This document shows, piece by piece, positions 1-64,000 of a stretch of DNA of 64,000 nucleotides. Location: contig JAKAXA010000009.1 of NCBI GenBank assembly GCA_021816775.1, forward strand, positions 62,001 to 126,000, in the 5' to 3' direction. The stretch is from Pseudomonadota bacterium. Lineage in GTDB: Bacteria > Pseudomonadota > Gammaproteobacteria > Steroidobacterales > Steroidobacteraceae. Under the pieces are notes generated by a model, which had not been told where the DNA came from, did not search any database, and saw only the letters and a list, made by a program, of their open reading frames with translations. How positions within the stretch are numbered: position 1 is the stretch's first letter; each line of letters opens with the position of its first letter. The position numbers were made by a program, and so were the translations under genes.

Positions 1-803
1 GCGTCCATGATGTCGAGCTCGCCGGCCCGGTACATCTCGAGCTCGGCGTTCTCGTCGGTAGCGATGACATAGCGCACGCCCGAGAGGTGCGTGGCGGCAT
101 TGCGCCAGTAGTCCGGATTGCGCGCGAGCTCGATGTAGGAGCCGTGCGCCCACTGGGTGAGGACGAAGGCGCCGTCTGACGGCATGTGGCCGGGCTGCGC
201 GTAGGCGGCGCCGTATTGCGCCAGCACCGGCGGATCGACCGGGCAGGTGGCCGGCGCGGCCAGCAGCGCCGGCAGATAGTGAGCGGGCGTGCGCAGCTTG
301 ATGAGCACCGTGTAGGGTGCGGGCGCGTAGACCCCGAGCTCATCGAGCGGCCGCCGCCCGGCAATGATGCCGGGCGCATGGCGGATCACGCTCACGACTG
401 CAGCGTAATCGGACGCCGTGCGCGGGTTGACCAGCCGGCGCAGGCCGGCGACGAAGTCCGCGGCCACCACCGGGGCGCCGGTGGACCAGCGGGCGTCGTG
501 GCGCAGCGTGAAGGTATAGGTCTTGCCGCGTGGACCGACGGTCCAGCCGGTGGCGATGCCCGGCGCGGGATGTCCCTGGCGGCCGAGCGTCGTCAGGCCT
601 TCGCAGATGTCGCGCAGCACCCGCTGCGCCTCGACGGAGCGAGCCTTCTGCGGGTCGAGGGAGTCGGGATCGAGGTCGAGCCCGCGCAGCAGGATATCTG
701 CGCCGCCGCCCGCGCCCGCCGGGGTCGCGGCGCGGTGGGCGCAACCGCCGAGCGCCGCGAGCGAGGCCAGGACGACGGCGCTGCGGACGAGTCGCCCGTT
801 CAT
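1..803 (-). CDS. Peptide/oligopeptide ABC transporter substrate-binding lipoprotein (partial, C-terminus off window)
   Basis: The reading frame opens with MNGRLVRSAVVLASLAALGG followed directly by Cys21, a typical lipoprotein signal peptide with an LGGC lipobox, so the product should be anchored in a membrane facing the periplasm. After a short linker the sequence contains LDPDSLDPQKA and a DICEGLT-like stretch, the usual start of the family 5 extracellular solute-binding domain (OppA/DppA type). Only about 267 residues lie in the window; the family is normally 500 residues or more, so the gene runs off the left edge. It begins 6 bp after the pyrF stop and so is probably the last gene of an mnmG-pyrF transcript. 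The ligand cannot be told, and no permease genes are in view. Confidence 0.85.
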   Translation of the reverse strand, partial: MNGRLVRSAVVLASLAALGGCAHRAATPAGAGGGADILLRGLDLDPDSLDPQKARSVEAQRVLRDICEGLTTLGRQGHPAPGIATGWTVGPRGKTYTFTLRHDARWSTGAPVVAADFVAGLRRLVNPRTASDYAAVVSVIRHAPGIIAGRRPLDELGVYAPAPYTVLIKLRTPAHYLPALLAAPATCPVDPPVLAQYGAAYAQPGHMPSDGAFVLTQWAHGSYIELARNPDYWRNAATHLSGVRYVIATDENAELEMYRAGELDIMD

Positions 804-809
804 CGTCGC

Positions 810-1646
810 TCAGCGCGTCGGGCGAAGACGATGGGCGTTGATCTGATCGCGCAATCGTTCAGCCGCGCCGCGCGCGGCCGTCGCGAAGTCCTCGCCCCTG
901 GAAGCGTACAGAATCCCCCGCGACGAGCTGATGAGGAGCCCGGTTCCCGCGGCGGTCTGCCCGCTGCGCACCGCCGCGGCGACGTCGCCTCCCTGCGCGC
1001 CGACGCCCGGAACGAGCAGCGGCATGTCGCCGACGATGCGCCGCACCTGCGCGAGCTCCTCCGGGTAGGTGGCGCCCACCACCAGCAGGCAGTTGCCGCG
1101 CGAATTCCACTGCCGCGCGGCGAGCTCGGCCACGACGTGATAGAGGCGGCGTCCTGCGCCTTCCACCGCCAGATCCTGCAGGTCGCGCGCGCCGGGGTTG
1201 GAGGTGCGGCACAGCACGATGACGCCGCGGTCGGCGCGCTTGAGAAACGGCTCGAGCGAATCGGCGCCGAGGTACGGATTGACCGTCACGGCATCCGCGC
1301 CATAGCGCTCGAAGGCCTCAGCGGCGTAGCGCTCGGCGGTGTTGCCCACATCGCCGCGCTTGGCATCGAGGATCACCGGCACATCCGGGTACGAGGCGTG
1401 GATGTACTCGATGGTGCGCTGCAGCTGATCCTCGGCCTCGTAGGCCGCGTAGTGCGCGAACTGCGGCTTGTAGGCGCACACCAGATCGGCGGTCGCGTCG
1501 ATGATCGCCTTGTTGAACTGGAAGATGGGCGAGGCGCGCGCCGCGATGTGCTCGGGGAAGCGCTCGATCTCCGGGTCGAGCCCGACGCACACCAGGGAAT
1601 CGCTGCCCGACCAGCGGCGCTCGAGCCGCGCGATGAACCCGCTCAT
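810..1646 (-). CDS. pyrF: Orotidine 5'-phosphate decarboxylase (type 2)
   Basis: Cytosolic enzyme of de novo pyrimidine synthesis that decarboxylates OMP to UMP. The 278-residue protein has VCVGLDPE near residue 20 and the catalytic motif [16 protein letters not shown] around residues 93-108, with Lys96 as the key lysine. The length and the [11 protein letters not shown] form of the motif fit the longer type 2 subfamily rather than the ~230-residue E. coli type. Its ATG overlaps the mnmG stop (ATGA), which suggests translational coupling. The pairing of a tRNA-modification gene with pyrF is probably an operon of convenience. Confidence 0.95.
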
Positions 1647-3559
1647 GCGACGCGGGTCCCGGCCGTGAGTGCGCGCTTCTTCAGGTACACCAGCAGCAGC
1701 GTGACCGCCGCCGGCGTCACCCCGGGCACGCGGCCCGCCTGCCCCACCGTGGCCGGCCGGTACTCGCTGAGCCGCGCGCGCACCTCGTGCGAGAGGCCCG
1801 CCACCTGCGCGTAGTCGATGTCGTCGGGCAACCGGGTCTCCTCATTGCGGCTCTGGCGGTCGATTTCCTCCTGCTGGCGCTCGATGTAGCCGGCGTACTT
1901 GGCGAGCGCCTCCACTTCGGTGGGCAGCTGCGCCGCGACGCGCTCGTCGCTCCCGCCGGGCGACTCGCCGCCGATGATCTCGAGCAGCGCAGCGTAACGG
2001 ACCTCGGGCCGGCGCAGCAGCTCGAATGCCGACACGTCGCGGCCCAGCGGCCCGCCGAGCACGCGCTCGCACCAGGCGGCATCGAGCGCCTGCGGATGCA
2101 GCCGCAGCCCGCGCAGCCGCTCTACCTCGCGCTCGATGCGGCGCTGCTTGGTCTCGAACAGCCGCCAGCGCTCGTCATCGACCAGGCCGAGACGACGGCC
2201 GATCGGCGTCAGGCGCGCATCGGCGTTGTCTTCGCGCAGCAGCAGGCGATGTTCGGCGCGGCTCGTGAACATGCGATACGGCTCGCGCGTGCCGCGCGTG
2301 ACCAGATCGTCGATGAGCACGCCGAGATAACCGTCGCTGCGGCGCGGCACCCAGGGCGCCTCGCCGCGCACCGCGAGCGCGGCGTTGATGCCGGCGACGA
2401 GGCCCTGCGCGGCCGCCTCCTCGTAGCCGGTGGTGCCGTTGATCTGGCCGGCGAAATACAGGCCGCCGAGCCCGCGTGTCTCGAGCGAGGGACGCAGGTC
2501 GCGCGGATCGAAGAAGTCGTATTCGATCGCGTAGCCCGGCCGGGTGAGATGGGCGCGCCCGAACCCCGGAATGCTCTGCACCAGCGCCACCTGCACGTCG
2601 AACGGCAGGCTGGTCGAGATGCCGTTGGGGTAGACCTCGTGCGTGTCGAGGCCCTCCGGCTCGACGAAGACCTGGTGCGAGCTGCGCTCGGCGAAGCGCA
2701 CCACCTTGTCTTCGATCGAGGGGCAGTAGCGTGGGCCGATGCCCTCGATCGCCCCGGTGAACATCGGCGAGCGGTCCGTCGCGGCGCGGATGATCTGGTG
2801 CGTGCGCTCGCTCGTGTGCGTGATGTGACAGGCCACCTGGCGCGGGTGCTCCTCGGCGCGGCCGAGGAAGGAGAACACCGGCAGAGGATCGTCGCTGTCC
2901 TGCACGCTCATCACGCCGTAATCGAGCGAGCGCCCGTCGAGTCGCGGCGGCGTGCCGGTCTTCAGCCGCCCGACGCGCAGCGCCCGCTCGCGCAGCCGCG
3001 CGGCGAGGCGGTTGGAGGGCGGATCGCCCGCGCGTCCGCCGGCGTAGTTGTCGAGTCCGACGTGGATCCGCCCGCCGAGGAACGTGCCTACGGTGAGCAC
3101 CACGCGCGGCGCTTCAAACACGATGCCGGTGACGGTGACGACGCCCCGCGCGGTCTCGCCTTCGACCAGCAGGTCGGCTACTTCCTGCTGAAACACGGAC
3201 AGACCTCGCTCGGCCTCGATGAGCGAGCGGATGGCGCGCTTGTACAGCTGCCGGTCCGCCTGCGCGCGCGTGGCGCGCACCGCCGGGCCCTTGCTGCCGT
3301 TCAAGGTACGGAACTGGATGCCGGCCCGATCGGTGGCGCGTGCCATCGCGCCGCCGAGGGCGTCGATCTCGCGCACCAGGTGGCCCTTGCCGATGCCGCC
3401 GATCGCCGGATTGCAGCTCATCTGCCCGAGCGTCTCGATGCTCTGAGTGAGCAGCAGCGTGCGCGCGCCCATGCGCGCGGCCGCCAGGGCCGCTTCGGTC
3501 CCGGCATGACCGCCCCCGACGACGATGACCTCGAACGGATGGCTGAAACGCATCCGCAT
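1643..3559 (-). CDS. mnmG: tRNA uridine-5-carboxymethylaminomethyl modification enzyme MnmG (GidA)
   Basis: FAD-dependent partner of MnmE; the complex makes (carboxymethyl)aminomethyl-uridine at the wobble position of several tRNAs. The N-terminus carries the FAD dinucleotide-binding motif [21 protein letters not shown], written here as [10 protein letters not shown], followed by [26 protein letters not shown] and the later [12 protein letters not shown] and GYAIEYDFF segments, all diagnostic. From the ATG at 3559 the protein is 638 residues, close to the usual ~630. A second ATG at 3553 (MRFSHPFEV) is equally possible; neither has a convincing Shine-Dalgarno. The open frame continues upstream to 3916, but that part runs antisense to the divergent hydrolase and is not coding. 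The stop overlaps the pyrF start. Confidence 0.96.
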
Positions 3560-3626
3560 AGTGTAGTGCACGCGCAGGTCGCGCCCAAACGGCGCGGCCG
3601 CGGCCCTTGCATTATCATGCGCAGCC

Positions 3627-5111
3627 GTGACGCGAACCGCAGCACTCCTCCTGGCCCTGGCGATGATCGCCGCGGGCGCCGTCGGCAACGCCGCGCCGGC
3701 CCGGCGTCTGAGGCTCTCGCCCTGCGAGCTGCGCTCGAGCGGCGCGCTGCAGCTGGTGAAGGCCGAATGCGGCCGGCTGCCGGTCGCGGAGAACCCGGCT
3801 AATCCGCGCGGGCGGCAGATCCGTCTCGCCGTAGCCGTGGTGCCGGCGGTGAGCACCGCGGCCCGTCCCGATCCGCTGTTCGTGCTCGCCGGGGGGCCCG
3901 GTGAGGCGGCGAGCACGTTCTACGCCAGCGTGGCGGGCGCCTTCGCCCTGATCCGACGCGACCACGACATCGTCCTCGTCGACCAGCGCGGCACGGGCGG
4001 CTCCAATGCGCTCGACTGCCCGCGCGGCCACTCGCGCGGCCGGAACACGGCCGGACCGCCGACCCGCGCCGAGATCGTCGCGGAGACCGAACGGTGTCTG
4101 AAGCATCTGCGCACGCATGCCCACGTGCGCTTCTACACCACGGACCTGGCCGTCGGCGACCTGGACCGCGTGCGTGCCGCGCTCGGCTACCGCAAGATCG
4201 ATCTGTACGGCTCCTCCTACGGCACCGTGGTTGCGCAGGAGTACCTGCGTCGCTTTCCCGAGCGGGTGCGCAGCATGATTCTCGACGGGGTGGTCCCGGC
4301 GCAGCTGCCGATCGGCGCACTCAGCGCGCTCAGCGCGCAGCGGGCGGTGCGGCGCATCCTCGCCGAGTGCGCCGGCCAGCGCTCGTGCCGGGCCCGCTTC
4401 GGCAATCCGATGACGGACTACCGGCGCGTGCGCGCCGCCCTCGCGGCCCATCCCGTCGCGCTGACCCTGCCCGATCCGACCCGCGGCACGCCCGAGCACA
4501 TGCGCCTGACGACCTATGAGCTCGGCGAGGTGCTGCGGCTCGCCAGCTACACGCCCGCACTCGCCTCGCTGCTGCCGCTCGATCTGCACGCGGCGGCGGC
4601 CGGCAACTACACGCCGCTCGGCGGGCAGTTCCTGCTCATCGAGCGGCTGTACAGCGGAGCGATCGCCCTCGGCATGAACAACACCGTGGTCTGTTCCGAG
4701 GACGTGCCGTTCTATCGCGTCACCGCACGGCAGCGGGCCGAGATGCGCCGCACCTTCCTCGGCACCGCCGCGCTGCGCGACCTGCAGACGGTCTGCGGTC
4801 TGTGGCCCCGGGGACCGGTCGCGGCGGATTTCCATGCGCCGCTGCGCTCGGAAGTGCCGGTGCTGCTGCTGTCGGGCGGCGATGACCCGATCACCCCGCC
4901 GCGCTACGCGGCCGAGGCCGCCCGCGGCTACCCGAACAGCCTGAGTCTGGTGATCCCGGGGATGGGCCACGGTCAGCTGCTCGATCCGTGCATCGACCGG
5001 CTGATGGCGCGCTTCATCGACCACGCCTCGGTCGCGGGACTGGATACCGCCTGTACCCGCAGGCTTCGCCCCCCGCCCTTCTTTCTGACCTTGAACGGGC
5101 CGGGACCTTGA
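3627..5111 (+). CDS. Secreted alpha/beta-hydrolase, S33 tripeptidyl-aminopeptidase-like
   Basis: The protein starts at a GTG and opens with a signal peptide ([20 protein letters not shown], cleavage probably after GNA), so it is likely periplasmic. The hydrolase core shows the oxyanion segment [11 protein letters not shown], the DQRGTGGSN strand typical of proline iminopeptidase/TAP enzymes, the nucleophile elbow LYGSSYGT, the acid in [12 protein letters not shown] and the histidine in IPGMGHGQ, so the Ser-Asp-His triad looks intact. Length is 494 residues, normal for the TAP-like group with its large lid. It is divergent from mnmG with a 67 bp gap and is followed 13 bp later by the ABC transporter genes. 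Substrate unknown; a peptidase or esterase acting on short peptides is most likely. Confidence 0.85.
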
Positions 5112-5124
5112 GGGCGCTGCCGGC

Positions 5125-5862
5125 ATGATCGAGGCGCGCGGTCTCACCAAGCGCTTCGGGGCGCTCACCGCGGTCGACGGCGTGACGCTGCGGGCGGCCG
5201 ACGGGCGTATCACCGGGCTGCTCGGGCCGAACGGCGCCGGCAAGTCCACCACACTGCGCATCCTCTACACCGTGCTCGCGCCGGATGGGGGCGAGGCCTG
5301 GATCGACGGGGTCAGCGTTGTGCACGAGCCGCTCGAGGCCCGGCGCCGCATGGGCGTATTGCCGCACGGCGCGGGACTGTATCCGAACCTCACCGCGCGC
5401 GAGAACATCGAGTACTTCGGGACGCTGCACGGGCTGTCGCGCGCCGTGCGCCGCGCCCGCGCCGCCGAGCTGATCGAGCGGCTGGAGATGGACACGTTCG
5501 CCGACCAGCCGGCCAAGGGGTTCTCGCAGGGGCAGCGGGTCAAGACTGCGCTCGCCCGGGCGCTCGTCCATCAGCCGCGCAACGTGCTGCTCGATGAGCC
5601 GACGAACGGTCTCGACGTGATGGCGGTGCGCACGCTGCGCCGGCTCCTCGGGGAACTGCGCGCCGAGGGCCACTGCATCCTGTTCTCCAGTCACGTCATG
5701 CAGGAGGTCGCGGCGCTGTGCGACGAGGTGATCATCATCGCCGCGGGTACGGTCATCGTGCAGGGCACGCCGGATGAGCTCAGGGCACGCGCCGGCACGC
5801 AGTCGCTGGAGGAGGCCTTCGTGCGCCTGGTGGGGCTCGAGGGTGAGGGAGCCCGGGCGTGA
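5125..5862 (+). CDS. ABC transporter ATP-binding protein, NatA-like
   Basis: A 245-residue ABC ATPase. Visible motifs are Walker A (LLGPNGAGKST, about residues 33-43), the signature FSQGQRVKTALARAL, Walker B (NVLLDEPTNGLD) and the switch region LFSSHVMQEV. The signature is FSQGQ rather than LSGGQ, as is common in the NatA/CcmA-type exporters that pair with an ABC-2 permease. The stop overlaps the GTG start of the permease gene (GTGA), so the two are surely co-translated as one transporter, which would move an unidentified substrate out of the cytoplasm. Sequence resembles sodium-exporter NatA proteins, but substrate should not be inferred from that. Confidence 0.92.
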   Translation: MIEARGLTKRFGALTAVDGVTLRAADGRITGLLGPNGAGKSTTLRILYTVLAPDGGEAWIDGVSVVHEPLEARRRMGVLPHGAGLYPNLTARENIEYFGTLHGLSRAVRRARAAELIERLEMDTFADQPAKGFSQGQRVKTALARALVHQPRNVLLDEPTNGLDVMAVRTLRRLLGELRAEGHCILFSSHVMQEVAALCDEVIIIAAGTVIVQGTPDELRARAGTQSLEEAFVRLVGLEGEGARA

Positions 5863-7034
5863 AGTCGATCTGGCGCGTGTTCCGCAAGGAGTTCGGTGAG
5901 ACGCTGCGCGAGCGGCGCTCACTGATCACGACCCTGGTGGTCGGCCCGCTGCTGATGCCGGCGCTGATCGGGGTCGTCCTGTCGTTCGCCATCCGCCACA
6001 GCGGCGCCCCGAGCAGCCGGCCGATGTCGCTCGCGGTCGCCCATGCCGAGCGGGCGCCGCAGCTGATGGCCTTCCTCGCGCAATACGGGGTGCGCATCGA
6101 GGCGGTGCACGCCGATCGGCGGCAGTCGCGCCGGCGGGTCGAGCGCTCGCACGGCCCGCTGCTGTACGTGCCGCGGGATTTCGGTGCGCGCCTCGCCTCC
6201 GGCAAGCCCGCCGCGCTGCGCCTCTATGCCGATGAATCCAACCGCGCGGTGCAGGGCAGGGTCCGGCGCCTGAGGACGCTGATCGGACTCTACGGCGGCA
6301 CCATCGCGCGGCTGCGCCTCGTGGCACGCGGCCTCGACCCGCAGCTGCTCACGCCCATCGCGCTGCACCCGATCGATGTCTCCACGCCGCAGAGCCGCGC
6401 CGCGCTCGCGCTCGGGATGCTGAGCTACGCGATTCTCTTCACGATGCTCATGAGCGGCCTGTACATCGCGATCGACGCCACCGCCGGGGAGCGCGAGCGC
6501 GGCTCGCTCGAGCCGCTGCTCACCATGCCGGTCAGGCGTGAGCACCTGGTGTACGGCAAGATGCTCGCCGCGTGCGCCATGATGGCGATCTCGCTGGTGC
6601 TCACGGTGGCGGCGTTCGCTTTCGCGATGCACCACATCGGGCTGGACCGGCTCGGCATGAGCGTGAACTTCGGGCCCGCCGTCGCGGCCGGCATCGTGCT
6701 CGGCTGCCTGCCGCTGATCCCGGCCGGGGCGGCCCTGATGACCCTGGTCGCCTCCTACACGCGCAGCTACCGCGAGGCGCAGACCTACGTGGGCCTCGTG
6801 CTGCTGATTCCGACGCTGCCGCTCATCTTCGCCAACATCATGGGGCTGCAGCCGCGGGCCGCGCTGATGGCGGTGCCCTCGCTGAGCCAGCACTTCATCA
6901 TCATGAGCCTGCTGCGGGCCGAGCCGCTGCCGGCGCCCGACATCGCGATCTCAGCGACCGTGAGCCTCGCCCTCGGCGCGGTGCTCATGTTTCTTGCCGG
7001 GCGGCTGTACCGGCGCGAGAAGCTCCTCGGCTGA
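5859..7034 (+). CDS. ABC-2 type permease, NatB-like
   Basis: Inner-membrane subunit of the exporter, 391 residues, beginning at GTG within the GTGA overlap with the ATPase gene. One membrane segment near residues 20-45 (TTLVVGPLLMPALIGVVLSF) is followed by a large extracytoplasmic domain of about 150 residues, then a block of five hydrophobic segments between residues ~190 and ~385, the ABC-2 topology of NatB/YhaP proteins. The ERERGSLEPLLTMPVRR loop before the third helix is the conserved coupling segment of this family. The substrate is not predictable from sequence. Confidence 0.9.
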   Translation: MKSIWRVFRKEFGETLRERRSLITTLVVGPLLMPALIGVVLSFAIRHSGAPSSRPMSLAVAHAERAPQLMAFLAQYGVRIEAVHADRRQSRRRVERSHGPLLYVPRDFGARLASGKPAALRLYADESNRAVQGRVRRLRTLIGLYGGTIARLRLVARGLDPQLLTPIALHPIDVSTPQSRAALALGMLSYAILFTMLMSGLYIAIDATAGERERGSLEPLLTMPVRREHLVYGKMLAACAMMAISLVLTVAAFAFAMHHIGLDRLGMSVNFGPAVAAGIVLGCLPLIPAGAALMTLVASYTRSYREAQTYVGLVLLIPTLPLIFANIMGLQPRAALMAVPSLSQHFIIMSLLRAEPLPAPDIAISATVSLALGAVLMFLAGRLYRREKLLG

Positions 7035-7083
7035 GCGGCGCGGCAACCCAGGCTTCCACGGACTGAATGAGGAGACGTCGGCC

Positions 7084-7800
7084 ATGAAACACCTGCTCCT
7101 GTCCACGCTGGCCCTCGCGCCGGCGCTCGCGCTCGCCGGCCCGGCCGCCGGCGCGCGCCCTCCCGCGACCGTGCAGGTCGGCGCCCGGGCGACGGTCTCG
7201 CGCGCACCGGATCGGGTCTACATCGAGGTCGGCGTGAAGACCGAGGCGCGCCGGCCCAACGTCGCGACGGCGGACAACGCGGCGCGGGTCGCGGCGGTCG
7301 TGGCCGCCGTGCGCAAGGCCGCCGGGCCCGGTGCCCGGCTGAGGACCGCGGACTATTCGGTGGCGCCGCAGTACCAGTACCACAGCAACGGCAAGGCGCC
7401 GACGCTGACTGGCTATGTGGTGACCAACATCCTGCGGGTGCGGCTCGATGAGCTCACGCGCATCGGCGCCGTCATCGACGCGGCCAGCGCCGCGGGCGCG
7501 AACGTTCAGCAGAATCTGCGCTTCGCCCTGCGCGACCCCGAGGCGGCCCGGCTGCAGGCGCTGGGGCAGGCGGCGCAGCGGGCCCGGCAGGCCGCCGGTA
7601 CGCTGGCTGCGGCGCTCGGGCTGCGGATCGTGCGGATTGTCACAGTCCGGGAGTCCGGCGCCTCGGTCACCCCGCCGACGCCCGTGATCCACCCGCAGGC
7701 GATCCGCATGGAGCGGATGGCGCCCGCCACACCGATCGAGTCGGGCCGCATCCGCGTGACCGCTGCGGTTAGCTTGACTGTGGCAGTTGCGCCGCGGTAG
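7084..7800 (+). CDS. Periplasmic SIMPL-domain (DUF541) protein
   Basis: A 238-residue protein with a clean signal peptide (MKHLLLSTLALAPALALAGP) and then a SIMPL domain (Oxidative-stress-defence/BP26 family): VQVGARATVSRAPDRVYIEV, TADYSVAPQYQY, LTGYVVTNILRVRLDELTRIG and ARQAAGTLAAALGLR are the recurring blocks. BP26-like members form channel-like oligomers in the periplasm, but the exact role is not settled. The start at 7084 is preceded by GAGGAG at a good distance; the frame is open further upstream to 6994, but that part overlaps the permease gene. It may share a transcript with the exporter genes, 49 bp upstream. Confidence 0.88.
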   Translation: MKHLLLSTLALAPALALAGPAAGARPPATVQVGARATVSRAPDRVYIEVGVKTEARRPNVATADNAARVAAVVAAVRKAAGPGARLRTADYSVAPQYQYHSNGKAPTLTGYVVTNILRVRLDELTRIGAVIDAASAAGANVQQNLRFALRDPEAARLQALGQAAQRARQAAGTLAAALGLRIVRIVTVRESGASVTPPTPVIHPQAIRMERMAPATPIESGRIRVTAAVSLTVAVAPR

Positions 7801-7862
7801 GGGTAGGCTGGGTCACCCTATCCCGTCACGGCACGCCGCAGCGTGTCCCAGAGGAGGCTGAC

Positions 7863-8294
7863 ATGATCCGGGTACGTCACCTGCTCGAAAGCAAGAAATC
7901 CGCCCTGTATACAATTGGTCCCGACGCCCCGGTGCTCGAGGCGGTCCGCGCCATGGCCGCGCACGGCGTCGGCGCGCTGCTCGTCATGAGCGGCACGACG
8001 CTGAAGGGGATCGTCTCGGAGCGCGACTATGCGCGCAAGGTCGTGCTGCAGGGGCGCGCCTCGGCCGACACGCCCGTCTCGCAGATCATGAGCTCGCCGG
8101 TGCTCACGGTCTCGCCGGAGGCCACGGCGCAGCATTGCATGGTGCTGATGACCGAGCGGCGTATCCGTCATCTGCCGGTGGTGGAGGAGGACGGCCGCGT
8201 GATCGGTGTGGTGTCGATCGGCGATCTGGTGAAGTCGGTGATCGAGGATCAGCAGCGCACCATCGAGCAGCTCGAGACCTACATACACGGATGA
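7863..8294 (+). CDS. CBS-domain pair protein
   Basis: A stand-alone 143-residue CBS pair (Bateman module). The two repeats are visible as VLEAVRAMAAHGVGALLVM...LKGIVSERDYARKVV and ATAQHCMVLMTERRIRHLPVVEEDGRVIGVVSIGDLVKSVI. These modules usually bind adenosine nucleotides such as AMP, ATP or NAD and act as energy sensors for a partner protein. The RBS GAGGAGG sits just upstream of the ATG. The gene converges on ilvA, and its stop codon forms one half of a palindrome. No partner is evident from the neighbours. Confidence 0.9.
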   Translation: MIRVRHLLESKKSALYTIGPDAPVLEAVRAMAAHGVGALLVMSGTTLKGIVSERDYARKVVLQGRASADTPVSQIMSSPVLTVSPEATAQHCMVLMTERRIRHLPVVEEDGRVIGVVSIGDLVKSVIEDQQRTIEQLETYIHG

Positions 8295-8304
8295 GCGGCG
8301 CCGC

Positions 8305-8307
<3 letters not shown>
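8292..8307. terminator. 16-bp perfect palindrome joining two convergent stop codons
   Basis: TGAGCGGCGCCGCTCA is a perfect palindrome whose first TGA is the stop of the CBS gene and whose complementary TGA is the stop of ilvA. It could fold as a 6-bp stem with a GCGC loop on either strand. There is no following T-run, so termination would be weak or Rho-assisted. Confidence 0.35.
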
Positions 8308-9822
<1,515 letters not shown>

Positions 9823-9828
9823 GCGTGC

Positions 9829-10629
9829 TCAGGCGATGAGGAAGTCCTGGATCGCCGCGACGATCGGCTGCGGCGCGTGCTGCAGCTGCGACACGTCGCG
9901 GCACGGCGTGCGGCGCGCGTGCGCCGGCAGATCGGCGGCGGATACTTCGGCGCCGTGCGGCCAATCGGGCGCATGCAGCACCAGCAGCGGCTGCGAGATC
10001 TGGCTCAGCCGCTCGCGCAGCGGGGCCTGCTCGGCGCCGGCGGCATGCGCGGCATTGCGCAGCCGCTCGCCGCACGCGGCCATGATCATTGCCAGGGGCG
10101 CATCGGCACCACAGTCGCGGCGCGCGGCGGCCCACACGGCGCGCAGGTACGCGTCCGCGTCATCAGCTGACTGCGGCGGGAGTGATGTCTCGCCCGTGGG
10201 GAGCACGGCGATCACCAGGCGCCGCACGGCGGGGCGCGTCGCGGCCAGCTCGAGCGCAACGCGCGCACCGAGGCCGCAGCCGAGCAAATCGACGTGGCGC
10301 AGGCGCATGGCGTCGAGGAAGTCGCCGAGGGCGGCGGCCTGCTCGCCGATCGACAGCCCGTCCGGCGCATCGGATTCCCCGAATCCCGGCAGGTCCGGCG
10401 CGAACGCCGAGCGGTCGCGCCCCAGCGTGGTCAGCAGCGCGGTGAACAGGCGTCCCGAATGCGTCGCGGGATGCAGCGCCAGCAGCGGCGTGCCTTCCTC
10501 GAACCCGCCGCCCCCGGGGATCGCGTGGTGGACGTGCAGCTGCCCGAAGCGGGACTCGAAATAGCCGCGCCGGATACGGACGGCCGCGCTCGCGGCGGCC
10601 TCGGGACGAAGCGTGGTGCGTTTCGGCAT
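9829..10629 (-). CDS. Alpha/beta-hydrolase fold protein lacking the nucleophile serine
   Basis: A 266-residue alpha/beta-hydrolase-fold protein: the LLALHPATHSGRLF strand/oxyanion region, FAPDLPGFGESDAP and HVDLLGCGLGARVALELAA line up well with the lipase/epoxide-hydrolase class. At the elbow, where the family has G-x-Ser-x-G, this protein reads G-C-G-L-G (residues 117-121; codons GGC TGC GGC CTC GGT), so the nucleophile position is Gly119. A candidate acid (APDWPHG) and a late histidine (LQHAPQP) remain. Either the protein is a non-catalytic binding member of the fold or Cys118 takes over. It sits directly before ilvA; no specific role can be named. Confidence 0.75.
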   Translation of the reverse strand: MPKRTTLRPEAAASAAVRIRRGYFESRFGQLHVHHAIPGGGGFEEGTPLLALHPATHSGRLFTALLTTLGRDRSAFAPDLPGFGESDAPDGLSIGEQAAALGDFLDAMRLRHVDLLGCGLGARVALELAATRPAVRRLVIAVLPTGETSLPPQSADDADAYLRAVWAAARRDCGADAPLAMIMAACGERLRNAAHAAGAEQAPLRERLSQISQPLLVLHAPDWPHGAEVSAADLPAHARRTPCRDVSQLQHAPQPIVAAIQDFLIA

Positions 10630-10756
10630 GATGTGCCCGCCATTGTGCCGCAGGCCGGATCCGGGATTCAGCTATTTCAGCGACCCAGGCGCCGCGCCGC
10701 GCAGCAACCGTCCCCGCGCGCCGGCGAAGTTGCAATCCAACTCGCGGACGCGGCGC

Positions 10757-11863
10757 TCAGCGGCGCCGCGTTCTGCGCGGCGCCGGCCGACGGGCGGATT
10801 TCTTCGGGCGGGCGCGGGCGGCAGCCCGGCTCTTGCGGACCGGGCGGTGCTTTGCGGCCGCTTTGCGCGCCGGCGCGCGCTTCGGGGCGGATTTCGCCGC
10901 CGCCCGCCGGGGGGCTGGCTTGGCGGCATGCTTGGCAACGCGCTTGGCGGTGCGCTTCGGGCTGTGTTTTGCCGCCGGTTTGGCCACGGGCTTCTTCTTC
11001 GCCGGCGCGCGCTTCGCGGCCGATTTCGCCGCCTGGCGGGCGGGCGGCCTCGCGGCGCGCTTGCTCTTCCCGGGTGCCGCCGGAGGGCGCGCTGCGGCCG
11101 CCGCCGGCGGCTCGTGCAGCGCAATCGTGCCGCCCTGCGGATCCATGATGTGCGCCACGCGGTCTCCGCCGGGCACGACAAGCGGCCCGCGCAGCACGCG
11201 GCCGCCGTGCGCCTGGACCGCCGCGACCGCCTCGTCGAGGCGCTCGACCCGGACGTAACTCAGCCAATGCGGTGGTTTGGAGGGGTCCTGCAGGACATGC
11301 ACGCCGCCGATCTGGGCGCCGGCATGCTCGATGATCTGGTACAGGCCGCCGGCGCCCATGTCGTGGGCGGGTCCCCGGGTCCAGCCGAACAGCTGGGCAT
11401 AGAACGCGAGCGCGCTCTGCGGATCGACGGTCGCGAGCTCATGCCAGGAGAAGCGGCCGACGGGCTTCGTGCCGTCCGGCGCCGCCATGGCCGGCGTGAA
11501 CACCGCGAAAGCCGCGCCCTGCGGATCGGACAGCACGGCGAAGCGGCCGATACCCGGAATGTCGGTGGGCGACTTGAGCACCTTGCCGCCCAGTCGTTGC
11601 GCGGCCTCGACGGTCGCATCGACGTCGGGTGCGGCGACGTACACGAGCCAGCTCGGCGGCGTGCCGCTCTCGCGCACGGCCTGCGGCTGGCCCATCAGTC
11701 CCGCCACACCCGCCATCCCGCTCATCCACAGGGTGTAGCCCGGCACCGTGGACACTTCGGTCGTCCAGGGCAGCACGCGCGCGTAGAAGTCCGCCGCGGC
11801 TTGCGCATCCGGCGTCATCAACTCGTGCCAAACGAACTTGCCTCGCAGGTCGGCTTGACTCAT
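10757..11863 (-). CDS. Tandem VOC/glyoxalase-fold protein with a histone-H1-like basic tail
   Basis: Two VOC (glyoxalase/bleomycin-resistance) domains, at about residues 8-125 and 135-250, each starting with the F-x-W-HEL pattern (GKFVWHELMTPD and GRFSWHELATVD) seen in the CFP30B/27 kDa antigen group. After residue 254 the protein becomes a ~115-residue tail made almost only of Ala, Lys, Arg and Pro (repeats such as AAKSAPKRAPARKAAAK). That composition recalls histone H1 or AlgP-type tails, which bind DNA or RNA non-specifically. The start is the ATG at 11863 with a G-rich Shine-Dalgarno; the frame extends upstream to 11968 without support. Total 368 residues. Function unknown. Confidence 0.8.
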   Translation of the reverse strand: MSQADLRGKFVWHELMTPDAQAAADFYARVLPWTTEVSTVPGYTLWMSGMAGVAGLMGQPQAVRESGTPPSWLVYVAAPDVDATVEAAQRLGGKVLKSPTDIPGIGRFAVLSDPQGAAFAVFTPAMAAPDGTKPVGRFSWHELATVDPQSALAFYAQLFGWTRGPAHDMGAGGLYQIIEHAGAQIGGVHVLQDPSKPPHWLSYVRVERLDEAVAAVQAHGGRVLRGPLVVPGGDRVAHIMDPQGGTIALHEPPAAAAARPPAAPGKSKRAARPPARQAAKSAAKRAPAKKKPVAKPAAKHSPKRTAKRVAKHAAKPAPRRAAAKSAPKRAPARKAAAKHRPVRKSRAAARARPKKSARRPAPRRTRRR

Positions 11864-11977
11864 GACCAGTGTCCCCCCAGGGTCTGTCGGACTGCCTCGG
11901 CGTCGCGTGAGCGACTTCTCCGCGCAAAGATTCGTGCCATTGTGCTCCGACGCGCGCCGTAGTTCCACGTCGTCGTC

Positions 11978-12457
11978 TCAGGGGTCGGTCGGATCAGCCG
12001 CGCCGAGCGCACTGCCGAGGGCGACGAACTCCCCTTCGAAGCGGCCGACGGGCTCTCGGGCGCAGCTGAGCTCGGCATCGAGCCGCAGACGGGCGCGCCC
12101 CCGGCGCGCCAGCACGGCCACGAAGCGTTCCCACGCGCCAGGGTCGGTGAGCCGGCACTCGACTTCGAAGTCTGCGGGGATGGGGCGCCGGTATTCCATG
12201 CGGCTGCGCTGAATCACGGTTCGGGCGCTGATTTGGGCCGCCGCGAGCCGCAGGTGCAGCAGGCTCCAGCCGGCGAGCGTTGCGACGGCCGTCGCCGAGC
12301 CGCCGAAGACCGTGCCGCTGTGATTGACGTTCTGCGCGAGCGGGGCCGTGAGTCGCACGCGCTCGGGACCGGCTGCGGCGACGCGCACGCCGAGGGCCGC
12401 GGACAATGGGATCCGCCGGTGCAGATAGCGCTCGAGGGCGACTTCGGGCGCGTCCAT
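11978..12457 (-). CDS. Hotdog-fold thioesterase, YiiD C-terminal type
   Basis: A 159-residue protein whose central block QNVNHSGTVFGGSATAVATLAGWSLLHL is the hallmark of the thioesterase domain found at the C-terminus of YiiD-like proteins (hotdog fold). The helix that follows and the YRRPIPADFEVECRL strand also fit. Such domains are expected to hydrolyse acyl-CoA or acyl-ACP esters, but the substrate is not known. Gene lies 18 bp downstream of the glyoxalase gene and probably shares its transcript. Confidence 0.7.
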   Translation of the reverse strand: MDAPEVALERYLHRRIPLSAALGVRVAAAGPERVRLTAPLAQNVNHSGTVFGGSATAVATLAGWSLLHLRLAAAQISARTVIQRSRMEYRRPIPADFEVECRLTDPGAWERFVAVLARRGRARLRLDAELSCAREPVGRFEGEFVALGSALGAADPTDP

Positions 12458-12475
12458 CGGCGGCGCAGATGCGGG

Positions 12476-12895
12476 CTACCAGCTTCCGCTGTTCGGCATC
12501 GACGCCCACGGTTCGGCCGGCGCCAGCGCCGCGCCCCGCTGCAGCAGCTCGATCGAAATCTGATCCGGCGAGCGCACGAATGCCATGCGTCCGTCGCGCG
12601 GTGGGCGGTTGATCGTCACGCCGTGCCGCTGCAGCCGCTCGCAGGCGGCGTAGATGTCCTCGACCGCATACGCGAGGTGTCCGAAATTGCGCCCGCCGGT
12701 GTAGGTTTCCGGATCCCAGTTGTGCGTGAGCTCCACCTGTGCCGATTCGTCGCCCGGGGCGGCGAGGAACACCAGCGTGTAGCGCCCCTGGGGGTAGTCC
12801 TTGCGCGACACCTCGGTGAGCCCCAGGGCATTGCAGTAAAAGCGCAGCGAAGCGTCCAGATCCGTCACGCGCACCATGGTGTGCAGGTATTTCAT
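12476..12895 (-). CDS. gloA: Lactoylglutathione lyase (glyoxalase I)
   Basis: Isomerises the methylglyoxal-glutathione hemithioacetal to S-lactoylglutathione in the cytosol. At 139 residues it matches the short, single-domain bacterial form. All four metal ligands are visible: His5 ([10 protein letters not shown]), Glu55 (QVELTHNW), His73 (FGHLAYAV) and Glu116 (ISIELLQ). The missing insertions between domains suggest a Ni/Co-type enzyme like that of E. coli. It begins 9 bp after the acetolactate synthase stop, so the two are likely co-transcribed. Confidence 0.93.
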
Positions 12896-12904
12896 CTTCT
12901 CTCC

Positions 12905-14752
12905 TCAGAACATCTCGGACGGCCCCGGCGGCGTGATCTCCACCTTGTGGCGCGAGGCGATGAACTCCCCCGTGATCATCTCCTCGTAGGTCTGCCCGGG
13001 ACCGACCATCGGATAGACGCCCGCGTCAGGGTCGATCATCACCTCGAGGAAGGCCGGCCCCTGGAAGTGCAGGAACTCCTTGATCACGCGCGGCACGTCC
13101 GCCTTGCGCTCGAGCCGCACGGCGTAGGGAAAGCCGTCCGCCTCGGCGGCGCGAATGAAGTCCTTCTTGTGCAGCGAGCGGTCGCTCGCCGACAGGCGAC
13201 CCTTGAAGAAGAGCTTCTGCCACTGCTTGACCATGCCGTCGCCGCAGTTGTTGAGCACGACGATCTTGATCGGCAGCTCGTAGGTGGTGACGGTCTCGAG
13301 CTCGCCGAGGTTCATGCGGATGCTCGAGTCCCCGTCGATGTCGACCACCAGCCGCTCGGGGTGCGCCAGCTGCGCGCCGATTGCCGCGGGCAGACCGAAA
13401 CCCATCGTGCCCATGCTGCCGGAGGTCAGCCACAGCCGCGGCCGGCGGAAATCGCAGTATTGCGCCGCCCACATCTGGTGCTGGCCGACGCCGGTGGTGA
13501 TGATGGCCTCGCCGCCGGTGACCCGGTTGATCTCCTCGATCACGTAGTACGGCTGGATGAGCGCGCTGTCACGGTCGTAGTTCATGGCGTGCCGCTCCTT
13601 GAGCTCCCGAAGGTGCGCCAGCCAGGGTGCGAGGTCGGGCTTGAAGCCCACAGAGCGTCCGTGGGCCGTGAGCGCGCCCAGCGCTTCGGCCAGCAGGCCG
13701 ACGTGGCTCCAGTGCGCGCGCTTCACCTTGTTGATTTCCGCGCTGTCGATGTCCAGATGCGCGACGCGCCGCGCGCCGCGCGCGAACTTTGCCGGCACGC
13801 CGGCGACCCGGTCGTCGAAGCGCGCGCCGACGGCGATGAGAAAATCGCAGTCATCGACCGCGTAGTTGGCGTAGGCCGCCCCGTGCATGCCGAGCATGCG
13901 CATCGCGAGCGGATGAGCGGTGTCGATGGAACCGATGCCCATCAGCGTGGTGACCACAGGGAGGTCGAACGCGGTTGCAAACGCAACGAGTTCATCCGAT
14001 GCATCGCCGTGGATGACACCGCCGCCGGCGTAGATCAGCGGACGGCGCGACTCGCCGAGCATCTCGAAGAATCGCTCCGACTCGCGCGGCGCAAGCCGCC
14101 GCTCGGCGAGCGCCTGCATGCGGCGGCGGTAACCGGGAATGGGCAGGGTGCCCGCGCCCTGGAAGAGTCCGTCCCAGTTCTGCACGTCCTTGGGCACATC
14201 GACCACCACGGGCCCGGGACGGCCGGTGCGGGCCAGCTCGAAGGCCGTGCGCATGGTGGCCTCGAGGCGTTCCGGCTCGGTCACCAGGAACACGTGTTTG
14301 GCGACCGAGCCCATGATGGCGGTCACCGGAGCCTCCTGGAACGCATCGGTGCCGATGGCCGCGCGCGCCACCTGGCCGCAGATCACCACGATCGGCACCG
14401 AATCGGCCATACAGTCGCGCACCGGGGTGACGGTGTTCGTGGCGCCGGGCCCCGAGGTGACCAGGCAGACGCCCACCCGCCCGGTGGCCCGCGCGAATCC
14501 GGCCGCCATGAAGCCCGCACCCTGCTCGTTGGCCGGCACGATCAGCGGGATCTGCCGGCCGCCGCCGCGCTGCTGCTCCTCGTTGTAGAGGAATATGGCA
14601 TCGTAGGTCGGCAGGATTGCCCCGCCGCTGTAGCCGAAGATCGCCTCGACCCCCTCGTCCGCCAGCACCTGCATGATCATCCGGGCGCCGGACATCCTGT
14701 GCCCGGCGAGCGGGTGCGCGCCCTGGGGGGTTTCGGGGACGGTCTTGATCAT
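12905..14752 (-). CDS. ilvB: Acetolactate synthase, catalytic (large) subunit
   Basis: TPP enzyme that condenses pyruvate with pyruvate or 2-oxobutanoate, first common step to valine, leucine and isoleucine. Seen: EAIFGYSGGAILPTYDAI, the activating glutamate in ANEQGAGFMAAGFARATG, VTSGPGATNTVTP, the GTDAFQEAP loop and the C-terminal TPP/Mg motif DGDSSIRMN...NNCGDGMVKQWQ. Two small departures from the commonest form are Ser for Pro in GYSGGA and Asn for His before the catalytic Glu. I use the ATG at 14752 (MIKTVPETPQ), which has GAGAG upstream and gives 615 residues; the frame stays open to 14803. The regulatory-subunit gene is divergent rather than downstream. Sequence alone does not separate ilvB, ilvI and ilvG. 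Confidence 0.93.
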   Translation of the reverse strand: MIKTVPETPQGAHPLAGHRMSGARMIMQVLADEGVEAIFGYSGGAILPTYDAIFLYNEEQQRGGGRQIPLIVPANEQGAGFMAAGFARATGRVGVCLVTSGPGATNTVTPVRDCMADSVPIVVICGQVARAAIGTDAFQEAPVTAIMGSVAKHVFLVTEPERLEATMRTAFELARTGRPGPVVVDVPKDVQNWDGLFQGAGTLPIPGYRRRMQALAERRLAPRESERFFEMLGESRRPLIYAGGGVIHGDASDELVAFATAFDLPVVTTLMGIGSIDTAHPLAMRMLGMHGAAYANYAVDDCDFLIAVGARFDDRVAGVPAKFARGARRVAHLDIDSAEINKVKRAHWSHVGLLAEALGALTAHGRSVGFKPDLAPWLAHLRELKERHAMNYDRDSALIQPYYVIEEINRVTGGEAIITTGVGQHQMWAAQYCDFRRPRLWLTSGSMGTMGFGLPAAIGAQLAHPERLVVDIDGDSSIRMNLGELETVTTYELPIKIVVLNNCGDGMVKQWQKLFFKGRLSASDRSLHKKDFIRAAEADGFPYAVRLERKADVPRVIKEFLHFQGPAFLEVMIDPDAGVYPMVGPGQTYEEMITGEFIASRHKVEITPPGPSEMF

Positions 14753-14855
14753 GGCGGCGCTCTCATCTGGCGGCGGCATCGTTCCGGAAGAGGGAGATGC
14801 CACGAGACTAGCAGGTCGCTCCCCCCGCAGGAAGTTGCGCGCTGCGCGGCTGGGC

Positions 14856-14883
14856 GTGACCGCTGCGGCCGAGATCCTTTATT
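14856..14883 (+). promoter_or_regulatory. Candidate sigma-70 promoter for ilvN
   Basis: GTGACC (-35, 4/6) and TTTATT (-10, 4/6) are separated by 16 bp in the otherwise GC-rich gap between the divergent acetolactate synthase genes. Transcription would start near 14890, leaving a leader of about 36 nt. Too short for an attenuator peptide. Confidence 0.4.
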
Positions 14884-14925
14884 CTGCGGGTGTGGGCGGT
14901 TCCGCCCGCGGTCCCCTGGAAGACC

Positions 14926-15429
14926 ATGCGTCACATCATTGCCATTCTGCTGCAGAATGAAGCCGGTGCCCTCAGCCGGGTCGCCGGCATGTTCGCCACG
15001 CGCGGCTACAACATCGAGTCGCTCTCGGTCGCGGCCACGCAGGATCCGACCGTCTCGCGCCTGACGCTGGTCACCCAGGGGTCGGATGCCGTCATGCAGC
15101 AGATCGTCAATCAGCTGCTCAAGCTCATCGACGTGGTCAGCGTCGAGGACATGACCAGCGGCGAGCACCTCGAGCGCGAGCTCATCCTCCTGAAGCTCAA
15201 GGTCCGTCCCGATCAGATTGATTCGGTCAGGGGCTACGTGGTGCGCACCGGCGGACGGGTGCTCGATCCGGCGCCGGACGGATTCATCGTGGAGCTCACT
15301 GCGAGCGAGGCGGAAATCAACACCTTCGTGGCCGATCTGGCGCGCAACGCCGAGCTGCTCGAGGTGGTGCGCAGCGGGGCGCTCGGCATCGCGCGCAACG
15401 CGCGCCCGATGCGGATGGTGCGTGCCTGA
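14926..15429 (+). CDS. ilvN: Acetolactate synthase, regulatory (small) subunit
   Basis: A 167-residue regulatory subunit. It starts with the ACT domain MRHIIAILLQNEAGALSRVAGMFATRGYNIESLSVA, which binds valine for feedback inhibition, and continues with the conserved ERELILLKL and the C-terminal ACT-like half (TGGRVLDPAPDGFIVELTAS). Length and both halves match the IlvH/IlvN family. The ATG at 14926 gives the canonical N-terminus, although the frame is open to 14890. It is transcribed away from the large-subunit gene and converges on glnK. Confidence 0.94.
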   Translation: MRHIIAILLQNEAGALSRVAGMFATRGYNIESLSVAATQDPTVSRLTLVTQGSDAVMQQIVNQLLKLIDVVSVEDMTSGEHLERELILLKLKVRPDQIDSVRGYVVRTGGRVLDPAPDGFIVELTASEAEINTFVADLARNAELLEVVRSGALGIARNARPMRMVRA

Positions 15430-15467
15430 GCGGCGCGGTGTGCGCGCGGGCCCGAGCTGCGCCCGAA

Positions 15468-15992
<525 letters not shown>

Positions 15993-16057
15993 TCATCGGG
16001 AGCCGCCCGCCCAGCGGTGGTGCGCGCCGGCGCGCCGCTCCGGTAAGCTTCTCACCA

Positions 16058-17281
16058 ATGGTCGGGAACGTGGTGATCGTTGGCGCGGGTCAGGCGGCCG
16101 TTCAGGCCATCGATACTCTGCGGCGCCACCATTTTGGCGGACGGCTCACGCTGATCGGCGCCGAGCCGCAGCTGCCGTATCAGCGTCCGCCCTTATCGAA
16201 GAAGTACCTGGCGGGCGCGCTCGCGCGCGAGCGGCTCCTGCTGCGTCCGGCATCGTTCTATGCGCAGCACGCGGTGGAGACCCGGCTCGGCAGGCGCGTC
16301 GAGGCGATCGAGCGCCGCGAACAGCGCCTGCGCCTCGATGACGGCACGAGCGTCGCGTACGACGCGCTGCTGTTGTCGACGGGCAGCCGTGCGCGGCCGC
16401 TGGCTGTGCCGGGTACGGACCTCGAGGGCGTGTTCAGCCTGCGCACCGTGGCCGACGCCGAGCGGATCCGCCCGGCGCTGGTCTCGGGCGCGCGGCTGGT
16501 CATCGTGGGCGGCGGCTACATCGGACTGGAAGTGGCGGCGACCGCCCGGGAATCGGGCGCCGAGGTGACCGTGCTCGAGTTTGCGCCCCGGGTGATCGGG
16601 CGGGTGACCTGCAACGCGGTCTCCGATTTCTACGCTGCTGAACACGAGCGGCGCGGCGTGCGCATCGTCTGTGGGGCGCGGGTGCAGGCGATCGCAGCGC
16701 ATGGGACGCAGCGGCGCGTGCGGGCCGTGATCACCGAGGACGGTCAGGAATATGCGGCGGATGCCGTGCTGCTCGGCGTCGGTGCCGTGCCGGCGAGCGA
16801 GCTTGCCTCGAGCGCCGGGCTGCCCTGTGAGGACGGCATCCGGGTGGACGAGTACTGCCGTACCGCGGATCCGGCAATCTACGCCGCCGGGGATTGCGCC
16901 AACCTGCCGAGCCCGCGCTACGGCCGGCGGCTGCGCCTGGAGTCGGTCGATAACGCGTTCGAGCAGGGCGCGAGCGCCGCACTAAACCTGCTCGGGCAGA
17001 GGACCGTGCACGACAAGGTGCCGTGGTTCTGGTCGGACCAGTACGACCTGAAGCTCGTCATCGTCGGCATCAGCGCCGGCTACGACGAGGTGGTGCTGCG
17101 CGGCAATCCGGCCTCGCGTGCATTCACCGCGTGCTACCTGCGCGAGGGGGAGCTGATCGCGCTCGACAGCATCAATACGCCGAAAGATCAGCTCGCGGCG
17201 CGCAGGCTGATCCCGGCGCGGGCGCGTCCGGAGCGTGCCCGGCTCGCCGATCCGGGCGTAACGCTGCAGCAGGCCTGCTGA
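16058..17281 (+). CDS. NAD(P)H-dependent FAD ferredoxin reductase (rhodocoxin/putidaredoxin reductase type)
   Basis: A 407-residue flavoprotein that would pass electrons from NAD(P)H to a small ferredoxin, usually for a P450 or Rieske oxygenase. Order of parts: FAD-binding VVIVGAGQAAVQAIDTLR (about residues 4-21), YQRPPLSKKYL, the LLLSTGSRARPL strand, NAD(P)-binding LVIVGGGYIGLEVAATAR (about 147-164), the second FAD contact YAAGDCAN, and the C-terminal reductase domain ending QLAARRLI. The ATG at 16058 gives the canonical N-terminus; the frame is open further upstream but antisense and intergenic there. No ferredoxin gene is adjacent; the Rieske oxygenase at 35.3 kb is a conceivable but unproven partner. 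Confidence 0.9.
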   Translation: MVGNVVIVGAGQAAVQAIDTLRRHHFGGRLTLIGAEPQLPYQRPPLSKKYLAGALARERLLLRPASFYAQHAVETRLGRRVEAIERREQRLRLDDGTSVAYDALLLSTGSRARPLAVPGTDLEGVFSLRTVADAERIRPALVSGARLVIVGGGYIGLEVAATARESGAEVTVLEFAPRVIGRVTCNAVSDFYAAEHERRGVRIVCGARVQAIAAHGTQRRVRAVITEDGQEYAADAVLLGVGAVPASELASSAGLPCEDGIRVDEYCRTADPAIYAAGDCANLPSPRYGRRLRLESVDNAFEQGASAALNLLGQRTVHDKVPWFWSDQYDLKLVIVGISAGYDEVVLRGNPASRAFTACYLREGELIALDSINTPKDQLAARRLIPARARPERARLADPGVTLQQAC

Positions 17282-17386
17282 GCCGGTCCGCGCTCGCCGT
17301 CCTCGCTCCAGCGCAGATACGGCGGCCATCCGGGCGCCGGGCGGCATTGATCCGCGGGTGCGAGGGGCACTCGCAAGCCGCGCGGC

Positions 17387-17415
17387 TTTACGGCATGACT
17401 GGATGAATGTACAGT
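17387..17415 (+). promoter_or_regulatory. Candidate promoter of the radical SAM gene
   Basis: TTTACG (-35, 4/6) and TACAGT (-10, 4/6) with a 17 bp spacer. The -10 lies inside the LexA-like box. Transcription would start near 17422, which is the A of the preferred ATG, so the message may be leaderless; no Shine-Dalgarno is seen. Confidence 0.45.
17399..17414. promoter_or_regulatory. Candidate LexA (SOS) box
   Basis: CTGGATGAATGTACAG has the CTG-N10-CAG frame of the gammaproteobacterial LexA box and matches 12 of 16 positions of the ideal CTGTATATATATACAG. It overlaps the -10 element. From memory, the Pseudomonas aeruginosa homologue PA0069 belongs to the LexA regulon, which fits this placement. 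Confidence 0.65.
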
Positions 17416-17421
17416 TACGCC

Positions 17422-19542
17422 ATGACCACTCCCTCCCGAGGCGGCACGGTGAGGCGCGGGCACGGCGCGCTGTCGAATCCGGCCGGACGTTTCGAGCGGC
17501 GGATCATCGAGGCGGTGGACGACGGCTGGTTCCAGGAGGAGGTTCCGGACAGCGTGCCGCTCGAGATCATGCCGGATCACGCCCGCGCGGTGATCAGCAC
17601 CAACGATTCGCCGGACATTCCCTTCGAGCAATCGATCAATCCCTACCGCGGATGCAGCCATGCCTGTCCGTACTGCATGGCCCCTGACACGCCGATTCTG
17701 ATGGGCGACGGCAGCGTGCGCCGCCTCGAGCAGGTGGAGGTGGGCAGCGAGATCTTCGGGACGATGCGCCGCGGCACCCTGCGCCGCTACGTCCGAACGC
17801 GGGTGCTCGCCCACTGGAGCCTCATCAAGCCCGCGTACCGCATTCGCCTCGGGGACGGAACGGAACTGGTTGCGGGCGGCGATCACCGTTTCCTCACGGA
17901 GCGCGGCTGGAGGTTCGTGACCGGCGCATGGGGATCAGGTCCTGTGCAGAGGCCCGGCCTGACGGTTGAGGACACGTTGATGGGGACGGGGCACTTCGCC
18001 CGTGGGGTGGCGAAGGACTCCGAATACAAGCGCGGCTATCTGCGTGGCATCGTCCGCGGCGAGGATCATCCGGGCGCGCGCGCCCGCAGAGGCGAAGCCG
18101 GCAGCTGGAATGCCGATGATCAATTCCAACTGGCCCGCTGCGGCGAGGACGCGCTGGGCCGCGCGCACGGCTATCTGAGCCAGTTCCTGGCGCTGGCTCG
18201 CGAATTGCGCTTCGCCGCGGCCGCCGGGACGCGCAGGGCCATGTATGTCCCGGCCAGCAGGCGCGGCGCGAGCTTCGAGCACATCGGGCGCCTGGTCGCG
18301 TGGCCTGCCGCGCCGACGCGGGCCTGGTGCGCAGGGTTCCTCGCCGGTCTCTACGATGCCGACGGGTCCTGCACCCGTTCCGTGCTGCGCATCTGCAACA
18401 GCGACCCCCGGATCATCGACTGGGCCGGGCGGTGCCTCGGCGCACTGGGCTTGCGCTTCGTCCTCGAGGAGTCGCCGGCGGGTCGCGGGCCGCTCCACGC
18501 CGTGCGCCTGGCGGGGGGGCTGCGCGAGCGCCTGAGATTTCTCCACACCGTCGATCCGGCGTTCCACCGCGAGCTCGGCATCGAGGAGGAGACCTTCAGC
18601 TGCGATGCGCGCCTGCGGGTCGCGTCGATCGAGCCCGCCGGGGCGATGCGGCTCTACGACATGACCACGGGCACCGGGGATTTCATCGCCGACGGCGTCG
18701 TCAGTCACAATTGCTACGCCCGGCCGAGTCACGCCTACATGGGCCTCTCGCCGGGGGTGGATTTCGAGACCCGCCTCTTCTACAAGCAGGCGGCGGGCAG
18801 ACTGCTCGAGCGCGAGCTCGCGCGTCCCGGTTACCTCTGCAAGACGATTACGCTCGGATCCAACACCGATCCGTACCAGCCCGTCGAGCGACGTCTGCGC
18901 GTCACGCGCGACATTCTCGAGGTGCTCGCACGCTGCCGACACCCGGTCACCATCATCACCAAGAGCGCGCTCGTGCTGCGCGATCTGGATCTGCTCGGCG
19001 CGCTGGCGCGCGATAACCTGGTGCGGGTGGGTGTCAGCATCACCACGCTCGATCCCGAGCTCAAGCGAACCATGGAGCCGCAGGCCGCATCGCCCGCGGC
19101 CCGGCTGCGTGTGGTGCGCGAACTGACTGCAGCGGGTGTTCCCACCGGGGTGCTGGTGGCGCCGGTCATCCCGGCGCTGACCGATCACGAGATGGAGCGC
19201 ATCGTGCAGGCGGCCGCCGAGGCGGGCGCCCGCTGGGCGGGCTACGTCCTGCTGCGCCTGCCGTACGAGGTGGGCTCGCTGTTTCGCGAATGGCTGCAGG
19301 CGCATTATCCGGATCGCGCGCCGCGCGTGCTGTCGCTGATCCGACAGATGCGCGGGGGGCGAGACAACGACCCGCGCTTCAGTCACCGCATGCGCGGCAC
19401 GGGCCCTCTGGCGGAGCTGCTGCGCGCCCGATTCCACGCGGCCTGTCGCCGCTCGGGACTGAGCACGGCGCGCGGCGAGCCGCTCGATGTCAGTCTCTTC
19501 CGCCCCCCGCGTGTCGAGCAGCAGCTGACCCTGGGTTTTTAG
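17422..19542 (+). CDS. PA0069/Rv2578c-family radical SAM protein (SplB-like), interrupted by an intein
   Basis: Precursor of 706 residues from the ATG at 17422 (MTTPSRGG). After removal of the 346-residue intein the host protein would be 360 residues, the normal size of this family. The radical SAM cluster motif is Cys78, Cys82 and, after splicing, the +1 Cys431, giving RGCSHACPY joined to CYARPSHAYMGLSP. Downstream blocks TLGSNTDPYQPVERR, ITKSALVLRDLDLL, SITTLDPELKRTMEP and GYVLLRLPYEV fit the SplB-like group. The reaction is unknown; the LexA-like box suggests a DNA-damage-related role. An in-frame ATG at 17407 exists but lies within that box, so I prefer 17422. It converges on hutC. Confidence 0.93.
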   Translation: MTTPSRGGTVRRGHGALSNPAGRFERRIIEAVDDGWFQEEVPDSVPLEIMPDHARAVISTNDSPDIPFEQSINPYRGCSHACPYCMAPDTPILMGDGSVRRLEQVEVGSEIFGTMRRGTLRRYVRTRVLAHWSLIKPAYRIRLGDGTELVAGGDHRFLTERGWRFVTGAWGSGPVQRPGLTVEDTLMGTGHFARGVAKDSEYKRGYLRGIVRGEDHPGARARRGEAGSWNADDQFQLARCGEDALGRAHGYLSQFLALARELRFAAAAGTRRAMYVPASRRGASFEHIGRLVAWPAAPTRAWCAGFLAGLYDADGSCTRSVLRICNSDPRIIDWAGRCLGALGLRFVLEESPAGRGPLHAVRLAGGLRERLRFLHTVDPAFHRELGIEEETFSCDARLRVASIEPAGAMRLYDMTTGTGDFIADGVVSHNCYARPSHAYMGLSPGVDFETRLFYKQAAGRLLERELARPGYLCKTITLGSNTDPYQPVERRLRVTRDILEVLARCRHPVTIITKSALVLRDLDLLGALARDNLVRVGVSITTLDPELKRTMEPQAASPAARLRVVRELTAAGVPTGVLVAPVIPALTDHEMERIVQAAAEAGARWAGYVLLRLPYEVGSLFREWLQAHYPDRAPRVLSLIRQMRGGRDNDPRFSHRMRGTGPLAELLRARFHAACRRSGLSTARGEPLDVSLFRPPRVEQQLTLGF
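17674..18711 (+). other. Intein with LAGLIDADG homing endonuclease
   Basis: Protein-splicing element of 346 residues. It begins with Cys85 of the precursor in block A (CMAPDTPILMGDGSVRRLEQ), has a block B histidine in AGGDHRFLTERGW, and ends with block F/G (RLYDMTTGTGDFIADGVVSH then Asn430), followed by the +1 Cys431. These are the residues needed for class 1 splicing. Between them is a DOD endonuclease: a clear second motif GFLAGLYDADGS and a weaker first motif RGYLRGIVRGED, whose usual acidic-glycine ending is altered. Insertion is exactly before the third cysteine of the CxxxCxxC cluster, so the unspliced protein cannot assemble a normal 4Fe-4S site in its native context. Confidence 0.93.
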
Positions 19543-19554
19543 CGGCCCGCCGCC

Positions 19555-20301
19555 TCACAGCGGCCGATAGCGGAACCGCGCCACCAGCCGATGCTGGTCG
19601 CACGGATAGATCACCCGCACGTGGGTGATGCGCAGCGCGTCACGCCACGTGTTGCGCTCGATGGTCAGGCAGGCGGTGTTGCGACGGATCGCGAGCCGGC
19701 GGGCAATCACCTCATCGGCGTTGAGGGCGCCGATCTGATGCTCGGCCTCCGTCCACGGAATGCGCTGCAGGAGCCAGCGCCCGGGAGAGATGTCGCTGAA
19801 GCGCTCGCTGCGCGCCTCCGGCACGGCCTGCAGATTGATCAGCCGCTCCTCGAGAGCATGGGGCCGCCCTCCGGCGCGGTGCAGACCGGTGAGCGCGAGC
19901 ACCGGCGTCCCCGACGGTACCCCGAGGGTCGTGGCGTCAGCTGGACTCGCGCGGCGTGTGCGGCGCTCGAGCGAGTGATAGGCGTAGCTCACCCCGGCGG
20001 CGAGCAGCTCGGCCTCGATGTCGTGGATCTCCAGCACCGATTCCTGCGGGCGCGGCACGTTGACGGTGGTGCCGGCCCGGCGTCGCCGCGTGACCAGGCG
20101 CTGATCGGCGAGCGCCCCGAGGGCCTTGCCGATGGTCATTCGCGCGCAGCCGAACGACCGCGCCAGCTCGTGTTCGGACGGCAGGCGGTGTCCGGCGGGC
20201 CATTCTCCCGAGACGATCTTCTGCCGCAGCGCCTCGTAGATCTCGCGGTAGCGGGGCAGGGCGATCGGGCGGGTTGCGATCTGCGGGTCGTTGCTGCTCA
20301 T
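19555..20301 (-). CDS. hutC: Histidine utilisation repressor HutC (GntR family)
   Basis: A 248-residue transcription factor: N-terminal winged helix (YREIYEALRQKIVSGEWPAGHRLPSEHELARSFGCARMTIGKAL) and a C-terminal UTRA ligand domain starting near residue 95, where HutC binds urocanate. GRWLLQRIPWTEAEHQIGA is the HutC-specific stretch. It follows hutF with one base between TGA and ATG, so it is made from the hutF transcript and should repress its own synthesis through the palindrome at 21717-21740. Confidence 0.93.
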   Translation of the reverse strand: MSSNDPQIATRPIALPRYREIYEALRQKIVSGEWPAGHRLPSEHELARSFGCARMTIGKALGALADQRLVTRRRRAGTTVNVPRPQESVLEIHDIEAELLAAGVSYAYHSLERRTRRASPADATTLGVPSGTPVLALTGLHRAGGRPHALEERLINLQAVPEARSERFSDISPGRWLLQRIPWTEAEHQIGALNADEVIARRLAIRRNTACLTIERNTWRDALRITHVRVIYPCDQHRLVARFRYRPL

Positions 20302-20302
20302 G

Positions 20303-21673
20303 TCAGGCGGTCTGCGACAGGCTCTTCAGCGTGCGGCGATACGTGGCATCGATGCGATCACGGTCCTTGTGGCGTCCGTTCTCGACAACCGTGCGGCCGC
20401 CGGCAATCACATCGCGGATGAGTGACCGGCCGACGGCGAACAGCCAAGTGTCGATGGTGACGTCCGGACCGCGTCCGGCGAGATCCGGGTGCTGTGCGTC
20501 GAGGCCCAGAAAATCCGCGCGGTAACCCGTCGCGATCGCACCCACCGGCAGCGCGAGCGCCTGCGCGCCGCCACGCAGCGCCTCCTCGAGCAGACTCGCG
20601 CCGGTCGAGGGCTGATCGGGCCGGGCCAGCACGTTGCGCTGGCGCCGGATGAGCCGCTGCGCGTACTCCAGCTGGCGCAGCTCGCCGGCCGCATCGAGCC
20701 GAATGTGCGAATCGGTCCCGATGCCCCAGCGGCCCCCCGCCTCGCGATAGGCGGGCGCCGGGAAAATGCCATCGCCCAGGTTGGCCTCGGTCACCGGGCA
20801 CAGGCCTGCGACCGCGCCGCTGTGCGCCAGGCCCGCAGTCTCCTGCGGCGTCAGATGAGTCGCATGGACCACGCACCAGCGCGCATTCACCTCGGCGTGC
20901 TTCAACAGCCACTCGACCGGGCGCATGCCGGTGAATGCCAGGCAGTCCTCGACCTCCTTCACCTGCTCGGCGGCATGAATGTGCACCGGACCCTGAGGAT
21001 GACGCGTCAGGAGCGCCGTGAGGTGCGGGGCGGTGACCGCGCGCAGCGAGTGCGGCGCGATGCCGGTGTTGCGTCCGCAGGACGGGCGGACCTCGGCGCG
21101 CACCCGCTCCACGATGCGCTCGAACGTCTCCAGATCGGTGATGAAACGGCGTTGTCCGGCCGTGGGCGGCGCGCCCCCGAAGCGGCTCGATTCATAGAAG
21201 ACGGGCAGGAGCGTCAGCCCGATGCCGGTGGCATCGGCCGCGGCCGCGTGACGCAGCGCGAGCTCCGCCGGGTCCTGGTACAGATCGCCCTGCGGGCTGA
21301 GGTGCAGGTAGTGGAACTCCCCGACGCAGGTGAACCCGGCCTCGAGCAGGTCAGCGTAGGCGTACGCGGCGATCGCCTCGAGATCGTCGGGCTCGATCCG
21401 GCCGAGAAAGCGGTACATCACCTCGCGCCACGACCAGAAATCATCCGAGCCGCTCGGTCCGCGCCGCTCGGCGAGCCCGGCCATGGCGCGTTGAAACGCA
21501 TGGCTGTGCACGTTCGGCAGGCCGGGCACCACCAGCGCGAGGCGGGTGTCGCCGGGCGCCGCTGCGGCGCCGCACGCGATTTCCCGGATCACCCCGTCGA
21601 GCACCGCAACGCGCACGTTGCGCCGCCATCCGGCCGGCAGCCATGCGGTCTCGAAGAAGAATGTGCCGTTCAT
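20303..21673 (-). CDS. hutF: Formimidoylglutamate deiminase
   Basis: Amidohydrolase-family metalloenzyme converting N-formimidoyl-L-glutamate to N-formyl-L-glutamate and ammonia. Metal-binding motifs are VHSHAFQRAM, VHIHAAEQVKEVEDC, VVHATHLTPQE and GIGTDSHIRLD. The ATG at 21673 (MNGTFFFETAWLPAGW) gives 456 residues, typical of HutF. Together with hutG this defines the two-step deiminase/deformylase branch used by Pseudomonas rather than a direct formimidoylglutamase. Transcribed divergently from hutI. Confidence 0.94.
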   Translation of the reverse strand: MNGTFFFETAWLPAGWRRNVRVAVLDGVIREIACGAAAAPGDTRLALVVPGLPNVHSHAFQRAMAGLAERRGPSGSDDFWSWREVMYRFLGRIEPDDLEAIAAYAYADLLEAGFTCVGEFHYLHLSPQGDLYQDPAELALRHAAAADATGIGLTLLPVFYESSRFGGAPPTAGQRRFITDLETFERIVERVRAEVRPSCGRNTGIAPHSLRAVTAPHLTALLTRHPQGPVHIHAAEQVKEVEDCLAFTGMRPVEWLLKHAEVNARWCVVHATHLTPQETAGLAHSGAVAGLCPVTEANLGDGIFPAPAYREAGGRWGIGTDSHIRLDAAGELRQLEYAQRLIRRQRNVLARPDQPSTGASLLEEALRGGAQALALPVGAIATGYRADFLGLDAQHPDLAGRGPDVTIDTWLFAVGRSLIRDVIAGGRTVVENGRHKDRDRIDATYRRTLKSLSQTA

Positions 21674-21716
21674 GCTTCGCTCGGTCCGGCCGCGCCGCGG
21701 GGGTTCCGCGATATGT

Positions 21717-21740
21717 CTAGGCATATTATAATTTGCCTAG
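21717..21740. promoter_or_regulatory. hut operator: 24-bp palindrome with overlapping divergent -10 boxes
   Basis: Arms CTAGGCA and TGCCTAG flank an AT-rich core; over 24 bp only one symmetric pair fails to match. The core carries TATAAT on the plus strand (21727-21732) and TATAAT on the minus strand (21725-21730), so a bound repressor would block hutI and hutF together. HutC is the obvious candidate ligand. No good -35 is seen on either side. Confidence 0.75.
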
Positions 21741-21762
21741 TCAAAAAAGAAGGCCCTGGGAA

Positions 21763-22965
21763 GTGCAATTCGATCGTCTGTGGCGCGGCGCGACCCTGGC
21801 GACACTCTCGCCGAGACGTGCCGGCGTCGGCCTCATCGAGCATGGCGCAATCGGCGTTAGCGACGGGCGGATCACCTTCGCGGGACCGATGTCCGAGCTG
21901 CCGTCGGGCGCCCGCGCCGGCGAGGAAATCGATCTCGGCGGACGGCTGGTCACTCCCGGGTTGATCGACTGCCATACCCACATCGTCTTCGGCGGGGAGC
22001 GCAGCGCGGAATTCGAGATGCGTCTCGCCGGGGCCGACTATCAGAGCATCGCCCGCGCCGGCGGCGGCATCCTCTCCACGGTGCGCGCCACGCGCGCGGC
22101 CACGGACGAGACGCTCATCGCCGCGGCGGCGGACCGGCTGCGCAGCTTGATGGCCGAGGGTGTCACCACGGTGGAGATCAAGTCCGGCTACGGTCTCGAC
22201 GTGCCCCACGAGCTGCGCATGCTGCGCGTGGCACGCGAGCTCGGCCGGCGACTGCCGTTGGGTGTGACGACCACATTGCTGGCCGCGCACGCCGTGCCGC
22301 CCGAGAGCGACCGCGCCGAGTACCTGCGGCGCATCCGCGACGAGTTGATTCCGCGCGCTGCCGCCGAGGGACTCGCTGATGCCGTCGATGGCTTCTGCGA
22401 AGGCATTGCCTTCAGCGCGGCGGAACTGCGAGCAGTATTCGCGGCGGCGCGCGGGCACGGCCTGCCCGTCAAGCTGCATGCCGATCAGCTCTCCGACAGC
22501 GGCGGCGCGGCGCTCGCCGCCGAATTTCAGGCACTCTCCGCCGATCACCTGGAGTGGACCGGCGAGGCCGGCGTCGCCGCCCTGGCGCGCTCCGGCACCG
22601 TGGCGGTGCTGCTGCCGGGCGCCTTTTACTGTCTGCGCGAGCGGCGCGTGCCGCCGGTGGCGGCGCTGCGCAAGCATGGCGTACGCATGGCGCTCGCCAC
22701 GGACTGCAACCCGGGCACCTCGCCGCTGCTGTCGATTCTCACTGCCCAGAACCTCGGCGCGGTCCAGTTCGGCCTGACCATCGAGGAGACCCTCGCCGCC
22801 GTGACTCGCGAGGCGGCGGCCGCGCTCGGAATGCAGGATGAGATCGGCACGCTCGAGCCCGGCAAGCGCGCTGACCTGGCCATCTGGAACGCCGTGCGCC
22901 CGGCCGAGCTCGTGTACTGGATCGGCCGCAATCCCTTGTATCAGCGCATCTGGAGGGGCCATTGA
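21763..22965 (+). CDS. hutI: Imidazolonepropionase
   Basis: Third enzyme of histidine breakdown, hydrolysing 4-imidazolone-5-propanoate to formimidoylglutamate. Amidohydrolase motifs: [15 protein letters not shown] (metal HxH), [30 protein letters not shown] and [12 protein letters not shown] choose the GTG at 21763, preceded by AGAAGG nine bases upstream and giving the usual N-terminus ([15 protein letters not shown], read with Met) and 400 residues; a TTG at 21733 lies inside the operator and is unlikely. First gene of hutIHGU; its TGA overlaps the hutH start (TTGA). Confidence 0.95.
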
Positions 22966-24503
22966 AACCCTGCGTCATCAAACCGGGCCGGGTCGTGCTG
23001 GCCGAATGGGCGGCCGTCTACCGCGGCGCGCCCGTGTCGCTCGATGAGGCCTGTTACGAACGCATCGCCCGCGGCGCAGAGTCGGTGACGCGCATCGTGG
23101 CGCGCGGCGAGCCGGTGTACGGCATCAACACCGGCTTCGGCAAGCTCGCGAGCGTGCGGATCGAGGCGGCCGATCTGACCCGCCTGCAACGCAATATCGT
23201 GCTGTCGCACTGCGCCGGAGTCGGGGAGCCCATGCCCGCGCCGGTGACGCGGCTGATGCTGGCGCTGAAGATCGCCAACATCGCACAGGGCGCCTCGGGC
23301 GTGCGTGCCGAGACGGTCCGGCGGTTGTGTCAGCTGCTCGAGCGGGATCTGCTGCCGGTGGTGCCCGCACAGGGGTCCGTCGGCGCCTCCGGCGATCTGG
23401 CGCCGCTTGCGCATCTGGCGGGCGCGCTGATCGGGGTCGGTGAGATCCGCCTGCCGGACGGGGCGCGGCTGGCGGCCGATGAGGCGCTGCGCCGCGCCGG
23501 ACTCAAGCCGCTGACGCTCGCGCCCAAGGAGGGCCTCGCGCTACTGAACGGCACGCAGTTCTCCACCGCGAACGCGCTTGCGGCGCTGTTCGACATCGAG
23601 ACGGTGTTCCAGTCCGCTCTGGTGACCGGCGCGCTCGCCACCGAGGCGGCCAAGGGCTCCGACACGCCCTTCGATGCGCGCATTCACGCGCTGCGCGGCC
23701 ATCGCGGCCAGATCGAGACCGCCGCGGCGCTGCGCTCGCTCATGGCCGGTTCGGCCATCCGCGACTCGCACCGGGTGGCCGACCCGCGCGTGCAGGATCC
23801 CTACTGCCTGCGCTGCCAGCCGCAGGTGATGGGCGCGGCGCTCGACCTGCTGCGCCACGCGGCGGCCACCCTGGCGTGCGAGGCGAACGGCGTATCCGAC
23901 AACCCGCTCATCTTCCCCGACACCGACGAGGCGCTCTCGGGCGGCAATTTCCACGCTGAGCCGGTCGCCTTCGCCGCCGACGTGATGGCGCTCGCGCTGT
24001 GCGAGATCGGCTCACTCGCGGAGCGGCGCATCGCCATGCTGGTCGATCCGGCCCTCTCCGGGCTGCCGGCCTTTCTCACGCCGAGCCCGGGGCTGAACTC
24101 CGGGCTGATGATGCCGCAGGTGACCGCCGCGGCGCTGGTCGCGGAGAACAAGCAGTGCGCGCATCCGGCCAGCGTCGACTCCATCCCCACCTCGGCCAAC
24201 CAGGAGGATCACGTGTCGATGGCTGCGCATGCGGCGCGCCGGCTGCATCAGATGATCCGCAACGCCGCCGCGGTCATCGGCATCGAGCTCATCACCGCGG
24301 CGCAGGGCTGCGACTTTCATCGCGGGCTGCGCTCGAGCGCGCCGCTCGAGGCCGTGCGCCGCGCGGCGCGCGCGCGCATCGCGCCACTCGTGCAAGACCG
24401 CTACCTGCATGCCGACCTCGAGGCCGCCGGCGCGCTGGTGCGTGAGCGCGCGCTCCTCGAAGCCGTCGACGGCGTGCCATTGCCGTCGCTGGAGCCGGTA
24501 TGA
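22962..24503 (+). CDS. hutH: Histidine ammonia-lyase
   Basis: First step of histidine use: histidine to urocanate and ammonia. The 513-residue protein has the Ala142-Ser143-Gly144 triplet in [16 protein letters not shown] that cyclises to the MIO cofactor, with [11 protein letters not shown] near residue 53 and [15 protein letters not shown] near residue 410. The start is a TTG overlapping the hutI stop, backed by GGAGGGG just upstream. Overlaps hutG by ATGA at its 3' end. Confidence 0.96.
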
Positions 24504-25327
24504 GCGCGTGGCTCGAGATACGGCGCGGCGAGGCGCCGCTCGTGGTGAGCTTCCCGCACACCGGGACGGATCTGCCTTCTGAGCTTACCCCGCGCCTGCT
24601 CGGCGCCTGGCTCGCCCGCAAGGACGCGGACTGGTACGTCGATCGTCTCTATGCGGTGGCGCTCGCGCTCGGCGCGACCACGGTGCGCACCACGATCAGC
24701 CGCACGGTGATCGACGTCAACCGCGATCCTTCGGGCGCATCGCTCTATCCGGGGCAGGCAACCACGGAGCTGTGCCCGACGAGCACCTTCGACGGCGAGC
24801 CGCTCTACCGCGCCGCAGAGGCGCCGGGCGAGAAGGAGATCGCCGAGCGGCGCACCCGTTATTTCGAGCCGTATCACGCGGCGCTCGGCGCCGAGCTCGA
24901 GCGGCTGCGGGCGCGCCACGGACGAGTCGTGCTGTACGATGCGCATTCGATCCGCTCGCGCGTGCCGCGCCTGTTTGCCGGCGAGTTGCCCCATCTGAAT
25001 CTCGGCACCAATCACGGCGCGAGCTGCGATCCGGCGCTGACGCGCGCGATCGAGCGCGCGTGCGAGGATCCGCGTTTCAGCCGCGTTACCGACGGCCGAT
25101 TCGTCGGCGGCTGGACCACGCGTCACTACGGCCGGCCGGAGCGCGAGGTGCACGCGGTGCAGATGGAGCTGGCCTGCCGCGGCTATCTCGACGAGCCGGG
25201 CTCCCCGGACCCCGCGAACTGGCCGCCGCCGTTCGAGCCGCACCGCGCCGCGCCGCTCGGCGCGGTGCTGCAGCGCGTGCTCGCCGCCTGTCTGAACTTC
25301 GCCCAAGTTGCACCAGGAGTCCCCTGA
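24500..25327 (+). CDS. hutG: N-formylglutamate deformylase
   Basis: Last step of the HutF branch, yielding glutamate and formate. A 275-residue FGase-family amidohydrolase: [38 protein letters not shown] and [16 protein letters not shown] are the conserved blocks, and [11 protein letters not shown] is typical of this enzyme. It is a formylglutamate hydrolase, not the arginase-like formimidoylglutamase that shares the hutG symbol in other bacteria. Start overlaps hutH (ATGA); stop and hutU start share one base (TGATG). Confidence 0.93.
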
Positions 25328-27024
25328 TGAGCGCAGATCGCAAGACCCGGACCCGCGTGGACGCCTCGCGAGTCATCCACGCCCCGACCGGCACGCAACG
25401 CACCGCCAAGAGCTGGCTCACCGAGGCGCCGCTGCGCATGCTGATGAACAACCTCGATCCGGCCGTGGGCGAGCGGCCGGCCGAGCTCGTCGTGTACGGC
25501 GGCATCGGCCGCGCCGCGCGCGACTGGGAGAGCTACGACATCATCGTCGCGACGCTGCGCCGGCTCGAAGCGAGCCAGACGCTGCTCATCCAGTCGGGCA
25601 AGCCGGTCGGCGTGTTCACTACGCACGAGGACGCCCCGCGCGTGCTGATCGCCAACTCCAACCTGGTGCCGCGCTGGGCGACCTGGGAGCATTTCAACGA
25701 GCTCGACCGCAAGGGACTGATGATGTTCGGTCAGATGACCGCGGGCTCGTGGATCTACATCGGCAGCCAGGGCATCGTGCAGGGCACCTACGAGACGTTC
25801 GTCGAGATGGGCCGCCGGCACTATGGCGGCGATCTCGCCGGGCGGTGGCTGCTCACCGCCGGGCTCGGCGGCATGGGCGGAGCGCAGCCGCTCGCGGCCG
25901 TCATGGCCGGCGCCTCGTGCCTGGCGGTGGAGTGTCAGCGCTCGCGAATCGAGATGCGGCTGCGCTCCGGTTATCTCGACCACGCCGCGCAGAGCCTCGA
26001 TGAGGCGCTCGAGATCGTGCGGCGCGCCTGCGCCGAGAAGCGCGCCGTGTCGGTCGGGCTGCTCGGCAACGCCGCCGAAGTGCTGCCGGAGATGGTGAGG
26101 CGGGACGTGCGGCCCGATCTGCTCACCGACCAAACCTCGGCCCACGATCCGCTGAACGGCTACCTGCCCATCGGCTGGAGCGTCGAGCGCTGGGCGGAGA
26201 TGCGCGAGCGCGATCCGGGGGAAGTGATGCGCGCGGCCAAGGCCTCGATGGCAGTGCACGTGCGCGCCATGCTGGACTTTCACGCCGCCGGCGTGCCGAC
26301 CGTCGATTACGGCAACAACATCCGGCAGATGGCCCTCGAGGAGGGCGTGAAGAACGCGTTCGATTTTCCGGGCTTCGTTCCGGCGTACATCCGGCCGCTG
26401 TTCTGCCGCGGCAAGGGACCGTTCCGCTGGGCGGCGCTGTCCGGCGATCCCGAGGACATCTACAGGACCGATGCGAAGGTCAAGGAGCTGCTGCCCGAGG
26501 ATCGTCACCTGCATCACTGGCTCGACATGGCGCGCGAGCGCATCCACTTCCAGGGACTGCCGGCGCGCATCTGTTGGGTGGGTCTCGGCGACCGGCACCG
26601 CCTGGGCCTGGCGTTCAACGAGATGGTCGCGCGCGGGGAGCTGAAGGCACCGGTGGTGATCGGTCGCGATCACCTCGACTCCGGCTCCGTCGCCTCGCCG
26701 AACCGCGAGACCGAATCGATGCGCGACGGCTCGGACGCGGTGTCGGATTGGCCGCTGCTGAATGCGCTGCTCAACACCGCCTCCGGCGCCACCTGGGTGT
26801 CGCTGCATCACGGCGGCGGTGTTGGTATGGGCTTCTCCCAACACGCCGGCCTCGTCATCGTGTGCGACGGCACCGAGGCGGCCGCGCGGCGCATCGCACG
26901 GGTGCTGTGGAACGATCCGGCGAGCGGCGTGATGCGCCATGCGGATGCCGGCTATCCCGAGGCCATCGCCTGCGCGCGGGAGAAGGGGCTCGATCTGCCC
27001 GGTATTCTGGGCGCAGCGGACTGA
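25327..27024 (+). CDS. hutU: Urocanate hydratase
   Basis: NAD-dependent enzyme converting urocanate to imidazolone propionate. The 565-residue protein contains [15 protein letters not shown], the NAD-binding [19 protein letters not shown]-like [14 protein letters not shown] with the conserved catalytic region, and [11 protein letters not shown]. The start is the ATG at 25327, which fits the TGATG junction with hutG; the long open frame upstream overlaps hutG and is not used. Last gene of the operon. No histidine transporter is present at this locus. Confidence 0.96.
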
Positions 27025-27158
27025 GCGCAGCGGTGGCGCATGTGACATATTGCGCCACTCATGCGACATAAAAGGCGGCGCGCCGGCGCCCGCCGCTGCG
27101 TTATGTACGCAGCGGATTGCGGCAAATGCGACCTGAGATTTGCGCCTCAATCCTGCGC

Positions 27159-27187
27159 TTGACACTCTGGGGCAGCACGCTGACACT
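27159..27187 (+). promoter_or_regulatory. Candidate promoter driving the riboswitch transcript
   Basis: A perfect -35 (TTGACA) is followed after 17 bp by GACACT (-10, 3/6). The start point would be near 27194, at the beginning of the riboswitch. The -35 and -10 regions lie in two near-copies of a CGCTTGACACT-like element 22 bp apart, which may also be a regulator site. The stretch 27025-27158 after hutU holds nothing else that I can name except two CATG-YGACATA repeats. Confidence 0.5.
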
Positions 27188-27189
27188 TT

Positions 27190-27282
27190 GCGTCAGTGAC
27201 AAGGGCAAACCCGTCGAAAGGCGGGGACGCAAAGCCACCGGTCTTCGGGAGGATCCCATGACGGCGGGGCTGCCACGAGCGC
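27190..27282 (+). ncRNA. Cyclic di-GMP-I riboswitch (GEMM-I)
   Basis: The invariant core is unmistakable: AGGGCAAACC, a hairpin closed by a GAAA tetraloop (CCCGUC GAAA GGCGGG), then GGGACGCAAAGCC and ACCGG, and a 3' half with CAUGACGGCGGGGCUGCC. The closing P1 helix can form between 27190-27198 and 27274-27282. The aptamer ends 85 nt before the ATG of the SPOR-like gene. A short AGGCG/CGCCT hairpin follows at 27288-27300, without a U-run, so the switch is more likely to act on translation or Rho access than on intrinsic termination. Confidence 0.93.
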
Positions 27283-27367
27283 GCTTGAGGCGCATCGCCT
27301 GCATCCTCCGTCTCCTCTGGGCACACCGCCGGCCGATCGGGGCATCACGACCGAGCGTCCAAGAGAC

Positions 27368-28873
27368 ATGACACCAGCGGAAAACCTCGCGCCGCTCCCT
27401 GAGACCGGCGCAGCATCATCGGTGGAGCCCGCCGTCGAGGCGGGCCCGTTCGTGATCAACCTGTGCTCCTCGAGCACACCCATGGCGCTGCCGCGCGCGG
27501 ACCTGCCCGAACTGAAGCGCTTCACGTTCTTCGTGAGCCGCCGCTTTGAGGAGGGCCGCGAGCGCTTCCGGCTGCACATGGGATTCTTCGCGACTCAGGC
27601 CGAGGCCGATAGCTGGCTGGGCCTGGTGCGCGACATCTATCCCGGTGCATGGGCGGGCGAGGCGCCCGGCAAGAAGCTGCGGGCCCGCGCCGTGGCTGCC
27701 GCCGAGGTCCAGGCCGCGCACGCGACCGGCCCGCTCTCGCTCGCGCCTCAGGTCGAGCCCCCCGCGCCGCCCCCTGTTGTCGCGGAAGCGGCGCCCGTGG
27801 CCGTCCGGTCGGTGCCGACGCTGCAGCCGGCGGCCGCCGCGCCGGCGAAGCCCGCCGCGGCGCGCAGCGCTCCGGGACGGCTCGGTCCGGCGAAGCCGGT
27901 CCGGACCGCCGTCCAGGCCGCGCCCGCTGCCAGCCAGAAGCCGGCCACCACCCAGAAGCCGGCCGCGGCCCCGAAGCCCGCCGCGGCCCCGAAGCCCGCC
28001 GCGGCCCCGAAGCCCGCCGCCCACAAGCCGGCCGCGGCCGGCCCTTCGAACCTCAAGGAAGTGAACTCGAACATCAAGGCGGTGCTCGCGTCGCTCGATG
28101 AGCCCGCGACTGCGACCGGACTGACGCGCGCGCTGCCGATTCCGGAGGCACCCCTGAACGACAGCGAGACGCTGCAGTGCCTGGAGGGGCGCCTGGCGGA
28201 TGCCGCCAAACCGGCCGCATTCGCCGTGCAGTTGAAGTGGTCGGTGGAGCCCATCGCCTTCGAGAAGCTTCCGCCGCTCGCGATCTTCAGCGCCTACGTG
28301 CTCTACTGTGTCGAGGGCAGCCGCGAAGGACGCAAGTGGTTCGGGCTGCGGCTCGGTTTCTTCAACGACCCGATTTCCGCCAAGCAGGTCGCCGGCTACG
28401 TCCGCTCGGAGTTCGCCTCGGCCGCCGTCGTGCCGGTGAGCGCCGATGAGCGCCAGCGGGTGAGTGGCGAGACGGGCCCCGTCGCGCCGCGTGCGACGCG
28501 CAGGATGCCGGTTCCCACCGATCATGAGTTCAAGCTGTTCGATGCGGATATGCCGCCGCGCGAGCCTGCCGCAGCGCCGGCGGCGTCTGCGCCGCCCGCC
28601 GCGGCGCCGAAGCCGAAAGCGCCCGTGCACGAGCTGCGGCCGGCAACCGCCAAACGGGCCGCGAGCGGCAACAAGGTGCACGCGCGCGAGCGCCGGGCGC
28701 CCCAGACGCTCGAAGAGACGCTGGAGATTCTCGGCGCGAACGAACTGACCATCGACGACAAGCGCAGCGAAGCGGGCGATGGGCGCGGCGCCGGCGAGTC
28801 CCGCAGGATGGAGAGGAGCACGCCGTTCACGCGGCTGCTTGAGCGGTTGGGCGAGCGGGTGAGGAAAACCTGA
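27368..28873 (+). CDS. SPOR-like repeat protein under cyclic di-GMP riboswitch control
   Basis: A 501-residue protein with two related modules that look like SPOR domains: residues about 28-97 (FVINLCSSSTPMAL...RFRLHMGFFATQAEADSWL) and about 283-362 (FAVQLKWSVEPIAF...WFGLRLGFFNDPISAKQVAG). SPOR domains normally bind denuded septal peptidoglycan, yet no signal peptide or membrane segment is visible here, so the location is unclear. The modules are joined by a long Pro/Ala/Lys linker with a tandem repeat, and a second low-complexity stretch follows near residue 400. The C-terminal ~60 residues (TLEETLEILGANELTIDD, FTRLLERLGERV) are conserved-looking and charged. SD AAGAGA precedes the ATG. Function unknown; regulation suggests motile/sessile switching. 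Confidence 0.75.
   Translation: MTPAENLAPLPETGAASSVEPAVEAGPFVINLCSSSTPMALPRADLPELKRFTFFVSRRFEEGRERFRLHMGFFATQAEADSWLGLVRDIYPGAWAGEAPGKKLRARAVAAAEVQAAHATGPLSLAPQVEPPAPPPVVAEAAPVAVRSVPTLQPAAAAPAKPAAARSAPGRLGPAKPVRTAVQAAPAASQKPATTQKPAAAPKPAAAPKPAAAPKPAAHKPAAAGPSNLKEVNSNIKAVLASLDEPATATGLTRALPIPEAPLNDSETLQCLEGRLADAAKPAAFAVQLKWSVEPIAFEKLPPLAIFSAYVLYCVEGSREGRKWFGLRLGFFNDPISAKQVAGYVRSEFASAAVVPVSADERQRVSGETGPVAPRATRRMPVPTDHEFKLFDADMPPREPAAAPAASAPPAAAPKPKAPVHELRPATAKRAASGNKVHARERRAPQTLEETLEILGANELTIDDKRSEAGDGRGAGESRRMERSTPFTRLLERLGERVRKT
27962..28015 (+). repeat. Three perfect 18-bp tandem repeats (coding)
   Basis: The unit GCCGCGGCCCCGAAGCCC occurs three times in a row and encodes repeating AAAPKP in the linker of the SPOR-like protein. 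A unit of whole codons means copy number can change without a frameshift. Confidence 0.9.
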
Positions 28874-28878
28874 CGGCC

Positions 28879-28899
28879 GGCGGCGTGCTCCTCGCCGCC
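28879..28899. terminator. Candidate bidirectional hairpin between convergent genes
   Basis: GGCGGCG and CGCCGCC form a perfect 7-bp stem with a 7-nt loop between the SPOR-like gene and the zinc-ribbon gene. No T-run follows on either strand, so it is at most a weak intrinsic terminator. Confidence 0.35.
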
Positions 28900-28903
28900 C
28901 GTC

Positions 28904-29206
28904 TCAGCGCTTGCCGAAGAGCCGCTCCAGCTCCGCGCGCGCCCGATCGACCTCGGCCGAGTTCGGCGCCGCATAGGCGCCGGGCTGCGGCTTGAAGAAA
29001 TCGCAGAAGTTCGCCTGCTCCTTGTTCCGCACTTCTTCCGCCGTCGGTTCACGGCAGTGCGTGGCTACCGTCGTGTCGTACTCGATGCACATCCGGCAGA
29101 CGTGCAGCTCCGCGCGGCAGCGGGGGCATTCATCGAGCCGGCGCAGCGGCAGCGTCAGCCCCGCCAGCGAGGCGCCGCACTTCCAGCAGACCAGATCGTG
29201 TGCCAT
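28904..29206 (-). CDS. Small zinc-ribbon-like protein downstream of uvrA
   Basis: A 100-residue cytosolic protein with three CxxC pairs (CWKC, CPRC, CRMC) and two further cysteines (HCREP, NFCDFF), which could hold one or two zinc ions. The N-terminal CWKCGASL...DECPRC resembles a zinc ribbon; the middle CRMCIEYDTTVATHC looks like a second metal site. The C-terminus is a short charged helix (EVDRARAELERLFGKR). The ATG at 29206 is preferred to the upstream one at 29224, which overlaps uvrA. It begins 14 bp after the uvrA stop, so the two are likely co-transcribed. No function can be assigned. Confidence 0.75.
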   Translation of the reverse strand: MAHDLVCWKCGASLAGLTLPLRRLDECPRCRAELHVCRMCIEYDTTVATHCREPTAEEVRNKEQANFCDFFKPQPGAYAAPNSAEVDRARAELERLFGKR

Positions 29207-29220
29207 CGGGGCACTGTACC

Positions 29221-34983
<5,763 letters not shown>

Positions 34984-35221
34984 TCCTTCACCTTGGGACG
35001 ATTCGGATCGGGGGCTGCCCCTGCGCAGCCGGCGCACGGGAGCGCCCATTCTACCGGAATGCACAAGGCCGGCGCGGCGCGCGATCCGAAGGCCGCGCCG
35101 ACGCTCGTGTTTACAGTACCGCCGGGTCCGGGCTACTGGATGACCGCGGTGCCGGCGTCCGCGGCCGCCCCGGGGCCGGACTGCCGCTGCGGAGTCTCGC
35201 GGCGCCCAACGGAAGCCGCCG

Positions 35222-35237
35222 GGTGACACATGTCACC
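35222..35237. promoter_or_regulatory. Perfect inverted repeat upstream of the Rieske gene
   Basis: GGTGACA-CA-TGTCACC has perfect 7-bp arms around a 2-bp centre and lies about 80 bp before the GTG start of the oxygenase gene. It looks like an operator. The rest of the 334-base gap between uvrA and the oxygenase gene shows no coding signal. Confidence 0.5.
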
Positions 35238-35317
35238 TGCGGATCCTGACGTTCCCAACTGCCGCCGCCGTGCCGCGCGGTCTATGTTCCGCTGCGGGAT
35301 GTGATGGGGAATCGAGC

Positions 35318-36352
35318 GTGGATACCGACGTCATCTTTCCGGTCATTCAATCGGGCTGGTACATCGCCGCGCCGTCGAGCCGCCTGGCGGCCGCCCCTCT
35401 GGCCTGCCGGGTCCTCGATCACGATATCGTGCTGTTTCGCGATGCGGCCGGCAGCGCGCACGCGCTGCACGACAGATGCTGTCACCGCGGCGTCCGGCTG
35501 TCATTGGGCACGGTGAGCGGCGGTCAGCTCGCGTGCGGCTATCACGGCTGGCGCTACGACGGCGAGGGCTGCTGCGTGCACATTCCCTCGCTGACGCAGG
35601 GCGCGCAGCCGAGCCAACGCGCGCGGGTCAGGAGTTTCCCGTGTGTCGAGCAGGATGCCTATCTGTGGGTGTGGAGCGGCACCGAGGCGCCGCCCGCGCC
35701 GCCGGCGCGGATCGGGCGGATGGAGGAGTACATCTGGCAGCAGGGAACGCTCGCCATGCAGTGTGCCGCGACGCTCGGCATCGAGAACAATCTCGACTGG
35801 TGTCATCCGGTGTTCGCCCATCCCTGGACGCACGGGCAGTTCTTCCACAACCAGCTGGCCGGCTTCACGGAGCACGCCTACGAGACCCGCGTGACCGACA
35901 CCGGCATGGTGCTGTTCGGGCCGGCCGCTGCGAACGAGACCGATCCGATCCCCGAGAGCTTCTGGTTCAAGGCGCGCTTCGATCTGCCCGACCGCCTGAC
36001 TCTCGAGTTCGGCGCCGGCGAGCGCAGGGTCATCATCATGCATCTGGTGCCGACCGGGGCCGACACCTGCCGCCTCGAGTGGCTGAATGCGCTCATGCCC
36101 TCGAGCAAGCCGCTCGCGGGTGTGCGGGTGCGCTGGAGCGAGGAGGAGTCGACGGTCTTCAGCCAGGATCGCCTCCTGCTCGAGAGCGCGCAGCGCGCGT
36201 ACGACCGTGAAGGCGCCGAATTCGAGAACAGCGTTGGCGCCGATACCTCCACGCTGCTTGCGCGGCGCATCATCGCGCTCGCCGCGCAGCAGCGCTGGCC
36301 GAGCGCGCGCGGCACCCTGCCTCACCGGCGCGTCGTCGCCGTTCGCGCCTAG
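35318..36352 (+). CDS. Rieske non-heme iron oxygenase, VanA/PaO-like
   Basis: A 344-residue oxygenase alpha subunit. The Rieske cluster ligands are Cys54-x-His56 and Cys73-x-x-His76 (DRCCHRGVRL and ACGYHGWRY). The mononuclear iron site is seen as NNLDWCHPVFAHP, an Asp followed by two histidines. The C-terminal domain is of the vanillate demethylase/Pao type, whose members hydroxylate or demethylate aromatic or other ring compounds with electrons from a separate reductase. The GTG at 35318 is chosen because GGGGA lies seven bases upstream and it gives a natural N-terminus. No reductase gene is adjacent. Next gene begins 10 bp later. Confidence 0.85.
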   Translation: MDTDVIFPVIQSGWYIAAPSSRLAAAPLACRVLDHDIVLFRDAAGSAHALHDRCCHRGVRLSLGTVSGGQLACGYHGWRYDGEGCCVHIPSLTQGAQPSQRARVRSFPCVEQDAYLWVWSGTEAPPAPPARIGRMEEYIWQQGTLAMQCAATLGIENNLDWCHPVFAHPWTHGQFFHNQLAGFTEHAYETRVTDTGMVLFGPAAANETDPIPESFWFKARFDLPDRLTLEFGAGERRVIIMHLVPTGADTCRLEWLNALMPSSKPLAGVRVRWSEEESTVFSQDRLLLESAQRAYDREGAEFENSVGADTSTLLARRIIALAAQQRWPSARGTLPHRRVVAVRA

Positions 36353-36362
36353 GAGGATCACC

Positions 36363-37109
36363 ATGACCCGACACGAGCAGTTCCCGGCGGCCGGTCCCGA
36401 CGAGTCCAGCACCGCTCCCGCGGCGCAGGCCGATGACGGGTTCGGCCCGTCGCAGCGTCCCGGTGTTCGGCCGATGCTGCTCGAGATGGCGATCGATGCC
36501 GGCATTCCGTTCGGCTGTTACTGGCTCTCGATGCACTACCTCTCGCGCTCCGAGGTCGTCGCACTGCTCGTGGCGAGCATCTTCCCCACCCTGAAGAGTC
36601 TCTCGGCAGTGCTGCGCCGCCGCGAGCTCGATCCCATCAGCGTGCTCATCCTCGCCGGCCTGCTGTTCGGACTCGCAGCCCTGCTGGTCGGCGGCGGCGC
36701 GAAGCTGTTGCTGGTCCGCGAATCGCTGTTCAGCGGGGCGTTAGGGCTCGCCTGCCTCATCTCGCTGCTGTTCCGTTCGCGCCGCCCAGTCATGTTCTAC
36801 TTCGGGCGGTTCTTTGCTGCGGGCAGCGATCCGGTCCGGCGCGCGCGCTTCGATCAGCTCTGGCAGTACCCGAGCTTTCGCCGCGTGCAGCGCATCATGA
36901 CGCTGGTGTGGGGACTGGTCTTCGTCGGGGAATTCACGGTGCGTGTCGTGTTGATCGATACGTTTTCTCCAGCGGTGGTGCTGGCAGTCTCCCCCATCGT
37001 TCTCGGCTCGGCGACGCTGCTCACGGTGCTCTGGACGATCAGCTACGCGGCGCGGGCACGCCAAGCAGGCGCCGCGGCCCGCATGCGGTCATCGACGCAG
37101 GGTCCGTGA
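36363..37109 (+). CDS. Integral membrane protein, VC0807-like
   Basis: A 248-residue protein with about six hydrophobic helices after a ~35-residue polar N-terminus: IPFGCYWLSM, VVALLVASIFPTL, VLILAGLLFGLAALLVGG, SGALGLACLISLLF, LVWGLVFVGEFTVRVVLI and PIVLGSATLLTVLWTI. The pattern, with PVMFYFGRFFAAG between helices, matches the VC0807 family of membrane proteins of unknown role. GGAGG precedes the ATG. Probably co-transcribed with the oxygenase. Confidence 0.7.
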   Translation: MTRHEQFPAAGPDESSTAPAAQADDGFGPSQRPGVRPMLLEMAIDAGIPFGCYWLSMHYLSRSEVVALLVASIFPTLKSLSAVLRRRELDPISVLILAGLLFGLAALLVGGGAKLLLVRESLFSGALGLACLISLLFRSRRPVMFYFGRFFAAGSDPVRRARFDQLWQYPSFRRVQRIMTLVWGLVFVGEFTVRVVLIDTFSPAVVLAVSPIVLGSATLLTVLWTISYAARARQAGAAARMRSSTQGP

Positions 37110-37151
37110 CCTCTCGGAGCTCGCCGCCGCAAGACGGCAGGGCCCAGGGGA

Positions 37152-37493
37152 TTGGTCGGCAGGCATCGGCGCGGCTGTCAACCAGGGATCCCTGACCCGG
37201 GCGAGGCCGGCAAGTCCTGTGATTGTTGGTCTGTGCCGCCAGACGTGCGACACTACGAACTCGCCAACGGATGTCCCGCGCATGTCCAGCGACAATCGGC
37301 ACACGCGTTTTCTGAGCGACGCAAGCGGACCGAATCCGAGCGGGGGCCATTGTGGCCGCAATCGGTAAGCCGCCACATCGCCTGGCGCGTGCAGCGCCTG
37401 CGCCCGATCACCGGCGCGCTCGAGCGCTTGTCCGCCGCGGCAGGGATGCAGCGGGTGGTCGCGGCCGCAGCGGACCGGGCAGTCGCTGAATGA
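37152..37493 (+). CDS. Doubtful small ORF before the DOMON-like gene
   Basis: An open frame of 113 codons whose TGA overlaps the ATG of the next gene (ATGA), a junction this genome uses for real gene pairs. The product has no recognised motif; a cysteine-containing N-terminal part gives way to a basic, then hydrophobic-helical C-terminus (ALERLSAAAGMQRVVAAAADRAV). No clear ribosome site precedes 37152, and the N-terminal half looks non-coding. A 28-codon ORF in another frame starts at 37272. It may be chance. Confidence 0.25.
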   Translation: MVGRHRRGCQPGIPDPGEAGKSCDCWSVPPDVRHYELANGCPAHVQRQSAHAFSERRKRTESERGPLWPQSVSRHIAWRVQRLRPITGALERLSAAAGMQRVVAAAADRAVAE

Positions 37494-38098
37494 GCGCCGA
37501 CCCGCATCAGACTCCTCCTGGCGGTGGATCACGCGTTCGCCTCGTGTGCCATGCGGATTCCGCCTGCGCAGCGGTGCACTCGCTCGAGGCCCGGGCGCAG
37601 GCACTGCGCCCGGGCGTGATAGGTGTCGAGTTCACGCTGACGGGCGAGCTGCGCGCGGTCCGCATTCCTCCGCCCGGCCCCGTGGCGCGCGCCGATGAGC
37701 TGTGGCGGCACACGTGTTTCGAGGCGTTCGTGCGGCGTGACGACGTGCCCGGGTATCTCGAATTCAACTTCTCGCCCTCGGGCGCGTGGCAGGCCTACCA
37801 CTTCATCGGCTACCGGCAGGACCGGCTGCCCGCGCTGCTGCCTTCGCCGCCTGAGGTCACCGTCGGACATCGCGAGCGCGCCGCGAACGCGGCGGGCACG
37901 GACGATGCGCTCATCCTCGAGGCGCTGGTCCGTCTGCCGGCGCCGTTCAGCGCGGCGCCGCAGGGGCTTCGCCTGGCCCTGAGCGCCGTGGTGGAGCAGG
38001 AGACGGGCAGCCTGTCATACTGGGCTCTGCGGCATGCGCCGGGGCGGCCGGATTTCCATCATCCGGACGCGTTCGCGCTGACGCTGGAGGCGAGTTGA
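37490..38098 (+). CDS. DOMON-like domain protein
   Basis: A 202-residue protein with the blocks of the bacterial DOMON-like family found beside cell-wall genes: ELWRHTCFEAFVR, YLEFNFSPSGAWQAYHF and GYRQDRLP, LSYWALRHAPGRPDFHHPDAF. DOMON folds bind heme or sugars, but this subfamily is uncharacterised. No signal peptide. The stop is embedded in the TTG start of the NamZ-like gene with GGAGG upstream, so the two are probably made together and may act in the same muropeptide pathway. Confidence 0.8.
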   Translation: MSADPHQTPPGGGSRVRLVCHADSACAAVHSLEARAQALRPGVIGVEFTLTGELRAVRIPPPGPVARADELWRHTCFEAFVRRDDVPGYLEFNFSPSGAWQAYHFIGYRQDRLPALLPSPPEVTVGHRERAANAAGTDDALILEALVRLPAPFSAAPQGLRLALSAVVEQETGSLSYWALRHAPGRPDFHHPDAFALTLEAS

Positions 38099-39339
38099 CC
38101 TCGCCCATCGCCCGTCACCGGCCCAGATTCACCATGAAATTCGGCATCGACCGCCTGCTCACCGAGCCGGCCCTGCGCAAGCCGCTGGTGGGCCGGCGCC
38201 TCGCGCTGCTGGCGCATCCGGCCTCGGTGACCCGCGGCCTGACGCACAGCCTGGATGCGCTCGCCGCACTCGATGAGCTGCGCCTGACCGCCGCGTTCGG
38301 TCCGCAGCACGGGCTGCGCGGGGACAAGCAGGACAACATGGTCGAGTCGGCGGACTTCACCGATCCGGCACACGGCATTCCGGTGTTCAGCCTCTATGGA
38401 CAGGTGCGCCGGCCGACGGACGCCATGATGGACACCTTCGATGTGCTGCTGGTCGATCTGCAGGACCTCGGCTGCCGCGTCTACACCTTTGTAACCACCC
38501 TGCGCTATGTGCTCGAGGCGTGCGCCCGGCATCGCAAGAGCGTCTGGGTGCTTGACCGGCCCAACCCCATAGGCCGGCCGGTCGAGGGGCTGACGCTGCG
38601 GCCTGGCGGCGAGAGCTTCGTTGGCGCCGCGCCGATGCCCATGCGCCACGGCATGACGCTCGGGGAGCTGGCGCGCTGGTTCGTGCAGACCTTGAGCCTC
38701 GACGTGGAGTGCCAGGTCGTCACACTCGAGGGGTGGAACCCGCACGCCGCGCCCGGCTACGGCTGGCCGCTCGGTGAGCGCACCTGGGTCAACCCCAGTC
38801 CCAACGCCCCGAATCTCTTCATGGCGCGCTGCTATCCCGGCACGGTGATGCTCGAGGGCACGACGGTCTCGGAGGGCCGCGGCACGACCCGGCCGCTCGA
38901 GCTGTTCGGCGCGCCGGACCTGGACGTCCCGGCGCTGCTCGCCGCGATGCATACCCTGGCGCCGGCCTGGTTACGCGGCTGCCATGTGCGGCCCTGCTGG
39001 TTCGAGCCCACGTTTCACAAGCACGCCGGAAAGCTGTGCGCCGGGGTACAGGTGCACGTGGAGGACCCCGTGCACTACGATCACCGGGCGTTCCGGCCGT
39101 GGCGGCTCATGGCGCTCGCGTTCAAGGCGCTGCGCCAGCTGCGGCCCGACTATCCGCTGTGGCGCGACTTCCCTTACGAATACGAGCGCGGGCGGTTGGC
39201 CATCGACGTGATCAACGGCGGCGAGGCGCTGCGCCGCTGGGTGGATGACCCCACCACCACCACCCACGATCTCGATACGCTGGCCGCGGCCGATGAGGCC
39301 GCATGGCAGGATGCGCGGCGACCTTTTCTGATATACTGA
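38095..39339 (+). CDS. DUF1343 / exo-beta-N-acetylmuramidase NamZ-like (GH171)
   Basis: A 414-residue DUF1343 protein. Conserved segments are FGIDRLLTE, LLAHPASVT, AAFGPQHGLRGDKQDNM, VLLVDLQDLGCRVYTFVTTL, VLDRPNPIGRPVEGL, GATMPMRHGMTLGEL-like GAAPMPMRHGMTLGEL and EGTTVSEGRGTTRPLE. NamZ from Bacillus removes non-reducing-end MurNAc from peptidoglycan fragments. There is no signal peptide here, suggesting a cytoplasmic role on recovered muropeptides. I take the TTG at 38095, overlapping the DOMON-gene stop and backed by GGAGG; an ATG at 38134 (MKFGIDRL) is a good alternative and would lose only 13 residues. Confidence 0.85.
   Translation: MTSPIARHRPRFTMKFGIDRLLTEPALRKPLVGRRLALLAHPASVTRGLTHSLDALAALDELRLTAAFGPQHGLRGDKQDNMVESADFTDPAHGIPVFSLYGQVRRPTDAMMDTFDVLLVDLQDLGCRVYTFVTTLRYVLEACARHRKSVWVLDRPNPIGRPVEGLTLRPGGESFVGAAPMPMRHGMTLGELARWFVQTLSLDVECQVVTLEGWNPHAAPGYGWPLGERTWVNPSPNAPNLFMARCYPGTVMLEGTTVSEGRGTTRPLELFGAPDLDVPALLAAMHTLAPAWLRGCHVRPCWFEPTFHKHAGKLCAGVQVHVEDPVHYDHRAFRPWRLMALAFKALRQLRPDYPLWRDFPYEYERGRLAIDVINGGEALRRWVDDPTTTTHDLDTLAAADEAAWQDARRPFLIY
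39329..39337 (+). promoter_or_regulatory. Extended -10 promoter candidate for the YgiQ-like gene
   Basis: TGATATACT combines an extended -10 TG with TATACT (5/6) in an AT-rich patch at the end of the NamZ-like gene. No -35 is evident, as is allowed for extended -10 promoters. Transcription would start near 39344, giving a ~140 nt leader with no ORF that I can support. Confidence 0.4.
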
Positions 39340-39483
39340 TATTATTCAAGGAGTTGCCGGCCAGGGCCGCGGCCCGGCTCGAGGCGACCGCGCATCGCCC
39401 CACGGCGATCGCCCACCTGCCCGCACCGGACCGCCGCGCGCGGTCACTTTGCCACCGGCGCATCGCGCCCCTTTGCTGACGTT

Positions 39484-41625
<2,142 letters not shown>

Positions 41626-41641
41626 ACACGAAGCGTCTCCC

Positions 41642-42337
41642 GTGCACGCCCCGAATCCCCTCGATCGTCCCGTCTGGGCCACCCTCACCACGCATCACGC
41701 CGCGATTGCCGTCGGCGCAGCGCTGGCGCGGCGCTTCCTGCCCGAATACAACGTGTTCGCCTCGCCGCGCGAGGAGTCGGAGCCGGCGCTCGCCGCCCTG
41801 ACGGCGCTGGTCGCGCCCGGCGAGCGCGTCTGCCTCATTCAGGCGCCGCCGGTCGCGGTGCCGCCGGGGCTGATCGTGGAGAAGTCGCTGCAGGGCGTGC
41901 AGATGGTCGCGACGCGCCCGCTGAGCGAACCGGCCGGCGTCGAGCCGATCCTGACGCTCGGCGAGGCCGACGCGGCAGAGATGTTCGCGCTCGCGCAGCT
42001 CACCGAGCCCGGACCGTTCGCGCCGCGCACGCACACGCTCGGGCGATTCCTCGGCATCCGCATCGACGGGCGCCTCGCGGCCATGGCCGGAGAGCGATTC
42101 CGCTTCCCGGGGTACACCGAGGTGAGCGCGGTGTGCACGCATCCGGACTTTCGTGGCCGGGGCCTGGCGCGGCGGCTGAGCGCCAAGGTTGCGGTCGCAA
42201 TTCGGGAGCGTGGCGAGCAGGCGTTCCTGCACGCCTGGAAAACCAACACCCCGGCCATCACGCTGTACCGCTCGCTCGGCTTCGAGATCCGCGCCGAGAT
42301 GAACGTGCGGGTGTTGCAGCGGCCGCAGCGCGGCTGA
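41642..42337 (+). CDS. GNAT-family N-acetyltransferase (FR47-like)
   Basis: A 231-residue protein whose C-terminal half is a GNAT domain: TEVSAVCTHPDFRGRGLARRLSAKVA is the acetyl-CoA-binding motif and NTPAITLYRSLGFEIRAEMNV the final strand-helix. The N-terminal half is divergent. The GTG at 41642 gives VHAPNPLDRPVWATLT, a start that fits relatives with LDRPVW; the frame is open upstream into ygiQ. It follows ygiQ by 16 bp. Substrate unknown. Confidence 0.8.
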   Translation: MHAPNPLDRPVWATLTTHHAAIAVGAALARRFLPEYNVFASPREESEPALAALTALVAPGERVCLIQAPPVAVPPGLIVEKSLQGVQMVATRPLSEPAGVEPILTLGEADAAEMFALAQLTEPGPFAPRTHTLGRFLGIRIDGRLAAMAGERFRFPGYTEVSAVCTHPDFRGRGLARRLSAKVAVAIRERGEQAFLHAWKTNTPAITLYRSLGFEIRAEMNVRVLQRPQRG

Positions 42338-42517
42338 CCGGCGCGGGCGTTTCATGCTGCGCGCGGCACCGGTGCTCAAGGCGGCGCTGATCCGGCCCTG
42401 CGCACGGCGCGCAGCGCCGGGACAGACGGCTCACGATCGCCAGCCACTGTGCGAGGCGGCGTAACGGCGCCGTCAACTCGCTGCATCGCGGACCTTTCCG
42501 TCCGGGCCGTCCATCAA

Positions 42518-42546
42518 TTGACAGTCAGCCGCACCCGCGGTAGCGT
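42518..42546 (+). promoter_or_regulatory. Candidate promoter in the 42338-42735 gap
   Basis: TTGACA (perfect -35) and TAGCGT (-10, 3/6) are 17 bp apart, placed to drive the gene at 42736. The rest of this 398-base gap shows no coding or RNA signal that I can support. Confidence 0.4.
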
Positions 42547-42735
42547 CAGTCTCCCATGTGTCCGTGCGCACGCCGCCAACGCCAACTCGTCCGCCATTCG
42601 GCGGCGGGTGCGTGCGTGCGCGCGGCCATCCGGGTCCAGACACCCTGACACGCCGTCCCGTCCACGTTCACACACCCCGCCTTGCGGTGGGGCGCGTGTT
42701 GAGCTCCATCGCAGGCCTGCCCGAAGGAGATCAAC

Positions 42736-43167
42736 ATGCCTGCGCATCTTCGTGACGCCGACATCGAGCGCATCGCCCGAGGACTCACCGACCGCACGCT
42801 GCCGAAATCAGACTGGACGCACGCCGCGCACTTCGCCGCCGCGCTGTGGCTGCTGCGCGAGCGAGGGTTGAGCGCCTGCCTGCAGGAGATGCCGGGACTG
42901 ATTCGCGCCTACAACGAAGCGACCGGCGTGCCCAACACGGACAGCGGCGGCTATCATGCGACGATCACGGTCGCCTCGCTGCGCGCCGGCAACGCCTGGC
43001 TCGCCGCGAGAGCGCATCTGCCGCTGTCGGCTGCGCTCGGCGAGCTGCTCGGCGGCGATTACGGCCGCTCCGACTGGCCCCTCGCGTACTGGTCGAAGGC
43101 CTCGCTCTTCTCGGTCGCGGCCCGCCGCGGCTGGGTCGATCCCGACCTGCGGCCGCTGCCCTTCTGA
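42736..43167 (+). CDS. Conserved hypothetical protein
   Basis: A 143-residue, mostly helical, soluble-looking protein. Notable segments are KSDWTHAAHFAAALWLLRERG, IRAYNEATGVPNTDSGGYHATIT and YWSKASLFSVAARRGWVDPDLRPLPF. The two histidines of WTHAAHF and the histidine of GGYHATIT could form a metal or active site, but I do not know the family. AAGGAGATC precedes the ATG at a good distance, so the gene is real. No obvious operon partners. Confidence 0.75.
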   Translation: MPAHLRDADIERIARGLTDRTLPKSDWTHAAHFAAALWLLRERGLSACLQEMPGLIRAYNEATGVPNTDSGGYHATITVASLRAGNAWLAARAHLPLSAALGELLGGDYGRSDWPLAYWSKASLFSVAARRGWVDPDLRPLPF

Positions 43168-43325
43168 GACTCCTCCCCTCGCGGGCGGCGCGGGTTGCGG
43201 GCGTTCCGATGCGGGGCGAGAATGCGCCCGGGGACAGCACGGGCGAGGTCTGCCGCGGCGGCCGCTGCGCGCAATGCCGCGGCCGGCCCGACCGGAGCGA
43301 ATGGCGCAGCACAAAAAGGCGAATC

Positions 43326-45338
43326 ATGAACAGCGGCACGATAGTGACGATTGCGGCGGCAGCGGCGCTCTGTGCGGGCCACACCGGCCGCGCCTCGGCG
43401 CGCGATTTCCAGCTGAAGGACGTGCGCCGCATCGTGACGCTGAGCGATCCGCGCATTGCGCCCGACGGGCGCCACATCGCCGTCGTGGTCGCCAGGCCCG
43501 ACTGGAAGACCGACAAGCCCGATCAGCAGATCGATCTCGTCGACGTCGCGAGCGGCACGCTGCGGCCGTTGACCCGGTACCGCAAGGACGTGCACTCGCC
43601 GCGCTGGTCGCCCGACGGTCACCGCCTTGCCTTCATCGCGCGCGGGCCTGCGGCGAAGGGCACGGCGGGCAAGCCCGGCAAGGCGCACGATCAGGTGTTC
43701 GTGATGCCCATGGACGGTGGTGACGCGTTGCGCGTGACCGACGCCAAGCGCGGGGTCATCTCGTTCGCATGGAGCCCCGATGGCAAGCGCATCGCCTACA
43801 TTGCCAAGAACGAGCACCCCAATGAAAAGGCGCTCAAGGCGCACGACAACGTCTTCCGGGTCACCGACAACAATTTCATGGTGCATGGCGATGCGGCGCG
43901 CTCGCAGCTGTGGGTCGTGCCGAGCGCCGGCGGCAAGGCGATGCGCCTGACCGACGGCAAGTTCAGCCTCGACACCGATCAGCAGGATCCGCAGCCCGCG
44001 CCGGCCTGGAGTCCGCACGGCCGCACCATCGCCTTCGCCCGCTTCCCCGATCCGTTCTGGGCGCTGTCGTTCAAATCGGTGATCGACAGCGTCGGCTCGG
44101 CAGGTGGTGCGCCCGCCACGCTCGTGCCGCTGCAGGGCTCGGTGATGATGCATTACGCGCCAGCCGGCGGCGCGCTCGCGTTCATGCGGCCGCGCAATGG
44201 CGATGAGAACAACGGCAACGCGGTCTACGTCAAGGAGGGCGCGAGGACCTTCGATGCGACTCACGCGCTGGCGCGCAACTTCGATACGTACGCCTGGCTG
44301 CCGGGCGGGCAGAGCCTGCTGCTCACGGGCGAGGAGGGCACCCGCTCGGTCATGTGGCGCCAGCCCCTCGCGGGCGCGGCCCGGCAGCTCGAGCTCGCGG
44401 GCGTCGACATCGTCAGTCAGCCGAGTGTCTCCGCGCACGGCCTGATCGCCTTCATCGGCCGCACGCCGATGCACGCCGATGAGCTCTATGTGATGGCCTC
44501 GACCTCCGCCGCGCCGCGCCGGCTGACCGACCTCAACGGCTTCCTCGATGGGCTCTCGCTGGGACGGACCGGCGCGATCCACTGGCGGGGACCGAACGGA
44601 TTCCATGAAGACGGCGTGCTCACTTATCCACCGCACTACCAGGCGGGCCGCAAGTATCCCCTGGTGCTGCTGATTCACGGCGGGCCGGAAGGGGCCTCCA
44701 CCGTGGCGTTCTCCTCGCTCGCGCAGCTGCTCGCCGCAGCGGATTTCGTGGTGTTCCAGCCCAACTACCGCGGCAGCACCAATCTCGGCGATGCCTATCA
44801 GCACGCCATCTACCGCGACACCGGCGAGGGTCCGGGCAAGGACGTCATGGCGGGACTCGCCGCGGTCGAGAAGCTCGGCATCGTGGATCGGCGCCGCATC
44901 GGGGTGAGCGGCTGGTCCTACGGCGGCTACATGACCGACTGGCTGACCGGGCACTATCCGCGCGTGTGGAAGGCGGCCGTCGCCGGCGCGGCGCTCAACG
45001 ACTGGGTCATGGACTACACCATCGCCTACTACCAGCAGGGCGATGTGTATTTCTTCGGCGGCTCGCCCTGGACGCGCAAGGACTACCGCATCTGGCGCGC
45101 GCAGTCACCCATCAGCTATGCGCTCAACGTCAGGGCGCCGACGCTCATCATGGGAGACGTGTTCGACCCCAACGTGCCGCTGGTGAACAGCTACGAGTGG
45201 TACCACGCGCTGCGCGACAACGGCGTGACGGTGAAGTTCTACGCCTACCCCGCGCACACCCACTTCCCGTCGGACATCGTCCGCCAGACCGACGTGTTCG
45301 GCCGTTGGGTCGGATGGATGAAACATTACCTGAAATGA
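43326..45338 (+). CDS. Secreted S9 family prolyl-oligopeptidase-like peptidase
   Basis: A 670-residue serine peptidase with a signal peptide (MNSGTIVTIAAAAALCAGHT), so probably periplasmic. The first ~400 residues are beta-propeller repeats of TolB/WD40-like type (SPRWSPDGHRLAFIA, SFAWSPDGKRIAYIA, APAWSPHGRTIAFAR). The catalytic domain shows LLIHGGPEG, the nucleophile in GVSGWSYGGYMTDW, the acid in GDVFDPNVPLVNSYEWY and the histidine in YPAHTHFP, all typical of acylaminoacyl-peptidase/DPP-like S9 enzymes. The frame is open upstream but overlaps the previous gene. Its stop overlaps the next start (ATGA). Confidence 0.92.
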   Translation: MNSGTIVTIAAAAALCAGHTGRASARDFQLKDVRRIVTLSDPRIAPDGRHIAVVVARPDWKTDKPDQQIDLVDVASGTLRPLTRYRKDVHSPRWSPDGHRLAFIARGPAAKGTAGKPGKAHDQVFVMPMDGGDALRVTDAKRGVISFAWSPDGKRIAYIAKNEHPNEKALKAHDNVFRVTDNNFMVHGDAARSQLWVVPSAGGKAMRLTDGKFSLDTDQQDPQPAPAWSPHGRTIAFARFPDPFWALSFKSVIDSVGSAGGAPATLVPLQGSVMMHYAPAGGALAFMRPRNGDENNGNAVYVKEGARTFDATHALARNFDTYAWLPGGQSLLLTGEEGTRSVMWRQPLAGAARQLELAGVDIVSQPSVSAHGLIAFIGRTPMHADELYVMASTSAAPRRLTDLNGFLDGLSLGRTGAIHWRGPNGFHEDGVLTYPPHYQAGRKYPLVLLIHGGPEGASTVAFSSLAQLLAAADFVVFQPNYRGSTNLGDAYQHAIYRDTGEGPGKDVMAGLAAVEKLGIVDRRRIGVSGWSYGGYMTDWLTGHYPRVWKAAVAGAALNDWVMDYTIAYYQQGDVYFFGGSPWTRKDYRIWRAQSPISYALNVRAPTLIMGDVFDPNVPLVNSYEWYHALRDNGVTVKFYAYPAHTHFPSDIVRQTDVFGRWVGWMKHYLK

Positions 45339-45832
45339 GCGAGGACGCTGCGCCGGCGCTGCGCATCAGGGCGGCGGGCGAGTCCGACGCCGCGGAGCTT
45401 GCGCGGCTGTCGGGGCAACTCGGCTACCCGGCCGATGTCGCGCTGATGCGCGGGCGCCTGGCGCGGATCGGCGCGCGCACGGATAACGCCGTGTTCGTGG
45501 CGGAAAGCGCCGCCGCCAACGCTCAGGCGGCGATCGAAGCTGCGGGCAGGCCGCCGGCGCTGCTCGGTTGGATACACGTGGCGTATGGGATGCGGCTCGA
45601 GTCCGGCGAGAGCGCCGAAATCGTCGGGCTCGTGGTGGATGCCGCGACTCGGCGCGGCGGGGTGGGGCGGCAACTGGTCGAGGCCGCCGAGCGCTGGAGC
45701 CGGGCGGCGGGGCTCGTGCGGATCGTGGTGCGCTCGAACGCGGCGCGCCCGGAGGCGCATGCCTTTTACCCGGCGCTCGGCTACGTCCTGACCAAGACGC
45801 AGCGCGTGTACGGCAGGTCGCTCGCCGGCTGA
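45335..45832 (+). CDS. GNAT-family N-acetyltransferase
   Basis: A 165-residue single-domain GNAT protein: LRIRAAGESDAAELARLSGQLGYP at the N-terminus, AEIVGLVVDAATRRGGVGRQLVEAAERWSR as the acetyl-CoA-binding motif, and EAHAFYPALGYVLTKTQRVY at the end, matching the YpeA/PhnO-like style. It starts at the ATG overlapping the S9 peptidase stop, so it is translationally coupled to it. Substrate unknown. Confidence 0.85.
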   Translation: MSEDAAPALRIRAAGESDAAELARLSGQLGYPADVALMRGRLARIGARTDNAVFVAESAAANAQAAIEAAGRPPALLGWIHVAYGMRLESGESAEIVGLVVDAATRRGGVGRQLVEAAERWSRAAGLVRIVVRSNAARPEAHAFYPALGYVLTKTQRVYGRSLAG

Positions 45833-45946
45833 TGCCGCGCCGCGCGTCCGGATGCCCGGGCGCGGCGCTACGGAAAACCACAGTGTCGGGCGCTCATCGC
45901 GCGGCTTAAGGTCCTGCAGGTCGGGGGTTCTCGCCGAGGTGTGCCC

Positions 45947-46621
45947 ATGCGACCCAAACGATCGCCGCCGGGACCGGCGGCGCCGCGGCTGCCGCGGCTG
46001 CGCAGCGCGGCGCGCAATCTGCTCATCCGCGCCCTGCGGCGCCGGCAGACGACGCGCGCATTCAGCGATCGGAAGCTCTCGGCCGAGATGCTCTCGGAGC
46101 TGCTCTGGGCGGCGTTCGGCGTGAACCGCACGCGCGGGCCGTTCGGCGACGTGGGGCGCACGGCCGCCTCCGCCAGCAATGCTCAGGAAATCGACGTCTA
46201 CGTCGCGCTGGCCGACGGCATCTATCAGTACGACGCACGGCAGCATCGCCTCGAGTTGGTCGTGCCCGGGGATCTGCGCGCGCTCGCGATCAGCCGCGGC
46301 CCATCGCGGGCCGATCCGGGTGTGAACGCGCCCGTGCGGCTGATCTACGTCGCCGACGTCGAGCGGCTCGTGCACGCGCGCGGCTTTCGGGAGCCGGGCC
46401 TGCGCGATCCGCAGGTGCAGCGCGCGTACTACTATGTGGACACGGGCCTCATCGCCGCCAACGTGTATCTGTTCGCCGCGGCCACGGGGCTTGCGGCCTG
46501 GTTCCACAATTGCAACCGTGCGGGGCTCGCGGCCCGGCTGCCGCTGCGCGAGGGGCAGCGGGTGCTGTTCGCGCAGACCGTGGGCTATCCGCCGCGGCGG
46601 CCGCGCGGAACGCGCCGATGA
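45947..46621 (+). CDS. SagB/nitroreductase-fold FMN protein
   Basis: A 224-residue nitroreductase-fold protein. RRRQTTRAFSDRKLSAEMLSELLWAAFGVNR is the FMN-binding N-terminus, ASASNAQEIDVYVALADGIYQYD the SagB-like core, and YYYVDTGLIAANVYLFAAATGLAAWF the dimer helix. Such enzymes oxidise or reduce diverse small molecules with FMN; SagB proper works on azoline peptides, but there is no such cluster here. The ATG at 45947 has GAGGTG upstream. Its stop overlaps the ATG of the decayed SDR gene. Confidence 0.82.
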   Translation: MRPKRSPPGPAAPRLPRLRSAARNLLIRALRRRQTTRAFSDRKLSAEMLSELLWAAFGVNRTRGPFGDVGRTAASASNAQEIDVYVALADGIYQYDARQHRLELVVPGDLRALAISRGPSRADPGVNAPVRLIYVADVERLVHARGFREPGLRDPQVQRAYYYVDTGLIAANVYLFAAATGLAAWFHNCNRAGLAARLPLREGQRVLFAQTVGYPPRRPRGTRR

Positions 46622-47100
46622 GGCTCGCCGGCAACACGGTGCTGATCATCTGTGGCCGCATCGAGGGGCGTCTCGAGGCCGCGCGGCGGCGCGGACGAGT
46701 TCCTCGACGGGGACAACGTGGTGCGCATCAACCTCGGGGCGCCGATCCTGCTGTCGGGCCCGATGAGGCCGCTCATCGCCGGCAGGCATCCCACCGTCAT
46801 CGTCAACCGCTGCTCGGGGCTCGGGTTCGTGCCGGCGGCCCGCATGCCCGTCTACAGCGCCACCAAGGCGGGCCTGCACGCCTTCAGGATGGCGTTGCGC
46901 CGCCAGCTGGCGCCGGCCGGCATCCAGCCGTTCGGGGTCGTGCCTCCGGCGGTCAGGACCAGGTTCAACCCCGGGGCCGCGCGCACCCGCGGCTGCAGAG
47001 CGACCTCGGGTCCGCGCAGTTCGTCGCGGAGGCGATGGCCGACCTCGAGGCGGACGTCCCGCAGTTCGACCGCCGCTTCGAGCAGATGAACGCCCCGTGA
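46618..47100 (+). pseudogene. Decayed DltE-like short-chain dehydrogenase
   Basis: The remnant starts in frame with MRLAGNTVLIICGR, where the Rossmann glycine motif expected after NTVLI is missing. After about residue 26 the similarity moves to the +1 frame: ADEFLDGDNVVRINLGAPIL, then NRCSGLGFVPAARMPVYSATKAGLHAF, which holds the SDR Tyr-x-x-x-Lys, up to about 46990. It then returns to the first frame with SAQFVAEAMADLEADVP and ends at 47100. Two frame changes and at least two internal deletions mean no full-length SDR can be made. The intact ATGA junction with the nitroreductase gene shows that it was once part of this operon. Confidence 0.8.
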
Positions 47101-47176
47101 TAGCGCCCCGCGCCTCGCCGGGCCGGGGCGCGTTGAGCCGGGTTGCCGGCGGGTATCGTGCGAGGATAATGCGGTC

Positions 47177-48520
47177 ATGAGAGCGCCGCTCACCGCGCTG
47201 ATGGTGCTGTTGGCCGCCGGTCCGGCCGCAGGGCGGGCAGCGCTGTACCCCGCCGCCGCGGCGGCCCCGTCCCCGGCGATCGGCCTCGAGCTGCGTGGGG
47301 CCATCGGGCCGGCGACCGCACGGTACGTCGTGAACGGGTTGCAGACGGCCGCCGCGCGCGGCGCGCCGTTCGTGATTCTGCGCATCGACACGCCGGGTGG
47401 CCTCGAGACCTCGATGCGCGAGATCATCAAGGCCATCCTGGCCGCGCCCATGCCCGTGGTGGGCTACGTCGCACCCTCGGGCGCGCGGGCCGCGAGCGCC
47501 GGCACGTACATTCTCTATGCCTGCCCGATCGCGGCCATGGCCCCGGCCACCAACGTCGGGGCGGCGACGCCCGTGTCCCTGGGGGGCTCCGAGCCGGCAC
47601 CGGAGTCGGGCAAGAGCGGCGCGTCTTCCGGTCCGCCGATGAGCGCCGAGCAGCGCAAGATCCTCAACGACTCCATCGCCTATATCCGCTCACTCGCCGA
47701 GCTGCGCGGACGCAACGTCAAGTGGGCCGAGCAGGCGGTGCGCGGCGCGGCCAGCCTGCCGGCCGACGATGCGCTGCGCGAGCATGTCGTCGATCTCATC
47801 GCGCCCGACCTCGCGAGCCTGCTCGGGGAGCTCAACGGCCGGACGGTCACGCTGCACGGGCACGAGGTGACGCTCGCGACCGGCGGTGTCACGGTCACCT
47901 GGCTGCGGCCGGGCTGGCGGACCCGCGTGCTCGCGGTCATCACCAATCCCATGATCGCCTACGGGCTGCTGATGATCGGCATCTGGGGGCTGATCTTCGA
48001 GGGCTTCCACCCGGGCGGCGTGCTGCCGGGGGTGGTCGGGGTGGTGGCGCTGCTGGTGGCCCTGTTCGCCTTTCAGCTGCTGCCGACCGACTTCGCGGGC
48101 CTGGCGCTGATCGCGGTCGGCTCGGCCATGATGGCCGGGGAGTTCTTCTTTCCGACCTACGGCTCGCTCGGCATCGGCGGGCTCATCGCCTTCGTGGTCG
48201 GGTCACTGGTTCTGTTCGACTCGGGAGTACCCGGCATGCACTTGAGCCGCGCCCTGATCGGGGCGATCGCCACCGTCGGAGGGCTGATCATCCTCGGGAT
48301 CGTGTATCTTGGCACCCGCGCCCTGCGCCGCCCGCCGGCGACCGGGGTGCAGGCCATGGTCGGTGGCACCGTGGAGGCGGAGGAGGATATCGCATCGAGC
48401 GGCCGGGTCCGCTACGGCGGGGAGCTGTGGAACGCGGTCGCCTCAGCGCCCCTGAGGCGGGGACAGCGGGCGCGCATCGTGAAGGTCGAGGGTCTGCAAC
48501 TGTGGGTCGAGCCGCTGTGA
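47177..48520 (+). CDS. NfeD-family membrane serine protease (long form)
   Basis: A 447-residue protein with a signal peptide, an N-terminal ClpP-like protease domain, about five membrane helices (residues ~235-385) and a C-terminal OB-fold NfeD domain (VGGTVEAEEDIASSGRVRYGGELWNAVA). The nucleophile is probably Ser107 in ARAASAGTYI and the base Lys161 in SAEQRKILNDS, as in the Pyrococcus PH1510 Ser-Lys dyad protease that cuts stomatin. The stomatin-like gene follows 25 bp later, the standard NfeD/slipin pairing for membrane quality control. Confidence 0.92.
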   Translation: MRAPLTALMVLLAAGPAAGRAALYPAAAAAPSPAIGLELRGAIGPATARYVVNGLQTAAARGAPFVILRIDTPGGLETSMREIIKAILAAPMPVVGYVAPSGARAASAGTYILYACPIAAMAPATNVGAATPVSLGGSEPAPESGKSGASSGPPMSAEQRKILNDSIAYIRSLAELRGRNVKWAEQAVRGAASLPADDALREHVVDLIAPDLASLLGELNGRTVTLHGHEVTLATGGVTVTWLRPGWRTRVLAVITNPMIAYGLLMIGIWGLIFEGFHPGGVLPGVVGVVALLVALFAFQLLPTDFAGLALIAVGSAMMAGEFFFPTYGSLGIGGLIAFVVGSLVLFDSGVPGMHLSRALIGAIATVGGLIILGIVYLGTRALRRPPATGVQAMVGGTVEAEEDIASSGRVRYGGELWNAVASAPLRRGQRARIVKVEGLQLWVEPL

Positions 48521-48545
48521 GGCGCAGTGCCGCGGGGAGGGTCTC

Positions 48546-49307
48546 ATGCCGTATTTCCTGATCGTCGTCGTCGTGTTGATCGCGCTGCTCGTGTTCAGCG
48601 CCGTGCGGGTGCTGAACGAGTACGAGCGCGCGGTCATGTTCACCCTGGGGCGCTTCACGGGCATCCGCGGCCCCGGCATCATCATCCTGTGGCCGATCAT
48701 CCAGCGCATGAGCAAGGTGGATCTGAGGGTCATCGTGCTCAACGTGCCGAAGCAGGACGTCATCACGCGTGACAACGTGTCGGTGAAGGTGAACGCGGTG
48801 GTCTACTTCCGCATCGTCGATCCGAGCAAGGCCATCATCCAGGTGGCCAACGCCTGGGAGGCCACCAGCCAGGTCGCACAGACCACGCTGCGCTCGGTGC
48901 TCGGGCAGCACGAGATGGACGATCTGCTCGCGCAGCGCGATAAGCTCAACGCCGACATCCAGCAGATCCTGGATGAGAGCACCGAGGCGTGGGGCATCAA
49001 GGTGGCCAATGTCGAGCTCAAGGACGTCGATCTCGATGAGACGATGGTCCGCGCCATGGCCCGCCAGGCCGAGGCCGAGCGCAACCGTCGCGCCAAGGTG
49101 ATCAACGCCGAAGGCGAGCGCCAGGCGGCGCAGACGCTGGTCGAGGCCGCCAAGCTGCTCGCGCAGCAGTCGAGCGCGCTGCAGCTGCGCTATCTGCAGA
49201 CGCTCGCGGACATCTCGCACGACAAGTCCCAGCTCATCATCTTCCCGCTGCCGCTCGATCTCATCGGGCCGCTGATCGGCCGCGGCGGCACGCCGCCGCA
49301 GACCTGA
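48546..49307 (+). CDS. SPFH/stomatin-like slipin
   Basis: A 253-residue protein with one N-terminal membrane helix (YFLIVVVVLIALLVFSAV), then an SPFH domain: LNEYERAVMFTLGRFTGIRGPGI, RDNVSVKVNAVVYFRIVDPSKAI, TTLRSVLGQHEMDDLL, WGIKVANVELKDVDL. The C-terminal coiled-coil is AEAERNRRAKVINAEGERQAAQTL. It should oligomerise in the inner membrane and serve as partner or substrate of the NfeD protease encoded just upstream. Confidence 0.94.
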   Translation: MPYFLIVVVVLIALLVFSAVRVLNEYERAVMFTLGRFTGIRGPGIIILWPIIQRMSKVDLRVIVLNVPKQDVITRDNVSVKVNAVVYFRIVDPSKAIIQVANAWEATSQVAQTTLRSVLGQHEMDDLLAQRDKLNADIQQILDESTEAWGIKVANVELKDVDLDETMVRAMARQAEAERNRRAKVINAEGERQAAQTLVEAAKLLAQQSSALQLRYLQTLADISHDKSQLIIFPLPLDLIGPLIGRGGTPPQT

Positions 49308-49313
49308 GCCGCG

Positions 49314-49733
49314 ATGGCGCGGGACGCATCGCTTGCGCGCGTGCCGGTCGTGGCCGGCGCGCTGCTGCTGGCGCTGGCCACGATCGCCGGCGCGCTCGGC
49401 GCGCATGCGCTGCCCGCCGCCTGGTCGGCCCAACAGGTGCGCATCTTCGACATCGCCGTGCGCTACCAGTTCTTCCAGTCGTTGGGGCTGCTCGCGATGG
49501 GCGCGTGGCTCGCCACCCGCGATCTGCAGTCGATGCCGTCGGAGCGGCGGCTGAGCGTGCAGCGCTGCCGCGCGGCGACGACGGCGCTGCTCGTCGGCAC
49601 CGTGTTGTTTTCCGGCAGTCTCTACGCCCTGAGTCTGCAGGCGCCTCGCTGGGTGGGCTTTCTCACCCCCGTCGGCGGGGCGCTGATGATCGTGGCGTGG
49701 GCCGTGTTCGCCCTGCAAGCCTGGCGGAGCTGA
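49314..49733 (+). CDS. DUF423 membrane protein (YgdD-like)
   Basis: A 139-residue protein with four hydrophobic helices and the family motif GALLLALATIAGALGAHAL near residue 15, then VRYQFFQSLGLLAMGAWLA, LLVGTVLFSGSLYAL and VGFLTPVGGALMIVAWAVFAL. This is the DUF423/YgdD family of small inner-membrane proteins of unknown role. It starts 6 bp after the slipin stop and precedes hrpB by 9 bp, so all may be one transcript. Confidence 0.88.
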   Translation: MARDASLARVPVVAGALLLALATIAGALGAHALPAAWSAQQVRIFDIAVRYQFFQSLGLLAMGAWLATRDLQSMPSERRLSVQRCRAATTALLVGTVLFSGSLYALSLQAPRWVGFLTPVGGALMIVAWAVFALQAWRS

Positions 49734-49742
49734 CCGCAGCCG

Positions 49743-52277
49743 GTGGCGAGCGATTCGGGTCTGCCCATCGATGCGGCGTTGCCGGCGTTGCGCGCGGCGC
49801 TGGCCGCGCACGACTCGGTGGTCCTGACGGCGCCGCCGGGAGCGGGCAAGAGCACCGTCGTGCCGTTGGTTCTGCTCGCCGAGGGCTGGGCACGCGACAG
49901 ACGCATCCTGATGCTCGAGCCGCGGCGGCTGGCGGCGCGCGCCGTGGCCGAGCGCATGGCGCGCACGCTCGGGGAGCCGGTCGGGCGCACCGTCGGGTAC
50001 CGCATGCGGCGCGACACCCGGGTCTCGAAGGACACTCGCCTGGAGGTGCTCACCGAAGGCGTGCTGACCCGCATGCTGCAGAGCGATCCGGCGCTGGAGG
50101 GCGTCGCGGCGGTGCTCTTCGATGAGTTTCACGAACGGAGCCTGCAGGCCGATCTGGCGCTGGCGCTGGCGCTCGATGCGCGTGAGACGCTGGCCGCGGA
50201 CCTGAGGATCCTCATCATGTCCGCGACGATCGAGGCCGAAGGCGTCGCCGCGCTGCTTGGCGGGGCTCCGGTTGTGCGCGCCGCCGGCCGGATCTTTCCC
50301 GTCGAGACGCGCTATGCGGGAACGGGCGCGCCGCCGCTGCCCGATGGCGCGCCGCGCGGCACGCCGAGTCCGGAACAGTGCCTCGCACGGCTGGTGCTGC
50401 GGGCGCTCGAGGAGACTCATGGCGACGTGCTGGTGTTTCTGCCGGGCGCGCGCGAGATCCGGCGCGTCGCGGAGCTGCTCGAGGGCGCCGGCGCCGCCGC
50501 CCGCGTCCTGCCGCTCTACGGCGATCTGCCCGCCGCGGCGCAGGATGCCGCCCTGACTCCCGCGGCCGGCCTCCGGCGCGTCGTGCTCGCCACCAACATC
50601 GCCGAGACCAGCCTGACACTCGAGGGGGTGCGCGTGGTCGTCGACTCCGGGCTGGTGCGCCGCCTGCGGTTCGATCCGAACACGGGCATGAGCCGTCTCG
50701 AGCTCGAGCGCATCTCGCGCGCCTCCGCCGAGCAGCGCCAGGGCCGCGCGGGACGCCTCGAGGCGGGCGTGTGCTACCGCCTCTGGAGCGAAGCCGCGCA
50801 CCGCGCGCTCGCCCCATTCACCCCACCCGAGATCCTCGAGGCGGATCTGGCGCCGCTCGCGCTCGAACTGTCCCGCTGGGGGGTGCGCGACGCCGCGGCC
50901 CTCAAGTGGCTCGATCCGCCGCCGCTGGCGCTGCTGGAGAGCGCCCGCGCTCTGCTCGAGCGGCTCGGTGCGCTCGATGCCCTCGGGCGCATCACGGCCC
51001 ACGGCCGTGAGATGGCCGGCCTCGCCGTCCACCCGCGTCTGGCGCACATGCTGCTGCGCGCGCGGGAGCTCGGCGCTGTGCCGCTCGCGGTGGATCTGGC
51101 CGCGCTGCTCTCGGAGCGCGATCTGCTGCGCGGGCTCTCGGGGGGGCGGGATGCCGATATCCGCACCCGTCTGGAGATTCTGCGCGGGGAAAGCCGTGCC
51201 AGTGACGCCGATCGCGTTGCGCTGCAGGCCGCACGGGCGCAATCGCGCGAACTCATGCGCCAGCTCGAACGCGCCGCCGGACCCCGCGTGGATGCGCGGA
51301 CCGCTTCGGTCGGGACGCTGCTCGCACTCGCATTCCCGGACCGCATCGGCGCATTGCGGCCCGGCGGCGAGGGACGCTACACCCTCGCCAATGGCCGCGG
51401 CGCGCATTTCGCGCAGGCGCAAAGCCTCGCGCGCCAGGCGCTCATCGTCGCGGTCGACCTGGATGACCACGAGCGCGATGCGCGCATCCTGCTCGCCGCG
51501 CCGCTCGAGCGCGGCGCCCTGGAAGCGGTGGTGCCCGAGCGGCTCGAGTGGCGCGAGACGGTCGAGTGGAGCCGGCGCGAGCAGGCGGTGCTGGCGCGGC
51601 GCGAGCTGCGGCTCGATCAGCTGCTGCTCGAGACGCGGCCGCTCGCCGAGCCGCCCGCGCAGCGCGCGCTCGAGGCGATGCTCGCGGGCGTGCGCGAGCT
51701 CGGCATTGCGGCGCTGCCATGGGACCGCGACACACGCGACCTGCAGGCACGTGTCGCATTCGTGCGCCATCTCGGCAGCCCGTACGCCGCCTGGCCCGAT
51801 CTGTCGGACGAAGCGCTTGCCGAGGGGCTCGGGACCTGGCTCGCCCCGTGGCTCGCGGGACTGACCCGCCGCGAGCACCTGGCGCGGCTGCCGCTCGCCG
51901 AGGCGCTGCGGTCGCGGTTGGGTTGGGAGAGGGAACGCGAGCTCGATGCGCTGGCGCCGACGCATCTGGCCGTGCCCAGCGGCTCGCGCATCCGCGTCGA
52001 TTACCTCGATGAGAGCGCGCCGGCGGTGGCGGTGCGCCTGCAGGAGGTGTTCGGGCTGGCCGCGACGCCGCGTCTCGGCGGCGGCCGGGTGCCGGTCACC
52101 TTCAAACTGCTCTCGCCGGCGCACCGGCCGGTGCAGGTGACCCGGGACCTCGAGAGCTTCTGGCGCCGCGGCTACGCCGAGGTGCGCAAGGATCTGCGCG
52201 GCCGCTATCCGAAGCATCACTGGCCGGAGGATCCGCTCGCGGCCGAGCCCGTGCGGGGCGTGCGGCGGCGGCCCTGA
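49743..52277 (+). CDS. hrpB: ATP-dependent DExH helicase HrpB
   Basis: An 844-residue superfamily 2 DEAH/RHA-type helicase. Motif I is LTAPPGAGKST (near residue 29), Ia MLEPRRLAARAVAERMA, II VLFDEFHERSLQADL (DExH form), III IMSATIEAEG, IV/V VLATNIAETSLTLEGVRVVVDSG and VI QRQGRAGRLEAGVCYRLW. The C-terminal HrpB domain ends with GYAEVRKDLRGRYPKHHWPEDP, a hallmark of HrpB. The start codon is GTG. HrpB's cellular role in proteobacteria is still unclear; RNA processing is assumed from the family. Confidence 0.95.
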   Translation: MASDSGLPIDAALPALRAALAAHDSVVLTAPPGAGKSTVVPLVLLAEGWARDRRILMLEPRRLAARAVAERMARTLGEPVGRTVGYRMRRDTRVSKDTRLEVLTEGVLTRMLQSDPALEGVAAVLFDEFHERSLQADLALALALDARETLAADLRILIMSATIEAEGVAALLGGAPVVRAAGRIFPVETRYAGTGAPPLPDGAPRGTPSPEQCLARLVLRALEETHGDVLVFLPGAREIRRVAELLEGAGAAARVLPLYGDLPAAAQDAALTPAAGLRRVVLATNIAETSLTLEGVRVVVDSGLVRRLRFDPNTGMSRLELERISRASAEQRQGRAGRLEAGVCYRLWSEAAHRALAPFTPPEILEADLAPLALELSRWGVRDAAALKWLDPPPLALLESARALLERLGALDALGRITAHGREMAGLAVHPRLAHMLLRARELGAVPLAVDLAALLSERDLLRGLSGGRDADIRTRLEILRGESRASDADRVALQAARAQSRELMRQLERAAGPRVDARTASVGTLLALAFPDRIGALRPGGEGRYTLANGRGAHFAQAQSLARQALIVAVDLDDHERDARILLAAPLERGALEAVVPERLEWRETVEWSRREQAVLARRELRLDQLLLETRPLAEPPAQRALEAMLAGVRELGIAALPWDRDTRDLQARVAFVRHLGSPYAAWPDLSDEALAEGLGTWLAPWLAGLTRREHLARLPLAEALRSRLGWERERELDALAPTHLAVPSGSRIRVDYLDESAPAVAVRLQEVFGLAATPRLGGGRVPVTFKLLSPAHRPVQVTRDLESFWRRGYAEVRKDLRGRYPKHHWPEDPLAAEPVRGVRRRP

Positions 52278-52334
52278 GCCGGTACACTGCACCTCCAACA
52301 TCACCCCAGCCGTGCACCGCTCAGCCAGGGATAC

Positions 52335-53081
52335 ATGACGACACAGAGAGCCGAGGCCGCCGCCGCGCCGGCCATCGACATCCGTTTCGGGCAGGTCGGC
52401 CTGATTCAGGTGCTCATCTGGACGACCGACCCGGGCGCCATTCTCGATGAGCTGACCGGGCGGGTGGCCACGGCGCCGAAGTTCTTCCAGCGCACGGCGG
52501 TGTCGCTCGACGTCGGGCCGCTCGGCCGCGAGCCCTCGGTCGAGCAGATGCGCGGCGTGCTCGAGGCGGTGCGGCGCGCCGGCATGTGCCCGGTGGGCCT
52601 CTCGAGCGGCGCGGCGGCCGCGCAGGCGCTCACCCAGCCGCTCGGTCTGCCGCTGCTGCCGCCTTTTCGCGAGTTTCAGCCGCCCGCCGAGGCCCTGGGG
52701 GGCGCGCTGCGCGTCGAGCCGGTGCCGGCGCAAGCCGAGCCCGCCGGTGCGCTGGCCCAGGTGCATGCCCAGCCGGTGCGCTCCGGCCAGCGGCTGTACG
52801 GGCGCGGGCGCGACCTGGTGGTGACCGCCATGGTCGGCGCCGGGGCGGAGGTGATCGCCGACGGCTGCGTGCACGTGTACGGCGCGCTGCGCGGCCGGGC
52901 GGTGGCCGGGGCGCGCGGCGAGACGGCCGCGCGCGTGTTCTGCCAGGAATTCCACGCGGAGCTGGTGTCGATCGCCGGCGTGTTCCGTGTCTTCGAGACG
53001 TTGCCGCCGGAACTCGCGGGAAAACCCGTGCAGGCGTGGCTGGATGGCGACGCCTTGCGTTTCGAGCGGTTGGGCGCTTGA
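52335..53081 (+). CDS. minC: Septum site-determining protein MinC
   Basis: A 248-residue FtsZ antagonist. The N-terminal domain (residues ~12-105, with PKFFQRTAVSLDVGPL) inhibits FtsZ assembly; the C-terminal beta-helix (~145-245) binds MinD and has VRSGQRLYGRGRDLVVTAMVGAGAEVIADGCVHVYGALRGRAVAGA, here abbreviated by its key part GAEVIADGCVHVYGALRG. A Pro/Ala linker joins them. Starts at the ATG at 52335, 57 bp after hrpB, and heads the minCDE operon. Confidence 0.95.
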   Translation: MTTQRAEAAAAPAIDIRFGQVGLIQVLIWTTDPGAILDELTGRVATAPKFFQRTAVSLDVGPLGREPSVEQMRGVLEAVRRAGMCPVGLSSGAAAAQALTQPLGLPLLPPFREFQPPAEALGGALRVEPVPAQAEPAGALAQVHAQPVRSGQRLYGRGRDLVVTAMVGAGAEVIADGCVHVYGALRGRAVAGARGETAARVFCQEFHAELVSIAGVFRVFETLPPELAGKPVQAWLDGDALRFERLGA

Positions 53082-53120
53082 GTGCGCGCAGCGCTGTCAA
53101 CCTGATTCGAGGAGCGACCT

Positions 53121-53933
53121 TTGACTGAAATCATCGTGGTGACCTCCGGCAAGGGCGGGGTCGGCAAGACCACTACTTCGGCCAGCCTGGCCTGCGGACT
53201 GGCCCGCCGCGGCAAGCGCGTGGCGGTGATCGACTTCGACATCGGCCTGCGCAACCTCGACCTCATCATGGGGTGCGAGCGGCGCGTGGTGTACGATTTC
53301 GTCAACGTCATCAACGGCGAGTGCGTGCTGAAGCAGGCGCTGATCAAGGACAAGCGTCTCGAGACGCTGCACGTGCTGGCCGCCTCGCAGACGCGCGACA
53401 AGGACGCGCTCACCGAGGAGGGCGTGCGCCGCGTGCTCGATGAGCTCATTGCCGAGGAGTTCGACTACATCATCTGCGACTCGCCCGCCGGCATCGAGAA
53501 GGGCGCTCATCTGGCAATGTATTTCGCCGACCGCGCGGTGGTGGTGGTCAACCCGGAAGTCTCCTCGGTGCGCGATTCCGACCGGATCCTAGGGCTGCTC
53601 GCGAGCAAGACCCATCGCTCCGCCAACGGCAACGGGGGCGTGAAGGAGCACCTGCTGCTCACCCGCTACAACCCGCGGCGCGTGGCGAACGGCGAGATGC
53701 TGAGCGTCGGGGACATCAAGGAGATCCTCGGGCTCGATGTGATCGGCGTGATCCCGGAGTCGCCCGACGTGCTAGCCGCCTCCAACGCCGGCGTGCCCGT
53801 GATTCTCAACGACGACAGCGATGCGGCGAGCGCCTACGACGATGCGGTGGCCCGCCTGCTCGGCGAGGAGCTGCCGCTCAGATTCCTCGAAGAACCCAAG
53901 CGCGGCTTCTTCGCGCGCGTGTTCGGAGGCTGA
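53121..53933 (+). CDS. minD: Septum site-determining ATPase MinD
   Basis: A 270-residue membrane-associated ATPase that carries MinC to the cell poles. The deviant Walker [11 protein letters not shown] includes Lys11 and Lys16; other blocks are [23 protein letters not shown] and [18 protein letters not shown]. The C-terminal amphipathic membrane helix is [17 protein letters not shown]. The start codon is TTG at 53121 with GAGGAG six bases upstream. Confidence 0.97.
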
Positions 53934-53934
53934 T

Positions 53935-54192
53935 ATGGGCCTGTTGGCAATGTTTCGCAGCAAGCCCACCTCGGCGAGCATCGCCAAGGAGCGCCTGCGC
54001 ATCATCGTGGCGCAGGAGAGAGGCGGGCGCGGCGGTCCGGACTATCTGCCACTGCTCAGGCGCGAGCTCCTGCAGGTGATCCACAAGTACGTCAACGTGG
54101 ACCCGGAAGCGGTGCAGATCAACCTCGAGCGCGAGGCCGGACACGAGGTCCTGGAGTTCAGCGTGGCGTTGCCGGAGAAGCCGGGCGCCTGA
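53935..54192 (+). CDS. minE: Cell division topological specificity factor MinE
   Basis: An 85-residue protein that stimulates MinD ATPase and drives pole-to-pole oscillation. It has the N-terminal membrane/anti-MinCD helix ([23 protein letters not shown]) and the dimerisation domain ([25 protein letters not shown]). The ATG lies one base after the minD stop. The frame is open further upstream inside minD but that part is not used. Converges on edd; the 120-base gap between them shows no clear terminator. Confidence 0.96.
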
Positions 54193-54312
54193 GCGGCGCC
54201 ACGCGTTGATGTGCGTTCAGGCCGCGCCCCGTCGCACCGGCATTCGGCAGCGTCGGATGGCTCGACCGCCCGCTGCGGTGGAACCGTGCCCGCCCCGGCC
54301 CGGGGCCGCACC

Positions 54313-56136
54313 TCAGCACACTCCGCCGCCCTGTTCCGCCGGCGCAGCATGCGTGCGGAACAGGCCGAACAGCTCCCGGCCCATGCCGAACGCGTTGCCG
54401 GACAGATCGGCGCTCGCGTTCTCGCGCCCGTTCCATTTCTCCTCGCTCACCTGCGCCTCGAGCACGCCGGTGCGGCTGTCGAGACGGATGACGTCCCCGT
54501 CGCGAATCCTGCCGATGGGGCCGCCGCAGACCGCCTCGGGCGTCAGATGGATCGCGGCCGGCACCACGCCCGAGGCGCCGGACATGCGCCCGTCGGTGAC
54601 GAGCCCCACCCGATGGCCCTTGCTCTGCAGCGAGGTGAGCGCCGGCGTCAGTCCGTGCAGCTCGGGCATGCCGTTGGCGCGCGGCCCCTGGAAGCGCACG
54701 ACTACCACCACGTCGCGGGCCAGCTCGCCCTGCTTGAACGCGTGCAGCACCTCTTCCTGACTGTGGAACACCCGGGCCGGCGCCTCCACCGAGCGGTGCT
54801 CGGGCTTGACCGCCGAGACCTTGATCACGGCGCGCCCCAGATTGCCCTTGAGCAGCTTCAGCCCGCCATCGCCGCTGAACGGATCGGTCACGCGCCGCAG
54901 CACTTCCCGGTCGCCGCTGTTGGCCGGCGAGTCCCGCCAGGCGAGCCCCTCGTTCGAGAGCCACGGCTCCTGCGCGTAGCGCGCGAGGCCGGGACCGGCG
55001 ACGGTGAGCACGTCGCTGTGCATCAGACCGGCCCCGAGGAGCTCCCGCACCAGCAAGCCCATGCCGCCGGCGGCATGGAAGTGGTTCACGTCCGCGCTGC
55101 CGTTCGGATAGATGCGCGCGAGCAGCGGCACGACCTCCGAGAGTGCGCTGAAGTCGTCCCAGTCGACGAGCAGGCCGGCGGCCCTGGCGATGGCGACGAT
55201 GTGCAGCGTGTGGTTGGTGGAGCCGCCGGTGGCGAGCAGTCCCGCGACGGCGTTGACGATGCTGCGCTCATCGAGCACGTGCGCGAGCGGCAGGTATTCC
55301 TCGCCGAGGGCGGTGATGCGGGCCGCGCGGCGCGCGGCCGCGGCGGTCAACGAGTCGCGCAGCGGCGTGTTCGGCGGCACGAATGCGCTGCCCGGCAGGT
55401 GCAGCCCCATCACCTCCATCAGCATCTGGTTGCTGTTGGCGGTGCCGTAGAACGTGCAGGTGCCGGCCGAGTGATAACTGTCGGCTTCCGACTGCAGCAG
55501 CGCCTCGCGCCCGACCTTGCCCTCGGCGAACAGTTGGCGGATGCGCGCCTTCTCCTTGTTGGGCAGTCCCGAGGTCATGGGGCCCGCAGGCACGAATATC
55601 GTCGGCAGCTGCCCGAAGGCGAGCGCCCCGATCAGCAGGCCCGGCACGATCTTGTCGCACACACCCAGGCACAGTGTCGCATCGAACATGCCGTGCGAGA
55701 GCGCGACGCCGGTCGCCATCGCGATCACGTCGCGGCTGAACAGCGACAGCTCCATGCCCGGCTGGCCCTGCGTGACCCCGTCGCACATGGCGGGCACGCC
55801 GCCGGCGACCTGCGCGGTGGCGTGCGCCTCGCGCGCCGCCTGGCGAATGAGTCCCGGGAAGCGCTCAAACGGCTGATGGGCCGAGAGCATGTCGTTGTAT
55901 GCGGTGACGATGCCGAGATTGGCGCCACGCAGCGCCTTCAGCGCCTCCTTGTCGGCGGCGCTCGAGGCGGCGAAGCCATGCGCGAGATTGGTGCAGGAGA
56001 GGCGCGTGCGCGCCGGTCCGCGGGCCTGGCCCCGCATGCGCTCCAGATAGGCGGCCCGGGTGTCGAGGCTGCGCTCACGGATGCGTTCCGTGACCTCTCG
56101 AACGCGCGGGTTCAGCGGCGTGGGCGTCTCGGTCAT
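54313..56136 (-). CDS. edd: Phosphogluconate dehydratase (Entner-Doudoroff)
   Basis: Iron-sulfur dehydratase that converts 6-phosphogluconate to KDPG. The 607-residue protein carries [66 protein letters not shown] and [16 protein letters not shown] with the cluster cysteines, and [12 protein letters not shown] near the end, the IlvD/Edd signature. Size and [11 protein letters not shown] favour Edd over IlvD. No eda gene is adjacent. Gene lies 7 bp downstream of yggX. Confidence 0.95.
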
Positions 56137-56143
56137 GGGTCGG

Positions 56144-56419
56144 TCAGTCCTCCCTGGGCGGCTGATAGCCCTCGGGCCGGGCTGCGCCGGCGCCGAAGAA
56201 GAACTTTTCCATTTCGGCCTCGAGGAACTGGCGGGCCTTGGGCTCGATCGGGCTCAGACGGTACTCGTTGATGAGCATGACCTGGTGCTGTGTCCAGCGC
56301 TGCCACGCCTCGCGCGACACATGCTCGAAGATGCGCTGGCCGAGTGGCCCCGGGTAGGGCGGACGGTCGAGGCCCGGGGCTTCGCGCTTGAGCATCACAC
56401 ACTGCACCATTCGGGGCAC
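56144..56419 (-). CDS. yggX: Probable Fe(2+)-trafficking protein YggX
   Basis: A 91-residue protein of the YggX family that helps protect iron-sulfur enzymes and usually sits next to mutY, as it does here. The GTG at 56419 is preferred: GGAG lies six bases upstream, and the N-terminus [17 protein letters not shown] aligns without gap to the known start SRTIFCTFLQREAEG of E. coli, also 91 residues. An internal ATG at 56410 has no ribosome site. Other conserved parts are [33 protein letters not shown] and EMEKFFF. Confidence 0.94.
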
Positions 56420-56446
56420 GGCGTTCTCCGTAGTGTAAAAATCAAA

Positions 56447-57508
56447 TTATTCAAAGAGTTCCGTCTTGGCGGCCGACGACGCCAGGCGTTGCAGGAATCG
56501 CTGGATCGGGGCCGGAAGCCCGAGCGCGCCCGGCGCGCTGACGCGGTACCACGCGTGCCGCGCCGGATCCGGCGCGGCGTCATGGCCTGAACAATGAGCC
56601 AGAAGCGGCGTGATGACAAGATCGAAATGCGTAAAGGCGTGCTCGATGGCCTCGAGCGGACGCACCCGGTGCGCCGTGCCGAGCATGCGCCCGAGGTATT
56701 TCTCGGCCGCCATGGCGCTGTCGAATTCCGGCAGACACCACAGGCCTCCCCAGATGCCGCGCTCGGCACGGCGCTCGAGAAGTACTGCGCCGTCGCCGCG
56801 CGTTGCGGCAAGCATGAACACACTGCGAAGCGGACGCTCGGGCCGGCGCTTCGGCGCGGGCAGCTCGTGCTGCCGGCCGGCGCGGCGGGCGAGACAGGCC
56901 TGCGACAGCGGGCAGTCCGCGCACGCCGGATTGCGGCGCGTGCAGACGGTCGCGCCGAGATCCATGGCGGCCTGCGTGTACACCTCGACGTGTTGGGTCG
57001 GAGTGCACGCCTCGGACAACGCCCACAGCCGCTCGACGGTGTCCCGTTCCCCTGGGGCGCCCGCCACCCCGAAATATCGGGATAACACCCGGCGCACGTT
57101 GCCGTCCAGGATCGCAAAGCGCTCGCCGCGGGCGAGCGCGAGGATCGCCCCGGCGGTCGAGCGCCCGACGCCGGGCAGCGCGGCCACGGCATCGAAGGCT
57201 GCCGGGAAGCGTCCGCCGTGCTCATCACGGATCCGAACCGCGGCACGGTGCAGATTGCGCGCGCGCGCATAGTAGCCGAGCCCCGACCAGAGGTGCAGCA
57301 CCTCATCGAGCGGAGCATCCGCGAGCGCGCCGATGTCGGGGAAGCGCCGCATGAACCGCTCGTAGTACGGAATGACCGTGCTCACCTGCGTCTGCTGCAG
57401 CATGATCTCCGACACCCAGACGCGGTAGGGACTGCGGTCGCGCTGCCACGGCAGATCGTGCCGTCCGCTGCGTCCGTGCCACTCGATGAGCGCGCGCGCG
57501 AGGCGCAT
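56447..57508 (-). CDS. mutY: Adenine DNA glycosylase MutY
   Basis: Removes adenine mispaired with 8-oxoguanine. The 353-residue protein has the helix-hairpin-helix [51 protein letters not shown] with the catalytic glutamate, and the iron-sulfur loop Cys-x6-Cys-x2-Cys-x5-Cys ([17 protein letters not shown]). The C-terminal NUDIX-like domain recognises 8-oxoG ([27 protein letters not shown]). I use the ATG at 57508 with GGGAAAG upstream; an in-frame GTG at 57559 overlaps the preceding stop (GTGA) and would add 17 residues. Confidence 0.96.
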
Positions 57509-57555
57509 GCCGGCTTTCCCGGTGCCGGAAGCAGCCGGCGCCCGTCGCTTGGCGC

Positions 57556-58719
57556 TCACTGCACTTGCAGCCGCACGTTGCGCATCGCAGTGCCGCCGTA
57601 GGTCGCGCGGCTGACGGTGAGCGTGCCCTGCACCCGCAGGGCACGCAGCATCGCGAGCGGCAGCTTCAGGGGCTTGGGGTGTTTGCGCGCGGGCGGCAGG
57701 TAGTTGCTGAAGTTGATCCGGTTGGCGTGCAGGTCGAAGGTCCAGCTCGCCGCGGCGCCGCCGGAGCGCTGCGCCCAGCCGGTGAGCGTCGTTGTATCGA
57801 GCCGGGCGGTGAGCGGCTCGATGCGCACCGCGCCGCCCTGCAGCCGCCAGCGTCCCGACAGCGACAGGCCGCCGAGCGCGGCCGGATCCTTCGGCAGGCG
57901 CATCTTCAGGCCCCACTGGCCGATCAGCCCGCGCACCGAAGGCACGGTGAGGGCAATGGCTCCCGCGGCGCGCGGCCGCCCGCCCGCCTCGGCGAACTGC
58001 AGTGCGCCGGACGCTGTGGCGCTCGCCACGGTCAGTGTCCAGTGCGGTGCGGCGAGATCGAGCGGTGCCGTCTGCACACGCAGGCCCCGGGCGTCGAAGC
58101 GGACCGGCACGCCGGCAGGCGGCACCTTCGGCGCCTGCAGGATGAAGCGCGTGCGCAGCGAAAACGGCTGGCCCGGACGCAAGGCCCCCATCTGCAGCTG
58201 CCAGCGCCGCAGACGGACCGTTCCGCTCGCGGCGGCGAACTCGAGTGTCGCATCGTCCAGGATCAGCCCTCCGATCGATGGTGCGGGGCTCGAAGCGGAT
58301 CCGGATGCCGGGGAGCTCACCAGCAGATGCTGCCAGTTGCCGACACCCTGGGCGTTGCGCCACAGATGGATGTCCGCGCCGCTCACGCGGATCGTGCCGA
58401 GCTCGATGCGCCGATGCAGCAGCAGCGGCAGCAGCCGCACCGGGACGCGCGCCGAGCGCCATGCGATCAGGTCCGGCCCGCGCATCCCGGGCGGGTTGCC
58501 GAGGCGCGCCGCACCGACGCCGAGCGTGAGCCAGGGATACCACCCGAGGCGCAGGTGGCCCTCGATCACGAACGGCCGGCCGGTGTCGCGGCTCACCAGC
58601 CGCTCGGCCTCGCCGCGGTAGTCATCGGGGTTGATGAGATGGGTGGCGATGAGCGCCGCCAGCACGATCAGCAGCACCACGCCGGCGAGAATGCCGAGGC
58701 TCCAGCGCAGCGCTTTCAT
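57556..58719 (-). CDS. AsmA-family inner-membrane protein
   Basis: A 387-residue protein with a single N-terminal membrane helix ([22 protein letters not shown]) followed by the AsmA entry sequence [40 protein letters not shown], here shown by [14 protein letters not shown]. The rest is periplasmic beta-rich repeats ([26 protein letters not shown]). AsmA-like proteins act in lipid transfer to, and assembly of, the outer membrane. It starts immediately after the PRC-barrel lipoprotein stop (TAGATG) and is shorter than E. coli AsmA. Confidence 0.85.
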
Positions 58720-59265
58720 CTACAGGTTCACGCTCGGTCGCTCTCGCGAGCGCGTCGTCGGATCGACCGGGACGAACGGCGCCTCGCCGACGCGCGACCA
58801 GTAGGCATCGGCCGCCGCGCTCCAGCCCTGCACGTCGAGCTGCGGCCAGTCATCGGGCGCGAAGCCCGGCGCGGCCGTCAATTCCTTCCTCTTGAGCACG
58901 AGCGCGCCGCCGTGCACGTGTTTGATCGCGAGGCGCCAGGGGATGGGGATCAGCGTGCCGGAGGCGCCACCTGCGCCGCTGAGCACCACGATGAGGTGGG
59001 AGGCCCGGCCGTTGCCGCCGAAGACGATGTCGGCCACCGCGCCCAGCCGCTCGCCCGAGCGGGAGCGCACCGGCAGCCCGATCAGGGTCGAGGCGCGCTG
59101 CGCGGGGGTGGGCAGCGGCGCAGCGGAAGTGTTCGGTGCGGCGGGCGCGCTCGCGGCGGCGCCGGAGGCACCGCCCCCCGGCATGAAATCCGCGTTCTGC
59201 TGGCTGCAGGCGCCGAGCGCCACCGCCGACAGCGCGCACAGCGCCGGCGCCACGATCCTCTTCAT
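58720..59265 (-). CDS. PRC-barrel-domain lipoprotein
   Basis: A 181-residue protein with a lipoprotein signal (MKRIVAPALCALSAVALGAC, lipid-bearing Cys20), an Ala/Pro linker and a PRC-barrel domain (STLIGLPVRSRSGERLGAVADIVFGGNGRASHLIVVLSG). Only the lipidated, extracytoplasmic location is clear. I prefer the ATG at 59265 because it gives the signal peptide directly; an ATG at 59286 overlaps the hemF stop and would add seven residues. Sits 14 bp after hemF. Confidence 0.8.
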   Translation of the reverse strand: MKRIVAPALCALSAVALGACSQQNADFMPGGGASGAAASAPAAPNTSAAPLPTPAQRASTLIGLPVRSRSGERLGAVADIVFGGNGRASHLIVVLSGAGGASGTLIPIPWRLAIKHVHGGALVLKRKELTAAPGFAPDDWPQLDVQGWSAAADAYWSRVGEAPFVPVDPTTRSRERPSVNL

Positions 59266-59279
59266 TCGGACAGCTCGTC

Positions 59280-60113
59280 TCACCATCTGACCAGCGGCGG
59301 CAGACTCATCAGGTAGGCCTCGGGGTCCGCATCGGTCTGAAAACCGAACCGCGTGCCCCGATCATAGACCAGGTTGAACTCCACGTAGCGCCCCCGCTTG
59401 TAGAGGAGCATCTCGCGCGCCGCCTCGTCGTAGGGGGTGTCCTTGCGGCGCGCCACCAGGGCCGGATAGACCCCGAGGAAGGCTTCACCCACCTGTCGCA
59501 CGAAAGCGAAATCCGCCTGCGGATCGGGGCCCGAGAGCTCATCGAAGAAGATGCCGCCCACGCCGCGTGGCTCGTGGCGGTGGGGGAGGTAGAAGTACCG
59601 GTCGCACCAGGCCTTGAACTCCTCGTACGCGTCCGGCCGATACGTGCCGCAGGCACGCCGCAGCGCAGCGTGGAACTCGGCCGTGTCCTCCTCGAACGGG
59701 AACGTCGGCGTCAGGTCCGAGCCGCCCCCGAACCAGCCGCGGCTGGTGTGCAGGTAGCGCAGGTTCATGTGCACCGTGGGGACGTAGGGGTTCGCCATGT
59801 GGGCCACGAGCGAGATGCCGCACGCGAGGAACTTCCCGCCGGATTGCGCGGCTCCCGGGATCTGTGCGCGTGCCTGCTCGGAGAAGACGCCCCAGACGTG
59901 GCTGACGTTGACGCCGACTTTCTCGAACACCTGTCCGCGCATCAGCCGCGATTGCCCGCCACCCTCGAGCCGGTGGCCGCTCGGGCGGCTCCAGCTGCGC
60001 CCCTGGAAGCGCTCGGCGGGCTCGAACGCCTCGAAGGCCGCGCAGATGCGATCCTGCAGACCGCGGAAATAGTCCGCGGCGGCCTGCGCGAGCGGCGCGC
60101 GGATCTCGCTCAC
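59280..60113 (-). CDS. hemF: Oxygen-dependent coproporphyrinogen-III oxidase
   Basis: Aerobic heme-pathway enzyme making protoporphyrinogen IX from coproporphyrinogen III. The 277-residue protein has GRSWSRPSGHRLEGGGQSRL, VFEKVGVNVSHVWG, HMNLRYLH, WFGGGSDLTPTFPFEEDT and GGIFFDEL, and ends NLVYDRGTRFGFQT. The ATG overlaps the hemE stop (ATGA). Enzyme class implies aerobic growth. Confidence 0.96.
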   Translation of the reverse strand: MSEIRAPLAQAAADYFRGLQDRICAAFEAFEPAERFQGRSWSRPSGHRLEGGGQSRLMRGQVFEKVGVNVSHVWGVFSEQARAQIPGAAQSGGKFLACGISLVAHMANPYVPTVHMNLRYLHTSRGWFGGGSDLTPTFPFEEDTAEFHAALRRACGTYRPDAYEEFKAWCDRYFYLPHRHEPRGVGGIFFDELSGPDPQADFAFVRQVGEAFLGVYPALVARRKDTPYDEAAREMLLYKRGRYVEFNLVYDRGTRFGFQTDADPEAYLMSLPPLVRW

Positions 60114-61156
60114 CTCGCACCTGCGGCTCGGGCGGAGCGCTCGTGCACCACATCGACCAGCCGGGCCACCGCCTCGGGGTCGGTATGCGGCCAGATGCCG
60201 TGGCCGAGATTGAAGATGTGCCCCGGCAGGCCGCCGGCCTCGTGCAAGACGCGGCCGGCCTCCTGCTCGAGCACCTCGGGCGGCGCGAACAGCGCCGCGG
60301 GATCGAGATTGCCCTGCACGGCCTTCAGCCCGCCCAACACGCGGCGCACCTCATCGAGCGGGGAGCGCCAGTCGACGCCGATCACATCCGCCTCGATCGT
60401 CGCGAGGTGCTTGAGCAGCGCGCTGCCCTGGTTGAGGTAGTAGATGAGCGGCACGCCGCAGGAGCGCAGGGCCGCAAGCGTGCGCCGCGCGGCACGCAGC
60501 GCGAACTGCTCGAACTGCGGCGGGGCGAGCAGCCCGCCCCAGGACTCGAACAGCATCAGCGCCTGGGCGCCCGCTGTGGCCTGCGCGGCGAGATAGGCGG
60601 CCATGGCATCGGCGAGACGCTCGAGCAGCCGCCCGGCCGCGTCCGGGTCTGAGTAAAGAAATGCGCGCGCGGCCTCGAACTGCTTCGACTGCCGCCCGCC
60701 GACCAGGTAGCAGAAGAGCGTGAACGGGCCGCCGGCAAAGCCGATGAGCGGCACGCCGCGCGGCGCGGCCGCGCGGATCAGCCGGATGCTCTCGAGCACG
60801 AACGGCACGTCGCGCTCGGGCGAGAGCGGCCGCAGCGCCTCGATGGCCGCATCGCTGCGGATCGGCTCGCGCACCACCGGCCCGGGCTCGAATGTCAGGT
60901 CGACGCCCATGCCCTGCAGCGGAGTCATGATGTCGCTGAAGAGAATGGCCGCATCGAGGGCAAAGCGCCGCAGCGGCTGCAGTGTCACTTCCGCGGCGAG
61001 CTGCGGCGTACGGGTCAGCGCATCGAACGAGACTTTGGCGCGCAGCTCGCGGTACTCCGGCAGATAGCGTCCCGCCTGGCGCATGATCCAGATGGGCGTG
61101 TAGGGCACGGGCTCGCGCCGGCAGGCCGCGAGAAACACGGGTGTGCCGGCACTCAT
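60110..61156 (-). CDS. hemE: Uroporphyrinogen decarboxylase
   Basis: Decarboxylates uroporphyrinogen III to coproporphyrinogen III. The 348-residue protein shows PIWIMRQAGRYLPEYRELR, AAILFSDIMTPLQGMGVDL with the catalytic aspartate, GFAGGPFTLFCYLVGG, and FNLGHGIWPHTDPEAV. Overlaps hemB upstream and hemF downstream by four bases each. Confidence 0.97.
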   Translation of the reverse strand: MSAGTPVFLAACRREPVPYTPIWIMRQAGRYLPEYRELRAKVSFDALTRTPQLAAEVTLQPLRRFALDAAILFSDIMTPLQGMGVDLTFEPGPVVREPIRSDAAIEALRPLSPERDVPFVLESIRLIRAAAPRGVPLIGFAGGPFTLFCYLVGGRQSKQFEAARAFLYSDPDAAGRLLERLADAMAAYLAAQATAGAQALMLFESWGGLLAPPQFEQFALRAARRTLAALRSCGVPLIYYLNQGSALLKHLATIEADVIGVDWRSPLDEVRRVLGGLKAVQGNLDPAALFAPPEVLEQEAGRVLHEAGGLPGHIFNLGHGIWPHTDPEAVARLVDVVHERSARAAGAR

Positions 61157-62130
61157 GCGCCGAGCCAGCGCGCCACCTGCGGCGCGTAGTAGGTGATGAT
61201 CAGGTCGGCGCCGGCGCGGTGGATGCCGGTGAGGGTCTCCATGACCGCCGCGCGCTCATCGATCCAGCCGCGCTCGGCGGCCGCCTTGATCAGGCTGAAC
61301 TCGCCGCTCACCTGGTAGGCCACGACCGGCACCCGCACCGCATCGCGCACCTGGCGGATGATGTCGAGATACGGCCCCGCGGGCTTGACCATGACCAGGT
61401 CCGCGCCTTCCTCCACGTCGAGCAGCACCTCGCGCAGCGCCTCACGCCCGTTGGCCGGATCCATCTGATAGCTGCGCCGGTCGCCGAAGGCGGGGGCGGA
61501 CTCGGCCGCTTCTCGGAACGGCCCGTAGAACGCCGAGGCGTACTTGGCTGCATACGACACGATGGGTGTCATGGCGAACCCGTCGCGGTCGAGGAGCCGG
61601 CGGATGGCCGCGACGCGTCCGTCCATCATGTCGCTCGGCGCGACCGCATCGGCGCCGGCGCGCGCGTAGTTGAGCGCGACCTGGGCGAGAGTCTGCACCG
61701 AGGAGTCGTTGTCGATCACCCCGCCCGGCAGCACGTGGCCGCAGTGACCGTGGTCGGTCGCCCCGCACAGGCACACATCGGCCCACACCAGCAGCCGCGG
61801 GCAGGTCTCCTTGATCGCGCGGATCGCCTCGGCGGCGAGCCCGTGCGGATCGAGGGCGGCGCGCGCCCGCTCGTCCTTGTGCGCCGGCGCGGCGAACAGC
61901 AGCACCGCCGGCAGGCCCGCCTGCTCGGCCATGCGTGACTCCTTGACCGCCTCGTCGACCGACAGCTGAGAGATGCCCGGCATGCTCGTCACCGGATGGC
62001 GCACGTCGGCGCCGGGCACGACGAACAGGGGATAGATCAGCTGATCGGGCGAGAGGCGCGTCTCGCGCACCATGCGCCGCCACGGGTGGGACTGGCGGGT
62101 GCGCCGCGGCCTGACGGAAGGAAAGTTCAT
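61153..62130 (-). CDS. hemB: Porphobilinogen synthase (delta-aminolevulinate dehydratase), zinc-type
   Basis: Condenses two 5-aminolevulinate molecules to porphobilinogen. The 325-residue protein has the cysteine-rich zinc site ADVCLCGATDHGHCGH (Cys120, Cys122, Cys130), as in E. coli and yeast, rather than the aspartate-rich site of Pseudomonas aeruginosa. Schiff-base lysines lie in SYAAKYASAFYGPF and LVMVKPAGPYLD. Four-base overlaps join it to hemD and hemE. Confidence 0.97.
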   Translation of the reverse strand: MNFPSVRPRRTRQSHPWRRMVRETRLSPDQLIYPLFVVPGADVRHPVTSMPGISQLSVDEAVKESRMAEQAGLPAVLLFAAPAHKDERARAALDPHGLAAEAIRAIKETCPRLLVWADVCLCGATDHGHCGHVLPGGVIDNDSSVQTLAQVALNYARAGADAVAPSDMMDGRVAAIRRLLDRDGFAMTPIVSYAAKYASAFYGPFREAAESAPAFGDRRSYQMDPANGREALREVLLDVEEGADLVMVKPAGPYLDIIRQVRDAVRVPVVAYQVSGEFSLIKAAAERGWIDERAAVMETLTGIHRAGADLIITYYAPQVARWLGA

Positions 62131-62945
62131 GATTCGAGCCTCTTTGCGGCGCGAGGCGCCGTTGCCTGTTCGGGCTGCGCGCTTCGCGAGCCCGGTTGAA
62201 TTGCGCGCAGCAGCGCTTCGCAGGCGAGCGCCAGGCCGTGCAGTGTGTGATTCGACGCTACGACGGGCGTCACGGCGCGCGCCTCGAGCTCGCGTGCGGT
62301 GGTTGGTCCGATGGCGAGCGCGGGGGCGTCCGCGAGCAGCCGCTCAAAGTCCGCGCCGCCGAGCGCGCGCTCCAACTCGATCACTGCCGAGGGGCTCGCG
62401 AAGGTCACGGCGCCGATGCCGCGGCGCCAGATCCAGCTGCGGCAGTCGGCGACATCGAGCGCAGCGCCCACGGTGCGATAAGCGGCGAAGCGCACGACCT
62501 CGGCGCCGAGCCGCTCGAGTCCTTCGGACAGCGTGGACAACGCGCGGGAGCTCGCCGGATAGAGCACCCGCCGGCCGCGCACGCCGACCTCGGCAAGCGG
62601 GCCGAGCAGTCCCTCGGCGCCGTTGCCGTGGCCGGTGAGATCGACCGGCCAGCCCCGCTCGCGCAGCGTCTCGGCCGTGGAGGGACCCACGGCGGCGATG
62701 CGGGCGTGCGCGGGCTTCGGCATGGCCTCAGTCAACACTTCGACCGCGTGCGCGCTGGTGAACACGATCCAGTCGAATGTTCCGATCGACCGGCGATGCA
62801 TTTCCCACTCGGCCGGATCCGCAGGCCCGATGCCGATCACGGGCCAATGCAGCACGGGCAGGCCAAGGCGTGCGAGCTCGGCGCTCAAACCGCCGTCCGT
62901 CGGCTCGGCGCGCGTGACGACCACGGGTCGGGCGGCATCGCTCAC
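62127..62945 (-). CDS. hemD: Uroporphyrinogen-III synthase
   Basis: Cyclises hydroxymethylbilane with inversion of ring D. HemD is poorly conserved, but this 272-residue protein shows the two lobes: VVVTRAEPTDGGLSAELARLG, WIVFTSAHAVEVL, RIAAVGPSTAETLRERGW, and RVLYPASSRALSTLSEGLERLGAEV, AVTFASPSAVIEL, ALAIGPTTARELEARAV. Position right after hemC, with an ATGA overlap, confirms the call. The last ~20 residues are extra. Confidence 0.92.
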   Translation of the reverse strand: MSDAARPVVVTRAEPTDGGLSAELARLGLPVLHWPVIGIGPADPAEWEMHRRSIGTFDWIVFTSAHAVEVLTEAMPKPAHARIAAVGPSTAETLRERGWPVDLTGHGNGAEGLLGPLAEVGVRGRRVLYPASSRALSTLSEGLERLGAEVVRFAAYRTVGAALDVADCRSWIWRRGIGAVTFASPSAVIELERALGGADFERLLADAPALAIGPTTARELEARAVTPVVASNHTLHGLALACEALLRAIQPGSRSAQPEQATAPRAAKRLES

Positions 62946-63895
62946 GGGTTCGGCGCCTGCTGCGCCGCACGCTGCGCGGCGATGAGCCGGTCGGCGCCCT
63001 GCGCGAGGAGCTCTCCGGCAAGACGCTCTCCGAGCGCACGCGCCGCGTCGGCTTCAGCCGCGCACTGACCCGCGGCGGCGAGGCTGCTCGTCCCGTCGAG
63101 CGCGCACACGACGGCCCGCATGGCGATCCGGGTGTCCTCGAGCTGCGCGAGCGCGCCGAGCGGGACCTGGCAGCCCCCTTCGATGCGCCGCAGCAGGGCG
63201 CGCTCGCCCGTGGTGGCGAGACGCGTGGCGGGGTGATCGAGCCGGATCAGCCAGCCGCGGGTGCTCGTATCTGCAGCGCGCGCGCAGATGCCGATCGCGC
63301 CCTGTGAGACCGCTGGCGGAAAATCCGTCGGGGAGAGCCGTTCACTGATACGGGCCGCGAGCCCTAGACGCTTCAGACCCGCCGCCGCGAGCACGATGGC
63401 GTCGTAATCGCCGCGCTCGAGCCGCTCGATGCGCGTGGGGACGTTGCCGCGCAGCTCGAGCAACTCCAGGTCCGGCCGCACTCGCGCGAGGAATGCGCGC
63501 CGGCGCAGGCTGCTCGTGCCGACGCGCGCGCCGCGCGGCAGCGCCGCGAGGGGCGCGCCGGCACGGCTGACCAGCGCATCGTGCGGGTCCTCCCGCTCGA
63601 GCACGGCCGCGAGCGCCAGCCCCGGCTCGAGCTCGGTGGGCAGATCCTTCAGGCTGTGCACGGCGAGGTCGATGCGCTCCTCGAGCAACGCGCGGTCGAG
63701 CTCCTTGGTGAAGAAGGCGCGGCCGCGGACCGCCCACAGCGGCACCTGCGTCTGCAGGTCGCCGGAGGTCACGATGGGCACGAGCTCCACCTGCGGCGCA
63801 TCCGGCAGGGCACGCAGGAGCGCCGCGACGTGCCGCGCCTGCCACAGTGCGAGCGCGGAGGCGCGGGTGCCGATGCGCAGGGTGTCGCCGGTCAT
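62942..63895 (-). CDS. hemC: Hydroxymethylbilane synthase (porphobilinogen deaminase)
   Basis: Builds the linear tetrapyrrole from four porphobilinogens. The 317-residue protein has RIGTRASALALWQARHV, the catalytic DLAVHSLKDLPTE, RVGTSSLRRRAFLARVRPDL and the dipyrromethane-cofactor cysteine Cys242 in RIEGGCQVPLGA. Its ATG overlaps the stop of the regulator gene at the window edge, and its stop overlaps hemD. Confidence 0.97.
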   Translation of the reverse strand: MTGDTLRIGTRASALALWQARHVAALLRALPDAPQVELVPIVTSGDLQTQVPLWAVRGRAFFTKELDRALLEERIDLAVHSLKDLPTELEPGLALAAVLEREDPHDALVSRAGAPLAALPRGARVGTSSLRRRAFLARVRPDLELLELRGNVPTRIERLERGDYDAIVLAAAGLKRLGLAARISERLSPTDFPPAVSQGAIGICARAADTSTRGWLIRLDHPATRLATTGERALLRRIEGGCQVPLGALAQLEDTRIAMRAVVCALDGTSSLAAAGQCAAEADAARALGERLAGELLAQGADRLIAAQRAAQQAPNP

Positions 63896-64000
63896 GAATC
63901 GGCCTCAATCAGAAAGCGGTAGCCCACGCCCCAGACGGTGAGGAAGTGGCGGGGGTTTGCCGGGTCGCGCTCGAAGCGCCGCCGCAGCCGCAGAATGAAG
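63892..64000 (-). CDS. OmpR/PhoB-family response regulator (partial, C-terminus only)
   Basis: The last ~35 codons are in the window and read FILRLRRRFERDPANPRHFL then TVWGVGYRFLIEADS. This is the recognition-helix end and wing hairpin of an OmpR-type winged-helix domain (usual form: HISRLRRKLEPDP...TVRGVGYRF). The stop overlaps the hemC ATG (ATGA), so the regulator heads or joins the hem transcript. In Pseudomonas the gene before hemC is algR, a LytTR-type regulator, so this one differs. The receiver domain lies off the right edge. Confidence 0.85.
   Translation of the reverse strand, partial: FILRLRRRFERDPANPRHFLTVWGVGYRFLIEADS

Follow-up and report, generated by a model that had tools for sequence, protein, structure and literature searches.

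This locus raises the question of why a gene for a predicted iron-sulfur enzyme, preceded by a LexA-like box, is interrupted by an intein exactly at the codon of a cluster cysteine, and whether the insert is a mobile passenger or part of the control of the enzyme. The gene lies in a stretch of 64,000 nucleotides of a Steroidobacteraceae genome, referred to as the window. The preferred reading, held to be very likely, is that a mobile class-1-like intein has entered a SplB-like radical SAM gene under LexA control at its conserved CX3CX2C codons, with splicing kept and the endonuclease drifting. The finding is genuine, is backed by good conservation, and applies more generally than the initial annotation supposed.

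The interrupted gene and its intein

The frame on the forward strand at 17407–19542 encodes 711 residues. Its first ATG (17407) is inside the LexA-like box. The ATG at 17422, seven bases downstream of the box, is common to the relatives; it is therefore the likely translation start, and the likely precursor has 706 residues. Cys85 to Asn430 and Cys431, counted from ATG 17422, correspond to Cys90 to Asn435 and Cys436 counted from ATG 17407, the numbering used here. The exteins score 482.3 bits, in two stretches, with the NCBIfam model of the PA0069 family (NF033668, cut-off 360), in agreement with the PA0069 type proposed initially, and the model of the intein-containing Rv2578c proteins (NF038136) aligns with residues 58–643, spanning the intein, with 471.1 bits. 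The host is confirmed as a PA0069-family radical SAM protein with an intein. We take the family to be SplB-like and linked to COG1533; the predicted role of the enzyme is probably DNA repair. No solved structural relative of the C-extein was found at an E-value of 0.1.

The N-extein (17422–17673, forward strand, as all features below) contains the first two cluster cysteines (codons 17653–17655 and 17665–17667). The intein (17674–18711) comprises 346 amino acids, residues 90–435 of the 711. It starts with Cys-Met-Ala-Pro-Asp-Thr-Pro, ends with Ser-His-Asn, and is followed by Cys-Tyr-Ala-Arg. The insertion point is directly before the third cysteine of CX3CX2C, between Tyr/Phe and Cys, as in the Rv2578c-site allele. 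The C-extein (18712–19539) thus begins with Cys436, which is both the splicing +1 residue and the third cluster ligand. The initial annotation, which had placed a 346-residue intein before the third cysteine of CxxxCxxC with a +1 cysteine of dual role, gave the frame, the limits and the cluster position correctly. The intein-less homologues to which it pointed as a check read C-x3-C-x-Y-C-Y-A-R without the 346 residues, and three full-length ones from the same genus (L046, L047 and L048) read straight through.

The N-terminal splicing (Hint) half (17674–17994; limit placed by us at residue 107) carries Cys1 and the block B His71, and the C-terminal half (18604–18711), recognised by its conserved residues, carries the block F Asp329, His345 and Asn346. 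Cys1, His71 and Asp329 are conserved in all 82 inteins aligned, His345 and Asn346 in all 81 that extend to the C-terminal end. The first-residue cysteine, terminal His-Asn, +1 cysteine and block F aspartate are those of class 1 inteins. The threonine of the block B TxxH motif is absent throughout; of the 82 sequences, 54 have Ser in its place, 27 have Gly and one has Ala. The intein is therefore termed class-1-like. A profile of 55 inteins matches the gp41-1 and DnaB inteins near block B, and the DnaX mini-intein at its C-terminal end. With the general NCBIfam models of intein N- and C-termini and with Pfam Intein_splicing, the window scores are below the cut-offs, so that the intein is proved by the family alignment and by the empty sites.

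Between the splicing halves lies an I-DmoI-like LAGLIDADG endonuclease domain (18016–18603; residues 115–310, limits placed by us). It resembles I-DmoI (matched by the profile of 55 inteins with an E-value of 1.7e-07 over profile positions 120–293); I-DmoI, however, is a stand-alone enzyme, whereas the domain in the window is housed in an intein and has one altered catalytic motif. This first motif, LRGIVRGEDH (18040–18069), reads Glu-Asp where Asp-Gly is expected; the acid is Asp in 78 of 82 inteins and Glu here alone. The second motif, LAGLYDADG (18340–18366), is intact and keeps its acid, Asp, an acid being present in 77 of 82. The score with Pfam LAGLIDADG_3 is marginally above cut-off.

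Distribution and probable mobility of the intein

A scan of 84,980 species genomes yielded 458 relatives of the intein, of which the best 80 were kept. All 80 start with Cys after C-x3-C-x-(Y/F), and all 79 that reach the C-terminal junction read His-Asn followed by C(Y/F)AR. The carriers among these 80 belong to Actinobacteria, Gamma- and Betaproteobacteria, and other phyla. A one-off proteobacterial oddity is thereby ruled out, as there are 458 relatives and the best 80 all occupy one site. The intein exemplifies a widely distributed, probably mobile element. The initial annotation had regarded a proteobacterial case as deserving attention: it is not a rarity, as 25 of the 80 kept relatives are from Pseudomonadota, although the allele is rare in a random sample of the class (2 of 369 genomes). 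In that class-wide sample, 30 genomes match the intein, strongly so only this genome and G185 (1.5e-72); the remaining matches, at 3.6e-8 or weaker, are apparently other inteins. In an order-wide sample, a PA0069 match was found in 75 of 147 genomes (66 above cut-off; some matches are fragmentary, such as that of G079), and the intein in this genome, G110, G122, G085 and G114, in which two contig ends each hold part of the gene. Phylum-wide, 171 of 398 genomes exceed the PA0069 cut-off; among the matches listed, the profile aligned in one piece, i.e. without an intein. The window protein thus shares with the PA0069 family the extein score and an SOS-type box that also precedes intein-less members, but it differs from the members in the order sample, and from those among the matches listed in the phylum sample, which are mostly intein-free.

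The hosts fall into two kinds on the extein tree. One comprises the actinobacterial branch with one Armatimonadota row and one ANGP1 row; four of its Rv2578c-side proteins were scored with NF038136 (cut-off 700), of which L108 (901) and L121 (706) pass and L095 (567) and L117 (545) do not. The other comprises PA0069 exteins of Gamma- and Betaproteobacteria, adjoined by Rubrobacter-like Actinobacteria, Omnitrophota, a planctomycete, a gemmatimonadete and a myxococcote. Among six carriers tested on the PA0069 side, five are above the PA0069 cut-off of 360 and L093 is just below (354); their NF038136 scores (440–493) are all below 700, as is that of the window protein (471). The actinobacterial Rv2578c-type intein mentioned in the initial annotation is on record, and its model matches the window protein across the intein. 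The two share the insertion site, a similar length, the splice junctions and the blocks; the window protein differs in scoring below 700, in its PA0069-type extein and in one altered endonuclease motif.

Two quick trees, each with a single support measure, were compared; genome bins can contain foreign contigs. The intein tree contains 82 sequences (the 80 kept, the window and L041). The extein tree contains 77 intein-bearing rows and 40 intein-less ones; L081, L083, L092, L125 and L138 were dropped as they have no C-extein, and L044, which has a frameshift, was left out. Three pairs of names denote the same loci (L039 and L109, L040 and L096, L042 and L075). On the extein tree, the intein label cannot be explained with fewer than 10 changes of state, and the starred branches force 6 of these. 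The window, L075, L076 and L144 carry the intein, and L046 and L048 beside them are free of it. The inteins of L140, L141 and L041 form one group (SH-aLRT 100) that falls on the same side as the actinobacterial and other inteins, whereas their exteins are inside Gammaproteobacteria, L141 adjoining the intein-less L010. The DNA centred on the insertion site is among the most conserved of the gene: it ranks 7 of 321, 9 of 313 and 8 of 305 for windows of 18, 24 and 30 bases over 40 intein-less homologues (again without L044), and the top-ranked windows are within about 40 bases of the insertion point. The patchy distribution, with intein-free congeners, the conflict between the trees and the conserved target argue for a mobile allele.

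Two candidate vectors were rejected. A search of phage records with the whole protein (tblastn) returned three matches, each partial and confined to the extein part. The intein gave a single match in plasmids, with 24.6% identity; the C-extein alone matches 43 plasmid records, and of the ten listed most are very large replicons. A scan of viral sequences gave 45 loci, of which L185 and L186, alike in the parts compared, hold a full-length relative of the intein (33% identity) between the Tyr and the last Cys of C-x3-C-x-Y-C; among the other 43, those with a listed insertion context have it outside CX3CX2C motifs. The viral host protein may be radical-SAM-like, a suggestion that rests on weak matches to Pfam Radical_SAM (E-value 0.13), to the PA0069 model (7e-07 over 25 residues) and to PHROG 13321 (1.6e-09), a family to which the window protein also aligns (1.7e-41).

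Constraint on the element is domain-specific. In the three pairs formed by the window, L075 and L076, dN/dS is 0.61–1.01 for the endonuclease part, 0.13–0.32 for the Hint halves and 0.11–0.20 for the C-extein; the N-extein is also raised (0.49–0.66 over 84 codons). The endonuclease values are 0.09, 0.19 and 0.27 in three actinobacterial pairs and 0.14 in the betaproteobacterial pair L081–L086, for which the N-exteins (compared unaligned) and the 44-codon C-extein were left out. The pairs are few, those of the window clade share branches, and the values carry no significance test. In the window clade, the splicing halves look constrained and the endonuclease drifting, which is most simply read as a loss of homing in progress, with splicing kept. 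Both LAGLIDADG motifs of the nearest relative (L042/L075) have Gly. As one motif of the window endonuclease is intact, homing may not be dead.

A LexA-like box before the gene

The box CTGGATGAATGTACAG (17399–17414) overlaps a −10-like hexamer, TACAGT (17410–17415), which is preceded by a −35-like hexamer, TTTACG (17387–17392), 17 bases upstream. The start codon follows 6 bases after the −10-like hexamer, so the mRNA may be leaderless. This promoter-like pair has 8 of 12 matches, and a generic promoter scan with a cut-off of 9 of 12 returned nothing. In the closest relatives the box and hexamers keep a fixed spacing, with TTTAC at the same distance, and CTGT...ACAG forms are found at the same place in homologues; the first C is lost in L144 and L046.

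A chance match, with a gene outside SOS control in this organism, has to be considered. The initial annotation had reported a CTG-N10-CAG box over the −10 element; it is present and conserved in homologues, but taken alone the pattern is at chance level in the window (12 found, 21.8 expected). The box has G at position 4 and four mismatches to the LexA consensus. A genome scan allowing at most three mismatches found one other site (L067), and CTGT-N8-ACAG shows no genome-wide excess (14 sites, 15 for the reversed control). Upstream of recA, no site reached 10 of 16 matches together with 5 of 6 core bases. Against chance stand the position, spacing and half-sites conserved in relatives, and the box before lexA of this genome, TTGTATAAGCACACAG, which is of similar quality, with one core mismatch, eight bases before the likely start (the frames downstream of lexA were taken by eye to be imuA and imuB).

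Enrichment over controls in three sets of loci also stands against it. In the carriers, the search covered positions −420 to −150 relative to the insertion point. CTG[TG]-N8-[AC]CAG, a box of the E. coli type, is present in 13 of 16 gammaproteobacterial carriers (assigned by record title, or by judged kinship where the title says only Proteobacteria; window excluded) and four control patterns in 1–2 of 16; it occurs in 3 of 9 betaproteobacterial carriers, in none of the 43 from Actinobacteria and in none of the 8 from other phyla. Of the 43 actinobacterial carriers, 3 have the looser CTG-N10-CAG; in other regions of the gammaproteobacterial loci this looser pattern is found in 1–3 of 16. GAAC-N4-GTTC, the actinobacterial type of LexA box, precedes the gene in 25 of 43 actinobacterial carriers (46 loci less 3 with too short an upstream region), against 0 of 43 for three controls, with none in four other regions. 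Among 41 intein-less homologues, 22 have CTG-N10-CAG (L035 out of place), against 1–2 for four controls, and 19 have the stricter pattern; this set, picked from the order sample by score and by hand, is 45 loci less the duplicates L013, L015 and L020 and the short match L045 (G079). Near-identical relatives were counted singly, so these counts are not independent events.

On this balance a chance match is unlikely. The case for a LexA box is one of conservation rather than of the box's own match to the consensus. As intein-less homologues have the box too, SOS control would belong to the host gene and would not be caused by the intein. By their motifs, two unlike LexA-type operators precede the same gene in two phyla. 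SOS regulation of SplB/COG1533 genes in several groups is described in PMC8565304, PMC3323433 and PMC3765255. PMC3323433 places a splB gene, which may not be of the PA0069 family, under SOS control in its alpha- and betaproteobacterial networks, and reports no such control in its gammaproteobacterial ones.

Predicted splicing at a cluster cysteine

In the precursor, Cys1 of the intein completes the CX3CX2C motif, and the junction reads Cys(−3)-Pro-Tyr-Cys1. The Cys(−3)/Cys1 pair of a redox trap is thus present, as it is in all 80 kept relatives (best 80 of 458). MoaA is a radical SAM enzyme, so that the Pyrococcus abyssi MoaA intein resembles the window intein in host class as well as in having this pair; the host there is an archaeal MoaA, and the comparison is one of cysteine spacing. 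According to PMC3922620 and PMC10663303, a native Cys(−3)-Cys1 disulfide in the P. abyssi intein can control splicing, and engineered redox traps with the spacing of the window junction block splicing through the same disulfide. By this analogy, redox-gated splicing of the window intein, including the slowing by cysteine oxidation suggested in the initial annotation, is a plausible hypothesis. The radical SAM motif itself dictates the −3 cysteine, which is therefore no independent sign of regulation.

The sequence of events would be as follows. An I-DmoI-like LAGLIDADG intein would have settled by homing at the CX3CX2C codons of a PA0069/Rv2578c-type gene. DNA damage would lift LexA repression, and the 706-residue precursor would be produced. 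The intein would excise itself through Cys1, Asn346 and Cys+1 and join the exteins, and Cys+1 would become the third cluster ligand of a presumably active enzyme of 360 residues. Loading of the cluster on Cys83, Cys87 and Cys436 after splicing is the most likely order. As the insert sits at a cluster cysteine, the enzyme should work only after self-excision, and splicing would be preserved in the window lineage because the host gene is still needed. If LexA and splicing operate as proposed, the enzyme would need two keys, SOS induction first and splicing second.

How far the intein acts on its host can be read in different ways. A purely selfish element, whose site is wholly explained by homing into highly conserved codons and which has no regulatory effect, is a fairly probable account: it agrees with the patchy distribution, the tree conflict, the endonuclease domain and the conserved target. 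The same evidence is still compatible with an effect on splicing, and at least one protein of another type has its intein at a motif of this kind. Conversely, a Cys(−3)-Cys1 disulfide, or binding of the cluster by Cys1, could delay splicing until the cell is reduced, in which case the intein would have been retained to regulate an oxygen-sensitive SOS enzyme. The cysteine pair in the 80 kept relatives (best 80 of 458), the native disulfide of the P. abyssi intein (PMC3922620 and PMC10663303), the distant intein (33% identity) that a viral protein carries at this motif, and the constrained splicing halves beside a drifting endonuclease speak for such a switch. It is nevertheless somewhat unlikely, as the cluster needs the −3 cysteine with or without an intein, constraint on splicing is expected of any intein in a needed gene, and close relatives carry the gene without it. 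Regulation and a favoured homing target look alike in sequence, because the cluster itself demands this cysteine.

A bolder extension is speculative and rather improbable. One intein lineage would have become a specialist of the CX3CX2C motifs of radical SAM proteins, in several phyla and in viruses, with Cys1 as a stand-in for the third ligand; a cluster or disulfide in the precursor would block splicing, and the SOS-induced enzyme would be freed only when its cluster is safe, with LexA, acting through a different operator in each of two phyla, as the first key and splicing as the second.

Taken one by one, the intein allele, the redox trap and SOS control of this class of enzyme are already known. 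Among the papers listed in searches of the open-licence literature, none was seen that joins the three or deals with this intein; Rv2578c is not mentioned in passages of PMC8151990, and passages of PMC7765530 yielded nothing. The preferred reading, of a mobile intein with splicing kept in a LexA-controlled gene, brings together a radical SAM enzyme under SOS control, a splice junction at a cluster site, and a Cys(−3)/Cys1 redox-trap pair, three subjects that are usually treated separately. Since the window protein and the six PA0069-side carriers tested fall below the NF038136 cut-off, proteins named PA0069 can hide inteins that this model leaves unflagged. The presence of intein-bearing and intein-free copies in one genus offers a natural control for conditional splicing of an iron-sulfur enzyme.

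Gene surroundings in the window's genome

The segment 3' of the radical SAM gene (window 19555-27000) carries genes that resemble, by eye only, a histidine-use cluster. A second radical SAM domain is found at about 40606-41220 of the window (G000:C68:102606-103220), within an open frame of 761 residues. The lexA gene of the same genome lies on another contig (locus L059, G000:C38 near 986), with TTGTATAAGCACACAG a short distance 5' of its likely start. It is followed by frames resembling imuA and imuB, as judged by eye.

Homologous genes in other genomes

In a genome of the same genus, the intein-less homologue (L044, G142:C91) contains a frameshift directly after the cluster motif, which may reflect a pseudogene or else an assembly error. 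In genome G114, the end of L042 and the start of L043 are the same intein-bearing gene at two contig ends, which is an assembly split. The two sequences overlap, yet differ, and the differences are perhaps strain variants. A member of a different gammaproteobacterial family (L156, G185:C20) carries the intein at the same site as in the window gene, but the intein's frame ends prematurely within the endonuclease part.

The viral intein

A related intein occupies the same CX3CX2C position in a viral protein (2881-4923 of viral contig L185; also in viral contig L186). The cysteine motif of this host protein is radical-SAM-like, and a frame upstream of its gene resembles, by eye, a DNA cytosine methyltransferase.
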